The translations under genes were made by a program, and so were the position numbers. A DNA stretch of 64,000 nucleotides from Bacteroidetes bacterium 2013_40CM_41_45. GTDB taxonomy: Bacteria > Bacteroidota > Bacteroidia > AKYH767-A > 2013-40CM-41-45. The notes beneath the pieces are model-generated. The model searched no databases. It was not told the DNA's origin and saw only the letters and a program-made list of their open reading frames with translations. The stretch spans positions 361,501 through 425,500 of the forward strand of contig NGFH01000009.1 in assembly GCA_002215675.1 (NCBI GenBank), in the 5' to 3' direction. Numbering within the stretch: position 1 is the stretch's first letter; every line of letters starts with the position of its first letter. Positions 1 through 64,000 of this stretch are shown here, piece by piece.

Positions 1-2426
1 ATCCCCTGAACCCGATTATAGGCAGCCGCGCTTTTGCAGATGATGCTGCTTCAGTCACCAACAAATCACTGCTGTATATGAAGGCGCTGCAGAACCACCA
101 CGTTCTTGCCTGCGCAAAACATTTCCCGGGCCATGGTGATACGGATACGGATTCACACCTGTCGCTGCCCGTAATCCGTAAAACATTTTCGCAGCTCGAT
201 ACACTGGAACTTATTCCATTCAGGAAATTAATTTCCGAGGGCGTGGCAAGCATTATGGTGGCGCACCTTTTTATGCCTGCCATTGATTCGTCAGAAAATA
301 CAGCATCTACATTATCAAATAAAATCGTAACGGGGATATTAAAAGATACTCTGAAGTTTGGAGGATTGATATTCACCGATGCGCTGAACATGAAGGGAGT
401 TTCTTCTTATAATGTTCCGGGCGAACTTGAAGTGAAAGCATTGCTTGCAGGTAACGATGTTCTCCTTTATTCTGAAAATGTACCTGCTGCTGTTGAAGCG
501 ATAAAAAAAGCAATCGAAGAAAAAAAAATCAGCGAGGAGGAAATCACCGGGAGGGTAAAAAAAATACTGCTGGCGAAATACTGGGCGGGCCTCAGCGAAT
601 GCCAGTTGGTTGACACCACCAATCTTTACCGCGACCTGAATACTCCCGAAGCATTATTGCTAAGCCGTAAAATTTATGAGTCGGCTGTAACGGTATTGAA
701 AAACAAAGAAGAAATTCTCCCTCTTCAAAACCTCGATACGCTTTCCATTGCATCGGTGATGATGGGAGATTCCATCAACAATGCATTTGATGCTCAGCTG
801 AAGCTCTATGCGCCTGTGAAAAGCTATACGTCATCATCCAATGCTACGAAAGAGTATTTTGATTTTTTACTTGGCTCGTTCGAACCGTATAACCTGGTCA
901 TTATCGGGCTACACAAAGTGATGATGAATGCGGCAAAGGGTTATGGCATCGGCAAGGATGAAGCTGATTTTATTTCGACTCTTGCTAAAAATAAAAAAGT
1001 TATTCTCTGTGTTTTTGGTAACCCCTATTCAATCACAAGACTTGAGAATATTGAATCACTTGAGGCTCTTATTCTTGCATACGAGGACATGCCTTTAATG
1101 CACGAACTTGCTGCGCAGGCAATTTTCGGAGGTGAAGTGCCCGGAGGAAAGCTTCCTGTGCAGGTAAGCAGTGAATTTCCCAAGGGAGCGCACACCGGTT
1201 TTACATTCTTAAAGCCGCTGCGATTAAAATATTCTTTGCCCGAAGATGCGGGAATGCAAAGCGCAAAACTTTCGCAGGTTGATTCGATTGTTACAGCGGC
1301 AATTAAAGCAAAAGCATTCCCCGGCTGTCGCGTGCTTGCCGCCCGAAACGGGATTGTTTTTTACAATAAGTCATTCGGGTATTTTACATACGATTCACTG
1401 GAGAAAGTAAACAATAGCACCCTGTACGATGTGGCATCGGTAACAAAGGTTGCTGCTACTGCGCTTGCTGTGATGTCGTTGTATGAATCAAAAAAAATAG
1501 ACCTCGATAAACCGCTGTCTCTCTATCTTCCTTCGCTGAAGAATTCGAACAAAAAAAACATGATTGTTCGCGATGTGCTGGCGCACCAGGCAGGTTTGAA
1601 AGCATGGGAACCCTTCTGGAAAAAGACGATGAAGGATGATATCCCCAACCCATCTATTTATCAAAATGTTCAGTCGAAAAAATATTCTGTGCAGGTAGCG
1701 CAGGATTTATTTATGCGAAATGATTATAAGGACTCACTTAACAAATGGCTGCTTGAAACGCCTCTCGGTGAACGGGGTAAATATGTGTACAGCGATTTTG
1801 GCCCCATCCTTATGAAGCAGGTGGTGGAAAGATTAACCCGCACACGCTTCGATTCTCTTGTGTACAAAAAATTTTACCGGTCGCTGGGCTTAACTGCTTC
1901 TTTTCTTCCATTGGAAGAATATGATTCTACTTCGATTGCTCCTACAGAAAATGATACTGCTTACCGCAAGCAAATTATCCGCGGCTATGTGCACGACCCG
2001 GCAGCGGCCATGCAGGGAGGCATATCCGGAAATGCAGGGTTGTTCTCCACTGCAACAGACCTGGCAGTGATTATGCAAATGCTGCTGAACAAAGGCGAGT
2101 ACGCAGGAAAAAAATATTTTGAGAAAGAAACGGTGGAGGAATTTACACGCCAACAATTCCCTGAAACGGGAAACCGGCGGGCGTTGTTTTTTGATAAGCC
2201 TGAAACGGATACCACCAAAGCAAGCCCTGTATGCAGCAGCGCTTCCGCTTCATCTTTCGGGCATTCAGGGTTTACGGGAACTTATGTTTGGGCAGACCCC
2301 GAGAACAACCTTATTTTTATTTTTCTCTCCAACCGCGTATACCCCAATGCCGGAAACGAAAAGCTGGTGAAGCTTAACGTGCGCACCAAAATTCACCAGG
2401 TGTTTTATGATGCGATGAAAAAATAG
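1..2426 (+). CDS. Glycoside hydrolase family 3 / serine hydrolase (beta-lactamase-like) fusion, 5' partial
   Basis: The frame is open to the window edge (first full codon at base 3), so the N-terminus lies outside. The visible start reads NPIIGSRAFADD and then KHFPGHGDT with TDSH, the signature of NagZ-type beta-N-acetylglucosaminidases, which use an Asp-His pair as acid/base. FTDALNMKG near base 378 carries the nucleophilic Asp. From about base 1230 a second domain of the class C beta-lactamase/penicillin-binding fold follows. Its motifs, numbered from the Met at base 78, are SVTK (S454, K457), YSD (Y571) and HSG (H729). This two-domain architecture is common in Bacteroidota and is expected in the periplasm, acting on peptidoglycan fragments. 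The serine hydrolase half is more likely an esterase or peptidase than a resistance enzyme. It converges on the next gene with 13 bp between stops. Confidence 0.92.
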   Translation, partial: PLNPIIGSRAFADDAASVTNKSLLYMKALQNHHVLACAKHFPGHGDTDTDSHLSLPVIRKTFSQLDTLELIPFRKLISEGVASIMVAHLFMPAIDSSENTASTLSNKIVTGILKDTLKFGGLIFTDALNMKGVSSYNVPGELEVKALLAGNDVLLYSENVPAAVEAIKKAIEEKKISEEEITGRVKKILLAKYWAGLSECQLVDTTNLYRDLNTPEALLLSRKIYESAVTVLKNKEEILPLQNLDTLSIASVMMGDSINNAFDAQLKLYAPVKSYTSSSNATKEYFDFLLGSFEPYNLVIIGLHKVMMNAAKGYGIGKDEADFISTLAKNKKVILCVFGNPYSITRLENIESLEALILAYEDMPLMHELAAQAIFGGEVPGGKLPVQVSSEFPKGAHTGFTFLKPLRLKYSLPEDAGMQSAKLSQVDSIVTAAIKAKAFPGCRVLAARNGIVFYNKSFGYFTYDSLEKVNNSTLYDVASVTKVAATALAVMSLYESKKIDLDKPLSLYLPSLKNSNKKNMIVRDVLAHQAGLKAWEPFWKKTMKDDIPNPSIYQNVQSKKYSVQVAQDLFMRNDYKDSLNKWLLETPLGERGKYVYSDFGPILMKQVVERLTRTRFDSLVYKKFYRSLGLTASFLPLEEYDSTSIAPTENDTAYRKQIIRGYVHDPAAAMQGGISGNAGLFSTATDLAVIMQMLLNKGEYAGKKYFEKETVEEFTRQQFPETGNRRALFFDKPETDTTKASPVCSSASASSFGHSGFTGTYVWADPENNLIFIFLSNRVYPNAGNEKLVKLNVRTKIHQVFYDAMKK

Positions 2427-2439
2427 AAGTTAATTTATA

Positions 2440-3153
2440 TTAATTGGAAATGTGTTTCATTCCGTAATCGAATAATTGTTTTAATCCATACTTGCCTGCT
2501 TCGTTAAGAAAGAACTTTATCATTGGTAATCCTGCTTTCCTCATTTTGGCCCAAATCAGACTTAGCGATTTAATACTTTTATTCTTTGAATCCAAAGTAA
2601 TTTTTTGCTTGAGATTTTTTGAGTCAGAAATAATTGAATCAATGAGTTTTGTATTTATTTCGTCACGATAAACCTCTGACTGATCAATAATTTCGTTCAA
2701 ATAATTATCAAGTAATAATTGTTTATCAAAACTAAATGGAGCATAATCAGCATCTTCATCAGTTAGTTTATACTCGTTATAAAATTCATCCTGATACCTT
2801 TTTACCAAAGGGTCATCATATATGCTCACAGTGTTATTAAAATCTCGAATTAGTTTTATCCATGCTTCAAGTTGTTCAATTACATTTTGGATCATTCCCC
2901 TAGATACAGCGCTATTTATCGCAGAAGTATTTCCTGGCTTCCATTCATAAACGAAATATTTTCTATCATAATCACCAATTTGTTTTGTGCCATCAATAAA
3001 AATTTTAAAATAATTTTTAGAGTTGCTATCGACTTCAATAAAAGAATAATAAGTATTGTCTTCGGGGTTTGATTTAATTACATCTAAGTTGCGTTGAACA
3101 ATCTCTTCTATTACTTTTAGGAGATCAAAAGGTATATTTTTCTTGCTTATCAT
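2440..3153 (-). CDS. Hypothetical protein, 237 aa, unknown family
   Basis: I do not recognise this protein. It starts MISKKNIPFDLL, has no signal peptide or clear membrane segment, and is rich in Lys, Asp, Asn and Ile. The first 80 residues look alpha/beta (YYSFIEVDSNSKNYFKIF). The rest is mostly predicted helix, ending in a basic amphipathic stretch (LIWAKMRKAGLPMIKFFLN). The gene is visibly more AT-rich than its neighbours, stands alone on the minus strand, and is followed by a 208-bp spacer containing a palindromic repeat. That suggests an accessory or horizontally acquired gene. No function can be assigned. Confidence 0.75.
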   Translation of the reverse strand: MISKKNIPFDLLKVIEEIVQRNLDVIKSNPEDNTYYSFIEVDSNSKNYFKIFIDGTKQIGDYDRKYFVYEWKPGNTSAINSAVSRGMIQNVIEQLEAWIKLIRDFNNTVSIYDDPLVKRYQDEFYNEYKLTDEDADYAPFSFDKQLLLDNYLNEIIDQSEVYRDEINTKLIDSIISDSKNLKQKITLDSKNKSIKSLSLIWAKMRKAGLPMIKFFLNEAGKYGLKQLFDYGMKHISN

Positions 3154-3262
3154 ATCTTTTATTCAATAAGTTAACTTTACTAACAAAGCTAGCTTTTTTC
3201 AATCAATGACCATCCGCAAACATTTACAAAGTTTTAAACAAGCAAAGGCAATTCGTAAATCT

Positions 3263-3280
3263 ACCTGCCTACAAGCAGGT
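3263..3280. repeat. Short palindromic repeat (ACCTGC-N6-GCAGGT)
   Basis: A 6-bp inverted repeat with a 6-nt loop lies in the spacer between the two divergent hypothetical genes. Its arms match the CCTGC/GCAGG arms of the larger palindromic repeats at 20752-20790 and 29059-29077, so it is probably a short member of the same interspersed family. The rest of the 3154-3361 spacer shows nothing else I can name. Confidence 0.5.
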
Positions 3281-3361
3281 GCATAACGTTCTTTTCCGTT
3301 CTTACGTATGCAGGGTAATTTTCATTATTATTGCTCATCAGATAACATTTGAATTCACTTT

Positions 3362-4819
3362 ATGGAGACATTCAACAAAACCATTAAAAAGCTTAACGAT
3401 AAGGAATATGAAGACCTCCGCAATGCTGTGGCGGGAGGCAAGAGCAGCAAGCCCTACATTTTACTGGATGCCGCGCGCACCCAGAATTACAACGACAGCG
3501 AGATGATGGAAAAGCTGGAGGTGAACCAGAGCGCTTATTACACCATGAAGTCTCGCCTGAACCAGAAGATTGCTACTTATTTTTCAAAGAAAGTTGATAA
3601 CCCCATTTCGGTCCTTAAAGAAGAGGTAGCCCGTGTGCCTGCCATGCTGTTCACCTCGAACCGCAAGGTAACTACCCGCGCTCTTACCGACCTTGAAAAG
3701 AAATTGCTGGATTATGATTTGTCGAATGAACTGATAGTAGTTTACAAGAGTCTTGCCCGGCTGCACCTTTACACTCCCGATTATGATTTCTACGAGAAGT
3801 TATATAACAAGCACGTAGCATTCTCCCTTGCCGTGGTTAAAGCGGAGGATTTGTTTTTCGAGTTTACAAAACGACTGGGTATTTACCTTCTTACACGTGA
3901 GGAGCGAGACCTGGAGGAAGTAAAAACCACCCTTCGTGAAATAACCAACTTTGCAGAATTATACACTTCGCATAGATTATTCGTTTTGCATAACATTGTG
4001 AGAACCTATTATTTATGCGCACTTACATCAAGACGGGAAAACCTTAAATCGATGGAAGTGGAGTTGGATACGGTGCTCCAGGAAATCAAAAAAATATTCG
4101 ACCGTTTTCCTATAGATACTTTTTACCAGAACATACGCCTGCTGCCCGACCTACTTTATTTTGAGTATTATCAAAAGACTGAGAATACAGCCCGTGCCGA
4201 TTACCATTATGACCGTGTGAACAGAGAAATCCCGTCAATTGCGGGAAAGAAAATACTGGCGTTTTATGTTATCCGTTACCTGCAGGCAAAGATTGAGCGT
4301 TACCTTTCGAATGGTAATGTTGCTGAATTGACGGACATCAATAAAGAAATTGAGCATGCGCTTGAAGCGGACTCAGGTGAGGACTTTCACTTCATATCTG
4401 TCAAAATGTTTTTTGCTGTTTGCAGGTTTTACCACCACGATTTCAACGGAGCGGCAAAGACCATCAATGAAATGCGCAACGAGCTCTCTATGAAAAAGTA
4501 TTTGTATGCCGATGTTGAATGTAAGCTGTTCCAGGCGCTGCAGTACTGCATGATGGGAGAAGACGGATTATGCAACCAGATTATCCAGAGCATCCGCAGG
4601 CAGATAGCAGAGGAGGGAGACCGCTTTCAGCAGGCAGAACTATTTATGAAAATCCTGAAGGCGGCACTCAAGGCAGAAGAGCTCCGCAGAAAAATAAAAC
4701 GCATTACCGATTTATGGCAGCAGTTTACTGCTACAAATACCGGGGTAAATCAGCTATTGTGGTTTGTTAAAATGGATGAAGCTCTTATCAGGAAACTTGC
4801 GAACCCGATTAAAAGTTAA
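3362..4819 (+). CDS. Conserved hypothetical protein, 485 aa, helical-repeat type
   Basis: Predicted soluble cytoplasmic protein without signal peptide or catalytic motif that I recognise. The sequence is almost entirely alpha-helical with many Tyr, Phe, Leu and Lys at spacings like TPR or similar solenoid repeats (for example residues 200-450). The N-terminal 90 residues (DKEYEDLRNAVAGGKSSKPY, then MKSRLNQKIATYF) look like a separate small helical domain. The start is the ATG at 3362. Its 3' end overlaps the 3' end of the convergent response regulator gene by 11 bp. The regulator next door may be related in function, but that is only context. Confidence 0.85.
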   Translation: METFNKTIKKLNDKEYEDLRNAVAGGKSSKPYILLDAARTQNYNDSEMMEKLEVNQSAYYTMKSRLNQKIATYFSKKVDNPISVLKEEVARVPAMLFTSNRKVTTRALTDLEKKLLDYDLSNELIVVYKSLARLHLYTPDYDFYEKLYNKHVAFSLAVVKAEDLFFEFTKRLGIYLLTREERDLEEVKTTLREITNFAELYTSHRLFVLHNIVRTYYLCALTSRRENLKSMEVELDTVLQEIKKIFDRFPIDTFYQNIRLLPDLLYFEYYQKTENTARADYHYDRVNREIPSIAGKKILAFYVIRYLQAKIERYLSNGNVAELTDINKEIEHALEADSGEDFHFISVKMFFAVCRFYHHDFNGAAKTINEMRNELSMKKYLYADVECKLFQALQYCMMGEDGLCNQIIQSIRRQIAEEGDRFQQAELFMKILKAALKAEELRRKIKRITDLWQQFTATNTGVNQLLWFVKMDEALIRKLANPIKS

Positions 4820-5222
4820 TCGCGTCTAAGTACAACTCGCTCAACGGTTTATTGATATACTTGACTACATAGGCATTGGTAGATGCCTTGTTAATATCAT
4901 CGGGACTGATAGATGATGATAGCACTACCACCTTACTGGTAGTCCGTATAAATTCAGCCATTTTCTCGAATTCTTCCAGAAACGCAAATCCGTCCATTAC
5001 GGGCATGTTAAGGTCGAGAAAGATTACTGAAGGAATGTTAGGGGAGTCGGCAGCAAGTGCGCGCAAGTGCTCAAGAGCGCTTTCCGTAGTGGTCCTTACG
5101 TCTACAATAGTGGCAAAATTATGAGATGTGATGATTCGTGAATTGATAAGATTATCAATATCATTATCATCAATGAGCATCACACGATTAAAACGGTAAC
5201 CTGAGGGTAGGGGAACGGCCAT
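4809..5222 (-). CDS. Single-domain response regulator (CheY-like receiver)
   Basis: A 137-aa receiver domain with no output domain. Visible motifs are the acidic pair in MLIDDND, the phosphoacceptor Asp in IFLDLNMPVMDG, the Ser of VVVLSSS and the conserved Lys in KYINKPLS. I start it at the ATG at 5222 (MAVPLPSGYRFNR). The longer open frame would run through the tRNA-Phe gene and is rejected. No histidine kinase lies in this window, so the partner is elsewhere. Such stand-alone receivers are usually phosphate shuttles or act by protein contact. Its upstream region contains degenerate heptamers (5243-5263) just before the tRNA. Confidence 0.9.
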   Translation of the reverse strand: MAVPLPSGYRFNRVMLIDDNDIDNLINSRIITSHNFATIVDVRTTTESALEHLRALAADSPNIPSVIFLDLNMPVMDGFAFLEEFEKMAEFIRTTSKVVVLSSSISPDDINKASTNAYVVKYINKPLSELYLDAINF

Positions 5223-5242
5223 TATTTGACTTAATGTTAGTT

Positions 5243-5263
5243 GTGTAACGTATAACGCACAAC
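5243..5263. repeat. Degenerate 7-nt tandem repeat (3 units)
   Basis: Three consecutive heptamers gtgtaac, gtataac and gcacaac lie between the tRNA-Phe 3' end and the start of the response regulator gene. They share the frame G-N-N-N-A-A-C. By itself this could be chance. It is listed because clearer arrays with the same period occur at several other spacers of the window. Confidence 0.4.
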
Positions 5264-5271
5264 TTTGGTTG

Positions 5272-5344
5272 TGGTGATGAGTGGAATCGAACCACTGACA
5301 CACGGATTTTCAGTCCGATGCTCTACCAACTGAGCTACATCACC
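5272..5344 (-). tRNA. tRNA-Phe (GAA)
   Basis: 73-nt cloverleaf. The acceptor arm pairs GGTGATG with CATCACC. The D arm contains AGCTCAGTTGGTAGAGC. The anticodon stem CGGA/TCCG encloses the loop with GAA, and the T arm contains GGTTCGATTCC. The discriminator base is A and the CCA tail is not encoded. A TATTTTTG -7 box lies 17 nt upstream. Confidence 0.97.
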
Positions 5345-5360
5345 GATTTTATAGAAGCGG

Positions 5361-5368
5361 CAAAAATA
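5361..5368 (-). promoter_or_regulatory. Putative -7 box for tRNA-Phe
   Basis: On the minus strand this reads TATTTTTG, a full match to the Bacteroidota TAnnTTTG -7 element. It would start transcription about a dozen bases before the tRNA. No clear TTTG -33 box is seen. Confidence 0.6.
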
Positions 5369-5425
5369 ATGGAATGTTGTAATAATGGAAGGGGAGATTT
5401 TAATAGTGTTGAACCTATTAAAATA

Positions 5426-5458
5426 AAAACTCCTCCCCGGCATACGGAGAGGAGTTTT
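5426..5458 (-). terminator. Intrinsic terminator downstream of the S74/T9SS gene
   Basis: Near-perfect inverted repeat (AAAACTCCTC on one arm, GAGGAGTTTT on the other) followed on the minus strand by a T-rich run. It lies 14 nt past the stop of the secreted S74 protein gene. Confidence 0.8.
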
Positions 5459-5471
5459 AAAAAGAAAAAAG

Positions 5472-7007
5472 TTACTTGGTGCAAACCATTTTCTTGGAAT
5501 CAATTGTTATTCCGTTTGCAACAATGGAATAGGTATAAACACCGCTTGATAAATCCTGTGCGAACACATTCAATTGTCCCTTTCCGGTTTGTGTAATTTC
5601 AACTTCTCTCAATACAGTACCTTTTGAATCCGTAAAGATGATTTTTACATCCTTTGAATCATCGGGTATAAAGTACGAAATAGTTGTTTGTTCTTTAAAT
5701 GGATTGGGTTGATTTTGGTCAAGTACTATGGAGTTGGATGAGAGTGCAACGTCAACAGCGGTTGCTCTTGCTCCATCTGAACTATTGCCCTGCTGAGTAT
5801 TGCAGCAGCCATTAACCTGGTCTTGTAAAGCAGTAAGCTTAGCTTTCAATTCCCGGTTTGATGCATCAAGCGCCTGCACGGCAAGGAACAGTACTCCTGT
5901 TTTATCCATATCTGATATTGATTTACCATCTCCCACATTAAAAAGTTGATAGAAATCTTCAGCCATTGGTCCATAGTGGTACTCATTTTCGGTGCCTTTA
6001 TATTTCCACTTCGTGACTTCCATTTGACGGACCTTATCCAACATAACATTTATATCCTGCTTTTGAAAATCTTCCTTCTTTGCCCTGGAAGACGCACCGG
6101 TCCATGCTCCACCACTTGTCAGGTATGCACCGTTGCCGTTGCTTGTAGAAGTTCCTACTTCAATAGCATGACCGCTAGCGGGACATACTCCAAAACCCCA
6201 CCTTGTAACTGAGCTATTACCGAATACCATTTCATCACTTGCGCAAACAGAGGCGCTGTTACCTATTGCGGAGGAGTTGCTCAAAGCATTGGTTGCTCCA
6301 TCCGCCTGGTAACCCAAATATGTATTGCTGGTGCCGGTTGTGTTAGTATATCCTGCTTTGTATCCACAGCCAGTATTATTACCGGCTGTTGAGAGGCCCA
6401 ATACCTGTAACCCTATACCGGTATTGTTGCTTGATATGATATTGGTATAGCCTGCATCCAAGCCTACAAACGTATTGCCGACTCCTGAAGTGGTTGCACT
6501 GCCAGCAATATAACCTACAAAAGTGTTGTAGGTGCCTGTTATGGCTCCTGAACCCGCCCCGAAACCTACAAAAGTTCCGTAAGAAGAGGTGCTACCATAC
6601 CCGGCCTGGTATCCTACAGCGACATTATCTATTCCGGCTGTATTGGAGTGAAATGCACTGTTACCCACTGCAGTGTTATTATGCCCCGTCATAGTTGCAT
6701 TTCCCGCACTTACACCTACAAAAATGTCGGCAGTGTTGCCATTATGCCAGAGAATATTGTTGCCACCAATTTGGTAGCCGGTCGTGGAGACATTTAAGTT
6801 CAAATCTCCTGTTGTTCTAAGGGTCATGTATTGTGTGCCGTTGATTTTAAAAGGCAAGTCACATGAAGTGGTCCATCCTAAAAAATTATTCACATTACAA
6901 ACATTAGTTGCCGCTGTGGACTGAGCATTTGACTTCATACTCCATAATCCCAATATCAAGGTTAATAGCATACAAATCACAATATTTTGTTTTATTTTAT
7001 TTTTCAT
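5472..7007 (-). CDS. Secreted beta-roll protein with S74 chaperone domain and T9SS type A sorting domain
   Basis: 511 aa. A signal peptide (residues 1-28, ending SNAQ) is followed by about 180 residues of repeats of the type NTFVGYIAGS, which resemble the left-handed beta-roll heads of trimeric adhesins. Residues about 300-410 are an S74 peptidase (chaperone of endosialidase) domain. The expected Ser-x4-Lys dyad is S306/K311 in ASSRAKKED. A coiled-coil stretch follows (LDASNRELKAKLTALQDQV). The last 85 residues are a T9SS sorting domain (NQPNPFKEQT to the terminal Lys), nearly identical in sequence to the one in the 961-aa protein at 13522. S74 domains drive trimer folding and then self-cleave. 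Expected fate: export through the T9SS to the cell surface or medium. The ligand is unknown. Confidence 0.9.
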   Translation of the reverse strand: MKNKIKQNIVICMLLTLILGLWSMKSNAQSTAATNVCNVNNFLGWTTSCDLPFKINGTQYMTLRTTGDLNLNVSTTGYQIGGNNILWHNGNTADIFVGVSAGNATMTGHNNTAVGNSAFHSNTAGIDNVAVGYQAGYGSTSSYGTFVGFGAGSGAITGTYNTFVGYIAGSATTSGVGNTFVGLDAGYTNIISSNNTGIGLQVLGLSTAGNNTGCGYKAGYTNTTGTSNTYLGYQADGATNALSNSSAIGNSASVCASDEMVFGNSSVTRWGFGVCPASGHAIEVGTSTSNGNGAYLTSGGAWTGASSRAKKEDFQKQDINVMLDKVRQMEVTKWKYKGTENEYHYGPMAEDFYQLFNVGDGKSISDMDKTGVLFLAVQALDASNRELKAKLTALQDQVNGCCNTQQGNSSDGARATAVDVALSSNSIVLDQNQPNPFKEQTTISYFIPDDSKDVKIIFTDSKGTVLREVEITQTGKGQLNVFAQDLSSGVYTYSIVANGITIDSKKMVCTK

Positions 7008-7201
7008 GTTAGTAGTTTTTTGAAAGTTTTAAAAAATGATTTTTTTAATAGCACTATCGAGTGCTCTTTTTCGTAGGCAGTATGTAAGCTAAGTCATGGC
7101 GCATCTCCTTTCTTGTTTGAGCACCATTGGTGCCGATGGAAGAAGAAAAAAGTTGTCCGTAAGGGAGTAAGCCGCATCTGCAAGGTTGTTGAGATGATAT
7201 G

Positions 7202-7232
7202 AAAAAAAAATCGCCCGTCAAAAGTGGGCGAT
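7202..7232 (-). terminator. Intrinsic terminator of the LuxR-type regulator gene
   Basis: Minus-strand stem ATCGCCC/GGGCGAT with a 9-nt loop, followed by a run of eight T. A classical rho-independent terminator 39 nt after the stop codon. Confidence 0.9.
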
Positions 7233-7270
7233 AGAAAAAAAGGGGCTGTCAGCAGAAGTACTATTCTTAC

Positions 7271-8023
7271 CTACGTATTTCTGCGAATCTTTTTTTCAGG
7301 ATTTGTGCGTATGGGTGATACGTAATAATGCGTAATGATTTTTTCTTTTTCCTTATCAGAAGTAAAAAAGGAAGCAGAGGGAATGATGCTGTACATAAAT
7401 GCGTACCGGATAAGCCCGTAAACGGTGCTCTCTCGGGTTTTATCATGAATGTGTTCTATGTGCTTACTTACCGTTTTTTGGCTAATGGATAATTTCTTTT
7501 CAATTTCTTTTGCTGTAAGCCCGGCAATAACCATCAGCATTACCTGAAGTTCCCGTTCAGAAAGTTTGTCTTCCTCTTTGAGTACTCGATTATGGATGAC
7601 CGAAGAATCCTCATCCATAATTATTTTTCTAACTTCTTCAGACAAAAAATGCCGGTCATCAAGTACCACTTCTAATGCGCGCTTTGCATCATGACATTTA
7701 AAATCTTTCCACAACCAACCATTAATCCCTGCGTTAAGAATAAGCCTTGCAATCTCGGGGTCTGAAATTGCCGTATGAAAAAGAATTTTGGTCTCCGGAA
7801 ATTTTTCTTTGATAATTCCTGTCGCTTCCAACCCATCCATTACAGGCATCAGGTAATCGAGAATAACGATATCATATTTTCTTTTCGCCAAAAGTTCAAT
7901 AAGCTCTTTTCCGTTCAGGGCCCAATCAATGCTTATATGGGATATTTTTTTAAGCTCCTCATAAAGAAAATGAGTTGATGCTCTGTCATCGTCCACGATA
8001 ATTACGGAAAGTTTCGATTTCAT
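7271..8023 (-). CDS. LuxR/NarL-family response regulator
   Basis: 250 aa. The N-terminal receiver domain begins SVIIVDDDRAS, with phosphoacceptor Asp in VILDYLMPVMDG. The C-terminal helix-turn-helix (about residues 155-215) has LSERELQVMLMVIAGLTAKE and SQKTVSKHIEHIH, the typical LuxR recognition helices. I choose the ATG at 8023 (MKSKLSVII) over an upstream TTG at 8032. A strong terminator follows and no kinase gene is adjacent. A pair of TAGGG-N4-CCCTA palindromes lies 110-160 bp upstream, and a second pair lies near 10350. These are candidate binding sites for this regulator, but that link is inference. Confidence 0.92.
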   Translation of the reverse strand: MKSKLSVIIVDDDRASTHFLYEELKKISHISIDWALNGKELIELLAKRKYDIVILDYLMPVMDGLEATGIIKEKFPETKILFHTAISDPEIARLILNAGINGWLWKDFKCHDAKRALEVVLDDRHFLSEEVRKIIMDEDSSVIHNRVLKEEDKLSERELQVMLMVIAGLTAKEIEKKLSISQKTVSKHIEHIHDKTRESTVYGLIRYAFMYSIIPSASFFTSDKEKEKIITHYYVSPIRTNPEKKIRRNT

Positions 8024-8133
8024 ATAACGCAATATTTTTATCTGAAGAATTTATTACTCCAGACCGCCCGGATTCTTTTGCGGGGGCGAAATGACAATAT
8101 CACAAAGTAATGTATAATAAACTTCATTTCCAT

Positions 8134-8182
8134 TAGGGAAAACCCTAGTTTTTTCAGACAGTTTTATTAGGGTTTTCCCTAG
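8134..8182. promoter_or_regulatory. Pair of TAGGG-N4-CCCTA palindromic sites
   Basis: Two near-perfect inverted repeats at 8134-8148 (spacer AAAA) and 8168-8182 (spacer TTTT), centres 34 bp apart and mirror-oriented, lie between the LuxR-type regulator and coaX. The second is followed by a T-run, so a terminator-like role is also possible. A second pair occurs at 10348-10384. Recurrence in two separate spacers argues for operators of a dimeric DNA-binding protein. Confidence 0.5.
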
Positions 8183-8265
8183 TTTTTAGAACACTTGCTA
8201 GCAGAAAAAAGCGTTATTTCGGGAACAGATATTATAAGCACTTTTGCACGCGCAAATAATCCATC

Positions 8266-8988
8266 ATGAACCTTGCAGTAGATATAGGCAATACAAAAAC
8301 TAAAATCGGCCTGTTTAAAGGGCACAAACTATTGTGGAACCTTTCCGTGCCTGAAATTAGTCCGCGGGTAATTTTCGGCCTGCTTAAAAACAGCCCCGTT
8401 GAAAGCGCCATTGTTTCTGATGTTGCCGAAAAAAAATCAAAAGCAGGAAGTGCATTCGCAAAAATTCCCCGTGTCATTTTTCTTAATAGCAAAACACCGC
8501 TTCCCTTTATTAACAAATACAAAACACCCTCAACACTTGGTACCGACCGAATTGCTTTGGCCGCAGGTGCGCTAAAATATTTTCCCGGAAAAAACGTTCT
8601 GGTCATCGGCATGGGAACATGTATTACCTACGAGTTCGTTAATACGCGGAGAGAATATCTTGGCGGAAGCATATCTCCGGGCATGGAAATGCGGCTTAAA
8701 GCTCTTAGCGCTTTTACGGCACGTTTACCTCTTGTAAAACCCAGGCAGGTAAAAACTTTAATAGGCCGCACTACAGATGAATCGATACTTACCGGGGTTA
8801 TTTTGGGAATAGTTCATGAAGTGGAAGGTTTTATTTTGCAGTATCAGGGGCAATACCCTGCGTTAAAAGTAATTCTCACGGGTGGCGATGCGTCTTTATT
8901 TGCAGGACGAATTAAAAATTCCATCTTTGCCGTCTCCGAACTTTCACTTACTGGTCTGAATGAGATTTTGCTCCATAATTTGCGTTGA
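8266..8988 (+). CDS. coaX: Type III pantothenate kinase
   Basis: 240 aa. It catalyses ATP-dependent phosphorylation of pantothenate, the first step of coenzyme A synthesis. Visible family motifs are the phosphate-binding DIGNTKTK at residues 6-13, the GTDRIALAAGA segment, GTCITYE near residue 117 and LTGGDA near the C-terminus. The usual VIDAGT reads VIGMGT here, so the commonly conserved Asp is replaced by Gly at residue 115. I cannot tell whether that is normal for this lineage. Transcription probably starts at a near-consensus CACTTTTG box about 20 nt upstream of the ATG. The stop overlaps the next gene by 29 bp, so the two are cotranscribed. Confidence 0.93.
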   Translation: MNLAVDIGNTKTKIGLFKGHKLLWNLSVPEISPRVIFGLLKNSPVESAIVSDVAEKKSKAGSAFAKIPRVIFLNSKTPLPFINKYKTPSTLGTDRIALAAGALKYFPGKNVLVIGMGTCITYEFVNTRREYLGGSISPGMEMRLKALSAFTARLPLVKPRQVKTLIGRTTDESILTGVILGIVHEVEGFILQYQGQYPALKVILTGGDASLFAGRIKNSIFAVSELSLTGLNEILLHNLR

Positions 8989-10297
8989 GAAAAGATTTTT
9001 CTCCGCCATATTCTTTTTGATTTTTCAGCTTCTGACTTTTCAGTTATGGGCTCAATCCGAAAGTGTTTCGCCATATTCGCGTTACGGAATAGGGGATATC
9101 CCATTCAGCGGCTTTACAAAGAACATAGGCATGGGTGGAACAGGGATTGCTCTGCGCCCAAATTTTAACCTGAATATTTCAAACCCTGCATCATATTCTG
9201 CGCTGCTGCTCACAGAATTCGATATTGCCCTTTCAACATCATTTACACGGATGTCGACTTCGAGTTTATCGCAGAAGAAATCAGAAACAACTTTTTCCTA
9301 TTTCGCTCTTGGCTTTCCTGTAGTGAGCAAAAAATGGGGAGCAGCGCTTGGACTTGTGCCTTTCAGCAACGTGGGATACAAAATCGTTTCCCCTGGAACC
9401 GATGCCAATGCAGGAGACATTTTGTATACATACGAGGGAACGGGCGGCATAAACCGTTTGTTTATCGGTAACGGGTTCACGATAAAGAAAAATCTATCAG
9501 CAGGGTTTCATGCTTCATACCTTTTCGGCTCACTCGACCGCATCAGCAGAGCAGAATTTTCAGGAAGCTCTTTTTTTAATTCCCGATTCACTTCCAATAC
9601 ATTGATACACGACTTTTATTTTGACTACGGGCTGCAATATGTTTTTGATAGTATAGCGCATCATCCAAAAAATGATACTACTAATTCTAAAGTAAAATCA
9701 GACTGGTCATTATCATTCGGGTTAACGGGTTCTGTGCCTGGCAACATTTCGGCTTCACAGGATTCGCTTACTGAATTATACCAGAGCACCGGAAATTTTA
9801 TTATTGTCAGAGATACTATACTTGACAAGACCGGAGATAAAGGAAATATCAAGCTTCCACTTACGCTGGGCTTTGGAGTATCCCTTAAAAAAGGCAGCCG
9901 GTGGTTGATTGCTGCAGAAGCTTCCATGCAGAACTGGAAAGATTACTCATACTTCGGGCAAAAAGATTCGTTGCGAAATAGCTTAAGGGTGTCTTCGGGT
10001 TTTCAGTACACGCCTAACGACAGGGGGATTCAATCTTACTGGCAAACCGTTCAGTACCGTTTGGGAGCGTTTTATAATCAAAGCTATTTGCAACTCAGAG
10101 GCACCAAACTTAATGAGTATGGCATAACAGCAGGGTTGGGATTGCCTATCAGAAAAGGGTTGAGCGCCATTCAGCTCGCTGCTATGCTTGGAACACGCGG
10201 TACAACAGATAACAACCTGATAAAAGAAGACTTTGTCCGCATCTCAATCGGATTCACCTTCACCGACCACTGGTTTATTAAACCGAAATATGAATAA
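8960..10297 (+). CDS. Outer-membrane beta-barrel protein downstream of coaX
   Basis: 445 aa. A hydrophobic signal peptide (residues about 12-31, ending LWAQ) is followed by SPYSRYGIGD, a start seen in many Bacteroidota FadL/OmpP1-like proteins. Alternating polar/aromatic beta strands run to the C-terminus, which ends ISIGFTFTDHWFIKPKYE. I infer a beta-barrel in the outer membrane; the substrate is unknown. The ATG at 8960 lies inside coaX, giving a 29-bp overlap and translational coupling. The coaX-OMP pairing recurs in this phylum. No sorting domain is present. Confidence 0.82.
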   Translation: MRFCSIICVEKRFFSAIFFLIFQLLTFQLWAQSESVSPYSRYGIGDIPFSGFTKNIGMGGTGIALRPNFNLNISNPASYSALLLTEFDIALSTSFTRMSTSSLSQKKSETTFSYFALGFPVVSKKWGAALGLVPFSNVGYKIVSPGTDANAGDILYTYEGTGGINRLFIGNGFTIKKNLSAGFHASYLFGSLDRISRAEFSGSSFFNSRFTSNTLIHDFYFDYGLQYVFDSIAHHPKNDTTNSKVKSDWSLSFGLTGSVPGNISASQDSLTELYQSTGNFIIVRDTILDKTGDKGNIKLPLTLGFGVSLKKGSRWLIAAEASMQNWKDYSYFGQKDSLRNSLRVSSGFQYTPNDRGIQSYWQTVQYRLGAFYNQSYLQLRGTKLNEYGITAGLGLPIRKGLSAIQLAAMLGTRGTTDNNLIKEDFVRISIGFTFTDHWFIKPKYE

Positions 10298-10347
10298 ACT
10301 TTTTTAGTGCCTCGCCACTTGCCTCAGCGGCAACTTTCACTAATTAC

Positions 10348-10384
10348 TAGGGTTTTCCCTAAATCGTATTAGGGTATTCCCTAG
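10348..10384. promoter_or_regulatory. Second pair of TAGGG-N4/5-CCCTA palindromic sites
   Basis: Sites at 10348-10361 (TAGGG-TTTT-CCCTA) and 10370-10384 (TAGGG-TATT-CCCTA), centres about 22 bp apart, roughly two helical turns. The same palindrome occurs twice at 8134-8182. The spacing suggests binding by a dimer or tetramer on one DNA face. Confidence 0.5.
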
Positions 10385-10509
10385 TTTTTATTTTTCCGGT
10401 TATTCCTGAAAACCAGCTGAACTCCTTTACTGGCGGCAGTTTCATAGGTTATTTCGCGGCTATCATTTCCGAAAAGACGGATTGTCAAAACATGCAAATA
10501 GTCTTTCAT
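10381..10509 (-). CDS. Possible small protein, 42 aa
   Basis: Minus-strand frame starting ATG at 10509 (MKDYLHVLTIRLFGND) and ending at a TAG that lies inside the TAGGG palindrome. A purine-rich AAAGGAT is about 11 nt upstream of the start. The product would be basic, mostly beta (LTIRLF, GVQLVF) and end NNRKNKN. It could be a real small gene, or the remnant 3' end of a longer one. No homologue is recognised. Confidence 0.25.
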   Translation of the reverse strand: MKDYLHVLTIRLFGNDSREITYETAASKGVQLVFRNNRKNKN

Positions 10510-10776
10510 ATCATATTTATCCTTTTATCTTCACTAAAAATAGTTGCATGCTAATGTTTTTTGTTTACGTGTTTTTTATCACTCTGCTTTTTAATAAATC
10601 TACAGAGCACTCGCTTAGTATGCTTCGTTTTTCACTACAAAATATTTTTTCTGAAACTCATTGCTGTGCAGTGTATAAACCATACAGCAGCGGCAACGAA
10701 AATTTAATACCAGAAACACGTAACAAACTCCACGTATTTCTACTGCCTGGAGCATAATTTCGCTGCACCTTTTCTG

Positions 10777-10826
10777 TGCGGCATACTTCCGGCATTTTAT
10801 GGCTACATTAGCTGTAGTTATTTTTA
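10777..10826 (+). repeat. 50-bp repeated leader, copy 1
   Basis: Matches 12482-12531 at 48 of 50 positions. It contains a nearly self-complementary gctacattagctgtag core, and an imperfect hairpin (GCTGCAC/GTGCGGC) overlaps its 5' end. Copy 1 ends 25 nt before the start of the T9SS cargo gene at 10852; copy 2 ends 19 nt before another cargo gene. It therefore looks like a shared promoter/leader or a recombination seam. Confidence 0.85.
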
Positions 10827-10851
10827 TAATCATTTCTAAAAACTTATCGAT

Positions 10852-11679
10852 ATGAAAAAATTCCTTATTGCAACTTTGCTGTTGCCTGCTCTTAATATCA
10901 ATGCTCAGATTACTTATCAACATACTTTTCCCGGACCAAGTAGCAATACGTATGCGGAATCTACAATAATTAACCTTGGAAACAATGAGTATAAATATTT
11001 CTATGTTGATTATGCTTCTAACCAATTAAAGTTATTCAATTTGGACTTTAGTCCATATTCCAATCTCACCGTTCCAATTACTTTGGTTAGTCCCCAAACC
11101 TATAACATAGGTTATGTTACAAAATCCTTATTTGATTGTGACACAAATATGTTTGAATATGGAATTTTTCCAGCATCTGCTACTAACAGATTCTATGTTT
11201 ATAGGGAGGATGGTACATTAATTTTTCAAAGAGACAGCTCTCTGTCTCCGTACTGCATTGGCTGCTATAATGCTTCGTATGATGTGAGACCAATTGTTAA
11301 TACACCATCAGGAGCAGTATTATTTCTAGGCAAGGGAAACGTAGGAGGTAATATACTTACGGTTGATGTTTTCTCCTTATGCGGCTCCTTGCCTGACGCT
11401 GTAATTGAAAGCAACGGATATAAAGAATCTTTTATGAAAGTGTTTCCGAACCCCACAAGCAACGAAATTAACTTTGAATTTGATTTACCAAGCAATTATC
11501 TCCAATATGAACTCATAATATTCAATTCATCGTTACAAAAAGTGCGGATGTTAGAAATTTCCGGGATAACAAAAAAATATAAACTGGAAGAAGGCTCTTT
11601 GAGTTCAGGAGTATATTTTTTCAGGTTACAGAACGAAAATAAAGTTTTGCAAACAGCAAAATTAATATTGACAAAATAG
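10852..11679 (+). CDS. Secreted protein with T9SS type A sorting domain
   Basis: 275 aa. The signal peptide (residues 1-18, ending NINAQ) precedes a Tyr/Asn-rich beta region of about 170 residues (TYQHTFPGPSSN, then NEYKYFYVDYA) that I do not recognise. It has four Cys, including the CIGC pair. The last 80 residues are a sorting domain: VFPNPTSNEINFEFDLP, then SSGVYFFRL and the terminal LILTK. It is expected to be exported through the outer membrane by the T9SS, with removal of this tail. It is preceded by the 50-bp leader repeat and followed 27 nt later by the truncated S74-family gene. Confidence 0.85.
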   Translation: MKKFLIATLLLPALNINAQITYQHTFPGPSSNTYAESTIINLGNNEYKYFYVDYASNQLKLFNLDFSPYSNLTVPITLVSPQTYNIGYVTKSLFDCDTNMFEYGIFPASATNRFYVYREDGTLIFQRDSSLSPYCIGCYNASYDVRPIVNTPSGAVLFLGKGNVGGNILTVDVFSLCGSLPDAVIESNGYKESFMKVFPNPTSNEINFEFDLPSNYLQYELIIFNSSLQKVRMLEISGITKKYKLEEGSLSSGVYFFRLQNENKVLQTAKLILTK

Positions 11680-11706
11680 ATTAATTAACTAATAAAAAAT
11701 ACTATA

Positions 11707-12507
11707 ATGAAAACTAAAATAAAACTGCTGATGATAATCGCAGCATTAATCGTCAGCTCAAAATTCAATTCTGTTTTTGGACAGGCAACAACAAATAATA
11801 CGTATACCGGAACTCCTTATTTGGGTTGGAACACCGCTAATAATCTTGATTTTAAAATCGGCACGGGTCCAACACAATACATGATTCTTGATGGAACAAC
11901 TAATCTTGGTTATTTGGGAATAGGTCAAAGCTTTACATCTCCAGCATCTCTTTTGCATATTAATGGAACGAATAATTCAACAGGCGAAGTATTTCGCACA
12001 GATGGTCCAAGTGGCAATGACCAGTACTGGCGGTTATACAGAAATGCTTCTCCTTTTGGTTATTTCTATAACAAGACAGGAGAAAATCATTTACGTATTC
12101 AAGCGCCAAATGTAAGCGGAGATTTTATATTTGAAGCAGGCGGAGCTAATGAGCGGATGAGAATTCTCAGTAACGGGCAGGTGGGCATCGGTACATCTAC
12201 TCCGGCAACGAGTCCGAATGTGCGCTTAGAAGTTTACGACCCTACCAGTTCTACGACTACGGGGATTATAAATGTAGTGGGACCATCCTCAGCCGCTGCC
12301 CTTAATACAGCCGGTTATCAGATTAACCACAACCATGTGCTTTGGATTGGCGGTCAGAACGCTAACACTACAAACATTTATGCGGGTGTGGGGGCGGGAA
12401 ACAGTTCAACCATAAACCTGAATCAAAACACATTTGTGGGTAATGATGCAGGAGATAAACCTTGCCGCAGCTTTTTTAACCTGCGGCATACTTCCGGCAT
12501 TTTATAG
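11707..12507 (+). CDS. 3'-truncated secreted S74/beta-roll family protein
   Basis: 266 aa. A signal peptide (ending VFGQ) is followed by TPYLGWNTANNLDFKIGTG. This resembles the start of the proteins at 7007 and 13522. Then come VGIGTSTPATSPN and the first beta-roll units (IYAGVGAGNSS, NTFVGNDAGD). The family sequence stops abruptly there. The last 16 codons are read from a GC-rich hairpin and the second 50-bp leader repeat, ending in TAG at 12507. The remaining beta-roll repeats, S74 chaperone and T9SS tail are all missing, and no detached remnant is found downstream. It is probably a pseudogene, or a secreted fragment without a sorting signal. Confidence 0.75.
   Translation: MKTKIKLLMIIAALIVSSKFNSVFGQATTNNTYTGTPYLGWNTANNLDFKIGTGPTQYMILDGTTNLGYLGIGQSFTSPASLLHINGTNNSTGEVFRTDGPSGNDQYWRLYRNASPFGYFYNKTGENHLRIQAPNVSGDFIFEAGGANERMRILSNGQVGIGTSTPATSPNVRLEVYDPTSSTTTGIINVVGPSSAAALNTAGYQINHNHVLWIGGQNANTTNIYAGVGAGNSSTINLNQNTFVGNDAGDKPCRSFFNLRHTSGIL
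12463..12488. repeat. Hairpin at the truncation junction
   Basis: Perfect 8-bp inverted repeat TGCCGCAG / CTGCGGCA with a 10-nt loop. It sits exactly where the S74-family reading frame at 11707 departs from its family and overlaps the 5' end of leader copy 2. It may be a terminator-like stem or mark the recombination joint. Confidence 0.6.
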
Positions 12508-12531
12508 CTACATTAGCTGTAGCTATTTTTA
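12482..12531 (+). repeat. 50-bp repeated leader, copy 2
   Basis: Second copy of the element at 10777-10826 (48/50 identical). It supplies the stop codon of the truncated gene and ends 19 nt before the ATG of the next cargo gene. Confidence 0.85.
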
Positions 12532-12550
12532 CCTTAAAAAAATATTTATT

Positions 12551-13501
12551 ATGAAAAAGATTTGGAGATATTTCCTTCTGCTTTTAAGTACATCTGTAAC
12601 TGCGCAAAATCTTGTGCCTAACCCGAGTTTTGAAGATACAGTTGCTTGCCCCAATGCACTTTCTCAAATTGATAGAGCTGTGGGGTGGAGTTCTTATGGA
12701 CAATCGCCAGACTACTTCAATTCTTGTGCCCCGTCAAGTGCGATTCCAAGTTTATCCGTTCCATATAATCAGTGGGGGTATCAATACGCAAGAACTGGCT
12801 CCGCCTATGGAGGAGCAGTCACATATTCAACATCAGTAACAAATATCCGAGAGTATATAGGAATTCAATTGAGCCAGACTCTTCTTATTGGTCAGACATA
12901 TTATGGTTCCTTTTATATTAATAGACCTGTAAGCCATATTCCGTACATAAATATTGCGACTAATAAAATAGGAATGAGACTATCAACCGTTCCATTTTCG
13001 TTTAGCAACCCCGCACCAACAGACAACCTTGCTCATATCTATAGCGATTCCATAGTCACTGATACATTGAATTGGGTACGGATATTTGGTTCATTTGTAG
13101 CTGATTCGGCTTATAGCTATTTGAGCATCGGAAACTTTTTCGTAGATTCATTAACCTCGCATACAGCTTTCGATTCTACATCAAACACTGCTTATTACTA
13201 TATTGAGGATGTTGTGCTCTCCACAGATTCCAACTGCTGCATTACAGAAGGAATATTTTCAATGCATGAAAATAAATCTCTGAGAATTTTTCCTAATCCC
13301 GTACACGATTGGATAATTATCGAGGGTTTTAATCTTAAATCTATCGAGGTTTTTGATTTACTAGGGAAGCAATACTATAAGTACATTACAACTAATTCTT
13401 TCATAAATAAAATTAATCTTAACGATTTAAGCGAAGGAATTTACTTCGTAAAAATTATGACAGACAATAAAACTATTACAAAAAAAATAATCATTAACTG
13501 A
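12551..13501 (+). CDS. Secreted protein with N-terminal jelly-roll-like region and T9SS type A sorting domain
   Basis: 316 aa from the ATG at 12551. A longer in-frame start at 12434 would overlap the previous gene and bury the signal peptide. The signal peptide ends TSVTAQ and is followed by NLVPNPSFEDT. That opening is common to Bacteroidota secreted proteins with a carbohydrate-binding-like jelly-roll. The middle is beta-rich (YGSFYINRPVSH, IEDVVLSTDSNCC). The C-terminal 75 residues are a sorting domain (RIFPNPVHDWI to ITKKIIIN). The binding target is unknown. The next gene starts 20 nt downstream, so the two are probably cotranscribed. Confidence 0.87.
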   Translation: MKKIWRYFLLLLSTSVTAQNLVPNPSFEDTVACPNALSQIDRAVGWSSYGQSPDYFNSCAPSSAIPSLSVPYNQWGYQYARTGSAYGGAVTYSTSVTNIREYIGIQLSQTLLIGQTYYGSFYINRPVSHIPYINIATNKIGMRLSTVPFSFSNPAPTDNLAHIYSDSIVTDTLNWVRIFGSFVADSAYSYLSIGNFFVDSLTSHTAFDSTSNTAYYYIEDVVLSTDSNCCITEGIFSMHENKSLRIFPNPVHDWIIIEGFNLKSIEVFDLLGKQYYKYITTNSFINKINLNDLSEGIYFVKIMTDNKTITKKIIIN

Positions 13502-13521
13502 TTTTTAAAAACATAATCAAA

Positions 13522-16407
13522 ATGAAAAAAACTATATTACTTGCAATTGCATTGTCTATAACAATGCTTTGCGGTACAAGCAAACTTTATTGCCAATCTA
13601 CTACTGCGGGTCCTGCCTTCGTGGCGTTCCCTAATACCCCTGCACCAGGTGTTAATTATCTCGGCTGGGCAGCTGGAGTGGGAATTCCTCTCGACATTAT
13701 GCACAACAACCCCGCTGGTCTTCCAATAAATTTTTGGACGAGTGGTTTACAGCATGCTAGCATTGACCCCTTAGGAAATTTTACAATCGGTCTAACAAAT
13801 GCCAATAATTATTTTGGAATAACTGCCAATACTCCTGTTCTCTGGCATAATGGCAATACAAGCCGAATTTATGTTGGAGTGGCTGCGGGTAATGCTACAT
13901 CAACGGGAGTTGATAATACGTTTGTAGGAAATCAGACAGCTCCAAATATAGGTTTAGCCAATGATAATACGCTTGTAGGGTACCAAGCCGGAACCTCAAT
14001 AACTACGTCAATGAACAATGCAATTTTTGGTTCCGGTGCCGGTACAGGGCTTACTACCAATACTAATGGTAGCAGCAATACTTTTATAGGTTATCTTTCA
14101 GGTAATACAGCAACCGGCGGTGGAAATGTTTATGTGGGCTCAGGTACAGGCATGATTAATACTCGTAGCAATAATGTATTTATAGGAAATGGCGCTGGTG
14201 GGGTTGCCGGAGGGAGTCAAGATAACCATGTTTTTATTGGCGCTGGTGCCGGGGCTGCCAATATATCAACCACGGTTGGAAGCAATACCTTCGTTGGCAA
14301 TCACTCAGGAACTAATAACACAATTGGTTATAGCAACAGCTTTTATGGGGAATATTCAGGACGTAACAATGATGATGGACATGAAAATACATTCTTAGGT
14401 CATGAATCAGGATATACAAATGTTTCGGGTGATTACAATGCTTTCTTGGGTTATCGTTCTGGACTTTTTGCAACAGGTAACCGTAATACTTTTCTTGGTC
14501 ACATTGCAGGTGGCGTTCATGTTGCTGGCGATTACAATACTTACGTTGGTGAGAACGCGGGTGATGGGCAAACCTCAGGCAATCATAATACTTATCTCGG
14601 GCAACTTGCTTATGGAACATCCGGCCTGGATTATCAAACAGCAATTGGAAGTGACGCGCAGGTAGTGACAGCAAATACCATGATATTAGGTGTTAATACC
14701 ACCAATGTTGGGATAGGTTTTTCAGCCATAGCATTTGGGCCGCAAAGAAAGTTGGATATTTTAGACATTAATAACCCGCAACTTCGTCTTACATATGCCC
14801 AGGTACCAAGTGCAAATCCTTTACTAGGTCTCCACACCGACCTTCAAACAACAGCAAACGGTGATTTATATATTCACCCCAGCAGTGATGCAACAGGCTC
14901 ACCGGTGGAACATTTTGTTGGAATCAATACATCTATTCCAAATAATACATTAGAAATATTTTCCACCTCCCTTTCGCCCCAACCCAGTGGACTGCGGTTC
15001 AGTAACTTGACTTCAGCAAGTTCCACGGCTCCAAGTAACCCGGGGCCGGGAGTTCTCGGTGTTAATGTCAATGGAGATGTGATTTATGTTCCACAAAATG
15101 GAAATACAGGTTTTGGTTTATGCAGTCCCTTTGGGCCCCCTGTTTTATCGGGTGATGTTGGATTGGACTTCAACGAATTTAATGTTTTATTTAAAGATCC
15201 TGCCTTCCCTCCTGCTACTAGAAATAATTCATTGGCAATAGGTTATCCTGCATGTTTAATAGCGCCAATATCACCAAAATTGGGTGTGCTTAGCCTAACT
15301 ACCACAACCGCTGCTTATAATTTTACACATACAATTGCGGGCGAATTCCTTGAAACGGGTGACTATAAAGCACCTCCGGCATCAGGCAATGATGATTTTA
15401 TTGGTGTGCGTGCCGAGTGTGACGTAATAGATCTTATACCACCTATTGGGAAACGCTCTAACCTTGGAGGCGATTTTTATGCCAGTCAAACCACTACAAA
15501 CATTGGTGCAAGAGGAACGGCAATTGGGCCCTCGTATATGTATAATATAGGATTAAATGGTATCGCCAATAATGCTCCCGTAAACCTTGCTGTGTATGGT
15601 GATTTATTTGGCATACCTCCTCCATGCTTTGTTGCTGCTCCTCCATGTGTCGCTCCCACGGGCCCTGCTAATTTTGCTGGTTATTTTAATGGAGACCTTG
15701 TATCAACAAGTGCAATTTATGTAGTTTCAGATGCAAACCTTAAACAAAACATTCAGGACCTTTCAGATCCAATGAATATTATTAATCAATTGCAACCTAA
15801 ATCGTACACTTTTGACCAGCAGTCAAATCAATCTCTGATATTAGCATCGAATACTCATTTTGGATTGCTTGCCCAAGATGTTTATAACGTCTTGCCTCAA
15901 TTAACCAAAGAATGCGTTCATCCTGCACGCTACGACACACTTGGTAATGAAATCTATCCTTCAATAAATTATAAAGCTGTCAACTATATTGAACTTATTC
16001 CATTCCTCGTTGCGGGAATGAAACACCAGCAATCGCAGATAGATTCTCTGATAGAAGTTATTGGGAATTCACAACCGCCGCAAATGCACCAAAACCCCAG
16101 TGGTAATGATAGCGGCAGCAATATTGATGTAACGCTTTCATCCAAAACTGTCGTCCTCAATCAAAATGTTCCCAATCCATTTAAGGAACAAACCATCATT
16201 GAGTATTTTATTCCTGATGATGCAACACAGGTGAAAATAATTTTCACGGATAATAAGGGTGATGTTCTTAAAGAAGTTGAAATCTCCGAAAAAGGAAAAG
16301 GACAGTTAAATGTTTACGCTGCCGATTTATCAAGCGGTGTTTACACATACACGATTGTCGCAGACGGAGTTACTATTGATACCAAGAGGATGTTAAAAAC
16401 CAAGTAA
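13522..16407 (+). CDS. Large secreted beta-roll protein with S74 chaperone and T9SS type A sorting domain
   Basis: 961 aa. Signal peptide (ending KLYCQS). A beta-roll of tandem units of about 20-25 residues (NTFVGNHSGTNN, NTFLGHESGYTN, NAFLGYRSG) spans residues about 110-380. A central non-repetitive region (about 390-730) is rich in Pro and includes a Pro/Cys cluster (PPPCFVAAPPCVAP). The S74 domain (about 735-850) starts SDANLKQNI with the canonical Ser-x4-Lys dyad (S736/K741). The sorting domain (about 870-961) begins LNQNVPNPFKEQ. It is the full-length paralogue of the protein at 5472 and of the truncated gene at 11707. Proteins of this plan probably form trimeric surface fibres. S74 cleavage would part the fibre from the sorting tail. 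Confidence 0.9.
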   Translation: MKKTILLAIALSITMLCGTSKLYCQSTTAGPAFVAFPNTPAPGVNYLGWAAGVGIPLDIMHNNPAGLPINFWTSGLQHASIDPLGNFTIGLTNANNYFGITANTPVLWHNGNTSRIYVGVAAGNATSTGVDNTFVGNQTAPNIGLANDNTLVGYQAGTSITTSMNNAIFGSGAGTGLTTNTNGSSNTFIGYLSGNTATGGGNVYVGSGTGMINTRSNNVFIGNGAGGVAGGSQDNHVFIGAGAGAANISTTVGSNTFVGNHSGTNNTIGYSNSFYGEYSGRNNDDGHENTFLGHESGYTNVSGDYNAFLGYRSGLFATGNRNTFLGHIAGGVHVAGDYNTYVGENAGDGQTSGNHNTYLGQLAYGTSGLDYQTAIGSDAQVVTANTMILGVNTTNVGIGFSAIAFGPQRKLDILDINNPQLRLTYAQVPSANPLLGLHTDLQTTANGDLYIHPSSDATGSPVEHFVGINTSIPNNTLEIFSTSLSPQPSGLRFSNLTSASSTAPSNPGPGVLGVNVNGDVIYVPQNGNTGFGLCSPFGPPVLSGDVGLDFNEFNVLFKDPAFPPATRNNSLAIGYPACLIAPISPKLGVLSLTTTTAAYNFTHTIAGEFLETGDYKAPPASGNDDFIGVRAECDVIDLIPPIGKRSNLGGDFYASQTTTNIGARGTAIGPSYMYNIGLNGIANNAPVNLAVYGDLFGIPPPCFVAAPPCVAPTGPANFAGYFNGDLVSTSAIYVVSDANLKQNIQDLSDPMNIINQLQPKSYTFDQQSNQSLILASNTHFGLLAQDVYNVLPQLTKECVHPARYDTLGNEIYPSINYKAVNYIELIPFLVAGMKHQQSQIDSLIEVIGNSQPPQMHQNPSGNDSGSNIDVTLSSKTVVLNQNVPNPFKEQTIIEYFIPDDATQVKIIFTDNKGDVLKEVEISEKGKGQLNVYAADLSSGVYTYTIVADGVTIDTKRMLKTK

Positions 16408-16429
16408 AGTATTCGTCCTTACAAAACAC

Positions 16430-16458
16430 AACCCCCGGAGATAAACTTCGGGGGTTTA
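16430..16458 (+). terminator. Intrinsic terminator after the secreted-protein cluster
   Basis: 10-bp stem (ACCCCCGGAG / CTTCGGGGGT, one wobble) with a 5-nt loop and a short T-rich tail, 22 nt after the stop of the 961-aa gene. Confidence 0.8.
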
Positions 16459-16504
16459 TAGAGAATCAATTGTAAATTATGTCAGTTTAACCAACGGTTA
16501 TCAA

Positions 16505-16535
16505 TTTGCATCGCAACAAAACATAATTACCTTTG
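16505..16535 (+). promoter_or_regulatory. Promoter of rpmH (-33 TTTG, -7 TACCTTTG)
   Basis: TTTG at 16505-16508, a 19-nt spacer, then TACCTTTG at 16528-16535. This matches the Bacteroidota consensus TTTG-N19-TAnnTTTG at every fixed base. Transcription would start near 16540, leaving an 18-nt leader before rpmH. It is the best promoter match in the window. Confidence 0.85.
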
Positions 16536-16557
16536 CGCACGCTAAAAAATTAAGGAT

Positions 16558-16713
16558 ATGAAACGTACTTTTCAGCCCTCCAGGAGAAAACGAAGCAATA
16601 AGCATGGCTTCCGCCATAGAATGTCATCGGCCAATGGCAGAAGAGTATTGGCATCGCGCAGAAAAAAGGGCCGCAAAAAACTTACAGTATCTGATGAAAA
16701 ACGCAAAAAATAG
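16558..16713 (+). CDS. rpmH: Ribosomal protein bL34
   Basis: 51 aa, of normal length. It begins [19 protein letters not shown] and continues [18 protein letters not shown], the invariant L34 sequence. It is a highly basic component of the large ribosomal subunit. The ATG at 16558 is preceded by AAGGAT, and the gene has a consensus promoter and its own terminator. No rnpA or dnaA is next to it, unlike the arrangement in many other bacteria. Confidence 0.98.
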
Positions 16714-16735
16714 GGTTCTGCGTTAACAAAATATG

Positions 16736-16767
16736 AAAACGTCCCGGGAAACCAGGGCGTTTTTTAT
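16736..16767 (+). terminator. Intrinsic terminator of rpmH
   Basis: Stem AAAACG-CCC / GGGCGTTTT (one bulged T) followed by a six-T run, 22 nt after the rpmH stop. Confidence 0.85.
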
Positions 16768-16777
16768 TTGTGGGGAT

Positions 16778-16894
16778 TTAAATTGTGAAGTAAAAAATCC
16801 AGAGCAGGAACCCTAAGATTCCGATAAAATACAAGAGCGAAAGCGCTCCGCTGGGCCTGGCATCGAAATATACGGCAAGAAATTTCCTAAACAT
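16778..16894 (-). CDS. Possible small membrane protein, 38 aa
   Basis: Minus-strand frame from ATG 16894: MFRKFLAVYFDARPSGALSL, then a hydrophobic segment LLYFIGILGFLLWIFYF and TAA. The pattern of a basic N-terminus followed by one transmembrane helix is convincing for a small membrane protein, and the gene fits neatly between the aquaporin stop and the rpmH terminator. It could be cotranscribed with the aquaporin (71-nt gap). I recognise no family. Confidence 0.45.
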   Translation of the reverse strand: MFRKFLAVYFDARPSGALSLLYFIGILGFLLWIFYFTI

Positions 16895-16965
16895 ATTCTG
16901 ATTTTATTAAGGTGCGAAAATAATTACTATGAGCTTTCAACTTAAAAAATAATACAGAGGTTACA

Positions 16966-17628
16966 TCAAATTTCATCAGGATTTGTCAGCCCGAATACCC
17001 AGGCAGCAACCACCGCCCCGGCAAACTGCCCCACAAGGTAAAACCAGGCATTGCCAAGAGAAGAACCGCCAGTAATAGTATCGATAATCATGGGTCCTAA
17101 AGTTACGGCCGGATTAAATGCCCCTCCTGAATAGGGCCCTGCAGCAATTGCACCGGCAGCCACGGTAAAGCCTATGGCAAGCCCGTAATACGAATTGCCC
17201 GCTGCTTTTTGTGTTGTGGCCACATGAAGCACCACGCTTACAAGAGCAAACGTGAAAAGCATTTCGATGATTAATGGTTTTATGTTGTAATGAAAGCCGC
17301 CAACCGGTGATGGAGGGGCCATTGCAATCCTGAAGATGATATAGAATATCAGGGCAGCGGCTATAGCGCCTGCAAGCTGGGCAAGCATGTATTTAAATGC
17401 ATCACCCGAGGAGATTTTTTTCCTTAACATAAGGCCCAATGTTACAGCAGGGTTATAGTGAGCGCCTGAAACATTTCCTCCCATATAAACCATAACCATA
17501 AGGATGGAGCCAATGCCCAGCGGTGCCAGCAGCTGCGGACTGCCGAAAAGCACTTGATGGTACGACACCATTCCAATTACAAGGACCAGGAAAAATGTTC
17601 CGGTAAATTCTACAATCAGTTTTTTCAT
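16966..17628 (-). CDS. aqpZ: Aquaporin / MIP-family channel
   Basis: 220 aa inner-membrane channel with six hydrophobic helices. Both hallmark half-helix motifs are present: NPAVTLGLML after GAHY, and NPAVTLGPMI after GGAF. I start it at the ATG at 17628 (MKKLIVEFTGTFFLV) rather than an upstream in-frame codon at 17655. The family conducts water or small neutral solutes such as glycerol. The residues seen do not let me decide between the two, so aqpZ is a tentative symbol. Confidence 0.92.
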   Translation of the reverse strand: MKKLIVEFTGTFFLVLVIGMVSYHQVLFGSPQLLAPLGIGSILMVMVYMGGNVSGAHYNPAVTLGLMLRKKISSGDAFKYMLAQLAGAIAAALIFYIIFRIAMAPPSPVGGFHYNIKPLIIEMLFTFALVSVVLHVATTQKAAGNSYYGLAIGFTVAAGAIAAGPYSGGAFNPAVTLGPMIIDTITGGSSLGNAWFYLVGQFAGAVVAAWVFGLTNPDEI

Positions 17629-17737
17629 AAGCAATTTTTTTTCTTTGTTACGCAAAATAAATGCGATGGGTTATGGAGCGAAAGGTCAGGAATATATTTT
17701 AATAATTTACAAAATGGATTATGTAGTTATACTTTAA

Positions 17738-17745
17738 TATTTTTG
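17738..17745 (+). promoter_or_regulatory. -7 box upstream of the peroxiredoxin gene
   Basis: TATTTTTG, a full TAnnTTTG match 28 nt before the ATG. No convincing -33 TTTG at the expected distance. Confidence 0.55.
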
Positions 17746-17773
17746 TACATCAATAATTTTAAAAGAGTACATC

Positions 17774-18244
17774 ATGAGTTTAACCGTAGGACAAAAAGCC
17801 CCTGACTTAAAATTAGTCGACACAGATAAAAAAGAACGCACGCTTTCTGAATTTAGTGGAAAGAATGTGGTGCTTTTTTTCTTTCCCATGGCTTGGACAG
17901 GCGTTTGCACTAAAGAAATGTGTGCGCTGCAGGATGATTATAAAGCGTATGAGAATTTGAATGCCGTAGTTATTGGCATATCAGTGGATACACTCTTTGC
18001 GCTAAAGCGATTCGCAGAGGATAATAAGTTACACAATATTTTATTGCTTAGTGATTTTAACAAAGAAGCCATTAATGCTTATGGCGTGGTGCATCATGAT
18101 TTTTCATGGGGGTATAAGGATGTAGCAAGACGTTCCACTTTTGTAATTGATAAGGACGGTATCATCCGGTTTATAGAAATTCTGCCTGTCCAGGGAGACT
18201 TCCCTAACCTGGATGCGGTTAAAAAAACTTTGGCCTCTTTATAA
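17774..18244 (+). CDS. Peroxiredoxin (AhpC/TSA family, AhpE/BCP-like)
   Basis: 156 aa thioredoxin-fold peroxidase that reduces hydrogen peroxide or organic peroxides. The active-site loop reads FPMAWTGVCTKEMC, with the peroxidatic Cys in T-x-x-C context and a second Cys four residues later. The conserved Trp/Arg region (DVARRSTFVID) is near residue 125. It has no signal peptide, so it is cytoplasmic. The second Cys position is like that of AhpE-type enzymes, but the resolving mechanism cannot be read from sequence alone. The stop overlaps the convergent ZIP gene by 6 bp. Confidence 0.92.
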   Translation: MSLTVGQKAPDLKLVDTDKKERTLSEFSGKNVVLFFFPMAWTGVCTKEMCALQDDYKAYENLNAVVIGISVDTLFALKRFAEDNKLHNILLLSDFNKEAINAYGVVHHDFSWGYKDVARRSTFVIDKDGIIRFIEILPVQGDFPNLDAVKKTLASL

Positions 18245-18958
18245 AATCGCTATTGCGGCGCCCACTCCTGCAAGTATGGCCACAAAACGGTAGTAATTAA
18301 ACCGGTGGTCTTCTGTAGACTCAAAGAGTATAGTTGTTGAAATATGCAGAAATATTCCAATAACGAGCGCCATAATTTCAGGATAATATTGAGCGAGAAA
18401 TCCTGTTTTGTTTTCTCCCAGTAAAACAGATGTCAGCGCTCCTAAAGGAGCCATTGCGGCAAACAGCAAAATACAAGTAATAGTTATGTACCTTTTTACT
18501 TCAGACGCATTAAGCATAGTAGCTAAAGCTATGGCTACAGGAACGTGATGAAGAATGATTCCCGTAAGCAAAGAATTTTGTAAATCTTGTCCGCTACCCG
18601 GTTCGCCCAGCGGCATTCCTTCGAGGAATGAGTGCAATGACAGGCTGAAGATTATAGCAAATGGAAATGTGTGCTGATGTGTTTTATGAATATGTATATG
18701 CCCGTGCTCAATACCTTCAGAAAAAAACTCCAGCAAAAGCTGAAGTATAAAACCGGCAAGAATGAATAGACCGATTTGCCTGCTGCCTGATGAATAGGTT
18801 TCGGGAATGAGGTGAAGCACGCACAGGGCAAACAGGTATGCGCCGCTGAAGGCAAGCAGCACCTTGAGCCAAAGTGCATTAATGTTTTTAAGACGAAGTG
18901 CAAGTAAACCGCTGAGGAGAACGCTTCCGAATAAAAGCAGGTACGAAAAAAAACTCAT
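18239..18958 (-). CDS. ZIP-family divalent metal transporter
   Basis: 239 aa inner-membrane protein with about seven to eight hydrophobic segments. Family motifs are HSFLEGMPLGE (helix IV) and HHVPVAIALATM (helix V), whose His and Glu residues bind the metal. A His-rich loop (HGHIHIHKTHQH) between helices III and IV is typical of zinc/iron importers. The start overlaps the stop of the methyltransferase gene by 1 nt (TGATG arrangement), so the two genes form an operon. Confidence 0.9.
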   Translation of the reverse strand: MSFFSYLLLFGSVLLSGLLALRLKNINALWLKVLLAFSGAYLFALCVLHLIPETYSSGSRQIGLFILAGFILQLLLEFFSEGIEHGHIHIHKTHQHTFPFAIIFSLSLHSFLEGMPLGEPGSGQDLQNSLLTGIILHHVPVAIALATMLNASEVKRYITITCILLFAAMAPLGALTSVLLGENKTGFLAQYYPEIMALVIGIFLHISTTILFESTEDHRFNYYRFVAILAGVGAAIAIL

Positions 18959-19689
18959 CAGCCGGTTATTTTTTCTGCAATAATAATGAGACGTTCGGAA
19001 TGAGCTGGGTCAAATGGTTCAAGGTTGTAATTGCCGAAGACGGATGTTGTCTTTAATCCGGCTTCATTAAAATAATTTTCAAAGTGGCTGCGGCCAAGAA
19101 GCATTACTTTTTCTGAATGCTCATGAATGCAGGCATTATCTTCAACTTCTATGGTTTTAATGATAAAGTTACTCTCTGTATGCTTGCTGATTTTAAAAAC
19201 AATACCTTTCACTTTTATGATTTCCTCTTTCCGAAGCCGCTTCACAGCCCGTTCTGCATTCATAAAATCAATAACAAGCCGCCCGCCTTTTATGAGTGAT
19301 TTACCGAGAGAACGGATGGCAAGCCGGTTTTCGTCTTCGGTTTCAAAATATCCAAAGCTGCTGAAAAGATTAAGCGCTACATTAAAATAATTTTCGCGGA
19401 ATGGCTTCCTCATATCATGAATAAAAAAGTGGAGTGTTTTACATTCAGACTTTTTATTGTAAGCGCAGTTTACGGCGGATAAATCATAGCCCGTTACATC
19501 AAATCCTTTCCGGTTAAGATATACAGAGTGCCTGCCGCGCCCGCAGGCAGCATCCAGTATTTTCATCCCGCTTTTGAGCTCAAGATGCGAGATGATATTA
19601 TCCAGGAAAAGCTTCGCCTCATTCTCATCTCGGTACGAATAAAGAATATGGTAGTACGGTGAATCGAACCAGGATTTATACCATTCCAT
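18958..19689 (-). CDS. Class I SAM-dependent methyltransferase
   Basis: 243 aa. Motif I is ILDAACGRGRHSVYL (SAM-binding glycine loop). It is followed by DVTGYDLSAVNCAY (motif post-I acidic residue) and HDMRKPF, and by ALNLFSSFGYFE as motif II. The substrate is unknown. Proteins of this type annotated in Bacteroidota act on small molecules or lipids. It starts at the ATG at 19689; immediately upstream is a heptamer array (19705-19731). It is translationally coupled to the ZIP transporter downstream. Confidence 0.88.
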   Translation of the reverse strand: MEWYKSWFDSPYYHILYSYRDENEAKLFLDNIISHLELKSGMKILDAACGRGRHSVYLNRKGFDVTGYDLSAVNCAYNKKSECKTLHFFIHDMRKPFRENYFNVALNLFSSFGYFETEDENRLAIRSLGKSLIKGGRLVIDFMNAERAVKRLRKEEIIKVKGIVFKISKHTESNFIIKTIEVEDNACIHEHSEKVMLLGRSHFENYFNEAGLKTTSVFGNYNLEPFDPAHSERLIIIAEKITG

Positions 19690-19704
19690 GTTATGAATAT
19701 CTAA

Positions 19705-19731
19705 TCTTTACGAATTTACGAATTACGAATT
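19705..19731. repeat. 7-nt tandem repeat upstream of the methyltransferase gene
   Basis: On the minus strand it reads as repeats of AATTCGT (units AATTCGT, AATTCGT, then A-AATTCGT with one extra base), leading into degenerate heptads just before the ATG at 19689. The next gene in the other direction has its own, different heptamer array 55 bp away. Confidence 0.65.
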
Positions 19732-19738
19732 CATAGGC

Positions 19739-19753
19739 TTGCCTGCAAGGCAA
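19739..19753. repeat. Small palindrome TTGCCT-GCA-AGGCAA
   Basis: Perfect 6-bp inverted repeat between the two heptamer arrays of the 19690-19810 divergent spacer. Its CCTGC core resembles the arms of the larger palindromic repeats of the window. Confidence 0.5.
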
Positions 19754-19784
19754 AAATAATCTTCTACATTTACTCAAATTTTTT

Positions 19785-19805
19785 TCATCACTCATCACTC
19801 ATCAC
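19785..19805. repeat. 7-nt tandem repeat (TCATCAC x3) abutting a start codon
   Basis: Three perfect copies of tcatcac (plus tcac of a fourth) end 5 nt before the ATG at 19811. The array occupies the place where a ribosome-binding site would lie, so a change in copy number would alter the leader. Confidence 0.8.
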
Positions 19806-19810
19806 TCACG

Positions 19811-21058
19811 ATGTTCCGTTTAGTTGCAACGACCTTTTCAGGAGCCGAAGAAGTTCTTTCGAAAGAATTGAAAGCGCTTGGAGCGGGTGAAATTAAAACT
19901 CTTTCGCGCGCCGTGGAATTTACGGGTAATACTGAAATCATGTATAAAGCGAATCTTTTTTGCCGTACCGCTTTCAGGATTCTAAAACCATTTTCCACTT
20001 TCAAGGTGAATGATGAAATAGAGCTTTATAAACAATGTAAAGAAATCAGTTGGGAAGAGTTGATGACAGCGGATGACACGTTTGCCATCGAGGCGGTTTC
20101 ATCGCACGAAAAACTGAACCATACATTATATATAGCGCAGAAAATAAAAGATGCCATTGCCGACCGCTTCAGGGCAAAATCGGGTAAGCGCCCATCGGTG
20201 GATTTAGCGAACCCCCGGTATGCAATTCATGCGTATGTTGAAAAAGATAAATGCACGTTGTCGTTAGACAGCTCTGGCGGCTCGCTCCATAAAAGAGGAT
20301 ACAGGATAAGTGCAACGGGTGCACCGCTCAATGAAGCGCTTGCCGCCGGCTTGATTTTATTAAGCGGGTGGGAGGGAAGCACAAATTTTTACGACCCCAT
20401 GTGCGGCAGCGGAACATTTTTGATTGAAGCCGCCATGCTTGCGCTGAATATTCCTTCAGGAATGTACAGGAAGGGCTTCGGCTTTCAACGATGGAGAAAC
20501 TTTGAAGAAGAGCTCTGGAACGGAATCCTGGCTAAAGCAAAGTCAGGAATTAAAAATAGTTTGGATATTAAAATCTGTGGCGCCGATATTTCTGAAGGCT
20601 CGGTGAGAGCGGCAAACATCAATATAAAAAATGCGGGGCTCGAAAAATTTATTTCCGTGGAGAAAAAATCTTTTAATGATTTCATGCCGCAAGGAGAATC
20701 AGGTATGGTTATGATTAATCCCCCGTATGGCGGGCGGCTTGACGCCTCACCCCTGCCTGCCACGTCTACGCCATCGCATCGGCAGGCAGGCCCAACCCCT
20801 CTCCAGCGGAGAGGGGAGCTCGCCATGAGTTCTCCTCGGGAAGACATTGGTTTGCTCTACAAAGAAATCGGCAATCACCTGAAGAAAAATTTTACAGGGC
20901 ATGTGACATGGATACTCACCGCCAACCGCGAAGCGGCAAAACAAATAGGTTTACATTCGTCAAAGAAAATACAAGTCTACAACGGACCGCTGGAATGCCG
21001 CTTTATGAAATTTGAATTGTATAGCGGAAGTAAAAAAAGAAATGAGCCAACAGAATAG
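19811..21058 (+). CDS. THUMP-domain class I SAM-dependent RNA methyltransferase (RlmL N-terminal-like)
   Basis: 415 aa. Residues about 50-155 form the THUMP RNA-binding domain. The C-terminal catalytic domain contains FYDPMCGSGTFLIEAAMLA (motif I) and the N6/N2-methyltransferase tetrapeptide NPPY in MINPPYGGRLD. The family (RlmL N-terminal half, YpsC) makes m2G2445 in 23S rRNA. Directly after NPPYGGRLD comes an extra stretch of about 30 residues (ASPLPATSTPSHRQAGPTPL and on) before LYKEIGNHLKKNF resumes the family sequence. It is encoded by an in-frame palindromic repeat at 20752-20816. The start is the ATG abutting the TCATCAC array. Confidence 0.9.
   Translation: MFRLVATTFSGAEEVLSKELKALGAGEIKTLSRAVEFTGNTEIMYKANLFCRTAFRILKPFSTFKVNDEIELYKQCKEISWEELMTADDTFAIEAVSSHEKLNHTLYIAQKIKDAIADRFRAKSGKRPSVDLANPRYAIHAYVEKDKCTLSLDSSGGSLHKRGYRISATGAPLNEALAAGLILLSGWEGSTNFYDPMCGSGTFLIEAAMLALNIPSGMYRKGFGFQRWRNFEEELWNGILAKAKSGIKNSLDIKICGADISEGSVRAANINIKNAGLEKFISVEKKSFNDFMPQGESGMVMINPPYGGRLDASPLPATSTPSHRQAGPTPLQRRGELAMSSPREDIGLLYKEIGNHLKKNFTGHVTWILTANREAAKQIGLHSSKKIQVYNGPLECRFMKFELYSGSKKRNEPTE
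20752..20816. repeat. Palindromic interspersed repeat inside the THUMP methyltransferase gene
   Basis: Two inverted repeats in series: CCTGCCTGCC at 20752-20761 with GGCAGGCAGG at 20781-20790, and CCCCTCTCC at 20796-20804 with GGAGAGGGG at 20808-20816. It is open in the gene frame and encodes the Pro-rich insertion. The second hairpin is nearly the same as the one in tsaD (53491-53513). Confidence 0.9.
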
Positions 21059-21099
21059 TTATCACATTCAATTTGTTTATTTCGCATTAAATAACTGAC

Positions 21100-21714
21100 A
21101 TGCTTGTTGTAGCCGTACTACTCGCTTATGTACTTGGTTCTATTCCCTCGGCGGTTTTGGTGGGAAAATATTTTTATGGAATAGATGTGCGGCAGCATGG
21201 CAGCGGAAATGCGGGAGCAACCAACGTTCTTCGCACCATTGGAAAAAAAGCAGGCATATCTGTTTTGTTCATGGACATGCTGAAGGGATTTGTAGCCGTA
21301 AATCTTTCGTGGCTTACCGAATATTCTCCTGCAAGCGATGAATGGCTTGGCATTCGGGCTATGCTGGCAGTGGCATCTATACTGGGGCATATCTTTCCGC
21401 TCTTTGCGCAATTCAGAGGTGGCAAAGGCGTTGCCACCATGACGGGCACGCTCCTCGCTCTTAACCCCGCTGCGGCGGTTATTGCCATTATATTTTTCTC
21501 ACTGGTTCTTTCGTTTACAAAATATGTTTCTCTTAGCAGCATAGCCACAGCGCTCATGCTTCCGGTCATCTTTGGTGCGTGGTTTGGCGCAGGCACAGAG
21601 CTCAGTTTATATTCTTTTACCGTAGCAGCTATCATTCTTATTACGCATAGAAAAAATATAAAGCGGTTACTTAAGGGGGAAGAAACGAAATTTGGTTTAT
21701 CGGCTAAGAAATAA
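21100..21714 (+). CDS. plsY: Glycerol-3-phosphate acyltransferase PlsY
   Basis: 204 aa inner-membrane enzyme that transfers the acyl group from acyl phosphate to glycerol 3-phosphate, the first step of phospholipid synthesis. Motif 1 is GSIPSAVLVGK, motif 2 GSGNAGATNVLR and motif 3 FRGGKGVATMTG, in the usual order, with five hydrophobic segments and normal length. It starts at the ATG at 21100, 41 nt after the methyltransferase stop, and ends 6 nt before the DUF4153 gene. The three genes are probably one transcript. Confidence 0.96.
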   Translation: MLVVAVLLAYVLGSIPSAVLVGKYFYGIDVRQHGSGNAGATNVLRTIGKKAGISVLFMDMLKGFVAVNLSWLTEYSPASDEWLGIRAMLAVASILGHIFPLFAQFRGGKGVATMTGTLLALNPAAAVIAIIFFSLVLSFTKYVSLSSIATALMLPVIFGAWFGAGTELSLYSFTVAAIILITHRKNIKRLLKGEETKFGLSAKK

Positions 21715-21720
21715 AGCAGC

Positions 21721-23568
21721 ATGAAATTTTTCTCCCTGGAATCACTGAGCCGTAAAGCGGGTGAAACATTTTTGCGCTTCCCGCTTTCTGTTATTGCCGC
21801 ATTTGCAGGCACGGTTGTAATGGTGATGGTTTCTCATCACGGCTATCCGGAACCGGAGCCGCATCTCCTTTACAAGATTGTAATGAGCTGTTACCTGGTC
21901 ATGCTGCTATCTGTTTCTGTTTCGCTGTATGCCGAACGGTTTACTTTCTCTGCGCTGAAAAAAAATATTTCATTTGTTGCTGTAATTGTTTTGGGTGTTC
22001 TTTATTTCTATTCTCTTCCCGAAAAGGTAGATGTTATAACCGGAATGCGCTTTGCACTTTTCGTTACCGGCCTGCATTTCCTGGTTGCGTTTATTCCGTA
22101 TCTGGTGAGAGGAGAAATGAATGGTTTATGGCAGTTTAATAAATATGTTTTCATACGCATTCTCACTGCTGTTTTGTATTCGGGTGTGTTGTTCGTGGGG
22201 CTTGCGCTTGCATTGTTAGCCATACAAAAATTGTTTGATGTAAATATTAAAGACAGGTACTATTTTGATTTATGGATTGTCATTGCCGGAATATTCAATA
22301 CATGGTTTTTCCTGGCAGGTATTCCGGAAAATCTTCCATCGCTTGAAGATGAGACATCCTATCCTAAAGGTCTTAAAATATTTACGATGTATGTGCTGCT
22401 GCCGCTCGTCTGCATTTATCTTGCAATACTTTATGTCTATGGCGGAAAAATTATAGTTACCGCTCAATGGCCGGTGGGCTGGGTTGCATACCTGGTCATT
22501 GCATTTTCTATTTTCGGAATACTTTCCTTCCTGCTAATTTACCCGCTGCGCAATGATGAATCGCAACGATGGGTGCGGTCTTATTCGCGCCTGTTTTATT
22601 TTCTGCTTGCGCCACTTATCGTGTTATTATTCGTGGCAATCTTTAAGCGAGTCAATATGTATGGTATTACAGAGGAACGGTACTTTGTAATTCTGCTGGC
22701 TTGCTGGCTTGCTTTTATTTCTGTGTATCTTATTGTTACGGGAGGCAATAACATACGCACCATTCCGGTATCGCTTTGCATCATTGCATTTCTTTCATCA
22801 TTCGGCCCGTGGGGTGCATTTAATGTTTCGCGCAACAGCCAGGTGAAAGAGCTAACGGCCATACTCGACAGTAATCATGTCATTAAAAACGGCATGGTTG
22901 ATACTACGATAACTCATAATATTCAGTCTAAAGATTACGAGCGCATTGAAGACATTGTACGATACATTGACAGGGTTCATGGTTACAAAATATTGCAGCC
23001 GTTCTTTGCTTTCAAGCTCGATTCAGTTATTCCACCCGAGGATGAGAAACGTGTTCCCGAATGGAGCAGCAACAGCGACATTATTATCAGCTTAATGAAA
23101 CTCAACAAAATTTATTCTGAAGAAGACAGCACGCGGGAATCGAGCCACTATTTTAAAAATGCAGCCAATGAAATGGCAAGCTCTATCGGGTATGATTTTG
23201 TTTCTGATTTTGTACTCAACTCATATTATCATTCGGATTCCACTAAGTTTATATTGAAAAAAGATACGCTGTATTTATGGTATTCTGATAATACGAGAAG
23301 AATCAAAATATCATACAAAAATATAGAGCCGCTGGTACTTGAAATAGGTAATGTTCTGGACGCGGTTTACCCATTTGTATCTGACAGCGTTCATCTATCT
23401 GATTTTTCTATTGAAAGCGATAACAAGGAATGGAAAGCTAAGGTTGTTTTTTCAGAACTGCGTATTAACAAAAAAGACGGGCGCAACTTGCTGGATTACG
23501 CTTCTGCCATGCTGTTTGTGAAGATGGCTAATGTTGTAGAAAATGAAGTTGGAGAGAAAAAGGAATAA
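21721..23568 (+). CDS. DUF4153-type integral membrane protein
   Basis: 615 aa. The N-terminal 375 residues contain about ten to eleven hydrophobic helices with the segment LPSLEDETSYPKGLKIFTMYV, characteristic of DUF4153 proteins. It is followed by a soluble C-terminal region of about 240 residues (from VSRNSQVKELTAILD), probably outside the cytoplasm. Function unknown. The start is ATG 21721, closely behind plsY. Confidence 0.85.
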   Translation: MKFFSLESLSRKAGETFLRFPLSVIAAFAGTVVMVMVSHHGYPEPEPHLLYKIVMSCYLVMLLSVSVSLYAERFTFSALKKNISFVAVIVLGVLYFYSLPEKVDVITGMRFALFVTGLHFLVAFIPYLVRGEMNGLWQFNKYVFIRILTAVLYSGVLFVGLALALLAIQKLFDVNIKDRYYFDLWIVIAGIFNTWFFLAGIPENLPSLEDETSYPKGLKIFTMYVLLPLVCIYLAILYVYGGKIIVTAQWPVGWVAYLVIAFSIFGILSFLLIYPLRNDESQRWVRSYSRLFYFLLAPLIVLLFVAIFKRVNMYGITEERYFVILLACWLAFISVYLIVTGGNNIRTIPVSLCIIAFLSSFGPWGAFNVSRNSQVKELTAILDSNHVIKNGMVDTTITHNIQSKDYERIEDIVRYIDRVHGYKILQPFFAFKLDSVIPPEDEKRVPEWSSNSDIIISLMKLNKIYSEEDSTRESSHYFKNAANEMASSIGYDFVSDFVLNSYYHSDSTKFILKKDTLYLWYSDNTRRIKISYKNIEPLVLEIGNVLDAVYPFVSDSVHLSDFSIESDNKEWKAKVVFSELRINKKDGRNLLDYASAMLFVKMANVVENEVGEKKE

Positions 23569-23619
23569 AGGTAAATTATTTTTTCCCATCTTTGCCGGCT
23601 CAAATCAAAACCAAATAAC

Positions 23620-24351
23620 ATGAAAGTATTGTCAAAATTAATTTTCGTTTTGTTGTTCATTGCTTCAACCGTCAGTGCGCAAACCGCCGATGAAATCATT
23701 GCAAAGCATATCCAGGCAATGGGTGGCAGTGCCAAGTTCGCTGCTCTTAAAACCATGAAAATAACTTCGAGCATAGATATGATGGGAATGAAAATGCCGG
23801 TGATAAGCACCATCGTTGACGGGAAGGCATCGCGTACAGAAGTGACATTCCAGGGAATGACACAAATACTGGTAAGCGAGGGAGATGGCGGATGGTACAT
23901 CAGCCCGTTCCAGGGAAAAACGGATCCTGAAAAGGCAAACGAAGAAATGATTAAAGAAGCTAAAGAAGAAAGAGACCTTAGCGGCCCGTTGTACAACTAT
24001 AAAGAGAAGGGAAATAAAGTTGAACTTACCGGCAAGGAGGAGTTGGAAGGCACAGATGTTTATAAGCTTAAAATCACGCGTCCAACGGGCGATGTAAGCT
24101 ACCAGTACATTGACGCTTCCAGTTATCTTTTGTTGAAAGAAACATCGAAGCAAAAATTCCAGGACAAAGAAGAAGAAAGCGAAAGACTTTTATCTAACTA
24201 CAAGGTGATTGACGGAATTAATTTTCCGTTTACAGTCGAAATACGGAAGGTTGGCGAAAGCACCGGGCAGATTATGACTGTTGATAACGTAGAAATGAAT
24301 CCCAAGGTGGACGACAGCATTTTTAAAATGCCGGCACCGAAAGCTAAATAA
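23620..24351 (+). CDS. LolA-like outer-membrane lipoprotein-sorting family protein
   Basis: 243 aa. The signal peptide (residues 1-20, ending STVSAQ) is followed by TADEIIAKHIQAMGG, the common start of Bacteroidota proteins with the LolA/LolB-like half-barrel. The rest is antiparallel beta (WYISPFQGKTDPE, YKLKITRPTGDVSYQYID, NFPFTVEIRKVGE). It is periplasmic and probably binds a lipid or lipoprotein, but its role need not be that of LolA itself. A near-consensus CATCTTTG box is about 25 nt upstream, and a strong terminator follows. Confidence 0.85.
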   Translation: MKVLSKLIFVLLFIASTVSAQTADEIIAKHIQAMGGSAKFAALKTMKITSSIDMMGMKMPVISTIVDGKASRTEVTFQGMTQILVSEGDGGWYISPFQGKTDPEKANEEMIKEAKEERDLSGPLYNYKEKGNKVELTGKEELEGTDVYKLKITRPTGDVSYQYIDASSYLLLKETSKQKFQDKEEESERLLSNYKVIDGINFPFTVEIRKVGESTGQIMTVDNVEMNPKVDDSIFKMPAPKAK

Positions 24352-24369
24352 ATTTTTATTTCATTCAGC

Positions 24370-24397
24370 AACCCTCTGCTAATCACAGAGGGTTTTT
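24370..24397 (+). terminator. Intrinsic terminator after the LolA-like gene
   Basis: Perfect 9-bp stem AACCCTCTG / CAGAGGGTT, 7-nt loop and T-run, 18 nt after the stop. Confidence 0.92.
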
Positions 24398-24523
24398 ATT
24401 TTCGTCTTTCATAAGCGGGCGTTTGCCGTTTCATAACATAGTTACGTCTCAATTTATTTCTGATTATATGAGTGTTGGTTAGTTTTCGTGCTTTAAAAAA
24501 TGGTTTTGACTTATTTTACTCTC

Positions 24524-24605
24524 ACCGCTGACCCCTTACCCCTAAAGGGGAAACCCTCGCTCCATAAGACAGTCAGCGGTTCTCCCTTTAGGGAGTCAGA
24601 GGGTA
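24524..24605. repeat. Composite palindromic intergenic repeat
   Basis: Nested inverted repeats: outer arms ACCGCTGAC (24524-24532) and GTCAGCGGT (24572-24580), inner CCCCTAAAGGGG, and a further CTCCCTTTAGGGAG. Together they could extrude a multi-branched structure. The CCCCTAAAGGGG/CTCCCTTTAGGGAG cores resemble the repeat arms found in tsaD and the THUMP methyltransferase gene. Confidence 0.8.
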
Positions 24606-24647
24606 ATAAAAAGAAGTATTTTTATCCGGCACTTAACAAATAATTCT

Positions 24648-27600
24648 ATGAAAAATGTATCAGTATTTACGGTCTTAACTCTTTGCACTCTTTCAGCATT
24701 TTCGCAGACAAAAATTACTTCCGCCACTCTCGGCATGATGGAAGCACGGCACATTGGCCCGGCTGTTATGAGCGGCCGCATCGCAGCCATTGATGCAGTT
24801 AATACGAATCCCCGCATTATTTATGTGGGAGCTGCGAGCGGTGGCGTGTGGAAGTCGCTCACCGGAGGAACAGTATGGAAACCCATCTTTGAAAAGTATA
24901 CTCAATCCATAGGTGCATTAACGATTGACCAGAATCATCCCGATACTATATGGGTGGGTACGGGTGAAAGCAATATGCGAAACAGTGTTTCGGTTGGCAC
25001 AGGATTATACCGCAGCACGGATGCAGGCGAGAACTGGACGAAAGTCGGATTAGACAGCACCGAACATATCAGCCGCATTGTGATTGACCCGCGCAATAGT
25101 AATGTGGTGTATGTTTCAGCGCCTGGTGCACTATGGGGCGACAGCAAACATCGCGGTTTGTACAAAACCACAGACGGAGGCGCAACGTGGGAAAAAATTC
25201 TTTACACAGATGAAAAAACCGGCTGCGCAGAAATCATAATGAACCCTAAGAATCCGGATATACTTTATGCAAGCATGTGGCAGTTCCGCAGAACGCCATA
25301 CTCTTTTAATTCAGGAGGAAAGGGAAGCGCATTGTATAAAAGCACCGATGCAGGAAAGACTTGGAAAAAAATTCAGAACGGTTTGCCTGATGGTGACTTC
25401 GGACGTATTGCGCTTAATATTGCGCCAAGTGAGCCGGATAAATTGTTCGCCATTGTAGAAGCTAAGAACACGGGACTTTATCTTTCAGATAACGGGGGAG
25501 AAACCTGGCGACAACAGAGTTCCACGTTCAATGTAAATGCGCGCCCGTTTTATTTCAGCGTCATAAAAGTAGACCCGAAAGATGCAAAGCGCGTGTACCG
25601 CCCTGCTTTTTCTTTTTCTATAAGCAGCGATGGCGGGCAGTCGTTTACCGAGGCATCGCAGGCGGGTGGATGGGTGCACGGTGATATGCATGCCCTGTGG
25701 ATTAATCCCGACAACACATCGCAGATGTACCTGGGAACCGATGGCGGTTTATATATGTCGATGGACAAAGGCAACAACTGGCTTTTCCTCAACAACCTCC
25801 CCGTATCGCAATTCTATCATGTGCAGATGGATAATGAAATTCCTTACAACGTTTATGGAGGTCTTCAGGATAACGGCTCGTGGATGGGCCCTTCACAGAG
25901 CATCAACGGCATTGAAAACCGCGACTGGGAAAACGTAGGCGGCGGTGACGGTTTCTGGGTGCAACCTGATAGAGTAGATAAGGATATTGTATATGTTGAA
26001 TCGCAGGGCGGAGAGGCATCGAGATATAACCGAAAAATAAATGAGAGCGCAAGCATTAAGCCGCAGCCGCTGACGGGTGAAAAGAAACTTCGCTTCAACT
26101 GGAATACGCCTGTTTATTCGAGTCCCACGAATCCTAAAACATTATACACGGGCGCCCAGTATCTCTATCGCAGTTATGATAAAGGTATATCATGGGAACG
26201 CATTTCGCTCGACCTTACTACCGATAATCCTGCAAAGCAAAACCAGGAAGAATCGGGCGGAGTTACCACAGATAATTCTGCGGCAGAAAATCACTGCACC
26301 ATATTTACCATCTGCGAGTCACCGCTCGATGAAAAATTAGTATGGGTGGGAACCGATGACGGCAACCTGCAGGTTACAACCGATGGCGGAAAAACATGGA
26401 CCAAAGTCAATACCAATATTTCCACTAAAGAAATGCCTGCGCAGTCGTGGGTAAGCAGCATAGAGGCAAGCCGCTACGATAAAAACACTGTATACGCCAC
26501 CTTCGACAACCATGCCTATGGTGACATGCACTCGTATGTTTTTAAATCCAACGACCTCGGTAAAACATGGAAAGCCCTTGCCACTATTGACTTGAAAGGA
26601 TACGCTCATAAAATTAAAGAAGACATCGTGAACAAGGACTTGCTCTTCCTCGGTACAGAGTCAGGATTATTTGTAACGTTTGATGGAGGCGCTTCATGGG
26701 CTGCGTTTACATCCAAGGTGCCGCCCGTTGCTGTGCGCGATATACAAATCCACAGCCGCACACAAGATTTGGTGCTCGCCACTCACGGCAGGGGAATCAT
26801 GATAGTGGATGATATTTCTCCTCTGAGAAAACTTACTCCCGAAATTATTAATGCCGATGCTGCGTTGCTTCCTTCGCGCCCGGTGCCATTGAGTAACGGG
26901 CATTTTGGCGGAGCGTTTCCCGGCGCCGGTGGATTTGTGGGCAGCAATCCGCCCGAAGAAGCCGTAATCCTGTATTATCTTAAAGACCGCGTAACCAGCG
27001 GAGACGTGAGAATAGAAATTTATGATAAGAACGGGACCCGCCTTGAATCCCTGGCAGGGACCAGGAGAAAAGGCATCAACAAACTGACATGGAACATGCG
27101 CATGCGCCCTCCGCGCACCGCTCTCGGTGTGCGCGTTGATTATGCAGGCTTTGTTTCTCCTCTTGTTGAAAAAGGAACATATACCGTAAAGTTGCTGGTA
27201 GGCGACAAGAAATATGATGGAAGTATTGAGCTGGCTGATGACCCGTTGCTTACTCATACCGCCGAGGACATGGCATTGCAGCGAAGCACCTCCATGAAGC
27301 TGTATGGCATGGTGGAAGACCTTGCTTATTTTACTGCGCGTGTTGTCGCCATGAAAGACACGCTGCATAAACGCGATACTCTGCTCACAGATAAAACGCT
27401 GAAGAAGAAAATTTCCGTTGCCGTAGATTCGCTCGAAAGCATACGCAAGCGGCTCATTGCAACCAAGGGTGGCACTGCCATAACAGGCGAGGAGCGCATA
27501 CGCGAGCGCCTCAGCGACCTCTTTGCAAACGTGGTCGGTTATCTCGGCAAGCCAACCGACTTGCAGCTGGAGCGCATGCGCTCTCTTGACAAAGAGTTTG

Positions 27601-27767
27601 GCGATGAAAAGAAAAAAGCAGACGACCTCTGGACAAAAAACATTACCGCCATTAACGCATCCCTCAGTGTAAAAAAACTTACGAATGAAAAAGTATACGT
27701 GCAGCTCACACCACCCTTAAAATGGCTCACCAAAGAAGAGTTTGATAAAACTGATACGAGGAAATAA
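24648..27767 (+). CDS. Sortilin/VPS10-like BNR-repeat beta-propeller protein
   Basis: 1039 aa. The signal peptide ends SAFSQ. Many Asp-box turns of the form S-x-D-x-G-x-T-W occur, for example STDAGENW, TTDGGATW, STDAGKTW, SDNGGETW, TTDGGKTW and SNDLGKTW, spaced 40-60 residues over positions about 50-720. They indicate two stacked propellers, as in sortilin N-terminal or xyloglucanase-type BNR proteins. The C-terminal 300 residues include a beta-sandwich (YLKDRVTSGDVRIEIYDKNG) and a helical tail. There is no T9SS tail or lipobox, so it is periplasmic or outer-membrane associated. Often annotated as a glycosyl hydrolase, but no catalytic residues can be named from here. Confidence 0.88.
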   Translation: MKNVSVFTVLTLCTLSAFSQTKITSATLGMMEARHIGPAVMSGRIAAIDAVNTNPRIIYVGAASGGVWKSLTGGTVWKPIFEKYTQSIGALTIDQNHPDTIWVGTGESNMRNSVSVGTGLYRSTDAGENWTKVGLDSTEHISRIVIDPRNSNVVYVSAPGALWGDSKHRGLYKTTDGGATWEKILYTDEKTGCAEIIMNPKNPDILYASMWQFRRTPYSFNSGGKGSALYKSTDAGKTWKKIQNGLPDGDFGRIALNIAPSEPDKLFAIVEAKNTGLYLSDNGGETWRQQSSTFNVNARPFYFSVIKVDPKDAKRVYRPAFSFSISSDGGQSFTEASQAGGWVHGDMHALWINPDNTSQMYLGTDGGLYMSMDKGNNWLFLNNLPVSQFYHVQMDNEIPYNVYGGLQDNGSWMGPSQSINGIENRDWENVGGGDGFWVQPDRVDKDIVYVESQGGEASRYNRKINESASIKPQPLTGEKKLRFNWNTPVYSSPTNPKTLYTGAQYLYRSYDKGISWERISLDLTTDNPAKQNQEESGGVTTDNSAAENHCTIFTICESPLDEKLVWVGTDDGNLQVTTDGGKTWTKVNTNISTKEMPAQSWVSSIEASRYDKNTVYATFDNHAYGDMHSYVFKSNDLGKTWKALATIDLKGYAHKIKEDIVNKDLLFLGTESGLFVTFDGGASWAAFTSKVPPVAVRDIQIHSRTQDLVLATHGRGIMIVDDISPLRKLTPEIINADAALLPSRPVPLSNGHFGGAFPGAGGFVGSNPPEEAVILYYLKDRVTSGDVRIEIYDKNGTRLESLAGTRRKGINKLTWNMRMRPPRTALGVRVDYAGFVSPLVEKGTYTVKLLVGDKKYDGSIELADDPLLTHTAEDMALQRSTSMKLYGMVEDLAYFTARVVAMKDTLHKRDTLLTDKTLKKKISVAVDSLESIRKRLIATKGGTAITGEERIRERLSDLFANVVGYLGKPTDLQLERMRSLDKEFGDEKKKADDLWTKNITAINASLSVKKLTNEKVYVQLTPPLKWLTKEEFDKTDTRK

Positions 27768-27795
27768 ACTTCTTTTAATCCCTGTTTCGCTAGCT

Positions 27796-27821
27796 GCAAC
27801 TCCCGGGTTGCACCCTGGGTG
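27796..27821. repeat. REP-like double palindrome
   Basis: GCAAC-tcccgg-GTTGC immediately followed by CACCC-T-GGGTG. Two adjacent short palindromes in the spacer after the propeller gene resemble REP elements of the kind mobilised by RAYT transposases. No transposase is present in this window. Confidence 0.5.
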
Positions 27822-27984
27822 ATGTTATTTTCTTAAATTCTGCAATTCAAAGTTTTTTATCATAAAAAGGGCCATCTCAGAATGTAATATTTGATGGCAT
27901 TTTGGGAAATCACCATTGTATTTTTTTCTTAGTATTGGATATAATGTAGGGATATTATATCTATCCCTTAAAGCAACAAAAGCC

Positions 27985-28986
27985 ATGAATTTATCTCAAA
28001 ATAAATCAAGGTTTACTTTAATCATCTACCTGGTGTTTTTGCAGGGGATATTGACATTGCATTGCCTTGGTGCATCCTACACAGCTTCAGCTAACGGCAA
28101 TTGGGATAATTCTTCAACATGGTCGTCAGGAAGAGCCCCTGCCGATAACGATACTATTACTATTCCGAGCGGCACAACCGTTTCATTGAATGTCATAACA
28201 TTACAGTATGTAAGTATGAAAATAATTGTTAACGGTGTGCTGCATTTTAATGGTGGAAAAAAGCTCCACATGTGCGAGGGGATAATAATAGTTAATTCAG
28301 GCGGGCAGCTGGAAGCAGACAATTCGGGAAGCAAGGTTGACATTTGCGGCAACCCGGCCTGGGACGGTGCAGACGGGGGAACAGGACCTTTAATCATCTC
28401 TGACCCTGCGCTGCCGGTTGAATTATTGTCTTTTACGGTAACTATAATCAATGATAATATACAATTGAACTGGGCTACAGCAAGCGAAACAAACAGTGAT
28501 TATTTTTCGGTAGAACGCTCTGATGATTTAATAACTTTTTCTGAAATCGGAAAGGTGAAAGGAGCAGGCAACAGCCATGTGAGGCAAGAATATAGTTTCG
28601 AAGACAGGCAGGCATTGTCCTCATGTTTATATTACAGGATAAAATTGGTTGACTTTGATGGTAACGTCCGTTTCACCGGAAAAACTATAAGCATAAAAGA
28701 CCGAAGCGATGATGCGGCAATTGTAATTTCTCCTAATCCCAATAACGGGCGAATCTTCACTCTCGACCTTTCAGCAATCAAAGACAAAGAAGTACTTATA
28801 AGCGTTATTGACAATTGCGGAAACTCGCTCTGGTCACAAGTTATGGATTTGCGTGCCCATGGAAACAACAAATTTATTTCCGTCAACACAAATACATATT
28901 TCACAACAGGGATTTATTCCATCCGTATCACGGGTCTTTCAGGGCAAACATGCAGGCGCTTTTGTATTGCCCGAAACGAGGAGTAA
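27985..28986 (+). CDS. Secreted protein with T9SS type A sorting domain
   Basis: 333 aa from the ATG at 27985 (MNLSQNKSRFTLIIYLVFL); an upstream in-frame start at 27916 would place extra residues before the signal peptide. After cleavage it begins ASYTASANGNWDNSSTWSSG, a beta-solenoid opening seen in G8-like domains (APADNDTITIPSGTTVSL, then GVLHFNGGKKL). A second beta domain follows PVELLSFTVTIINDNIQLNW, a very common linker region before Bacteroidota sorting tails. The C-terminus (ISPNPNNGRIFTLDLS to RRFCIARNEE) is the T9SS domain. The ligand is unknown. Confidence 0.85.
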   Translation: MNLSQNKSRFTLIIYLVFLQGILTLHCLGASYTASANGNWDNSSTWSSGRAPADNDTITIPSGTTVSLNVITLQYVSMKIIVNGVLHFNGGKKLHMCEGIIIVNSGGQLEADNSGSKVDICGNPAWDGADGGTGPLIISDPALPVELLSFTVTIINDNIQLNWATASETNSDYFSVERSDDLITFSEIGKVKGAGNSHVRQEYSFEDRQALSSCLYYRIKLVDFDGNVRFTGKTISIKDRSDDAAIVISPNPNNGRIFTLDLSAIKDKEVLISVIDNCGNSLWSQVMDLRAHGNNKFISVNTNTYFTTGIYSIRITGLSGQTCRRFCIARNEE

Positions 28987-29016
28987 ATAATTAAATAAAA
29001 TAATGTTCCATTTTTT

Positions 29017-29077
29017 CCTTCTCCTTCAGGAGAAGGTGTCCCGATATTTATCGGGACGCCTGCCTGCCGCAGGCAGG
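29017..29077. repeat. Triple-hairpin interspersed repeat
   Basis: Three perfect inverted repeats in series: CCTTCTCC-TTCA-GGAGAAGG (29017-29036), GTCCCGAT-ATTT-ATCGGGAC (29038-29057) and CCTGCCTGC-C-GCAGGCAGG (29059-29077). The third shares its arms with the repeat in the THUMP methyltransferase gene. It lies between a T9SS cargo gene and the channel gene. Apart from this element the 28987-29244 spacer shows only the -7 box at 29221. Confidence 0.88.
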
Positions 29078-29220
29078 GATGAGGTCTTAAATTTTTTGAA
29101 GCCCTCCGCTGTATCTCTCACAACCTCTTGTCCCGCTTTCACCTGCGCTACGCTTCGGTTCAATCGGGTCTATGCATAAAGGGAATTAACTCTCCCAATC
29201 CTTTAGTTACCGAACTTTTT

Positions 29221-29228
29221 TACTTTTG
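29221..29228 (+). promoter_or_regulatory. -7 box upstream of the ligand-gated channel gene
   Basis: TACTTTTG, a full TAnnTTTG match. Transcription would begin near 29233, very close to the candidate start codons at 29245 and 29257. The -33 region is poor. Confidence 0.55.
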
Positions 29229-29244
29229 AAGTGTGGACAATGAA

Positions 29245-30237
29245 ATGTTCGCTGCAATGCCTAAATTGAAAAAGAATCTTCTTCTTCTTGCTTTCTGCAT
29301 TTTAAATTCTTTCTTCTCTGGTTTCAAATCTTTTGCTGAGAGTGCTTATCCCGATACGGTTAAAACAGGAATTTATATTACCAGCATTCATGATATTGAT
29401 TTCAAGCAAAAGGAATACACGATTAATTTTTGGCTGTGGCTGAAATATAAAAATAAGGATTTTGATTTTTTGCATAACCTGGAAATACCGGAGGCAAAGT
29501 CTTTTACGCAGTCTTTCTCCACCGTAGATTCCTCTAATAACAGGATTTATGTTTTGATGAAACTGCAATGTGTAATGAAGGATTCATGGAGGATAAATAA
29601 ATTTCCTTTCGACCGCCAGACATTGCGGCTGACTATTGAAAACTCGCAGTTCGATTCAACATCATTAGTATTTGTAGTTGATACGCTTGGTGAACATTAC
29701 GGCCGCTTTACTTTAAACGGATGGAGTATTGACAAAGACAGCTTTAATATTTCAGTAAGGAACCAACCGTACAAAACAGCCTTTGGTGATGATTCCTATG
29801 ATAAGCCATATTCTGCCTACAGCGCATTCAGAGTAAAAATAAGAATTATACGGGAAGGAATCTGGACATCGTTCTGGAAAATATTCCTAGGAATGTACGT
29901 TGCTTTTATGATTGCCTTTGCTTGTTTTTACATTCATGCTGATAGTATTGAATCGCGTTTTAACCTGAGTGTGGGTTCCCTGTTCGCTGCAATAGGTAAC
30001 AAATACATTATTGATTCAGCGCTGCCTGATTCGGCTTCTCCAACATTAGTTGATACGCTGCACGGGCTCACCCTGCTTTTTATTTTTGCTGTGATTGCAT
30101 CCACTATATATGCTCTGAAGCTTATTAAGGAAAATAAAGTAAATGCAGCCAATAGGTTTGATGGAATTATAAGAAAGGTCTTGTTGGTGTGTTACGTTAT
30201 TCTAAACGTGTATTTTATTTTCAAAGCGATGGGTTAA
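29245..30237 (+). CDS. Pentameric ligand-gated ion channel homologue (Cys-loop receptor family)
   Basis: 330 aa from ATG 29245 (ATG 29257 is equally possible). A signal peptide (about residues 8-32) precedes an extracellular beta-sandwich domain. It contains WRINKFPFDRQTLRL, matching the FPFD-x-Q segment that is conserved in this family at the Cys-loop/M1 side. Four hydrophobic helices follow: M1 (SFWKIFLGMYVAFMIAFAC), M2 (LSVGSLFAAIGNKYIIDSAL), M3 (TLLFIFAVIASTIYAL) and M4 (VLLVCYVILNVYFIF). The proline-containing M2-M3 loop (LPDSASPTLVD) is like that of GLIC and ELIC. The two Cys of the eukaryotic loop are absent, as in other bacterial members. Ion selectivity and ligand are unknown. The M2 segment carries Asn and Lys. 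Confidence 0.8.
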   Translation: MFAAMPKLKKNLLLLAFCILNSFFSGFKSFAESAYPDTVKTGIYITSIHDIDFKQKEYTINFWLWLKYKNKDFDFLHNLEIPEAKSFTQSFSTVDSSNNRIYVLMKLQCVMKDSWRINKFPFDRQTLRLTIENSQFDSTSLVFVVDTLGEHYGRFTLNGWSIDKDSFNISVRNQPYKTAFGDDSYDKPYSAYSAFRVKIRIIREGIWTSFWKIFLGMYVAFMIAFACFYIHADSIESRFNLSVGSLFAAIGNKYIIDSALPDSASPTLVDTLHGLTLLFIFAVIASTIYALKLIKENKVNAANRFDGIIRKVLLVCYVILNVYFIFKAMG

Positions 30238-30291
30238 CGCAAGAGTGAGTAAATTAAAACTGTTGAGATAAAATAACAAAACTAGAATCCA

Positions 30292-30315
30292 AACATAAAA
30301 ACAAGCGAACAGAGT
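30292..30315 (+). repeat. Direct repeat flanking the nuclease module, left copy
   Basis: 24 bases (aacataaaaacaagcgaaca and gagt) identical to 31241-31264. Similarity continues weakly for about 15 nt (GGGTG-GT). The left copy is followed by a TACATTTG promoter box. Confidence 0.9.
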
Positions 30316-30328
30316 GATGGGTGGGTGG

Positions 30329-30336
30329 TACATTTG
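30329..30336 (+). promoter_or_regulatory. -7 box of the PD-(D/E)XK nuclease gene
   Basis: TACATTTG, a TAnnTTTG match 28 nt before the ATG at 30365 and just inside the left direct repeat. Confidence 0.5.
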
Positions 30337-30364
30337 GTAAGAAAAAAAGAAAAAATAAATTCCT

Positions 30365-30973
30365 ATGGCAAAATGCATTGTATGTGGTGATTACACAAAA
30401 TTTGAAGGCGGCTATTGCGCAGTTCATTATCGGGAAATGAAAACAAAAGGAACAGAAGTATTTATTCCAGACGATGAGGAAGGGTTGAGTGATAAGGAAT
30501 ATAATTTCCATTACAGCATGATTAAGGGGAGAATTGCTGAGACATTAATTCAGGAATTATTTCTCTCTCTTAAATATAATGTGTTTCGTTATGGAATGGA
30601 AAACACGATTCCCGGAATTATGGAACTTTTAAAGGGAGTGAGAAGCGAAGTGGCAAATGAAATAAGAAGAATGCCTGATTTTGTTATTCAGAATCCGAAA
30701 ACCAACGAAGTGTATTTTATAGAAGTAAAATTTCGTGCAAATGAAACGTTCACTCGAAAAGATTTACCAAAAGATTACGCATGGGAAAACTCCTACATTA
30801 TTGTAGTCTCTAAGAAACACATAAAGTGTGTTTCATTCAGAGAACTTGAAAAGGGAGAGGAAATAACACCTACATCAAGAAACTATCTAGGAAGTAGAAA
30901 AGAATTTGAACTTGACAAGAACACTATTATTGAGTTCTGTGATTTCGCTGTTGAATTTTTTAAAAGTGTTTGA
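30365..30973 (+). CDS. Zinc-finger protein with PD-(D/E)XK nuclease-like domain
   Basis: 202 aa. The N-terminus has a possible zinc knuckle, C-x2-C-x9-C-x2-H (residues 4-20). From residue about 55 a restriction-endonuclease fold is visible: a helix with the first Glu (GRIAETLIQELFLSLKY), then MPDFVIQNP and YFIEVKFR. These supply Glu, Asp and the E-x-K of the active site in the right order and spacing. Family members are restriction enzymes, Holliday-junction resolvases and DNA-repair or mobile-element nucleases. The exact role is unknown. The gene is AT-rich, lies between direct repeats, and is followed closely by a small Cys-rich protein. Confidence 0.75.
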   Translation: MAKCIVCGDYTKFEGGYCAVHYREMKTKGTEVFIPDDEEGLSDKEYNFHYSMIKGRIAETLIQELFLSLKYNVFRYGMENTIPGIMELLKGVRSEVANEIRRMPDFVIQNPKTNEVYFIEVKFRANETFTRKDLPKDYAWENSYIIVVSKKHIKCVSFRELEKGEEITPTSRNYLGSRKEFELDKNTIIEFCDFAVEFFKSV

Positions 30974-30984
30974 GTAGAAATCAG

Positions 30985-31230
30985 ATGAAAGAAATTCCCA
31001 TGATAAGAAAGATAAGATATACAGATATAAATACCCATCCAATAATAGTTGATGACTGCCCAATTAATATCAGGGTATTTCAATCAGGATATAAAATGGG
31101 TAAATCTTACGCTGATGTTTTTGATGATTGTTCTCACTGTCAATACTGTGCAAAGGTTGAACGTGGCATAAAAATGTTGGGAGACGTTCCCGTTGAAACC
31201 AATTATCTAAATGTTCATTGTAAAGGATAA
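30985..31230 (+). CDS. Small Cys-rich protein of unknown function, 81 aa
   Basis: I start it at the ATG at 30985 (MKEIPMIRKIRYTDI), 11 nt after the nuclease stop; ATG 31000 is an alternative and an overlapping TTG at 30970 is less likely. It contains Cys at CPIN and a cluster CSHCQYCAK plus a final HCKG, so it may bind a metal. No family is recognised. Close spacing suggests cotranscription with the nuclease. Confidence 0.6.
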   Translation: MKEIPMIRKIRYTDINTHPIIVDDCPINIRVFQSGYKMGKSYADVFDDCSHCQYCAKVERGIKMLGDVPVETNYLNVHCKG

Positions 31231-31240
31231 GTAAAAAAAC

Positions 31241-31264
31241 AACATAAAAACAAGCGAACAGAGT
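31241..31264 (+). repeat. Direct repeat flanking the nuclease module, right copy
   Basis: Identical over 24 nt to 30292-30315. The unit between the repeats is about 950 bp and contains just the nuclease and the Cys-rich gene. Confidence 0.9.
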
Positions 31265-31317
31265 AACGGGTGTGTAGTGCGCCTTTGTAAATAAAAATCT
31301 TTTTTTACCTTTACAAC

Positions 31318-31485
31318 TGTTTTGGTTCCGACTGAGTCGGATGAAAAGGGAATCCGGTTGAAATCCGGAGCAGTTCCCGCTGCTGTGAGTCCATTGAAAT
31401 GTTTCTGTTGCATTTGCCACTGTGCCGCATTAAGGCGCCACGGGAAGGGCCATAGAAACGGACAAGCCAGAAGACCTGCCACAAC
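31318..31485 (+). promoter_or_regulatory. Cobalamin (B12) riboswitch
   Basis: The conserved aptamer elements appear in order: GGGAATCCGGT-GAAATCCGG, the AGCAGTTCCCGCTGCTGTGA segment, TGCCACTG, CGGGAAGG and the B12 box AGCCAGAAGACCTGCC (31465-31480). Downstream there is a small hairpin CTGAA/TTCAG followed by TTTT (31494-31513) and another AGGGAA/TTTCCCT (about 31552-31567), which could form the expression platform. It lies 190 nt before the secreted propeller gene. Bound adenosyl- or methylcobalamin normally lowers expression of the downstream genes. Confidence 0.95.
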
Positions 31486-31674
31486 AAGAAAAGCTGAACC
31501 CACATTCAGTTTTCCATTTACGCTTCGGGAAAAAGGCGAAGGAGAAACGCAAGGGAATTGTTTCCCTGCTATTTCAATCTTCTTTTTCCCGTGTATGGTT
31601 GGTAAAAATTATTTGTAAACGGTTTGTATTTCCGTTGCGGTGGAACATCGGAGGCAGGCACAAAAACAAAAACA

Positions 31675-32991
31675 ATGAAAAGCAAAATGAAAAAAATGCT
31701 GCTCGTCCTGGCAATGTCAGGAGCAGCGCAGTTGTGCTTTGCACAGCTTACCGTCCATCGTGTGATTATTTTGAACGAGGGGCATTACGATTATGTAAAC
31801 GCTGTGCAGACGGTTCCGGTGACCATTGGCGCGTATGACCCGGCAACACAAATCTACAGCCAGTTTGGTGTGATTAACAATGCGCGGTTTGCAACGAATG
31901 TGATTACAGACGGCGCTTCCATCTATGCCGCCGCCGACAGCTTTATTGTTCGCTATGATATAGATACGTACCAGGTTCTTGCCACGGCAACGTTGCCCGG
32001 CGTGAGAAAGCTGGCTATATGGAATAACCAGCTTTTGGTTTCGCGGGGCGAATATATGGTAACATACAACTCTTATTTTTCAGTGTATGATAAGAACACG
32101 CTGCTTCCTGTTTACAGCTTGCCCGCCACTGCTAATGCGGGCCCGCAGTATGCTTCAGAAGGAATTGTGGTGACGAATGACAAAGCATACATTGCTATTA
32201 ACAATGGCTTTGAATGGGGAAATGAAAAAGGTTTAATTGGAATGGTTGACCTTCAGACGCAATCATATCTCGGAGAAATTGATTTGGGGCCAACGGGAAA
32301 AAATCCTGAATACATGGCGTTGAAGAATAACCAGCTCTTCACCGTAAACAACCGCGACTTTTCAGCGGCAAGCATCAGCGCTGTTGATTTGTCTTCATCT
32401 GCTGTCACAACGGTTGACCTTGGCATTACCAGCGGTTGCGGCGGTTCTGCGCTTGCGCTTAATGATATTTTTTACCAGCAATCGGGTAACGTAGACTTGA
32501 GAAAATTCAATACATCTACCTTGACGAATACAGGAACCGTTGCCATCAATAAAAACTTTTATGGCTTGGCTCACGATGCGGTCAACAATTTGCTGTATGC
32601 AGGTGAAACAGATTTTCTCACATGGGGAAAGATTTTTATTTACCAGTTGAACGGAACTGCGGTAGATTCTTTTAATGTAAGTGTATCACCGGGCAATATT
32701 GCTTTTGATGTGCGTAATTCAGCATCGGTAAATGAAAATAAATTTGAGAATGGTTTTTCTGTGTACCCGAACCCGGCAACGAATGAGTTATTGGTCATTG
32801 GTCATTGGTCATTAAGAAAAATTGCAATTGAAATTTATGATGAATTGGGACAAAAAGTCTTTTCTCAACCTCAAACCTCAAACCTCAAACCTCAAACGGT
32901 TATTGATATTTCCGGCTTGAATCGAGGAGTGTATGTGCTTTCTGTGACGGCTGACGGAAAATCTTTCACTAAAAAAATTGTAAAATACTAA
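31675..32991 (+). CDS. Secreted beta-propeller (YncE-like) with T9SS tail, B12-riboswitch controlled
   Basis: 438 aa from the ATG at 31675 (MKSKMKKMLLVLAMSG), although the frame is open to 31624. Signal peptide ends CFAQ. The body is a seven-bladed-propeller type: short beta blades such as QIYSQFGVINNARFATNVIT, GLIGMVDLQTQSYLGEIDLG and SISAVDLSSSAVTTVDLG. The sorting domain begins VYPNPATNEL and ends TKKIVKY. Position after a cobalamin riboswitch and the propeller fold suggest a surface cobalamin-binding protein analogous to BtuG of Bacteroides; this is inference. Two heptamer arrays (32791-32811 and 32863-32897) lie inside the sorting domain. The next gene follows after 4 nt. Confidence 0.85.
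   Translation: MKSKMKKMLLVLAMSGAAQLCFAQLTVHRVIILNEGHYDYVNAVQTVPVTIGAYDPATQIYSQFGVINNARFATNVITDGASIYAAADSFIVRYDIDTYQVLATATLPGVRKLAIWNNQLLVSRGEYMVTYNSYFSVYDKNTLLPVYSLPATANAGPQYASEGIVVTNDKAYIAINNGFEWGNEKGLIGMVDLQTQSYLGEIDLGPTGKNPEYMALKNNQLFTVNNRDFSAASISAVDLSSSAVTTVDLGITSGCGGSALALNDIFYQQSGNVDLRKFNTSTLTNTGTVAINKNFYGLAHDAVNNLLYAGETDFLTWGKIFIYQLNGTAVDSFNVSVSPGNIAFDVRNSASVNENKFENGFSVYPNPATNELLVIGHWSLRKIAIEIYDELGQKVFSQPQTSNLKPQTVIDISGLNRGVYVLSVTADGKSFTKKIVKY
32791..32811. repeat. 7-nt tandem repeat inside a T9SS sorting domain (TTGGTCA x3)
   Basis: Three perfect copies of ttggtca plus tt, in the coding sequence directly after the NPATNEL turn, encoding LVIGHWSL. Seven is not a multiple of three, so a gain or loss of one unit shifts the frame of the last 60 codons. 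Confidence 0.92.
32863..32897. repeat. 7-nt tandem repeat inside a T9SS sorting domain (CTCAAAC x4)
   Basis: Four perfect copies of ctcaaac (32870-32897) preceded by one degenerate unit tctcaac (32863-32869), coding QPQTSNLKPQT. A second, unrelated unit with the same period, 52 nt after the TTGGTCA array in the same gene. Confidence 0.92.
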
Positions 32992-32995
32992 TCAC

Positions 32996-33523
32996 ATGAA
33001 AAAGATACTTACACCTCAGGCAGTATTTGTAATACTGTTAATAGTTGTGGCAGGCGCATCACGAATAATAAAAATTGCTCCTAATATTCATGCGGTAGGA
33101 GCTATGGCTCTTTTTGCCGGTGCATATTTTCAAAATAAAAAACTTGCGTATGCCATGCCGCTCATCACTATGTTTCTTACTGACCTCATCTTAGGATTTC
33201 ATAAGATAATGATTCCTGTATATGCATCTTTTGTCTTTACAGTATTTATAGGGACAATGATTGCTAATAGAAAAAATATTTTTACGGTGGCGGTAGGTTC
33301 GCTTACTTCATCCGTAGTATTTTTTCTTGTAACGAATCTTCCATTCTGGTTCGGCAACACGTATTTATGGAATTTCGAGGGGGCAATGGAAAGTTACACC
33401 ATTGCTCTGCCATTTTTCAGGAATGAAATAATTGGCGACCTTGCATTTACTGCAATACTGTTCGGAGGATTTGAACTTGCAAGAAAAAGAATTCCTGAGC
33501 TATCGCGGGAAATTCTGCTTTAG
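32996..33523 (+). CDS. Small integral membrane protein, ECF S-component-like (DUF6580-like), B12 operon
   Basis: 175 aa with about five to six hydrophobic segments (AVFVILLIVVAGASRI, AVGAMALFAGAYF, YAMPLITMFLTDLILGF, VYASFVFTVFIGTMIA, VGSLTSSVVFFLVTNLPFWF). The pattern is like substrate-specific components of ECF transporters. I recognise it as resembling the DUF6580 family, but with moderate certainty. Cotranscription with the riboswitch-controlled propeller gene (4-nt gap) suggests transport of cobalamin, a precursor or cobalt. No ATPase or EcfT partner is encoded nearby. The stop is convergent with the next gene. Confidence 0.75.
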   Translation: MKKILTPQAVFVILLIVVAGASRIIKIAPNIHAVGAMALFAGAYFQNKKLAYAMPLITMFLTDLILGFHKIMIPVYASFVFTVFIGTMIANRKNIFTVAVGSLTSSVVFFLVTNLPFWFGNTYLWNFEGAMESYTIALPFFRNEIIGDLAFTAILFGGFELARKRIPELSREILL

Positions 33524-35379
33524 TTACGGATAAATTTTTTTGTCAGAAGAAAATTATTTCCGGCAGTAATCTTCAAAGCATAAAGCCCGGTGGTTAGTGC
33601 GGAGGTGGAGAAAGTAAATTCATTGTCTCCTTTAACCAGGCTTCCCCTGTAAAGATGCTTAACCAGTTTTCCTGAGGCATCGTAAATATCAAAACTCAGG
33701 AACTGGTTTTGCGGATTAGTGAAAGCAACAGAGATTCGGTCTGATGCCGGATTAGGAAACAATTCCATTTTATCAGAAGAAGCGCTGATATCATTTACAG
33801 AAACATTAGCATCAACAGATAGTTCTCCAATCCAGGTCCTGTTGTAATGATTGCTAAGAGTAGTAAAACCATATCCGCCCGAAACCCATACAACTCCCTG
33901 TTCATTGTACTTGCGCTGGCTGCCGGTGTAATCGCCCCAGCGTTCAGTTCCCGCTAAAAGATTAATATAGCTTTGTCCTGCTTTTACTGTTGCCACAGAA
34001 GAGTATTGGTTTATTCCGTCAAATATCAATGCACCTGTTCCGGGATACAATGTTGAAGAAGAAGTAAGCAACCCGATAATGGCCCTGTTGTCGGAAGAAT
34101 TATTTCCCGCATAAGAAATATTAGGATACGTTAAATCTATGGGAGGTTGAACTACAAGATTGCCTGTGATATTCCATCCCGGAGATGCTGGTGTTGCAAT
34201 GCCATGATATGCGCAATCATTTCCCGATGCAGTATCGAGACAGTTCAGCACAAACTGAATCTGGTTGTTCTCTATGAAAGCGCCCATAACACGCGCATCG
34301 TTTATCTGCAGTGAATCGGTAAATGGTTGAAGCGCATTCACGGGCATATGATAGCTTCGGTTCGCTACAAATGCATCCACTGTATCGTTTAATCCCGGGG
34401 CGCCAATGGTATCGGTAATATGCGCGATGAAGAAAGTATCGTTGGCAGCAGCAAAATTTCTGTCCGAAATAAAATACATATCGGGCCCATATGGCTGGCT
34501 GCCGCCTTTTACGGGACAAAAATTCCGCACCGGCCTTCCGCCATAATTGTGTCCATAGTGAAGAAGCGGATTAAGAGGCGTGCCGTCATATCCTTCACTC
34601 TTTTTAATCTGCCACACAACCGTTTGCTTGAATCCTGCCTGCCATGTAGAATCGTTATACAACAAGTTCACAGTGATAAATAATTCCTGGTTTGTGACTG
34701 CCGCCATCGGGAAGTCAGTCCAGGATGTATCATTCAGGGGGTTGCCCGGAAGAGCGTAGAAATTCCATGCGCCATACGTAGAATCAGTCTGTGAAAAACC
34801 CACCAGCACATTGCTGGTTGAATCTGTAAATCCATTAAGCATAATAGTGATGAAACGGTTTGCCACAGGGTCATAAATTATTTTCGGGTCGAATTCTTCC
34901 TGCTGTAATCCGAGGGAATTGGTTAGGGTGTGAAGATTGTACGAGCCATGAATTTGGTTGGTAGCAAGATTTTTGCTCCAGATGGTAACGTTGGTAACGG
35001 AAGCAACAACTCCATTGTTTGAAACAGCGAGGTCATTATCATTCGGGACAGAGTTGGAATAAAGATTACCCGTAAAATTGCGGAGCAGGAATGGTGTATC
35101 AACAGAAGAAGTTCTGTATGAAAGTTCGGGCAAATTATTTCTGCGGAAGCGTTGCGTTAAGCTGTCCTGAATATGTTTTGCATATTTCTCATCGGCGCCC
35201 TGGTCCGGCTTTGGTAGCTGATGATTAAGCAGGCGGGGAGACCATGCATCGCTTTTTTCATCGAGGGTTAAAGAAATTCCTTTTTCAATCGTAAATGATT
35301 TTGTTTTTGCCGTTTCCTGAGCAAACAAATTCAAGAGAGAAATCAGAAATAAAAATGACGTGACTAAGGTTCTTTTCAT
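33520..35379 (-). CDS. Large secreted protein with T9SS type A sorting domain
   Basis: 619 aa. The signal peptide ends NLFAQ. The body (residues 60-520) is beta-rich with propeller-like segments: NGVVASVTNVTIWSKN, DPKIIYDPVANRFITIMLNG, SWTDFPMAAVTNQELFITVN and YGPDMYFISDRN. The repeated ANDG and YDP patterns are typical of proteins annotated as secreted propellers in this phylum. The sorting domain is at 540-619 (LFPNPASDRISVAF to LTKKFIRN). Function unknown. The stop overlaps the convergent DUF6580-like gene by 4 bp. A TAATTTTG -7 box lies 17 nt upstream of the start. Confidence 0.86.
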   Translation of the reverse strand: MKRTLVTSFLFLISLLNLFAQETAKTKSFTIEKGISLTLDEKSDAWSPRLLNHQLPKPDQGADEKYAKHIQDSLTQRFRRNNLPELSYRTSSVDTPFLLRNFTGNLYSNSVPNDNDLAVSNNGVVASVTNVTIWSKNLATNQIHGSYNLHTLTNSLGLQQEEFDPKIIYDPVANRFITIMLNGFTDSTSNVLVGFSQTDSTYGAWNFYALPGNPLNDTSWTDFPMAAVTNQELFITVNLLYNDSTWQAGFKQTVVWQIKKSEGYDGTPLNPLLHYGHNYGGRPVRNFCPVKGGSQPYGPDMYFISDRNFAAANDTFFIAHITDTIGAPGLNDTVDAFVANRSYHMPVNALQPFTDSLQINDARVMGAFIENNQIQFVLNCLDTASGNDCAYHGIATPASPGWNITGNLVVQPPIDLTYPNISYAGNNSSDNRAIIGLLTSSSTLYPGTGALIFDGINQYSSVATVKAGQSYINLLAGTERWGDYTGSQRKYNEQGVVWVSGGYGFTTLSNHYNRTWIGELSVDANVSVNDISASSDKMELFPNPASDRISVAFTNPQNQFLSFDIYDASGKLVKHLYRGSLVKGDNEFTFSTSALTTGLYALKITAGNNFLLTKKFIRN

Positions 35380-35395
35380 AAAATAATTTACAATC

Positions 35396-35403
35396 CAAAA
35401 TTA
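35396..35403 (-). promoter_or_regulatory. -7 box for the 619-aa secreted protein gene
   Basis: TAATTTTG on the minus strand, a full TAnnTTTG match, 17 nt before the start at 35379. It would give a leader of about 12 nt. Confidence 0.5.
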
Positions 35404-35418
35404 AAAATTTAATCCGAC

Positions 35419-36660
35419 TTATGCATCCAACTCTTTTCTTAGCATATTCAAGGCATAAAGCGCAGTTTCCTCAATTACTTTCATTCTCCCGGTGCCAAGC
35501 CGGAGGAGTTTTGTTTTTACTCCTGAAGAAGATGCAATTGCAACCCATACGGTTCCCACAGGCTTTTCATCTGTTCCTCCGTCAGGCCCGGCAATACCGG
35601 AGCACGCAATGGAAAAATCAGATTTCAAAACCCCGCGTGCATTTTCTGCCATCTGCCTTACAACTTCTTCGCTCACGGCTCCGTGCTTTTGAATTAACTG
35701 AGACGGAACATTCAGAATTTTTTCTTTCACCTCATTCGCATAGGCAACAACAGAGCCTTTAAAATAATCTGAACTGCCGGGAACAGAAGTAATTTTGTGA
35801 GCAATAAACCCGCCCGTGCAGGATTCTGCCGTGCAAATGGTCTTGTTTTTTTTACGAAGAAGGTTCCCGATAATTTTTTCAAGCGTGTCATCATCATATC
35901 CGTAAATAAATTTTTCGGCAATTTTTTTTAATGCTTCGACCTGCTCGTTTACTTTTTTAATTATTTCATCTTTTTCGGAACCGCTGGCAGACAAGCGCAG
36001 CCGCACTTGCCCGACAGAGGGTAGATAAGCCAATTTAATATCAGGCGGAAGTTTATTTTCCCAATCTTCAATTAATTCTGCCAGCATCGATTCACCGATA
36101 CCCTGTGTAAGAATATTTTTATGGAAGATGAAAGGTGTTTTGAATTTTTCTTTGAGCAGGGGAATAATGTTTTCATCCAGCATGGTTTTCATTTCCTGCG
36201 GAACGCCGGGCATAGAAACGAGGACTGCATTCCTAATATAGAACCACATTCCCGGAGCGGTGCCTATAATGTTAGGGATTACCTTACAATTTTCAGGAAC
36301 TTCTGCCTGCTTGTGGTTCAACTCTGTAACTTCCCTTCCGCGAGACTTAAAAAGTGTTTCTATATTTTGATACGATACCTTGTCAAACCGAAGTGAAACA
36401 CCAAAATATTTACAGAGAGTTGCCTTGGTGATATCATCTTTTGTAGGGCCCAAACCTCCCGTCATCAGCACGACATCCGATTCTTTAAGCGCCTCATCCA
36501 TGGCGCGGATAATTTCATCCTCTTTATCACCCACGGTAACTTTTTTTATGACATGAATTCCTGCTTCATTCAGTTTCTGAGAAATAAAAGTGCTGTTTGT
36601 ATCCGTTATTTGCCCGATAAGAATCTCGTCTCCAATGGTTATGATTTGCGCCTTAATCAT
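35419..36660 (-). CDS. cinA: CinA: molybdopterin-binding domain plus NMN deamidase
   Basis: 413 aa, started at the ATG at 36660 (MIKAQIITIGDEILIGQITD); the longer frame to 36726 adds unsupported residues and runs into the heptamer array. The N-terminal MoaB/MogA-like (COG1058) domain shows GDEIL, TGGLGPTKDD and SMPGVPQEMKTM. It may hydrolyse ADP-ribose or NMN-like pyrophosphates. The C-terminal PncC domain (from residue about 255) shows TICTAESCTGGFIAHKIT, VPGSSDYFKGSVVAYANEVK and GPDGGTDEKPVGTVWVAI, the NMN amidohydrolase signature of pyridine nucleotide recycling. Full length. Confidence 0.95.
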   Translation of the reverse strand: MIKAQIITIGDEILIGQITDTNSTFISQKLNEAGIHVIKKVTVGDKEDEIIRAMDEALKESDVVLMTGGLGPTKDDITKATLCKYFGVSLRFDKVSYQNIETLFKSRGREVTELNHKQAEVPENCKVIPNIIGTAPGMWFYIRNAVLVSMPGVPQEMKTMLDENIIPLLKEKFKTPFIFHKNILTQGIGESMLAELIEDWENKLPPDIKLAYLPSVGQVRLRLSASGSEKDEIIKKVNEQVEALKKIAEKFIYGYDDDTLEKIIGNLLRKKNKTICTAESCTGGFIAHKITSVPGSSDYFKGSVVAYANEVKEKILNVPSQLIQKHGAVSEEVVRQMAENARGVLKSDFSIACSGIAGPDGGTDEKPVGTVWVAIASSSGVKTKLLRLGTGRMKVIEETALYALNMLRKELDA

Positions 36661-36721
36661 CGGGTAAAAATAAGACATTGAAAGGTAGCTTTCGGTTATC
36701 TGGCTGTTCAGATTTCGGCTA

Positions 36722-36756
36722 AACAAATAACAAATAACGCATAACTTATAACTATT
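36722..36756. repeat. Degenerate 7-nt tandem repeat in the cinA/DUF4197 divergent spacer
   Basis: Five heptads in register: aacaaat, aacaaat, aacgcat, aacttat, aactatt. The first three bases and the last T are kept. The array overlaps the -7 box of the DUF4197 gene at its right end. Confidence 0.75.
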
Positions 36757-36760
36757 TTTG
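36753..36760 (+). promoter_or_regulatory. -7 box of the DUF4197 gene
   Basis: TATTTTTG at the right end of the heptamer array, 40 nt before the ATG at 36801. Because the last heptad overlaps it, array length would set the distance between this box and any -33 element. Confidence 0.5.
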
Positions 36761-36800
36761 TCTTGGCAGAATATTTGTAAAGCACCGCAAAACCAAACTT

Positions 36801-37532
36801 ATGAAAACTTCAATTCAGAAAATTTTCATTGCCTTTATTCTTTTCCCGTTGGCATCCTGTGCGCAGTGGGACCTCAACAAAATCAACAAGACCATAAAGG
36901 ATAATACCCGTTTCAACAAGCCATTGAGCAACGATGAAATTGTCAAAGGCCTGAAGGAAGCGCTTACCATAGGCAGCAATAACTCAGCCGGCGCCGCCTC
37001 AAAAGTGGACGGTTACTTTAAGCATCCTGTGATAAAAATTCCATTTCCTCCAGAGGCAAGAGACATGGAACAAAAGCTCCGCAGTATAGGTATGGATAAA
37101 CAAGTGGATGAGTTTGTGCTCACCATGAACCGCGCTGCAGAAGAAGCTGCTAAAGAGGCAGCTCCCGTTTTTGTTGAAGCGGTGAAACAGATGACCATTA
37201 CTGATGGAGTAAAAATTCTGAAAGGAAAAGACGATGAGGCAACACAATATCTTAAACGTTCTACTTCAGTCGAGTTGAAAAGTAAATTTCAACCCATTGT
37301 AAAACGCGCCATTGATAAAGTGCAGGTCACTAGTTACTGGAATCCGTTGGCGAGCACGTATAACCGTATTCCGTTTGTTACAAAAGTAGACCCAAACCTT
37401 GAGGATTATATAACTCAAAAAGCGCTGGACGGACTTTTTTATCTCGTTGCGCAGGAAGAATTAAAAATTCGTAAAGACCCTGTAGCGCGTGTTACCGATT
37501 TGCTCAAACGGGTTTTCGGGAGTAACAAATAG
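36801..37532 (+). CDS. DUF4197 lipoprotein
   Basis: 243 aa. The N-terminus ends FPLASCAQW, a lipobox (L-A-S-C), so it is probably a lipoprotein. The mature part matches DUF4197: LSNDEIVKGLKEALTIGSNN, GYFKHPVIKIPFPPEARDME and the C-terminal LDGLFYLVAQEELKIRKDP. It is mostly alpha-helical. Its function in the family is not known. It has its own start downstream of a divergent promoter region, and its 3' end converges on ccmD with 9 bp between. Confidence 0.9.
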   Translation: MKTSIQKIFIAFILFPLASCAQWDLNKINKTIKDNTRFNKPLSNDEIVKGLKEALTIGSNNSAGAASKVDGYFKHPVIKIPFPPEARDMEQKLRSIGMDKQVDEFVLTMNRAAEEAAKEAAPVFVEAVKQMTITDGVKILKGKDDEATQYLKRSTSVELKSKFQPIVKRAIDKVQVTSYWNPLASTYNRIPFVTKVDPNLEDYITQKALDGLFYLVAQEELKIRKDPVARVTDLLKRVFGSNK

Positions 37533-37541
37533 AATTCCCGA

Positions 37542-37772
37542 TTAAGAATTATTTTGATTCTTTTTTTCGAGACGGCTTACTTTCCTGTCAATTTGGATCA
37601 TGAAAATAATAAGTCCGATGAGAATGATGAGCAGAACGGCAACGACTATATAAATTTTTCCACTGCTGCGGAGTTGGTCTGCCATTTCAATTTCTTCCTG
37701 CTCTGCAAACGCCGGCAGGGATGAAAACACAATTGCTGAAAAGAAGAGAAAAAATTTATGAATGTTTTTCAT
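37542..37772 (-). CDS. ccmD: CcmD-family small membrane protein
   Basis: 76 aa. The signal-like N-terminus (MKNIHKFFLFFSAIVFSSL) is followed by a linker, one transmembrane helix (IYIVVAVLLIILIGLIIFM) and a basic tail (DRKVSRLEKKN), the CcmD plan as found in Bacteroidota. It stabilises the heme-handling complex of cytochrome c maturation. It is the last gene of the ccmBCD series, 9 nt after the ccmC stop. Confidence 0.8.
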   Translation of the reverse strand: MKNIHKFFLFFSAIVFSSLPAFAEQEEIEMADQLRSSGKIYIVVAVLLIILIGLIIFMIQIDRKVSRLEKKNQNNS

Positions 37773-37781
37773 TGATGTAAA

Positions 37782-38444
37782 TTATTTTTCATCTTGCTTT
37801 AACCGGAGCTTGTGAATTCTAACACGGACTTCTGCAATCCACAGGGCAAGCAACGTCCAGCCGATAATGGCAGGGTAAAACACTATGCGCATGGTGTTAT
37901 CTAAATCATACGTATTAAAGCCCGGATTTCCTCCGTTGCCTGGGTGAAGCGAATCGGTAAGGCGGGGAAGAATCATTATAAATACTATCATCATAGAATA
38001 AGCAAAGATGCTGTACACTGCAGATATGCGGGCGCGTTTTTCACTGTCCTCGATTGAACTTCTTAGGAATAAGTAAGCAAAATAAACCAGCAGCGTTGCG
38101 GCCGCTCCATTCAACTTTGCATCATTTACCCACCAGGCACCCCAGGTAAATTTTGCCCAGACACTTCCTGTAATTAATCCCAATATTCCAAAAACCACTC
38201 CTGTCTTTGCTGTTTCTTCAGCAACAATATCGTGTTCTGCCTTTTGACTGCCGAGATATTTTATTCCGTAAATGAGAGAAATGAGCATGACAATAATCAT
38301 GGTGAACCACATGGTTACATGAAAGTAAAGATTACGGATGCTCTCGTGAAGAATAGCGAGGCGTGGTACATCAGTAAGAAAACCCGCAACTATAGTATAG
38401 GCGAGCAACAGAATCGCAAGTATTTTCCACCATTGAAGTTTCAT
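37782..38444 (-). CDS. ccmC: Cytochrome c biogenesis protein CcmC/CcsA (heme handling)
   Basis: 220 aa inner-membrane protein with six hydrophobic helices. The Trp-rich motif in the loop, KFTWGAWWVNDAKL, and the flanking His (HESIRNLYFHV) are the heme-binding signature of the heme-handling protein superfamily. It presents heme on the periplasmic side for covalent attachment to cytochromes. It lies between ccmB (16-nt gap) and ccmD (9-nt gap). Confidence 0.94.
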   Translation of the reverse strand: MKLQWWKILAILLLAYTIVAGFLTDVPRLAILHESIRNLYFHVTMWFTMIIVMLISLIYGIKYLGSQKAEHDIVAEETAKTGVVFGILGLITGSVWAKFTWGAWWVNDAKLNGAAATLLVYFAYLFLRSSIEDSEKRARISAVYSIFAYSMMIVFIMILPRLTDSLHPGNGGNPGFNTYDLDNTMRIVFYPAIIGWTLLALWIAEVRVRIHKLRLKQDEK

Positions 38445-38460
38445 TTACGGAAACACATTT

Positions 38461-39117
38461 TTAATCGCGCCAAATGTACGGAAACAGGATGTAGGATAAA
38501 GCAGTTGCCATAACCATAAGAGATAAAAGCAGAATAAAATCTTTAGGCATTGCGGCAATGGAAAAACCGTCCATTGCTTTTGCAGAAGCCTTGATAATGA
38601 TAATAAGCATGGGAATCAAAACCGGAAAACCAAGAATGGCCATCATAGATGTATGACTGCCGCTTCGGGAGGTAATTGCAGAAATCATTGTAAGAGTAAT
38701 GGCAAGCCCTGTAATTCCTGTTATCATGGAAATAAAATATGATGTGAAATTCCACGAGGGAGTTCCGTTCAAAGCTGAAAAAATGATGAGAGAAATAATT
38801 GAAAGCACCAGCATTAAAATAATTCCATAAAAAAGTTTTGAAAGATAAAATACCGGAGCAGAAACAAGCGAGTAATAATACAGCTGCCTTCCGCGGCTTT
38901 CTGAAAGAAAACTTTTTGCAAGTGCATTTACCGAAGCAAACAGCATGATAATCCAGAACAGCGCATTCCATGTAACGGTGTCAATTGAATTCCTGAAAGC
39001 GAGATAAGCAATAAAGATAGTGGCGGCACAATACAGCACAAGTCCGAAGAATGCGTGGCGCTGCTTCCATTCCTGCCTGAAATGGTGCCCGACCAGGTGC
39101 ATGAAAATATTTTTCAC
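38461..39117 (-). CDS. ccmB: Heme exporter protein CcmB
   Basis: 218 aa with six hydrophobic helices and the CcmB signature segments LVGHHFRQEWKQRHAFFGLV and ASVNALAKSFLSESRGRQLY. It is the permease half of the CcmAB ABC system that releases heme from the CcmC complex. The start codon appears to be GTG at 39117; ATG at 39102 would remove only five residues. No ccmA (ATPase) is encoded in this window. Spacing of 6 nt to the upstream kinase gene suggests one transcript. Confidence 0.92.
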   Translation of the reverse strand: MKNIFMHLVGHHFRQEWKQRHAFFGLVLYCAATIFIAYLAFRNSIDTVTWNALFWIIMLFASVNALAKSFLSESRGRQLYYYSLVSAPVFYLSKLFYGIILMLVLSIISLIIFSALNGTPSWNFTSYFISMITGITGLAITLTMISAITSRSGSHTSMMAILGFPVLIPMLIIIIKASAKAMDGFSIAAMPKDFILLLSLMVMATALSYILFPYIWRD

Positions 39118-39123
39118 AGATAA

Positions 39124-39963
39124 TCAGAGTAAATGAAAATCGGCAAGAGCATTAATCGGTTTCTCTATGATTTTTCCTACAGTTATTTTTTTTTCAGAGG
39201 CGGCTTCTTTCAGCAAATACGAAAAATTGTACGCAACAGAACCCGTGCAGTGCATTAATGTTTCTTTAAAACCGGAGTAACGGCAAATATGACGTTCCAA
39301 AAAATGAGTAAAACAATTTTTAACAAGTGCGGATACAAACGGATGCTGAATATATTTTGTAACAGTCGTCATAAAGCCGGCAAGATATGCCGAAGGAGCA
39401 GGGGAATGGTAAAGGTTTTGAATAATATCTTCTTTGTTGATGATATTTTCCGCGTCAATTTTAATTTTCAAATCGTTCGGGATTTCCCTATAGAGGTATG
39501 AAGCAATAAAATTTTTTGCTATGTACGCTCCGCTGCCTTCATCGCCCAGGATATATCCGAGTGATGGAATATGCTCTGTAATTTTTTCGCCATCATACAA
39601 ACAGGAATTGGAACCCGTTCCTAGTATGGCAACGATACCTTTTTGACCTCCGCACAGCGCCCGCGCCGCGCCCAGCAAATCATGATTGACTTCTATTGCA
39701 GCATTGCTGAAAAGTTTTTTGAGCGACTGCTTTATCATATTGCACCGTACTTCATCAGAACATCCGGCACCGTAAAAATAAATTTCCTTTATGCTGTTCC
39801 GGTCAATTCCTATGTGAATCTGGGTAACGAGAATATTTTCAATCTGTTCGGCGGAAAGAATAAAAGGATTGATACCGCTTGTTGAAAAAGAGTGCCGCTC
39901 CAGGTTTTCATCTGCAAGAACCCAGTCGGTCTTAGTACTTCCGCTGTCTGCAATCAGAATCAT
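39124..39963 (-). CDS. BadF/BadG-type ATPase, probable N-acetylglucosamine kinase
   Basis: 279 aa of the ASKHA sugar-kinase fold. Phosphate 1 motif ILIADSGSTKTDWVLAD at the N-terminus, YGAGCSDEV near residue 65, and the phosphate 2 region VAILGTGSNSCLYDG followed by LGYILGDEGSGAYI. The latter is characteristic of GlcNAc kinases of the BadF group. It could feed GlcNAc released by peptidoglycan recycling (compare the NagZ-like gene at the start of the window) into amino-sugar metabolism. The start is ATG 39963, 2 nt after rnz. Confidence 0.85.
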   Translation of the reverse strand: MILIADSGSTKTDWVLADENLERHSFSTSGINPFILSAEQIENILVTQIHIGIDRNSIKEIYFYGAGCSDEVRCNMIKQSLKKLFSNAAIEVNHDLLGAARALCGGQKGIVAILGTGSNSCLYDGEKITEHIPSLGYILGDEGSGAYIAKNFIASYLYREIPNDLKIKIDAENIINKEDIIQNLYHSPAPSAYLAGFMTTVTKYIQHPFVSALVKNCFTHFLERHICRYSGFKETLMHCTGSVAYNFSYLLKEAASEKKITVGKIIEKPINALADFHLL

Positions 39964-39965
39964 TG

Positions 39966-40886
39966 TTAATCTGAAGAGATAGAAAATTTTTCGCCTTCAA
40001 GCGCCAGGGCAGTTGAAGGAAATATTTTTTTTGCTTCTGCCAGCAACGGAGAAACATCTTTGTGGCGCGCTGAAAAGTGGCCTATAAGTAGACTTTTTAC
40101 CCCTGCCATTTTAGCAATGGTTGCCGCCTGCGAAGCGGTTGAATGAAACGTTTCTTTCGCCCTGTCAAGTAATTCATCGCTGAAAGTTGATTCATGATAA
40201 AGCAAGTCAGCTCCTTCGACATAATTAGAAATGGTTTCATCAAACAAGGTATCAGAACAATACGCATAACTGCGTGCACGGCTGGGCGGAATCGTAAGCT
40301 CATGATTCGGAATTGTATTTCCTGTTTCATCCGTATAGTCAGCGCCCCTCTTCAGGTCAGGGTACAACGTGTAAGGGATTTTATACTGGACAAGTTTTTC
40401 GGGAATCAGTTTTCTAAGGCCTTCTTTTTCATTAAATAAAAACCCGCAGCAATCAATGCGGTGATTCATAGGAATGCTTGAAACAGCTAAAGAATCATCT
40501 TCAAAAATAATTTTTTTAACCGAAGTGTTTACCGCGTGAAACGTAAGCGGATAGCGCAGCACGGTTTGCGAATATTCAAGCTGAAGGTCAGTAATATGCT
40601 GAAGTTCTTTTGGGCCGAAGAGATGCATCTCGCTGGTACGCCCCTGCAGGTGCATGGTAGAGAGCAAGCCCATCAACCCGAGATAATGGTCTCCGTGCAA
40701 ATGGCTTATAAATATATGATTGATGCGGCTAAAGCGAATCTTGTATCGCTGAAGCTGCATTTGGGTACCCTCTCCGCAATCAAGCAAAAAAAACCGCTCA
40801 TGCACGTTAAGTACCTGAGCGGAAGGGTGACGGTTGTAAATGGGAGTAGCAGAACTGCTGCCAAGAATCGTCACATCAAAAGTCAT
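39966..40886 (-). CDS. rnz: Ribonuclease Z (tRNA 3' endonuclease)
   Basis: 306 aa metallo-beta-lactamase-fold enzyme that cleaves the 3' trailer of tRNA precursors. Motifs: the metal-binding HLHGDHYLGL (residues about 63-72), LLDCGEGTQMQLQRY, the family segment YCSDTLFDE, LLYHESTF and LIGHFSAR with the final His ligand. Since the tRNA in this window has no encoded CCA, such an activity is needed. It overlaps the stop of the T9SS gene upstream by 4 nt (ATGA). Confidence 0.96.
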   Translation of the reverse strand: MTFDVTILGSSSATPIYNRHPSAQVLNVHERFFLLDCGEGTQMQLQRYKIRFSRINHIFISHLHGDHYLGLMGLLSTMHLQGRTSEMHLFGPKELQHITDLQLEYSQTVLRYPLTFHAVNTSVKKIIFEDDSLAVSSIPMNHRIDCCGFLFNEKEGLRKLIPEKLVQYKIPYTLYPDLKRGADYTDETGNTIPNHELTIPPSRARSYAYCSDTLFDETISNYVEGADLLYHESTFSDELLDRAKETFHSTASQAATIAKMAGVKSLLIGHFSARHKDVSPLLAEAKKIFPSTALALEGEKFSISSD

Positions 40887-41623
40887 GGTTTGGCAGTGAC
40901 AATCATCTTTTTCGTAATCGACTTATTCTTGAAATTAAGTTTATAGAAATAAATCCCAGGTTTAAAATATTTTGAAGAAAGAGTAATTTTATTGGTACCG
41001 CTAACCACATCTATGCTTCGCATGATAATTTCTCTGCCCAGCAAATCATACACACTGAAATCCGCTTTACCCCCTGATGGAGATGCAAAAGAAATTTCGG
41101 TTTGCAAGTTGAATGGGTTCGGGAAATTCTGGGAAACATCAAACGAATTGGAATTGAAAACCTGGATTCCTGAAAACGGCTGAACAACAATCCTGTAATC
41201 GTCATCTGCTGTATCAATTACAACGGGAGTGAGAGGCACAGGTATATGTCCGTAAAATCTTAAGTGAATTACTAACTGATAAGTTTGTGCAGGTGATGGA
41301 GGAATCCCCGAGATAAGGATGCAGCCATTGCTTCCACCCGGAAATAACATGCCTGGCGGATTAGATGATGTTGTAAAACCGACGGGCAAATTTGAAATAC
41401 TCATAACTCTTACAGAGTCAACAACAACAGGAGGTACAGATGAATATACTTTAAACTGAATGGTATCCGCATAGAACACAGAGACCATTCCTGTATCCAG
41501 ATTTGTTAAGCTGTCAGGATAAACACCGGGTGTAACTATAGATAAATCGGGTGAGCACTGGGCAATAGTTCTGAACGTACCACAAGTTAAAATGACGGCA
41601 AGCAGGAGTATTGTCTTTTTCAT
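40883..41623 (-). CDS. Secreted protein with T9SS type A sorting domain
   Basis: 246 aa. Signal peptide residues 1-21 (ends TIAQ). A beta-sandwich region of about 130 residues has CSPDLSIVTPGVYPDS and QFKVYSSVPPVVVDSVRV, resembling Ig-like secreted proteins. The sorting domain begins SQNFPNPFNLQTEISFA and ends SITKKMIVTAKP. It is inserted between the STAS gene and rnz, which in many Bacteroidota are adjacent, and its stop overlaps the rnz start. Function unknown. Confidence 0.86.
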   Translation of the reverse strand: MKKTILLLAVILTCGTFRTIAQCSPDLSIVTPGVYPDSLTNLDTGMVSVFYADTIQFKVYSSVPPVVVDSVRVMSISNLPVGFTTSSNPPGMLFPGGSNGCILISGIPPSPAQTYQLVIHLRFYGHIPVPLTPVVIDTADDDYRIVVQPFSGIQVFNSNSFDVSQNFPNPFNLQTEISFASPSGGKADFSVYDLLGREIIMRSIDVVSGTNKITLSSKYFKPGIYFYKLNFKNKSITKKMIVTAKP

Positions 41624-41656
41624 ACGTTTCGTTTTAGCGTGTAAATAATTAAATGA

Positions 41657-42031
41657 TTATTGTTCTTTATCAAGGTTTTTTTCAATCTGCTCCATCATAA
41701 TATAATCTACCGCTTCGCCGGTGGTGGGAATGATGGTAAGAATGTTGTCGAGCTGGGAGATGGAGATAAGTTTTTTAACATGGTCTTGTAGCGAGGTAAG
41801 GATGAAACTTCCCCCTGAATTTTTACACAGGCGGTTGCCGACAAGAATAGCGCTAAGTCCCGATGAGTCGCAGTAAGCTGTATCCGTCAAGTCGAGAATA
41901 ATGTTTTTAAAATCCTGCGAATTAAACATTACAAATTCTGTTTTCAGCTCCGAAGAAATTGCGCTGGTGAGTTTGTCTTCGTTGAGTTTTACAACAATAT
42001 AACTATCATGCTTATCTGCAGAAAATTTCAT
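41657..42031 (-). CDS. STAS-domain protein (anti-sigma factor antagonist type)
   Basis: 124 aa. The STAS fold is shown by SYIVVKLNEDKLTSAIS, FKNIILDLTDTAYCDSSGLS and the following AILVGNRLCKN. The Ser of DSSGLS is the phosphorylation site of SpoIIAA-like antagonists. It probably works in a partner-switching pathway controlling a sigma factor or another regulator; no partner kinase is present here. It is encoded upstream of a T9SS cargo and rnz on the same strand. Confidence 0.9.
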   Translation of the reverse strand: MKFSADKHDSYIVVKLNEDKLTSAISSELKTEFVMFNSQDFKNIILDLTDTAYCDSSGLSAILVGNRLCKNSGGSFILTSLQDHVKKLISISQLDNILTIIPTTGEAVDYIMMEQIEKNLDKEQ

Positions 42032-42129
42032 TCCATGTGGATTTGCCTCAAAATTACAACAAATAATTTACATGCCTGCAACTTACATTATGAGTTATGA
42101 AATGAAGATGTGGGCAGAAAATGCCCGTT

Positions 42130-43005
42130 TTAAACTGTATTCCGCTTATACTTCCACCTGCGATGCGTCCATAGATAAAACTCGGGAGCAGCAAGAATAA
42201 GTTTTTCATTAATGCGCATAATAGCTTCGGTAATTTCTCCATTGCGGGTTTGTTGAGGAGTATCCGTTACCAACTCGTATTCTATTCGGTACATCCCTCT
42301 TTTTTGCTTTGTGATTTTGCCATAAATGACAGGGAAATCATACTGCCTTGCATACCGTTCAACGCCTGTGAGAACAACCGTATCCTGGTTCAGGAAAGTC
42401 ACCCAGTGTCCTTTGTCAGGATTAGAGGGGCTTTGGTCAAAAATAAAACCGTACGAACAGGCAATCGTTTTGTGCTCTTCAAAATATTTTGCCACTTCGC
42501 GTATGGCCATAAGCGTGAGCCCGAATTTGCTTCTTGTTTGCTGAAGTTTTTTGTCGAAGAATTTATTACTGACCGGCTTGTAAATGCCCAGAGCATGATG
42601 CGAGCTATGACGGATAAAAGCCAGGGCCGGCCATTCCCAGTTTGCATAATGTCCCGTAGCAAGAATTACGCTGCGGTTCTGATGATAATAGTTTTCAAGA
42701 AGCTCACCGTTTACCACCTGTACACGGTCGGTTATATATTTTTCTGATGCAGTAAATGTCTTAATGCCTTCGAGGAATATATCGCAAAAATGGCGGTAAA
42801 ACTTTTTCATGATTTGCTTTATCTCGGCATCTGTTTTTTCCGGAAGTGATTTTTTCAAATTGCCGACAACCACTTTTTTCCGGTAGCCAAGCAAGTGATA
42901 GAAAATAAAATAAAGCGCATCAGAGAATGCATACATGACCCGCTCCGGCAGCAGGGAAAGAGGAAAAAGAAAAAGGTAATACAGGAGGGCGCTGAAAAAA
43001 TTCAT
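42130..43005 (-). CDS. LpxL/HtrB-type lysophospholipid acyltransferase
   Basis: 291 aa. An N-terminal membrane anchor (MNFFSALLYYLFLFPLSLL) precedes the acyltransferase core with the H-x4-D/E-type motif in ATGHYANWEW and the second block FDQSPSNPDKGHWVTFLNQD. The family adds secondary acyl chains to lipid A or related lipids at the inner membrane. The end (EFYLWTHRRWKYKRN) is the conserved LpxL C-terminal signature. It lies 15 nt downstream of accD, so fatty-acid supply and lipid A acylation are in one transcript. Confidence 0.92.
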   Translation of the reverse strand: MNFFSALLYYLFLFPLSLLPERVMYAFSDALYFIFYHLLGYRKKVVVGNLKKSLPEKTDAEIKQIMKKFYRHFCDIFLEGIKTFTASEKYITDRVQVVNGELLENYYHQNRSVILATGHYANWEWPALAFIRHSSHHALGIYKPVSNKFFDKKLQQTRSKFGLTLMAIREVAKYFEEHKTIACSYGFIFDQSPSNPDKGHWVTFLNQDTVVLTGVERYARQYDFPVIYGKITKQKRGMYRIEYELVTDTPQQTRNGEITEAIMRINEKLILAAPEFYLWTHRRWKYKRNTV

Positions 43006-43020
43006 CCCCGAAATAATATT

Positions 43021-43866
43021 TCAGTTTTTGAAAAATGTAATAAGCGAAGTGAGGCGCTTTTTGAGCTGACGCCTGTCAATAATAAAATCGAGGAAGCCGT
43101 GCTCCAGCACAAACTCAGAGGTTTGAAATCCCTTCGGCAGGTCTTTGCGAATGGTTTCTTTCACCACGCGCGGCCCTGCAAAACCAATCAACGCCCCTGG
43201 CTCTGCCATATTTACATCGCCCAGCATGGCAAACGATGCGGTAACACCGCCTGTTGTAGGGTCGGTCATCAGCGAGAAATATGGAATTTTTTCTTTCGAA
43301 AGTAACGTAAGCTTGGATGACGTTTTTGCCATCTGCATCAACGAGAAAGCGGCTTCCATCATTCGCGCTCCGCCTGATTTTGAAATCACAAGCAACGGAG
43401 TTTTTTTAACGATGCATTCATCAATAGCGCGTGAAATCTTTTCTCCCATCACCGAGCCCATCGAGCCGCCGATAAATGAAAAGTCCATACAGGCAATCAT
43501 TAAATCATTGCTATTTATCTTTCCGTATGCCGTGCGAACAGCATCGTTGAGATGTGTTTTTTTTATGGCCTCTTCAAGCCGGTCGGTATATTTTTTTGTG
43601 TCGGAAAAATTCAGCGGGTCGTCAGAAACCAGCCCGGCATTTATTTCGGTAAACTGATTCTCATCAAAAAGGATTTTGAAATAATCTTTGGACCCGATTC
43701 GCTCGTGGTAGCCGCATTTTTCGCACACATAATTTCTTTCAATGTGGTCTTTCATCGGGGCAATGCGTTTGCATGATGCGCACTTATGCCACAACCCTTC
43801 TGGGGTTTCCTTTTTTTCCAGGGTGCGGGTAGTGATACCGGCTTTTATTCTCTTAAACCAAGACAT
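43021..43866 (-). CDS. accD: Acetyl-CoA carboxylase carboxyltransferase subunit beta
   Basis: 281 aa. The N-terminal zinc ribbon has CASC and CEKC pairs. The carboxyltransferase core has the conserved SKSGGARMMEAAFSLMQMAK and LMTDPTTGGVTASFAMLGD, ending GFAGPRVV. With AccA it transfers CO2 from carboxybiotin to acetyl-CoA to make malonyl-CoA. Normal length. The 75-nt spacer to the upstream aldolase gene consists entirely of heptamer repeats. Confidence 0.97.
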   Translation of the reverse strand: MSWFKRIKAGITTRTLEKKETPEGLWHKCASCKRIAPMKDHIERNYVCEKCGYHERIGSKDYFKILFDENQFTEINAGLVSDDPLNFSDTKKYTDRLEEAIKKTHLNDAVRTAYGKINSNDLMIACMDFSFIGGSMGSVMGEKISRAIDECIVKKTPLLVISKSGGARMMEAAFSLMQMAKTSSKLTLLSKEKIPYFSLMTDPTTGGVTASFAMLGDVNMAEPGALIGFAGPRVVKETIRKDLPKGFQTSEFVLEHGFLDFIIDRRQLKKRLTSLITFFKN

Positions 43867-43868
43867 TT

Positions 43869-43945
43869 GGATTTCGGATTTCGGATTTGCAATTTCGGAT
43901 TTACTTCAATCCGCAATCAATAATTCGCAATTCGCAATGGTTCAT
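43869..43945. repeat. 7-nt tandem repeat array filling the fbaB-accD spacer (11 units)
   Basis: Eleven consecutive 7-nt units in strict register: ggatttc, ggatttc, ggatttg, caatttc, ggattta, cttcaat, ccgcaat, caataat, tcgcaat, tcgcaat, ggttcat. The consensus drifts from GGATTTC to TCGCAAT across the array. CGGATT/AATCCG within it can pair as a hairpin (43896-43913). It starts 3 nt from the accD start codon and overlaps the fbaB stop by 4 nt. Confidence 0.93.
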
Positions 43946-45000
43946 GCAATCGTTATCTCTTTCGCAAGATACACATCCTGGATAGCATTCAGCAGTTCAA
44001 TTCCATCTTTCAACGGTTTTTGAAAAGCCTTTCGGCCTGAAATCAAACCGTGCCCTCCGGCTCTTTTGTTGATGACTGCAGTGGCAACGGCATCTGCCAA
44101 ATCAGTTTGTCCTTTCGATTCTCCTCCCGAATTAATCAATCCTACTCTTCCCATGTAGCACGATATTACCTGGTAACGGCATAAATCAATTGGATGTTCC
44201 GTGGTAAGTTCTGTGTAAATCTTTTCATTGGTCTTGCCGAAGTTCAACGCCTTGAAACCGCCATTATTTGTCGCGAGTTTTTGCTTGATAATATCGGCTT
44301 GAATGGACACGCCCAAATGATTCGCCTGCCCCGTAAGGTCTGCCGAAGTGTGATAATCAACCCCATCTTTTTTGAAGGCGCTGTTTCGCAGATAGCACCA
44401 GAGAATGGTTGCCATGCCTAATTCATGTGCAATAGAAAATGCATGTGAGATTTCCTGTATTTGCCTGCCCGATTCAGCAGACCCAAAATAAATGGTGGCT
44501 CCTACTGCAGCAGCTCCCATATTGTAAGCATCTTTCACGGTGCCAAACAGAATCTGGTCATACTTATTGGGATAAGTCAGAAATTCGTTATGATTTATTT
44601 TGACAATAAACGGAATCTTCTTAGCATATTTTTTTGAAACGGCTCCAAGCACGCCAAAGGTAGACGCGACGGCATTACATCCTCCCTCAATAGCGAGACG
44701 AACAATATTTTCAGGGTCAAAATAATCGGGGTTGGGAGCAAACGAGGCGCCTGCAGAATGTTCAATACCCTGGTCGACCGGAAGAATGGAAACATAACCG
44801 GTTCCGCTAAGGCGGCCGTGATTATAAATTGCAACCAGGTTGTTAAGAACGGCTTTGCTGCGGTTACTTTCTGAAAAAATTCTTTCTACAAAATCACCTC
44901 CCGGCTTGTGGAGCTTTTCTTTCGGTACGGTTTTGCATTGATGGTTCAGAAAATAATCTGCCTGCGAACCCAGCAGCGATGTAATTTTAGATATGGACAT
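43942..45000 (-). CDS. fbaB: Class I fructose-bisphosphate aldolase (DhnA/FbaB type)
   Basis: 352 aa, lysine-dependent aldolase cleaving fructose 1,6-bisphosphate. Segments characteristic of the archaeal/DhnA type are [40 protein letters not shown]-like [31 protein letters not shown] and the C-terminal SGGESKG with GRKAFQKPL (phosphate binding). The Schiff-base Lys is presumably in the [13 protein letters not shown] or later strand; I could not place it with certainty. It is transcribed from its own TAGTTTTG-type promoter and followed on the same strand by accD. Confidence 0.92.
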
Positions 45001-45028
45001 ACTCGGTAAAAATGATTTCTGTAAGGAA

Positions 45029-45036
45029 CAAAACTA
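45029..45036 (-). promoter_or_regulatory. -7 box of fbaB
   Basis: TAGTTTTG on the minus strand, a full TAnnTTTG match 28 nt upstream of the ATG. An ATTG lies about 21 nt further up as a partial -33 element. Confidence 0.5.
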
Positions 45037-45061
45037 AAAATAAATCTTTGAACGGGTCAAT

Positions 45062-47380
45062 TCAGAACGGATAACCAATACCGAAATTATAATTGATATT
45101 GGTGGCAGAAAATTTTTGATTGCCGTAAACCCAGCGTTCTGATTCAATACGCGATGGGTCGCGAAGTTTTACAGCGCCATCTATACGGAAAATAAAATAT
45201 GTAAAATTGAACCGGATTCCCAATCCCGCTCCTACGGCAAATTCCGAAAGCAACTTATCTATTTTCAGCTCCCCGCCAATTCGTTCATTATCAGGGTGGC
45301 GAAGCCATATATTACCTGCATCAACAAAAGCAGCGCCTTCCAGTCGTTTGAAAAGCGGAGAACGAAGTTCAAAATTCACTTCTGTTTTTACGTCTCCTGT
45401 TTGTTCAATATTAAAAGTATTAACATAAGAGCCCGGGCCTAACGACCTGAATTTCCATGCGCGCAAACTGTTAGAGCCTCCGCCATAAAAACTTTTTTCG
45501 AAAGGCAACGCAATAGAATTACTATACGGCAAACCTATTCCGGCATCAAGTCTCCAGACAAAAATATTATTCGCCGCAAAGTTCTGGTAATGCCTGATAT
45601 CCAGTTCAAATTTTTGGTACTGCGAATAGGTAAGCCCGAATGCTTTCCTGAATCCCAATGAATCTTCTTCTATAAAAGACGCGTTGCGAATAGCAGAAAG
45701 AAGCAATCCGGAAAATTCCCAGTAGAACTGGATAAAATAAAAATTCCTGCTGGATGATTGTTCCTGGTTATTGTAAATAAAATTTAGGCGCCCCGAAGTT
45801 AGAAGGTGGTCATTGTAACTGTAGAACAATCCTTTATCATCAATCTTGTTTAATTTATCTACAAATGATGGTGACAGTTGCACATTAACAAAATTTATGT
45901 CAAAAAAGTCGAAAGAAACTTTAAGGGGTGATGTTGTTTTAATCTGCCAGCTGAAATTCAAATTGCCGACAGAGCGGTTGTAGTCGGGCCGTTGCTGGTA
46001 ATTTGCAGCGATTGAAACTCTTGTTTTTGGATTCCATTTGCGCAAAGACTTCCTGAAAACCGGGTCTATTAAAAGTAATCTTTTCAGGTTCAGCGAAGCT
46101 TCGGGGCCAATCTCATATGTATTAAATAGTAAAGCCGTGCGGTTGTCCTCTTCTGATAAAGTTCTCTGAAATTCAAGTCCCCCTTTCAGCTTTAACTCGA
46201 GGAGCTCAGCGCCTTTCAAGGCATTCTTATTACGGTAACTGATATTGCCTGCAATTCCAAGGTTACCTGCATTGTGCGTGCCTTCGGTTTCAATAGTAAA
46301 ATCCTGGTTTTGAAGAGGAGTAAGGAGAATCTCCACATCAAGAAGATATTGTTGCTGGGCGTCCGTTCGCGGTACTTCATCAAAACGAATATTTACAAAA
46401 CGGAAAACATTAAGGTCTGTAAGGCGCGAGTATGAATATTTTACATCCTTAATATTAAATAACTCGCCCGGGGAAATAAAAATAGCGCGCAGCAGAACAT
46501 CTCTGCGGTATCTCAGTTCAGGGTGCGCCTTGTTAACCAGAAAAAAATAATTTTTATAGCTCACCGTATCGTACACCGGCGCTGCAGTAGATTTTGGGTC
46601 GTAATCTGTTCTGATGAATATTCTGTTTAGATAATATCTGTGGTGATTCTCTCCATTGCCTGCGCCCGCAGCGGAGTCTTCCTTCAGGCGGCTCACCGTC
46701 ATCTTCAGGTTGATTTCGTTTGTTTGCAAAGCGCTGTCTGCAGAGTAACTGATGAATTGCTTTGTAAAAAAATAATACCCGTTGCTTTTCATCACCTCGG
46801 TAAAACGCTCACGCTCTCTATCTAAAATATCTTCGTCATAAATCATTCCCTGGTGAATGAGGGAATTTTTTTCTTCTTCAATAAGCCGCGGATAAACATT
46901 AGGGTCGGTGGATGCATATTCAATACTTTTTATCCTGTACGGTTTTCCGGAAACAATAGTGTAAATCACTTTTGCTTTTTTCTTTTTATAAATCACCGTA
47001 TCCTTCACCATTGCATTGAAGTAACCCTTCCTGTTCATAAAAAACTTCAGCTGGTTCGTAGAACGGTCAACCTGCGAGGTATCAAGCACAACGGGTTCTT
47101 CACCGATATTTTTAAGCCAGGTAGAATTTAACTTCTCACCCAGCAGGTAAAATCCCATTTGAAGGCGAAAAAGGAAGAAAAATTTCCGGTTTGGTTTCTG
47201 ACGGATGTAGGTGTGAAGCGCCTCTTTGTCAATGGATTTATTGTCGTGTTTGATTTTATATCCCGTAAAAAAATACTGGCCGTCTTTAAGATTTTTAGTT
47301 GGGCTGCACGCTGAAAGAACGAACAGGGTTCCGATAGCCGCTGCTGTAACCAGCTTCCGGAAGAATGAAATGCAGTGCAT
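45062..47380 (-). CDS. tamL: TamL: BamA/TamA-family outer-membrane lipoprotein
   Basis: 772 aa from the ATG at 47380. The signal peptide ends FVLSACSPTKNL, a lipobox with Cys, which is the feature distinguishing TamL from ordinary BamA. Periplasmic POTRA domains occupy about residues 25-400 (QYFFTGYKIKH, GKPYRIKSIEY, LYRRDVLLRAIFISPGELF). The C-terminal half is a 16-stranded barrel with the Omp85 signature FYGGGSNSLRAWKFRSLGPG in the chain and a final strand ending NFGIGYPF. It inserts outer-membrane proteins, working with TamB, whose gene is at 54006. Confidence 0.94.
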   Translation of the reverse strand: MHCISFFRKLVTAAAIGTLFVLSACSPTKNLKDGQYFFTGYKIKHDNKSIDKEALHTYIRQKPNRKFFFLFRLQMGFYLLGEKLNSTWLKNIGEEPVVLDTSQVDRSTNQLKFFMNRKGYFNAMVKDTVIYKKKKAKVIYTIVSGKPYRIKSIEYASTDPNVYPRLIEEEKNSLIHQGMIYDEDILDRERERFTEVMKSNGYYFFTKQFISYSADSALQTNEINLKMTVSRLKEDSAAGAGNGENHHRYYLNRIFIRTDYDPKSTAAPVYDTVSYKNYFFLVNKAHPELRYRRDVLLRAIFISPGELFNIKDVKYSYSRLTDLNVFRFVNIRFDEVPRTDAQQQYLLDVEILLTPLQNQDFTIETEGTHNAGNLGIAGNISYRNKNALKGAELLELKLKGGLEFQRTLSEEDNRTALLFNTYEIGPEASLNLKRLLLIDPVFRKSLRKWNPKTRVSIAANYQQRPDYNRSVGNLNFSWQIKTTSPLKVSFDFFDINFVNVQLSPSFVDKLNKIDDKGLFYSYNDHLLTSGRLNFIYNNQEQSSSRNFYFIQFYWEFSGLLLSAIRNASFIEEDSLGFRKAFGLTYSQYQKFELDIRHYQNFAANNIFVWRLDAGIGLPYSNSIALPFEKSFYGGGSNSLRAWKFRSLGPGSYVNTFNIEQTGDVKTEVNFELRSPLFKRLEGAAFVDAGNIWLRHPDNERIGGELKIDKLLSEFAVGAGLGIRFNFTYFIFRIDGAVKLRDPSRIESERWVYGNQKFSATNINYNFGIGYPF

Positions 47381-47384
47381 CGGG

Positions 47385-47392
47385 CAAAAATA
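47385..47392 (-). promoter_or_regulatory. -7 box of tamL
   Basis: TATTTTTG on the minus strand, only 4 nt before the ATG at 47380. If used, the transcript would be almost leaderless; otherwise the match is chance. Confidence 0.4.
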
Positions 47393-47417
47393 ATACATTC
47401 GCTGTGCGCAATATCGG

Positions 47418-47433
47418 ATAACGAGTTCGTTAT
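47418..47433. repeat. Palindrome in the tamL/trmH-like divergent spacer
   Basis: ATAACGA-GT-TCGTTAT, perfect 7-bp arms with a 2-nt centre, midway between two divergent genes. It may be an operator. The nearby GTTATGCG resembles heptad units seen in other spacers. Confidence 0.5.
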
Positions 47434-47454
47434 GCGTGGGTTGTTGTTAATAAT

Positions 47455-48252
47455 GTGTCCTTAAACTCAACTATAGTGCCATCTAAATCAGAAATAGGTT
47501 TTGTCCGCTCCCTGCACCAGAAAAAATTCAGGCACGGGAATAACCTTTTTCTCACCGAAGGAAAAAAAACAATGGAGGAATTGTTACTCTCCGGTTACCA
47601 TGTAAAGACCATTTATGCGTTAGGCGATTTCGCAGAAGAATTAGTAAAACGGTTTCCGGATAAAACCAAGGGGAAAGTATCCATTGTCAGTGAAAAAGAA
47701 TTGCAAAAAATAAGCACACTTACAACAGCGCAAGAATGTGTGGCCGTTGTGGAAATTCCGGAACGCAAAATTGATTTCCGGCTGATGGCCTCAACAGTTA
47801 CGCTGGCTCTCGATAATATAAGCGACCCCGGGAATCTCGGCACCATAATAAGGACTGCTCACTGGTTTGGCATTGAAACAGTAATCTGCTCCGAACAATG
47901 TGTTGAGATTTACAACCCAAAAGTTGTGCAGGCAGCAATGGGCTCTTTGTTTTTTGTAAATGTTATTCAAACTAATCTTGATGAAGTTTTTACATCCGTT
48001 AAAAATGGATTACCCATTTACGGCACAGTGCTGAATGGAAAAAATATTTATGAAAGTAATCTTAAACCGCCCGCAATTATTTTGCTGGGTAACGAAAGCA
48101 CGGGCATCGGTAAAGAGTTGAAGCCCTTCATTACACATCCTGTTACTATTCCGATACAAGTAAAAAAAGGAAAACATCAACCCGATTCACTGAATGTTGC
48201 CACAGCGGCTGCAATAGTTTGCGCAGAAATAACGAAGACATTGAAGCAATAG
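47455..48252 (+). CDS. TrmH/SpoU-family 2'-O-ribose RNA methyltransferase
   Basis: 265 aa SPOUT-class enzyme. The N-terminal substrate-binding region FVRSLHQKKFRHGNNLFLTEG precedes the knotted domain with motif 1 LALDNISDPGNLGTIIRTA, motif 2 LLGNESTGIGKEL and motif 3 SLNVATAAAIVCAEI. The start is the GTG at 47455, the only in-frame candidate before the conserved N-terminus; the neighbouring ATG is in another frame. Target is likely 23S rRNA or tRNA. Confidence 0.92.
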   Translation: MSLNSTIVPSKSEIGFVRSLHQKKFRHGNNLFLTEGKKTMEELLLSGYHVKTIYALGDFAEELVKRFPDKTKGKVSIVSEKELQKISTLTTAQECVAVVEIPERKIDFRLMASTVTLALDNISDPGNLGTIIRTAHWFGIETVICSEQCVEIYNPKVVQAAMGSLFFVNVIQTNLDEVFTSVKNGLPIYGTVLNGKNIYESNLKPPAIILLGNESTGIGKELKPFITHPVTIPIQVKKGKHQPDSLNVATAAAIVCAEITKTLKQ

Positions 48253-48253
48253 A

Positions 48254-48961
48254 TTATTTTACTTTTATTTCTTTTATGATTTTCCCGTTTTTGTAGATAG
48301 TTTTTTTTACAAGTTTTCCTGTCGGATCATATTGCTTCCATTCACCATCTTCTTCGTTGTTCACATAATTACCTTCATTCATCAGGCATCCTTCTTCGTC
48401 ATAGGTTTTAGCAGGCCCTGATAGATTTCCATTATCGTATGTATACTCCGTAGAAATTTTTCCATTCTTAAAATACCATTTTGCGTCTCCTTGCTTCAGA
48501 CCTTTTATCCAGAAAGTTTCTTCCTGCAATTTGCCGTCATCATAAAATTTTTTGCTGGCGCCTTCCTGCTTTCCCTTCAGGTAGAACTCTGTGACTCGCG
48601 GCCTGCCGAAGCTGTTTAAAACGTTGCGGTGGCCATTGAGAAAATTGTTTTCATAGGTCTCATCAAGAACCACCATTCCGTTGTTGCTCAGTTCAATGTT
48701 AGGGCCATAGCGGGCACCGTTTCTGTATTCGGTAATTCTGATGGTAAGTCCAAAATCGCTGTACTGCCGCCAGGTGCCGTCATACTGTCCGTTCTGAAGC
48801 GAACCGGTAGCCATTATTTTACCGTCTTCATCATAGATAACCACGTATTGCCTTCCGGCAGTTTCACGGTCTTGTGCAAACAAGGTATCGTGCGGAACCT
48901 GGTGCTGCGCCCAGGACGAAAACCAACCCAGCAGGCCGGTAAAGAGGAATATTTTTTTCAT
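48254..48961 (-). CDS. MORN-repeat (YwqK-type) secreted protein
   Basis: 235 aa. Signal peptide ends SSWAQ. The mature part consists of MORN-like units of about 20-22 residues (YDEDGKIMATGSLQNGQYDG, YDDGKLQEETFWIKGLKQGD, YFKNGKISTEYTYDNGNLSG, YDEEGCLMNEGNYVNNEEDG). These beta-hairpin repeats are widespread in Bacteroidota envelope proteins. Databases sometimes name them YwqK antitoxin, but no toxin gene is next to it, so no toxin-antitoxin role is supported. Transcribed divergently from recN. Confidence 0.88.
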   Translation of the reverse strand: MKKIFLFTGLLGWFSSWAQHQVPHDTLFAQDRETAGRQYVVIYDEDGKIMATGSLQNGQYDGTWRQYSDFGLTIRITEYRNGARYGPNIELSNNGMVVLDETYENNFLNGHRNVLNSFGRPRVTEFYLKGKQEGASKKFYDDGKLQEETFWIKGLKQGDAKWYFKNGKISTEYTYDNGNLSGPAKTYDEEGCLMNEGNYVNNEEDGEWKQYDPTGKLVKKTIYKNGKIIKEIKVK

Positions 48962-49056
48962 TCTGAAAAATTATTTGTTGCAAAAGAAGAAATAGTGTTC
49001 TGAATAAAAAATGATAATTGAAATGTTTCTTAAATCGAATGGTAAACAGAATCGCT

Positions 49057-49064
49057 TACATTTG
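49057..49064 (+). promoter_or_regulatory. -7 box of recN
   Basis: TACATTTG, a TAnnTTTG match 47 nt before the recN ATG. Confidence 0.45.
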
Positions 49065-49111
49065 CCTGACCCCTTTTATCAAAAATCAGAGCAAAAGAAG
49101 GTATTCCTAAA

Positions 49112-50761
49112 ATGTTAACCCGGCTCCATATTCAGAATTATGCGCTTATTGACCGGCTGGAAATAAATTTTACTGACGGACTTAATATTATTACAGGCGA
49201 AACGGGGGCGGGAAAGTCCATAGTTCTGGGTGCGTTGTCTCTTATTTTGGGAGAACGCGCAGATATGCAGGCGCTGCTCGATAAATCGCGCAAATGCATT
49301 GTGGAAGGAGAGTTCAGGATTGATGACGCGAATATGCGCAATTTTTTTTCTGAACACGCGCTCGATTATCAGAATCAAACTATCATAAGGCGCGAACTTA
49401 CTCCCGATAGTAAATCGCGGTCATTTATTAATGACACTCCGGTTAATCTTTCAACAATTAGAGAGCTTGCCGCTATGCTGGTGGATATTCACTCGCAGCA
49501 TGAAACGTTACAAATAATTAATCCTGCTTTTCAACTTTCGCTGGTGGATGTTTTTGCAGGAAATGAAAAATTGCTCACCGAATATCGCGAAGTATTTACT
49601 TCATGGAAAAAAAATTCGGCAGAGCTTTTTGAATTCATAGAAGCAGAAAAAAAATCGGCGGCAGACTTCGATTATTTCAGCTTCCAGCTTAATGAGCTTG
49701 AAAATGCTTCACTTAAACAAGGAGAAGAGAGCGATATCGAATCAACTCTGAAGACAGCACAGCATAGTGAAGAGATAAAATCAGTTCTGAATTCTACGAT
49801 ACAGAGTATAAGTGCAGAGAAAGACGGAATTCTTGCCCGGCTGCGCAGCGCGCAAAACCAAATTTCAACTACTGCCAGGTACCAGGAAAATCTTAAGCCG
49901 CTTGCAGAACGCCTCAGCAGTGTTGTGATTGAACTGAAAGATATTTCTGATGAGTTGGAAGTATCGGAATCTCAAGTTGTATATGACCCTGAAAAAATCC
50001 AAACGCTTCATGACCGTCTCGATGTACTCAACCAGCTCCAGCATAAACACCGGGTTTCATCAACAGATGAACTCCTGGCACTTGAAGAATCTTTTCGTGA
50101 AAAAATAAGAAGTATAGAATCAGCAGGGGAGAGGATTGAACTTCTGAAGACGGAGGTCGAAAAGCTTTCAGCTCAATTGAAAACCCTTGCGCAAAAATTA
50201 TCCGCTTCAAGAAAAAAAATTATTCCTTCGGTTGAAAAGAGAATTACGCGTTTGCTCGCAGAATTAAAAATGCCCGATGCAGTTTTCAGAATAGAGCAGT
50301 CAGAAAAAGATTCGAATGAAAACGGAACCGATGAAATTGCCTTTTTATTCTCTGCTAACAAAGGAGTTGCTCTTATGCCGCTTGGTAAAGTTGCTTCGGG
50401 CGGAGAATTAAGCCGGCTGATGCTTGCAGTTAAATCATCCGCGGCAAAACAAATGAAACTACCCCTGATGATTTTTGACGAGATAGATAGTGGTGTATCG
50501 GGCGATGTTGCTTTGAAAGTAGGGAATGCCATGAAAGAGCTTGCACTGAACCACCAGGTGATTGCTATTACGCATTTGCCGCAAATTGCTTGCAGGGCCG
50601 ATGTTCATTTTATAGTGACTAAAGAACAAGTTAACCATAAAGCAGTTACTTCGCTGGCTCAATTATCTGAAGAGGACCATATTCTTGAAATTGCAAAAAT
50701 GATTGCGGGCGGAAAGCCATCGCAGGCGGCAATACAAAACGCAAAAGAATTGATTGGATAA
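49112..50761 (+). CDS. recN: DNA repair protein RecN
   Basis: 549 aa SMC-like ATPase of double-strand break repair. Walker A is GETGAGKS at residues 29-36. Two coiled-coil arms occupy residues about 170-380. The ABC signature is ASGGELSRLMLAVK and Walker B LPLMIFDEIDSGVSGDV, followed by the His switch ITHLPQIACRAD. Full length. It starts at the ATG at 49112 and is followed by a spacer made only of heptamers before fabI. Confidence 0.97.
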   Translation: MLTRLHIQNYALIDRLEINFTDGLNIITGETGAGKSIVLGALSLILGERADMQALLDKSRKCIVEGEFRIDDANMRNFFSEHALDYQNQTIIRRELTPDSKSRSFINDTPVNLSTIRELAAMLVDIHSQHETLQIINPAFQLSLVDVFAGNEKLLTEYREVFTSWKKNSAELFEFIEAEKKSAADFDYFSFQLNELENASLKQGEESDIESTLKTAQHSEEIKSVLNSTIQSISAEKDGILARLRSAQNQISTTARYQENLKPLAERLSSVVIELKDISDELEVSESQVVYDPEKIQTLHDRLDVLNQLQHKHRVSSTDELLALEESFREKIRSIESAGERIELLKTEVEKLSAQLKTLAQKLSASRKKIIPSVEKRITRLLAELKMPDAVFRIEQSEKDSNENGTDEIAFLFSANKGVALMPLGKVASGGELSRLMLAVKSSAAKQMKLPLMIFDEIDSGVSGDVALKVGNAMKELALNHQVIAITHLPQIACRADVHFIVTKEQVNHKAVTSLAQLSEEDHILEIAKMIAGGKPSQAAIQNAKELIG

Positions 50762-50817
50762 TCTTGACTCTAAACACTGAACTCTAAACTCTAAACTCTA
50801 AACTCTAAACTTTAATA
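50762..50817. repeat. 7-nt tandem repeat array filling the recN-fabI spacer
   Basis: Eight units in register: tcttgac, tctaaac, actgaac, tctaaac x4, then tttaata, which runs into the fabI ATG. The spacer between the recN stop and the fabI start (55 nt) consists of nothing else, so it leaves no room for a normal ribosome-binding site. Confidence 0.93.
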
Positions 50818-51629
50818 TGTCCCACAACTTATTGAAAGGAAAGAAAGGAATTATTTTCGGAGCGCTCGATGGCAACAGCATTGCATGGAAAATTGCAGAG
50901 CGCTGTCATCAGGAAGGAGCGGTTTTTACGCTTACTAACGCACCGGTTGCATTACGCCTGGGAACCATACGGCAGCTTGCAGAAAAAACTTCGGCTCAGG
51001 TAATAGCTGCCGATGCAACGGCATTACCGGACCTCGAAAATCTTTTTAAGCAATCGATGGAAATCCTTGGTGGTAAAATTGATTTTATCCTGCACAGCAT
51101 CGGTATGTCTCCCAACGTCAGAAAAAACAAACCGTATACAGACCTGGATTATGACTTCTATCATAAGACCATGGATATCTCTGCAATTTCTCTTCACAAA
51201 ACACTGCAAACTGCCATGAAGCACGATGCAATAAATGAATGGGGAAGTGTAGTTGCGCTAACCTACATCGCTGCGCAAAGAGTTTTTCCTGATTACAATG
51301 ATATGGCAGATGCGAAATCATTATTGGAAAGTATTACGCGCAGTTTCGGCTATCAATATGGAAAGCATAAAAAAGTAAGAGTCAATACAATTTCGCAGTC
51401 GCCTACGCGCACCACGGCAGGGAGTGGCGTAAAAGGTTTTGACGCCTTCATCAGTTATGCCGAAGCCATGTCTCCTTTGGGGAATGCATCAGCGGATTCA
51501 TGCGCAGATTATTGTGTTACGTTGTTCTCTGATTTAACCCGCATGGTTACTATGCAGAACCTTTTCCACGATGGAGGATTTTCTTTTACCGGTGTAAGCG
51601 AAGAGGTAATGAAAAAATTTATGCCTTGA
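50817..51629 (+). CDS. fabI: Enoyl-[acyl-carrier-protein] reductase (FabI)
   Basis: 270 aa SDR-fold enzyme that reduces enoyl-ACP with NADH in the last step of fatty-acid elongation. The N-terminus LLKGKKGIIFGALDGNSIAW is the FabI-type cofactor motif. The catalytic Tyr and Lys are in YNDMADAK (Tyr-x6-Lys), preceded by SIGMSPNV and followed by SQSPTRTTAGSGV. It is the target class of triclosan-type inhibitors. It ends one base before the convergent GlmU-like gene. Confidence 0.9.
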   Translation: MSHNLLKGKKGIIFGALDGNSIAWKIAERCHQEGAVFTLTNAPVALRLGTIRQLAEKTSAQVIAADATALPDLENLFKQSMEILGGKIDFILHSIGMSPNVRKNKPYTDLDYDFYHKTMDISAISLHKTLQTAMKHDAINEWGSVVALTYIAAQRVFPDYNDMADAKSLLESITRSFGYQYGKHKKVRVNTISQSPTRTTAGSGVKGFDAFISYAEAMSPLGNASADSCADYCVTLFSDLTRMVTMQNLFHDGGFSFTGVSEEVMKKFMP

Positions 51630-52820
51630 TTACCACGCCCTGTGCTGCGTTGAAATAGTAAAAACGTGACGAAGAATATTTTCTTCGGTCTTGCTGAATT
51701 TCATTTTTCTTCTTTCAAAAACCCTGCGCGCAACTTCGAGGGCATCTTCAATTCTGAACGTAGAAAATCCCTGCGCTCCGCCCCATGAAAAACTGGCAAT
51801 GAATTTGGGAGGAAAGCCGGTTCCGAAAATATTTGTATTTATCCCAGAAACTGTTCCGGTATTGAACATACTGTTAATGCTGCATTTGCTGTGGTCGCCC
51901 ATCATAAGCCCGCAGAACTGCAAGCCCGTGCTGATGAATTTTTCGCTTTCATAATCCCACAGCTTTACATTGGAATAATTATTTTTAAGGTTCGAATTAT
52001 TGGTGCCCGCTCCAAGATTGCACCACTCACCGATAACGGAGTTACCCAGGAATCCGTCATGCGCTTTATTAGAGTAGCCGAAAATAACAGAGTTGGAAAT
52101 TTCACCACCCACCTTGCTGAAAGGGCCAATGGTAGTATCGCCATAAATTTTTGTTCCCAGCCGCACGGTCGAATCATGGCACAACGCAAACGGCCCGCGG
52201 ATGATGCTGCCTTCCATTACTTCAGCATTCTTTCCCAGGTAAACCGGCCCTTCCGAAGCATTGATAATGCAGGCCTCCATTTTAACTCCCTGTTCTGCAA
52301 AAACATTTTTGCGGTTGATGATATGATTGGTCGAACTGATTTTTGCTGATTTTTTTTTTGCAGTAAGCACAGTAAAATCATCTCGTATGGCTAGGCCGTT
52401 CTTTGCAAAGATGTCGCAAAGGTGCAGGAGCTTGATCACCTGCGGCTTGTAAGTGATGGTATTGCTAAACGGGATATTATCAACTGAAGAAATATTTTTT
52501 AATTCTTTATTTGCTGTACGAATGGCGATGACTTCGCCTTCATTCACGAGGCGCTCGCCTTGTTTGAGCTTGCCGATACTATCAACGAGTCGCTTGTCAG
52601 GCAGCACTTTGCCATTGATGAGCAAGTTATCGGATGCGGTTTTAAGAGGGAATTTTTCAGAAAGATAATCCTGCGTCAGGAAAGACACTTTTACACCGAG
52701 ATGCTTTTCCCATTTTTCACCCATGGTTAAAATGCCGAATCGTATGGCTGCTACCGGGCGCGTAAACGTAAAGGGTAGCAGCGCAGAGCGGGTGTGGTCT
52801 TCAAACAGGATTATATTCAT
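51630..52820 (-). CDS. GlmU-like sugar nucleotidyltransferase with left-handed beta-helix
   Basis: 396 aa from the ATG at 52820 (MNIILFEDHTRSALLPFTFT). The N-terminal half is a degenerate nucleotidyltransferase domain (RPVAAIRFGILTMGEKW). The C-terminal half is a hexapeptide-repeat beta-helix (VYLGKNAEVMEGSIIRGPFA, IYGDTTIGPFSKVGGEIS, GYSNKAHDGFLGNSVIGEWC). It belongs to the Bacteroidota GlmU-family proteins of uncertain substrate, thought to make UDP- or other NDP-sugars. Convergent with fabI with no gap. Confidence 0.88.
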   Translation of the reverse strand: MNIILFEDHTRSALLPFTFTRPVAAIRFGILTMGEKWEKHLGVKVSFLTQDYLSEKFPLKTASDNLLINGKVLPDKRLVDSIGKLKQGERLVNEGEVIAIRTANKELKNISSVDNIPFSNTITYKPQVIKLLHLCDIFAKNGLAIRDDFTVLTAKKKSAKISSTNHIINRKNVFAEQGVKMEACIINASEGPVYLGKNAEVMEGSIIRGPFALCHDSTVRLGTKIYGDTTIGPFSKVGGEISNSVIFGYSNKAHDGFLGNSVIGEWCNLGAGTNNSNLKNNYSNVKLWDYESEKFISTGLQFCGLMMGDHSKCSINSMFNTGTVSGINTNIFGTGFPPKFIASFSWGGAQGFSTFRIEDALEVARRVFERRKMKFSKTEENILRHVFTISTQHRAW

Positions 52821-52852
52821 CAGTGAAAAAGTTTCCAATATTAAACAATGTT

Positions 52853-53905
52853 CTAAAAACTCATCCTTGCCATAGGCGCAGCCGTTTGTGGGGCAAAATC
52901 ATTTTTCAAGAATTTATAATAACCCGCTACGGCAATCATAGCTGCATTATCTGTGCAATAGCGGAGTGGAGGGATGTAAATATTCCAGCCTAATTTTTTA
53001 GCTGCTTCGTTTACAGCATTGCGCAAGCCGCTGTTGGCGCTTACTCCACCGGCAATGGCAATTTCTTTGATGCCCGTTTGTTCAGATGCCTTCTGTAATT
53101 TTTTAACAAGAATATTCACGATGGTTTCCTGAATGGAAGCGCATAAATCATTTTTATTTTTCTCCACAAAATCCTTATCGGTTTTTGATTGCTCTCTTAC
53201 AAAGTAAAGAAACGCTGTCTTCAATCCGCTGAAGCTGAAATCGAGCCCGGGAATCTGTGGCTCGGGAAAAGAAAATCTTTTCAGGTTACCTTCACGTGCG
53301 TATTTATCAATAAGCGGCCCTCCGGGGTAGGGAAGGTTCATAATCTTTGCTGCCTTATCAAAGGCCTCGCCCGCGGCATCATCCAGTGTTTCTCCTATCA
53401 CTTCCATATCCAGGTAATCTTTTACCTGAACTATTTGCGTGTGCCCGCCAGATACAGTAAGGCACAGGTAAGGAAAGGAGGGATGTTGTTCCCCCTCTCC
53501 TTTGGAGAGGGGGTTAGGGGGTGAGGCAATAAACAGCGAAAGTACATGAGCTTGCATATGATTTACTTCAACGAGGGGCACTCCAAGCGCAAGCGCAAGC
53601 GACTTTGCAAAAGAAACCCCTACCATGAGCGAACCGGGCAAGCCGGGCCCTCTTGTAAAAGCAACCGCCTGAATTTGATTCTTTGACAAACCCGATTTAC
53701 GGATGGCTTCATTGACTACGGGAATAATATTTTTCTGATGTTGACGCGAGGCAAGTTCGGGAACTACTCCGCCAAAATTCTTGTGAACTTCCTGTGTTGC
53801 AATAACGTTAGTAAGCACCGTGTTTCCCATAGCAACAGATGCCGATGTTTCATCGCACGATGTTTCTATACCGAGAATAACATTGTTTATTTGTTTATCA
53901 TTCAT
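52853..53905 (-). CDS. tsaD: tRNA N6-adenosine threonylcarbamoyltransferase TsaD
   Basis: 350 aa from the ATG at 53905 (MNDKQINNVILGIETSCDET). It transfers threonylcarbamoyl from the adenylate to A37 of ANN-decoding tRNAs. The metal-binding motif is HMQAH, and other family blocks are FTRGPGLPGSLMVG, LTVSGGHTQIVQV and IAGGVSANSGLR. Between VLSLFI and PYLCLTVSGG there is an extra Pro/Gly-rich stretch (ASPPNPLSKGEGEQHPSF), encoded by the inserted palindromic repeat at 53491-53513. The usual sequence there is shorter. The remaining length is normal. Confidence 0.96.
   Translation of the reverse strand: MNDKQINNVILGIETSCDETSASVAMGNTVLTNVIATQEVHKNFGGVVPELASRQHQKNIIPVVNEAIRKSGLSKNQIQAVAFTRGPGLPGSLMVGVSFAKSLALALGVPLVEVNHMQAHVLSLFIASPPNPLSKGEGEQHPSFPYLCLTVSGGHTQIVQVKDYLDMEVIGETLDDAAGEAFDKAAKIMNLPYPGGPLIDKYAREGNLKRFSFPEPQIPGLDFSFSGLKTAFLYFVREQSKTDKDFVEKNKNDLCASIQETIVNILVKKLQKASEQTGIKEIAIAGGVSANSGLRNAVNEAAKKLGWNIYIPPLRYCTDNAAMIAVAGYYKFLKNDFAPQTAAPMARMSF
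53491..53513. repeat. Palindromic interspersed repeat inserted in tsaD
   Basis: Perfect 10-bp inverted repeat CCCCCTCTCC-TTT-GGAGAGGGGG, with adjacent G-rich sequence. Read in the gene frame it encodes PPNPLSKGEGE. The same arms occur at 20796-20816 in the THUMP methyltransferase gene. Confidence 0.93.
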
Positions 53906-53947
53906 AGCCAATTCACCTCTGCAATATTCATTTATACTTGCTGGCAT

Positions 53948-53955
53948 TACTTTTG
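53948..53955 (+). promoter_or_regulatory. -7 box of tamB
   Basis: TACTTTTG, a full TAnnTTTG match 51 nt upstream of the GTG start of tamB, in the divergent tsaD/tamB spacer. Confidence 0.5.
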
Positions 53956-54005
53956 CCCTTGTGCTGGCAGACAGCTTTGGGGGTCAATAACTTAAATAAT
54001 GGCAG

Positions 54006-57000
54006 GTGAACAAAATTATTAAAAAAGGCATCAATATAGTTCTGTGGGCATTCACGGGCTTTGCCATTTTTTTCCTGGCCGTTTATTTCCTGGTAAATTT
54101 TTCGTTTGTACAGACTTGGCTTGTTAAGCGGTTCACGAATCATTTTGCCGAAGCGCTTCATACACGGGTGGAAATTGAAAAAGTAAGCATTTCATTTCCA
54201 CGTTCATTTGTGCTCGAAGGTTTTCATGTTGACGACCTGCACGGAAATACGCTTGCGGATATTCCCCGTTTGGACGTTTCAGCAGGGAAATTGTTTTTTA
54301 AAGAGAAAAATATTCTGCTGCATATTATCGGCATGACCGATGCACAATTCAACATCAGGATTTATCATGGTGAAAAGGAAAATAACATGGCATTCATACT
54401 TCGTCATTTTGCCTCCTCCGATACAACGTCATCCGGCGGAAAAACGGACATTGAAAACGTGAAGCTCACAAACTGCAGATTCAATTTTGTCAACGAAAAT
54501 ATAGAGCCGCAAGCAAAGACCATGAATTTTAATAATTTGTCTTTGAGCGGCATCGGTGGCGATTTTAGCGGTATCAAATTCAATGGAGACACGATTTCGG
54601 CGGACATCAAAAATTTCCGCATGAAAGATAAGTCAGGTTTCCAGATTGATGATATGCGCGCTTCCTTTAAAATGAATCCTTCAGAAATTACCCTGAATGA
54701 TTTTGAACTGAAAACACCCGGCAGTGAAATACATTCTGATACTAAGCTTGAATATGCATCCTTCGATTCCTTTAATGATTTTGCTTCAAAAGTTACGATG
54801 AATGCTACGCTTAGTAAAAGTACGATAGCGTTCAATGATGCAGCTTTTTTTACAGACGGCATCGCGAAAAGCGAAAGCAAATTCACCATGCAGGGGAAAC
54901 TTAAAGGTACACTAAGTGCACTCAAGATTAAAGAGATGGTTTTTGAATATGGAAAGAATACAAAGCTCCATGGTGATGTAAGCATTAATGGCTTACCTGA
55001 TTTTAAGACAGCTTACATGGACTGCCGCATTGAAAAATTTCAGAGCTCATCTTCTGACATTGCAACTCTTCCGCTGTATGATTCAACAGAAAAAAAATTA
55101 ATAGTCCTCCCTGAAAGCGTCAGTAAGCTTGGAGTGTTTTCCTTCAATGGAAAGTTTTCAGGGTTTTATAATGACTTTGTTGCGTTTGGAAATCTTTCCA
55201 CTGCACTGGGCTATGCATCCACTGATATTAATTTCAAGACGAATAAAGAAAGTAAAAAAACAAGTTATAGCGGGCGCTTGTCACTGAGCAACTTTGATGC
55301 AGGAAAGTTTGCCGGAGTTAATGAAGTCGGCAAGGTTTCACTGAACATTAAAGTGGAAGGCAGCGGCTTTCGGTTCAACGAGATGAAAGAAACTGCAAGC
55401 GGAACCATAAGCCAGCTCCAATACAAAGGATATAATTACAATAACATTGTTGTTAGCGGCAACATGGAGAAGAGTTTATTTAAAGGAATTCTCTCGGTTC
55501 ATGAAACCAATCTTGATGTTGATTTTGACGGAACGGTTGATATGAGAGGAAAAATTCCCGAGTATAATTTTATTGCGACCATTGGGTATATGAACCTTGA
55601 CAATTTAAAGCTTGTCAAGGAAGGCAAGGAGCAGCGGCTTCGCACAAAGCTCAGTATTAACGCTTCGGGCAATTCACTGCAAACGCTGGAAGGTTCAGTT
55701 TTAATCCGCGATTCCTATTACAATTATGAAAAAACACTTTACTATGTAAACAATATTTCTCTCACTACCTTCGGTTTCGGTAAGGGGCGCACCATATATA
55801 TCCGTTCTGATTTTCTTGATGGAGAAATAAGCGGAATGCTCGATGTAAAAAACTTTATTCCTTCTGTGCAAACATACCTGTCTCGTTATATTCCTAATGC
55901 ATACACCAATAAGAATCTTACTATCTACAATCAGAATGCTTCATTCCACTTTACAATTAAAAACCCGGAATTACTTACGCGTCTTTTTGCGCCCGGAGTA
56001 GAGGTGGAAGCAGGAACAGAGCTGTATGGCAAGCTGAATACTACAGAAAATATTTTCTCGTTCCATATTCAATCTCAGGCAGCAAAATATCATAACATTG
56101 GTGTGTCGGGCCTTGATTTTACGATGGGCAACGATTCATCTCAGCTTATCTCGAACTTAAGCGTGGAAAAAGTTACTATCGGTCAGGGGATAGCTATTGC
56201 ACTGTTTCGCTTTAATGCCAGGGCCGAAAACAATACTGTTTTGTTTAACATCTCAGCTTCCGATGCCGATACCTTTCCCAATAGGTTAAATCTTAAAGGT
56301 ACCAGCACTATTAATTCTCCGTGGAGTAATCGTTTCGTCATTAATGAATCTTCCGTATATCTCAATAATGAAAAGTGGGAAATGAGCAGTGGAAATTTTA
56401 TTGAAGTAGATTCGTCCAGAGTTAAAATCAGCGGGCTTACTCTTTCGCGCGGTAGTCAGCTCTTTGGCCTTGACGGAATTATCTCGAAGAATTCTGATGA
56501 CCGGCTGGAACTTTCGTTTAACAATTTCAGCATGCAAAATATCAATCCGCTTATTTCAGAATCGGGGTTCGGATTTGGCGGAGTTATGGATGGGAAATTT
56601 TCCATTGCAGGCCTTCTGTCTAAGCTCAATATCTCTTCTTCAGCTACCATTGGAAACCTGGCTGTGAACAGCGATACAATTGGCAACGCAGATATCCGGT
56701 CGGTTTGGGATGATGAAAAGCAACAGCTCGATGCTGACGTGAGCGTGGTAAAGGGAACGAAAAAGATAATTGATATAGAAGGCAAATATTTTGTGCGGTC
56801 AGAGAATAACAATTTTGATTTCAGAGTCAGCCTCAGTGATGTTTATCTTCATCCGTTTGAAAAATTTATTGACGATGTTTTCTCCGACCTGTACGGAAAA
56901 CTTTCTGCCGACCTTACTTTGACAGGAACTCCTGCCAACCCTGAACTTAATGGTAAGATGAAAATTACCAAGGGAAATTTTGTTCTTAATTTCCTGAATA

Positions 57001-58433
57001 CGCGCTACAGCTTTACGGATGAAGTTACCGTAACGCCTCACTATTTCGGTTTCAACAACCTTACGCTGAATGACGAAAACGGAAAGACAGCAACGCTGAA
57101 CGGAAAGCTGCTCCATAATAATTTTAAAGAGCTGACTCTTAATTTAGTTATGCAAACCAATTCGTTTCAATGTCTGAACACCGGGTATACAGGAACAGAA
57201 ATTTATTACGGTACGGCAATAGCTACGGGATTTGTTACACTTAGCGGGCCGGTGAAATCACTTGCCATTGATTTAAATCTTACTTCGAATAAAGGAACGC
57301 GGATTTTCTTTCCGCTTGAGTCAACCGCAGTAATTTCTGAAAATAATTTTATCACGTTTGTCAATAAAAATGACACCGCTTCTGTTGAAGTGAGAAAACC
57401 GGTGAACTTAGCCGGAGTCTCTATTACAAGCAATATTGAATTGACACCCGATGCAGAAATACAAGTGATATTTGATGAAAAAATCGGTGACGTTATTAAA
57501 GGAAACGGGAACGGAAACCTGAAGCTGACGCTTACACCCGCGGGAGAATTTTTTGTAAACGGAAACTACATTATTCAAAAAGGAGATTATTTATTTACTC
57601 TTAAAAATATTATAAACAAAAAGTTCCTTATTGAGCCGGGAGGTGTTATAAGCTTTAACGGTTCGCCATATGATGCAAACATTGACCTTGATGCTGTTTA
57701 TAAAACGCGGGCCTATCTCTCAGAGCTTTTCCCCGGTGATACGGTGTCCAGTTCGGGCTCGCAGGGGCGCACTAATGTAGACTGCCGTCTAATCCTTTCA
57801 GGCAAGCTGTTCAATCCTAATGTGAAATTCGATGTTGACCTTCCGGGCGCTGATGCAACTACGCAAAGCCTGGTAAAGAATTCGCTTAATACCGAAGAAG
57901 AAATGAGCAGGCAGGTAATCAGCTTGCTTGTGCTAAGCCGGTTTGCTCCGCTTCAGACAACCAGTTCCACAGTGGGTAATTATCAAGGCAGCGCAAAAGC
58001 CAGCGGAAGTGAATTGCTTTCTAACCAGGTAAGCAATTGGCTCAACCAGTTTAACAGTAAAGTAAATATCGGAGTCAGTTACCGGCCTAAAGACGCGTTG
58101 AGCCGTGAGGAACTTGAGCTTGCTTTGTCAACTCAGCAGTTTAACGAGCGGGTGACTTTTGATGTGAACGTTGGCTATGCAGGAGAAACAACGACACAAA
58201 ATACTTCTCAAAACAGCAATACAATTATTGGTGACTTTAATGCTGAATACAAAGTAAGCGGTGATGGAAAAATAAGGCTCAAGGCATTTAACCGCACTAA
58301 TAATAACACGCTTATCACCAACAATTCGCCTTACACGCAAGGGGTGGGAATATTTTACCGTGTTGAATTTGATAAGTTCCGTGACCTTTGGAGAAAGAAG
58401 CATTCGGAAAACACGCCGCCGCAAACACCTTAA
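54006..58433 (+). CDS. tamB: TamB: translocation and assembly module inner-membrane component
   Basis: 1475 aa. An N-terminal signal anchor (IIKKGINIVLWAFTGFAIFF) is followed by an extended beta-helical region rich in alternating hydrophobics over nearly 1200 residues (AsmA/DUF490-type repeats) and the C-terminal DUF490 block. The latter ends with GSELLSNQVSNWLNQFNSKV, SYRPKDALSREELELALSTQ and GVGIFYRVEFDKFRDLWRKK. TamB spans the periplasm and works with TamL in outer-membrane assembly or lipid transport. The start is GTG at 54006; the ATG seven bases earlier is in another frame and stops quickly. tsaD is divergent. Confidence 0.93.
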   Translation: MNKIIKKGINIVLWAFTGFAIFFLAVYFLVNFSFVQTWLVKRFTNHFAEALHTRVEIEKVSISFPRSFVLEGFHVDDLHGNTLADIPRLDVSAGKLFFKEKNILLHIIGMTDAQFNIRIYHGEKENNMAFILRHFASSDTTSSGGKTDIENVKLTNCRFNFVNENIEPQAKTMNFNNLSLSGIGGDFSGIKFNGDTISADIKNFRMKDKSGFQIDDMRASFKMNPSEITLNDFELKTPGSEIHSDTKLEYASFDSFNDFASKVTMNATLSKSTIAFNDAAFFTDGIAKSESKFTMQGKLKGTLSALKIKEMVFEYGKNTKLHGDVSINGLPDFKTAYMDCRIEKFQSSSSDIATLPLYDSTEKKLIVLPESVSKLGVFSFNGKFSGFYNDFVAFGNLSTALGYASTDINFKTNKESKKTSYSGRLSLSNFDAGKFAGVNEVGKVSLNIKVEGSGFRFNEMKETASGTISQLQYKGYNYNNIVVSGNMEKSLFKGILSVHETNLDVDFDGTVDMRGKIPEYNFIATIGYMNLDNLKLVKEGKEQRLRTKLSINASGNSLQTLEGSVLIRDSYYNYEKTLYYVNNISLTTFGFGKGRTIYIRSDFLDGEISGMLDVKNFIPSVQTYLSRYIPNAYTNKNLTIYNQNASFHFTIKNPELLTRLFAPGVEVEAGTELYGKLNTTENIFSFHIQSQAAKYHNIGVSGLDFTMGNDSSQLISNLSVEKVTIGQGIAIALFRFNARAENNTVLFNISASDADTFPNRLNLKGTSTINSPWSNRFVINESSVYLNNEKWEMSSGNFIEVDSSRVKISGLTLSRGSQLFGLDGIISKNSDDRLELSFNNFSMQNINPLISESGFGFGGVMDGKFSIAGLLSKLNISSSATIGNLAVNSDTIGNADIRSVWDDEKQQLDADVSVVKGTKKIIDIEGKYFVRSENNNFDFRVSLSDVYLHPFEKFIDDVFSDLYGKLSADLTLTGTPANPELNGKMKITKGNFVLNFLNTRYSFTDEVTVTPHYFGFNNLTLNDENGKTATLNGKLLHNNFKELTLNLVMQTNSFQCLNTGYTGTEIYYGTAIATGFVTLSGPVKSLAIDLNLTSNKGTRIFFPLESTAVISENNFITFVNKNDTASVEVRKPVNLAGVSITSNIELTPDAEIQVIFDEKIGDVIKGNGNGNLKLTLTPAGEFFVNGNYIIQKGDYLFTLKNIINKKFLIEPGGVISFNGSPYDANIDLDAVYKTRAYLSELFPGDTVSSSGSQGRTNVDCRLILSGKLFNPNVKFDVDLPGADATTQSLVKNSLNTEEEMSRQVISLLVLSRFAPLQTTSSTVGNYQGSAKASGSELLSNQVSNWLNQFNSKVNIGVSYRPKDALSREELELALSTQQFNERVTFDVNVGYAGETTTQNTSQNSNTIIGDFNAEYKVSGDGKIRLKAFNRTNNNTLITNNSPYTQGVGIFYRVEFDKFRDLWRKKHSENTPPQTP

Positions 58434-58698
58434 AAACAGAAAAGCAACCGTGCCTTACGGGGCAGAGTCGCTTTTTAAGTTCAACCTTACGGGGTTGGGT
58501 ATCTTTATGCTTTTAAATCCAGGTTCTGAATACGGGATGTTTAACCCACCTGTACTATTGATTGTTCTTATCCTAAAGCCGGTTTTATTACCGGTGTAAG
58601 GTTTTCATCTTTTTACATGAAGAAAATACCTGCTGACGGAATGTTTTTTTGTTAGTAGCAACTAATTGTTATTTTTGGGAAAATTTTAGAACCGACCA
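58434..58698. other. 265-bp spacer after tamB
   Basis: Contains a short palindrome AACCTTACGGGGTT (about 58483-58496), a hairpin CCGGT/ACCGG near 58579-58594 and the promoter of the next gene at 58648-58677. There is no open frame with gene-like composition. Confidence 0.6.
58648..58677 (+). promoter_or_regulatory. Promoter of the 303-aa secreted protein gene
   Basis: TTTG at 58648-58651, 18-nt spacer, then TATTTTTG at 58670-58677. Both boxes fit the Bacteroidota consensus, with one base less in the spacer. Confidence 0.65.
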
Positions 58699-59610
58699 AT
58701 GAAAAAGCTACTCACTGTTGCTATATTGTTTATGGTAAATCTTTCCCTTAAGGCGCAAATTCCTAATCCGAGTTTTGAGTGTTGGGATACAACGCATTTA
58801 CCTCAGTATGAAGAGCCCTGTAGCTGGACTTCTTACAATCTTTTTTCAAACCAGGGATACCCGGTATTTGTTTACAAATCAGCCGATAGCCATAATGGCA
58901 ATTCGGCTATTGAAGTTAGAACAGTTGGGTATACTAATCCTTTCCCTCCTTACAATCCCCTGGTCGATGTAGGGTTAGCGCAAACAGGAACCAATTATCA
59001 GAACGGGCCTAATGGATTTCAGTATACGCAAAGGCCTACATTGTTTTCGGCTTGGGTAAAATATATGCCGCAGGGAGTGGATTCGGCCGAGGTGAAAATG
59101 AAACTTTACAAATGGAATAATTCAACTCATCAGCCGCAGGATGTTGCTCACGCAGAATTTTATGTGAAAACTACCGATTCGGTTTATCACTGTAAAATGG
59201 CAACCTTTATCTATGTCTCGCCATTTACAACATCGGGTAATCCGGATACAGCAAGCGTGTACATCTCATCAAGTTTTCCAAATAATCCAACAGCAGGAAG
59301 CATAATCAGGGTTGATGATATTTCATTCACAAATTGTACCGTTGGCATTAACGATTTAACCAATGATAATGTACCGCTGCATTTTTATCCTAACCCCGCT
59401 GCAGACTTGATTTCTTTTTCATCACTCCCTGTAAGTGCGGATAGAGTGAAGCTTTTTGAAATAACCGGTAAGATGGTTGCGGTAGAAGCAGTGTCTGGTT
59501 CTAATTTAAAAATGGATATAAAAATACTGAACCCCGGAATTTATTTTTACGGTGTGTATGATGAGAATAATAAAGTGGTTGCTTCGGGCAAATTCAGTGT
59601 TGTTCGTTAA
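58699..59610 (+). CDS. Secreted protein with T9SS type A sorting domain
   Basis: 303 aa. Signal peptide ends NLSLKAQ. The body opens IPNPSFECWDTTHLPQYEEP and continues with a jelly-roll-like domain (GNSAIEVRTVGYTNPFPPYN, FSAWVKYMPQGVDSAEVKMK, SIIRVDDISFTNC), as in Bacteroidota carbohydrate-binding or outer-surface proteins. The sorting domain runs from FYPNPAADLISF to ASGKFSVVR. Function unknown. It has a good promoter and a strong terminator, so it is a single-gene transcript. Confidence 0.87.
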   Translation: MKKLLTVAILFMVNLSLKAQIPNPSFECWDTTHLPQYEEPCSWTSYNLFSNQGYPVFVYKSADSHNGNSAIEVRTVGYTNPFPPYNPLVDVGLAQTGTNYQNGPNGFQYTQRPTLFSAWVKYMPQGVDSAEVKMKLYKWNNSTHQPQDVAHAEFYVKTTDSVYHCKMATFIYVSPFTTSGNPDTASVYISSSFPNNPTAGSIIRVDDISFTNCTVGINDLTNDNVPLHFYPNPAADLISFSSLPVSADRVKLFEITGKMVAVEAVSGSNLKMDIKILNPGIYFYGVYDENNKVVASGKFSVVR

Positions 59611-59629
59611 AGTATTTTAGTATTCTTTC

Positions 59630-59656
59630 AGTCCTCCGGTTTACGGGGGACTTTTT
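59630..59656 (+). terminator. Intrinsic terminator before mutY
   Basis: Stem AGTCCTCCG / CGGGGGACT (one G-T wobble), 5-nt loop and a five-T run, ending 6 nt before the mutY ATG. Confidence 0.9.
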
Positions 59657-59662
59657 ATTTTT

Positions 59663-60736
59663 ATGAAATCGCCAGGCAAGAATTTTTCACGACCGCTTTT
59701 AAGATGGTACGCGGCAAACAGGCGCGACTTACCCTGGAGGAAAACGAAGGACCCGTATAAAATCTGGCTGTCCGAAATTATACTTCAGCAAACAAGAGTA
59801 AACCAGGGGCTGCCGTATTATTTAAAGTTCGTTAAAAAATTTCCTGACGTCCATTCACTTGCAAGAGCAGAATTAAGGACCGTGCTTAAATTGTGGCAAG
59901 GGCTTGGTTATTATTCACGCGCAAGAAACCTGCATACCGCTGCAAGGTTTATTGTTAAAGATTTGAATGGAAAGTTTCCTTCATCATATTCTGAATTGAT
60001 AAATCTAAAAGGAGTAGGGCAGTACACGGCATCTGCTATAAGCTCGATAGCATTCAATGAAAAACGTGTTGTAGTTGATGGAAATGTGGAGCGCGTTTTA
60101 AGCAGGTATTTTGGAATCAAAGAAAATATTCATTCCCCAGGTGGAAAGAAAAATTTTTATGCGCTGGCAACGGAACTGATGGCTCGGCATTCGCCTTCGG
60201 AATTTAACCAGGCCATGATGGAATTCGGAGCATTGCAATGCGTACCCGTTAGCCCGTCCTGCTCTCTTTGTCCATTGCGCGCAAACTGCGTGGCGTATGC
60301 CAGCAATAAGGTTAGTAAGTTTCCGGTAAAAAAGGTAAAGCCAAAAATCAGGAACAGGTACTTTGATTATTTCATTATCAGCGAAGGAAATACTGTATAC
60401 CTGAGGAAAAGAACGACAAGCGACATATGGAAATCACTATATGATTTTCCATTGGTAGAATCAAATAAACACCTGCCATTGACACAATTGATAAAAAGTC
60501 TTTCGACCGAAAAAGTATTAAAAGATATTACCCTTACTGATGTTTCCGGAGGTGGCAGAGTTTATCTTCACAAGCTTTCGCATCAAACGCTTAATGTACG
60601 GTTCTGGAATGTGAACCTGAAGGGGAGTAATTCTGAAATAAAAATCCCCGGCGTAATTAAGACAAACCTTAAATCACTCGGCAGCTTTCCTTTCCCCCGG
60701 CTTATTGAAAGATATGTAAACGAGGAGGTTATCTGA
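59663..60736 (+). CDS. mutY: A/G-specific adenine glycosylase MutY
   Basis: 357 aa. It removes adenine mispaired with 8-oxoguanine. The catalytic Glu segment is IILQQTRVNQGLPYY. The helix-hairpin-helix LKGVGQYTASAI precedes the catalytic Asp in VDGNVERVLSRY. The [4Fe-4S] ligands are C-x6-C-x2-C-x5-C in CVPVSPSCSLCPLRANC. The NUDIX-like C-terminal domain follows (YFDYFIISEGNTVYLRKR). It starts the mutY-ssb-gldE-gldD cluster, a conserved Bacteroidota order. Confidence 0.97.
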   Translation: MKSPGKNFSRPLLRWYAANRRDLPWRKTKDPYKIWLSEIILQQTRVNQGLPYYLKFVKKFPDVHSLARAELRTVLKLWQGLGYYSRARNLHTAARFIVKDLNGKFPSSYSELINLKGVGQYTASAISSIAFNEKRVVVDGNVERVLSRYFGIKENIHSPGGKKNFYALATELMARHSPSEFNQAMMEFGALQCVPVSPSCSLCPLRANCVAYASNKVSKFPVKKVKPKIRNRYFDYFIISEGNTVYLRKRTTSDIWKSLYDFPLVESNKHLPLTQLIKSLSTEKVLKDITLTDVSGGGRVYLHKLSHQTLNVRFWNVNLKGSNSEIKIPGVIKTNLKSLGSFPFPRLIERYVNEEVI

Positions 60737-60782
60737 CGCTTTATCGGGCTTGAATTATACCATGAAAGTGATGGTATAAATC

Positions 60783-60812
60783 TTGGAAGGTGTTATTTTT
60801 TTTCTATTTTTG
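60783..60812 (+). promoter_or_regulatory. Promoter of ssb
   Basis: TTGG at 60783-60786 as a partial -33 box, an 18-nt spacer, then TATTTTTG at 60805-60812, a full -7 match. It lies 30 nt before the ssb ATG. Confidence 0.6.
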
Positions 60813-60842
60813 ACGGTCTATTAATCACTAAAACCTAAAACT

Positions 60843-61271
60843 ATGATTGGTGTAAACAAAGTAATTCTTTTGGGTAATCTTGGAAAAGACCCGGAAGTCC
60901 GCTATCTCGAAGGAGGTATTGCCGTTGCTAAGTTTTCTCTGGCAACAACAGAGTCGTACAAAAATAAAGAGGGCGTAAAAGTAGAGCAGACCGAATGGCA
61001 CAATGTTGTATTGTGGCGCGGCCTTGCAGAACTTGCTGAAAAAGCGCTGCACAAAGGAAGTACGGTTTATGTGGAAGGCAGAATCCGCACCCGTTCATGG
61101 GTTGACAAGGAAGGTGTTAAAAAATATATGACAGAAATAATGGGCGATAACATCAGCATACTCTCAAGAAAAACAGATGCACCCGCATCGACTCCTGCCG
61201 ATACGAGCCATGCATCTGAACCTCCTGTAGTAGAGACCAGTCCCACACCTGCCGACGACTTACCATTCTGA
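60843..61271 (+). CDS. ssb: Single-stranded DNA-binding protein
   Basis: 142 aa OB-fold protein. The start MIGVNKVILLGNLGKDPEVR and TEWHNVVLWRGLAELAEKAL are typical SSB. The Thr/Pro-rich linker (APASTPADTSHASEPPVVET) is followed by the acidic tip ADDLPF, which recruits repair proteins. Normal length. Its own promoter and terminator separate it from mutY and gldE. Confidence 0.98.
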   Translation: MIGVNKVILLGNLGKDPEVRYLEGGIAVAKFSLATTESYKNKEGVKVEQTEWHNVVLWRGLAELAEKALHKGSTVYVEGRIRTRSWVDKEGVKKYMTEIMGDNISILSRKTDAPASTPADTSHASEPPVVETSPTPADDLPF

Positions 61272-61288
61272 TTAAATTTATAATAGCG

Positions 61289-61327
61289 GAGTGCAGGGTA
61301 TGATAAACTCTGCACTCTTGTTATTTT
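61289..61327 (+). terminator. Intrinsic terminator of ssb
   Basis: Perfect 8-bp stem GAGTGCAG / CTGCACTC, 13-nt loop, followed by a T-rich tail, 17 nt after the ssb stop. Confidence 0.8.
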
Positions 61328-61354
61328 AGCACTTGTCAATTTAAAGCCTGAACG

Positions 61355-63310
61355 TTGGATATTCCCGAAAGCGGCCCGCAGCTGTTATTTATACTCCTCG
61401 AAATTATCCGCACACCCCTTTCTGCAGGAGTATTTGCCGAACTCTTAATCATTATTTTTCTTCTCTTCTGTTCCGCATTTGTATCGGCTACAGAAGTGGC
61501 TTTTTTTTCGCTGAAGCCCGCGGAGCTGGGGCTTCTCAAAAAATCAAAGCACAAGACAGACCAGCTTATTCTTACTATGCTTACCCATCCCAAGCGTTTG
61601 CTGGCTTCGGTTCTTATTTTCAATATGCTGTGCAACATTTCCATGATTGTGCTTACTACCGTGTTAATTCAGCATGCCTTTTACCTCGATACCAGTCCTG
61701 TGCTTGCTTTTCTACTGCAGGTTGTTATTGTTACCCTGCTGATTGTTTTGTTTGGCGAAACCATTCCCAAAATTTATGCTCAGCGTTTTGCACTTCAGAC
61801 AGCCCGCTTTTTTGTGATTCCCATTTTTATAATTGATAAAATACTCACCCCGCTTAGCTACCTTCTTGTGCGTTCTTCCACTTTGATTGACCGCATCACT
61901 CGCAAAAGATACCTGGAAGTTACGTCCGAAGAGCTGGCTCATGCCATTGATATCACTGCCGATAAGTCAACTCCGGCAGACGAAAAAAATATTCTCAAAG
62001 GAATTGCCCGCTTCACCAACATTGATGTGAAACAGGTGATGACGGCGCGCACCGATGTGGTTGCGCTTGACATACGCATGAAGTTCCCGGTAATATTTTC
62101 AACGATTTTCGAATCGGGATATTCCCGTATGCCGGTCTATGAAAATACATTCGATAATATAAAAGGTATCCTGCATGTAAAAGATTTGCTTCCGTTTGCC
62201 CAACATAAAGAAGATGCCGGCTTCGACTGGAAAAAAATAATACGCCCGGCTCATTTTGTTCCTGAAAGCAAAAAGATAAATGATTTGCTGCGCGAGTTCC
62301 AGGACAAGAAAACACATCTTGCCATTGTGGTGGACGAATTCGGTGGTGCATCGGGTATTGTAACCATGGAAGATATCCTGGAAGAAATCATTGGTGACCT
62401 GCGCGATGAGTTTGACGATGAACAGGTGGAATACTCCAAGCTGAGCGAGACGGTTTTTGTTTTTGAAGGGAAGGCATTACTGAATGATGTGGCGCGCATA
62501 ATGAATTTAGAACGTAAGTTATTTGATACCGGAAACGAAGAAGTGGACACGCTCGCAGGATTGGTTCTTGAACTGAAAGGAACATTGCCTGCGCAGAACG
62601 AAGTGATTCAATTTAAAAACATGAGCTTCACCATTGAATCAATGGGTAAGAAAAGAATTAAGCGGGTAAAGATTAGTATTAACGAGCCGAAAGAACCGGA
62701 TACAATTTCGTCTTCACCCTCAGCATCCGGTGGCAGTGATAATATTGTGTATTCATTGCTGCTCATCGCTTCAGTTTTATTTGCAGGATGTGAGGAAAAC
62801 TATACACCTCGCCCGCGCGGCTATTTCAGGATGGAATTTCCGGAGAAAAAATATGAGCGCGCCCAAACCGGCAACTGCCCCTATGTTTTTGAAATACCTG
62901 TTTATTCAACGCTTGTTCCCGACACTTCCAAAGAAACTGAACCATGCTGGTTCAATCTTGAGTTCAGTAAACTTAATGCCACGTTATACCTGAGCTATAA
63001 AAAAGTAAACGGCAACCTGGGTGCATTAATCGAAGACCACCACAAAATCACCATGAAACATATTTCCATGGCATCGGGCATTAACGAGGAAACGCTCACC
63101 GACCGTAAAAAAAATGTTTACGGGGTAATACAACATGTAAAAGGAAACGCAGCATCACCTTTGCAATTTTATGTCACCGACAGCTTGCATCATTTCCTGC
63201 GCGGCTCGCTTTACTTTTATGCAATACCTAATCCTGATTCTATTGCACCTGCGGAAAAATTTGTTACCGAAGATATAGACCGGCTGATTAATACGTTGGA
63301 GTGGAGGTAG
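61355..63310 (+). CDS. gldE-gldD: GldE-GldD fusion (CBS/DUF21 membrane protein plus gliding motility lipoprotein)
   Basis: 651 aa in one uninterrupted frame. Residues 1-450 are GldE: DUF21 membrane helices (AELLIIIFLLFCSAFVSATE), a CBS-domain pair (MTARTDVVALDIRM, VPESKKINDLLREFQDKK), VVDEFGGASGIVTMEDILEE and a CorC-type C-terminal domain. Residues about 465-651 are GldD. A hydrophobic segment ends in a lipobox (SVLFAGCEENYTPRPRGYF), then come the GldD hallmarks GYFRMEFPEKKYE and FYAIPNPDSIAPAEKFV. GldD is required for gliding and T9SS function. The start appears to be TTG at 61355. An in-frame GTG at 62747 could also start a separate 187-aa GldD. Confidence 0.88.
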   Translation: MDIPESGPQLLFILLEIIRTPLSAGVFAELLIIIFLLFCSAFVSATEVAFFSLKPAELGLLKKSKHKTDQLILTMLTHPKRLLASVLIFNMLCNISMIVLTTVLIQHAFYLDTSPVLAFLLQVVIVTLLIVLFGETIPKIYAQRFALQTARFFVIPIFIIDKILTPLSYLLVRSSTLIDRITRKRYLEVTSEELAHAIDITADKSTPADEKNILKGIARFTNIDVKQVMTARTDVVALDIRMKFPVIFSTIFESGYSRMPVYENTFDNIKGILHVKDLLPFAQHKEDAGFDWKKIIRPAHFVPESKKINDLLREFQDKKTHLAIVVDEFGGASGIVTMEDILEEIIGDLRDEFDDEQVEYSKLSETVFVFEGKALLNDVARIMNLERKLFDTGNEEVDTLAGLVLELKGTLPAQNEVIQFKNMSFTIESMGKKRIKRVKISINEPKEPDTISSSPSASGGSDNIVYSLLLIASVLFAGCEENYTPRPRGYFRMEFPEKKYERAQTGNCPYVFEIPVYSTLVPDTSKETEPCWFNLEFSKLNATLYLSYKKVNGNLGALIEDHHKITMKHISMASGINEETLTDRKKNVYGVIQHVKGNAASPLQFYVTDSLHHFLRGSLYFYAIPNPDSIAPAEKFVTEDIDRLINTLEWR

Positions 63311-63319
63311 ATAAATCCA

Positions 63320-64000
63320 TCACCTCACCACGGAAATCTTCCTTGTAATAATTGCCTCTCCAGCTTTAATGCGGCAGAGATACATTCCCGTTTCAAACTG
63401 CGAAACATCAACAGTAAGTTCGTGGCTTTGGGGAATACTGCTGTAGACCATTTCACCCAAAGAATTATAAATTTCAACCACTTCAATTTTTAATTCTGCA
63501 TTCTTAATTCGTAATTCTTTTGAAGCCGGATTAGGATAAACATAGCTTTCATTGCTAAGGAAATTCGCCGGCTCAACAGCAGTATTCGGGTCGCGGTCTA
63601 TAGTGGCATTTATCATCAGGTCGTTGGTTTGGCGGAAGCGATAAATTGCCCATGTGTGATTGGTAAGCACTTCAAAGGTTCGGTTTGAGATGGGCTTGCT
63701 GATGTTTTCGCCAAGAATAATATTCGCACCGCCCATTTGCCATTCAACAAAGAAACCTCCCGAGTCAATCATTATAGGCGCGGAGAGAATTACATTGTTC
63801 CATGTTCCGGCTACCACCGAAGTGGCAGGAACCCAGACAGAATCGAGCATATTACCGGGCAACCCATTGGGGCCACCGCTTTCATAGAGCTTTGCGGCAA
63901 ATCCTACGTTTGATGCATTAGATACAATGTAGAAATGTAATTGCTTAACACGGCATGGAAAAAACGGGGGGACAAACTGAACCCCGGCACCGCCATTGCC
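63320..64000 (-). CDS. Secreted protein with T9SS type A sorting domain, 5' partial
   Basis: The frame is open to the right edge of the window, so the N-terminus is missing; the ATG at 63862 is internal. About 227 codons are visible. The first part (GGAGVQFVPPFFPCRVKQL, then SGGFFVEWQMGGANIILGEN) is a beta-rich domain of a large secreted protein. The sorting domain starts at YPNPASKELRI and ends IITRKISVVR. A degenerate heptamer array (63491-63518) lies inside it. The stop converges on gldE-gldD with 9 bp between. Confidence 0.82.
   Translation of the reverse strand, partial: GNGGAGVQFVPPFFPCRVKQLHFYIVSNASNVGFAAKLYESGGPNGLPGNMLDSVWVPATSVVAGTWNNVILSAPIMIDSGGFFVEWQMGGANIILGENISKPISNRTFEVLTNHTWAIYRFRQTNDLMINATIDRDPNTAVEPANFLSNESYVYPNPASKELRIKNAELKIEVVEIYNSLGEMVYSSIPQSHELTVDVSQFETGMYLCRIKAGEAIITRKISVVR
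63491..63518. repeat. Degenerate 7-nt tandem repeat inside a T9SS sorting domain (4 units)
   Basis: Units taattct, gcattct, taattcg and taattct. They encode ELRIKNAEL immediately after the NPASK turn, the same place as the TTGGTCA array in the gene at 31675. Confidence 0.75.

Follow-up and report, generated by a model that had tools for sequence, protein, structure and literature searches.

An important question raised by this locus is whether two tandem heptanucleotide arrays lying inside the predicted secretion signal of one gene act as a switch of protein export, or whether they belong to a wider population of repeats. The locus is found in a window of 64,000 nucleotides (the whole stretch of DNA that was analysed; contig NGFH01000009.1, positions 361,501 to 425,500) from Bacteroidetes bacterium 2013_40CM_41_45, whose genome (assembly GCA_002215675.1) comprises 3.38 Mb in 11 contigs and was sampled by stretches. 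A first-pass annotation of the window had proposed that copy-number change in the arrays could move the protein between an exported and a retained state, and that the occurrence of two different units in one domain made chance unlikely.

The gene that carries the arrays extends on the forward strand from an ATG at 31675 to the end of a stop codon at 32991, an ORF of 438 codons (residue numbers are counted here from the second codon, at 31678), and lies downstream of a cobalamin riboswitch (RF00174) at 31306..31497 on the same strand, which was detected by cmscan with a score of 101.6 bits and an E value of 2.9e-24. An AlphaFold2 model built from 13 orthologues, with a mean pLDDT of 84.7, consists of a helix at residues 2-18, an all-beta propeller at residues 24-347 (31747..32718, forward strand), a disordered linker and a seven-stranded C-terminal domain at residues 360-436. 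A sequence search of solved structures gave weak matches to BtuG and it was the fold search that was decisive, ranks 1-12 of a Foldseek search of the PDB being BtuG or closely similar Bacteroides surface proteins with E values of 1e-16 to 1e-15 at 14-16% identity, so that the predicted propeller has the BtuG fold. The C-terminal domain scores 57.6 bits against Por_Secre_tail, for which the cut-off is 27, and the Por_Secre_tail / TIGR04183 match covers residues 362-436 with an E value of about 1e-15 in the profile search. The N-terminus is hydrophobic, as judged by reading the sequence, and the helix at residues 2-18 is probably a signal peptide; signal peptide and sorting domain together are the marks of T9SS type A cargo. 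No lipobox consensus is evident by eye in the signal, which ends AAQLCFAQ, and the orthologues do without that cysteine, so the mark of a lipoprotein anchor is missing. Taken together, the fold, the riboswitch and the sorting domain make a B12 binder of the BtuG type, exported through the T9SS and not lipid-anchored, the most likely product of the gene. It resembles the BtuG cobalamin-binding surface lipoproteins (PDB 8bmz, 8okv, 8bai) in its beta-propeller, for which they are the best match, and in cobalamin-related control through the riboswitch, but, unlike them, it has a T9SS sorting domain, and its signal peptide looks ordinary, with no evident lipobox. This suggests that a BtuG-type B12 binder can be T9SS cargo. 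A protein weakly similar to bacterial pentameric ligand-gated ion channels (LGIC_1, TIGR00860) is encoded at 29233-30237 on the forward strand.

The sorting domain proper (residues 360-436, 32755..32985, forward strand), recognised both by PF18962 / TIGR04183 and in the model, has predicted strands at residues 360-365, 370-375, 382-387, 393-400, 406-410, 417-425 and 428-436. Array 1, (ATTGGTC)3.4, occupies 32790..32813 of the forward strand and encodes residues 371-379 (LLVIGHWSL), with TTGGTCA x3 at 32791-32811; in the model it falls in strand 2 and the connection between strands 2 and 3. Array 2, (AACCTCA)4.4, occupies 32867..32897 of the same strand and encodes residues 397-407 (QPQTSNLKPQT), with CTCAAAC x4 at 32870-32897, and it falls at the end of strand 4 and in the strand 4-5 loop. 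Both are tracts of 100% match as called by TRF, which confirms the arrays as first described, and their placing in the sorting signal of a B12-riboswitch propeller gene agrees with domain match, riboswitch and predicted fold. Between them lies the D388-G391 turn joining strands 3 and 4 (32839..32850, forward strand; motif L-beta3-beta4), which is array-free and conserved at alignment columns 28 and 31. Further period-7 arrays occur in the window at 50767-50815, 19785-19808, 43865-43902 and 63485-63519 (the last by TRF only), and those that were classified are intergenic or at gene edges.

The consequences of a change in unit number were worked out in silico. A gain of one unit in array 1 places the stop at residue 386 and a loss at residue 376, instead of 437, and either change in array 2 places it at residue 411, while three units amount to 21 nt and keep the frame. 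The earlier expectation that a one-unit change would destroy the end of the sorting signal is thus borne out, and by this truncation the arrays show one mark of a contingency locus, in which a non-triplet unit inside an ORF inactivates it on a one-unit change. The peptide of the array itself is insensitive to frame, since a stop-free heptamer array reads as one identical cyclic heptapeptide (e.g. LVIGHWS or LKPQTSN) from all three frames. In P. gingivalis a sorting domain that has lost its last few residues no longer supports T9SS export (PMC4804311, PMC11285876), and secretion also requires motif L-beta3-beta4 (PMC11285876). Two motifs have been shown to be important for secretion in Porphyromonas (PMC11285876), one being the D-x-x-G turn that joins strands 3 and 4, the other the C-terminal strands. 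It can therefore be envisaged that slippage in either array would truncate the sorting domain and leave the B12-binding protein in the periplasm, and that reversal would restore export, the in silico stops and the need of P. gingivalis for the last few residues both pointing this way. There is also a precedent in the heptanucleotide loci of H. influenzae, which include the hmw1A and hmw2A promoters and a TonB-dependent receptor homologue with a coding AACAACC array that has been reported as potentially phase-variable (PMC2651432). The likeness is that of a heptanucleotide tract in or near a surface-protein gene, where a frame change would truncate the product. However, the candidate or documented switching loci of H. 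influenzae mostly have 6-38 units and vary between strains (PMC2651432), whereas the arrays here have 3.4 and 4.4 copies and lack the high copy number of such loci. We regard phase-variable secretion as unlikely, and the wider distribution of the arrays bears on it further.

The arrays are not a feature peculiar to this gene, as they occur throughout the genome. With up to two mismatches allowed, TTGGTCAx3 has 36 matches in the genome and CTCAAACx3 has 21, against none for the reversed-unit controls of either, and the recurrence of the same units at many genomic places is what is expected of dispersed repeats. Exact arrays of period 7 number 15 in 464 kb, whereas each of the other periods between 4 and 21 gave 0-3, and near-exact arrays number 46, compared to 0-11. 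None of 100 dinucleotide shuffles of the window contained a match to a 24-base probe of array 1 and, taken with the genome-wide excess at period 7, this rules out a chance origin; tandem 7-nt units stand well above chance, as in other dispersed heptanucleotide repeats. That part of the earlier argument which took two different units in one domain to exclude chance therefore stands, but the cause is a genome-wide repeat process combined with a two-site pattern of the domain, and not something specific to the gene. When array density was determined in 20 spaced 20-kb stretches (400 kb at regular steps), there were 1.44 arrays per kb in sorting domains, 0.83 in intergenic DNA and 0.006 in other coding DNA (9, 29 and 2 arrays, respectively), figures that are approximate, genes having been called as simple ORFs of at least 80 codons. 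The population is thus mostly non-coding and depleted in genes, as dispersed repeats are, and sorting domains are the exception. The preponderance of intergenic arrays, which do not differ in kind, argues against a switch, as does the longest exact tract among 99 arrays, which is only 37 nt and leaves no long tail of expanded arrays. Some intergenic arrays of the GTTATAC type form inverted pairs and potential hairpins (L085:13345-13424, L087:15275-15358 and L088:17136-17195); a reverse-complement partner lies within 150 nt of 8 of 33 intergenic arrays, and shuffled flanks gave none.

The genome encodes at least 150 sorting domains (150 scored among 271 candidates), of which 145, each fetched singly, were analysed. 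They hold 28 period-7 arrays, distributed over 22 of the 145 domains, against 0-1 arrays at other periods in the same DNA; the 300-nt stretches upstream of the domains hold 2 arrays. All 28 lie either in alignment columns 8-24 (site 1, which includes array 1) or in columns 35-50 (site 2, which includes array 2), with edges reaching columns 7 and 51. The two segments flank the conserved L-beta3-beta4 motif and the C-terminal motif is spared, array coverage being zero in columns 52-76 of all 145 domains; in the window gene this part includes the C-terminal strand with motif C-t. (32959..32988, forward strand). Array coverage tracks the variability of the alignment columns (Spearman 0.62), and the strand 6-7 loop (columns 61-71), though nearly as variable, has no arrays in the 145 domains. 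The units differ from gene to gene and include TTGGTCA, AATTAAG/AATTCAG, TTTACGA, TTATCxG, AAATCCG, CTCAAAC and CAACAAA, among others. The vocabulary is shared with the rest of the genome in that 15 of the 28 sorting-domain units recur exactly among arrays elsewhere in the fetched DNA, compared to a mean of 1.9 for shuffled units, the comparison set being partly enriched by two pattern searches.

The majority of the sorting-domain arrays are imperfect. An exact tract of at least 21 nt is present in five, and that two of these five belong to the window gene is a point in favour of phase variation. Against it, no split or frameshifted sorting domain was found at the 99 arrays, of which 28 lie in full in-frame domains, although the fetch favoured intact domains. 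One candidate for an off state, at C3:129072, was rejected because what lies there, after the end of another ORF, is the remnant of a domain and not a frameshifted cargo gene. Segment length is also constant, site 1 having a median of 19 residues with arrays and 21 without, and site 2 having 22 and 21; this rules out arrays as insertions that lengthen the domain and is a further argument against switching. The proposed switch between exported and retained forms is accordingly unsupported, the copies being few, the genome-wide arrays mostly intergenic, the sampled domains unsplit and the segments constant in length.

A possible objection is that the pattern was made by selection on the protein alone, the heptamers encoding an alternating x-L-x-I pattern (ELRIKNxELRIK, QFTIYDLRFTI, LVIGHWSL) that suits strands 2-3. 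Hydrophobic residues at site 1 do occur in a similar register whatever the unit, and array density is higher in sorting domains than in intergenic DNA. However, protein selection alone does not give identity of the DNA at lag 7 in all three codon phases, and even site 1 segments without arrays show lag-7 identity above codon-shuffled controls (z 5.4); moreover, the same units are found in non-coding DNA. We consider this explanation very improbable. Weak heptads were seen in 7 of 128 array-free site 1 segments, compared to 0-1 at other lags, and the excess at lag 7 suggests that these segments contain decayed arrays.

The sharing of arrays between sorting-domain genes and intergenic DNA might alternatively mean that they serve as seams, allowing domains or their C-terminal halves to be exchanged or rearranged by recombination. 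The sorting domains of otherwise unrelated cargo genes do match in DNA over the domain only, as between the window gene and C1:641825, where the identity of 73% over 157 nt begins at the domain. These sister domains have a common CTCAAAC array at site 2, but at site 1 the TTGGTCA of the window gene is replaced in C1:641825 by a heptad of the GTTATAC type. In addition, the remnant at C3:129072 is a C-terminal half domain (L168:350-553, equivalent to C3:129021-129224) bounded on the left by an AATTAAG array, which follows immediately upon another ORF's stop codon. On the other hand, DNA similarity usually spans the arrays and neither starts nor ends there, and a single remnant is an anecdote, so that recombination seams seem quite improbable. 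Recent paralogy of whole cargo genes can be rejected as the general case behind shared arrays, similarity being mostly limited to the domain. Two neighbouring sorting domains were noted at C2:453049 and C2:453355, the second (an ORF of 101 aa) lying directly behind the end of another sorting-domain gene.

Orthologues of the window gene have the same sorting domain without the nucleotide heptads, and none of the 12 loci given by an orthologue scan of genome contigs had arrays in the sorting domain; arrays do occur in the sorting domains of other relatives. They were found in 4 of 100 such domains, three in a different genus of the same family (site 2) and one in the same order (site 1). Of 34 sorting domains from heptamer-bearing genomes elsewhere in the phylum, two had arrays, both at site 1, and of 34 from a second set of phylum members none did. 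All the arrays of relatives are confined to the same two segments as in the source genome. TTGGTCAx3 itself was found in 11 of 296 Bacteroidota genomes and in 9 of 140 genera, a patchy phylogenetic distribution of the kind seen with dispersed repeats.

Comparable elements have been described, namely the STRR heptamers of cyanobacteria and the GGGNATC / GGGGA(C/T)T heptamers of Xanthomonas and Nostoc (PMC4692102). They too have 7-nt units, few copies per array, dispersal over the genome, an excess in non-coding DNA and rarity in genes, and their unit number varies (PMC4692102). In contrast to them, the units here are not G-rich, and the coding arrays, which among those repeats are generally rare and scattered (PMC4692102), cluster at two sites within a single domain, that of the secretion signal. 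The TAACTGA direct repeats of Beggiatoaceae, cyanobacteria and five Bacteroidetes are likewise heptamer direct repeats, patchy in their phylogeny and mostly intergenic (PMC4679880), but the source genome differs in having many different units and a large coding share in sorting domains. The arrays thus belong to a known kind of element (PMC4692102, PMC4679880), and their setting at two homologous sites of T9SS sorting domains is without report in the literature searched, in which neither the tandem units of the window arrays nor anything linking T9SS, phase variation and tandem repeats was found.

The two arrays are probably ordinary members of a genome-wide population of dispersed heptanucleotide repeats, of the type that goes by the names STRR or long SSR in Xanthomonas, cyanobacteria and some Bacteroidota, that are tolerated in the variable segments of sorting domains. 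A seeding process, for which replication slippage and copying between sites are commonly proposed, would lay down arrays of 3-6 copies across the genome, using a restricted vocabulary of units. As every unit puts the reading frame out, selection would then purge nearly all arrays from coding DNA. T9SS sorting domains would be exempt at two segments only, one made up of strand 2 and its connection to strand 3, the other of the last part of strand 4 and the loop that leads to strand 5. Both segments would have little sequence requirement and, as a heptamer array gives one heptapeptide in three frames, any array of the right length would provide an acceptable strand and turn or loop. If selection then fixes total length and frame, the units would vary between genes while the domain does not. 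It was observed directly how the arrays are distributed over the genome, that in sorting domains they keep to two sites, that their units are shared, that segment length stays constant, that arrays recur in relatives and what a unit change does to the frame. The simplest account of these observations is that variable sequence is tolerated and that the arrays suit the strand pattern, and we infer that it is this tolerance and this match to the beta-strand pattern, and not a switch, that explain the confinement. Perhaps the sorting domain has even taken up STRR-like heptamers to supply its variable strand and loop sequence.

Tolerance alone is nevertheless not a sufficient explanation. The two segments carry 28 arrays in about 14 kb, roughly 2 per kb, compared to 0.83 in intergenic DNA, and this despite the exclusion of frameshifting arrays. 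Were tolerance the whole cause, the segments should be no denser in arrays than intergenic DNA; the excess argues against tolerance alone, and something may favour arrays there. The strand 6-7 loop, nearly as variable but array-free, is a further point against the account. A bolder reading is that the two fixed sites are an active diversification hotspot in Bacteroidota, where arrays would be repeatedly written in and units swapped between genes with length and frame kept, slippage or exchange changing the exported cargo in the population; to this we give no more than an outside chance. If the arrays are tolerated repeats, as we think probable, they are still of wider use. To our knowledge dispersed heptamer repeats, although known for decades, have no explanation, and many parallel natural insertions into one protein scaffold (at least 150 domains in this genome) offer a test both of how such repeats arise and spread and of where the T9SS signal tolerates variation. 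A warning follows for the reading of Bacteroidota proteins, in which peptides such as LVIGHWS or LKPQTSN may be products of DNA repeats and not conserved motifs. A rare coding case outside sorting domains was noted at L088:35-70 (C1:600035-600070), where the heptamer array of a dTDP-glucose dehydratase-like gene probably falls in a surface loop.
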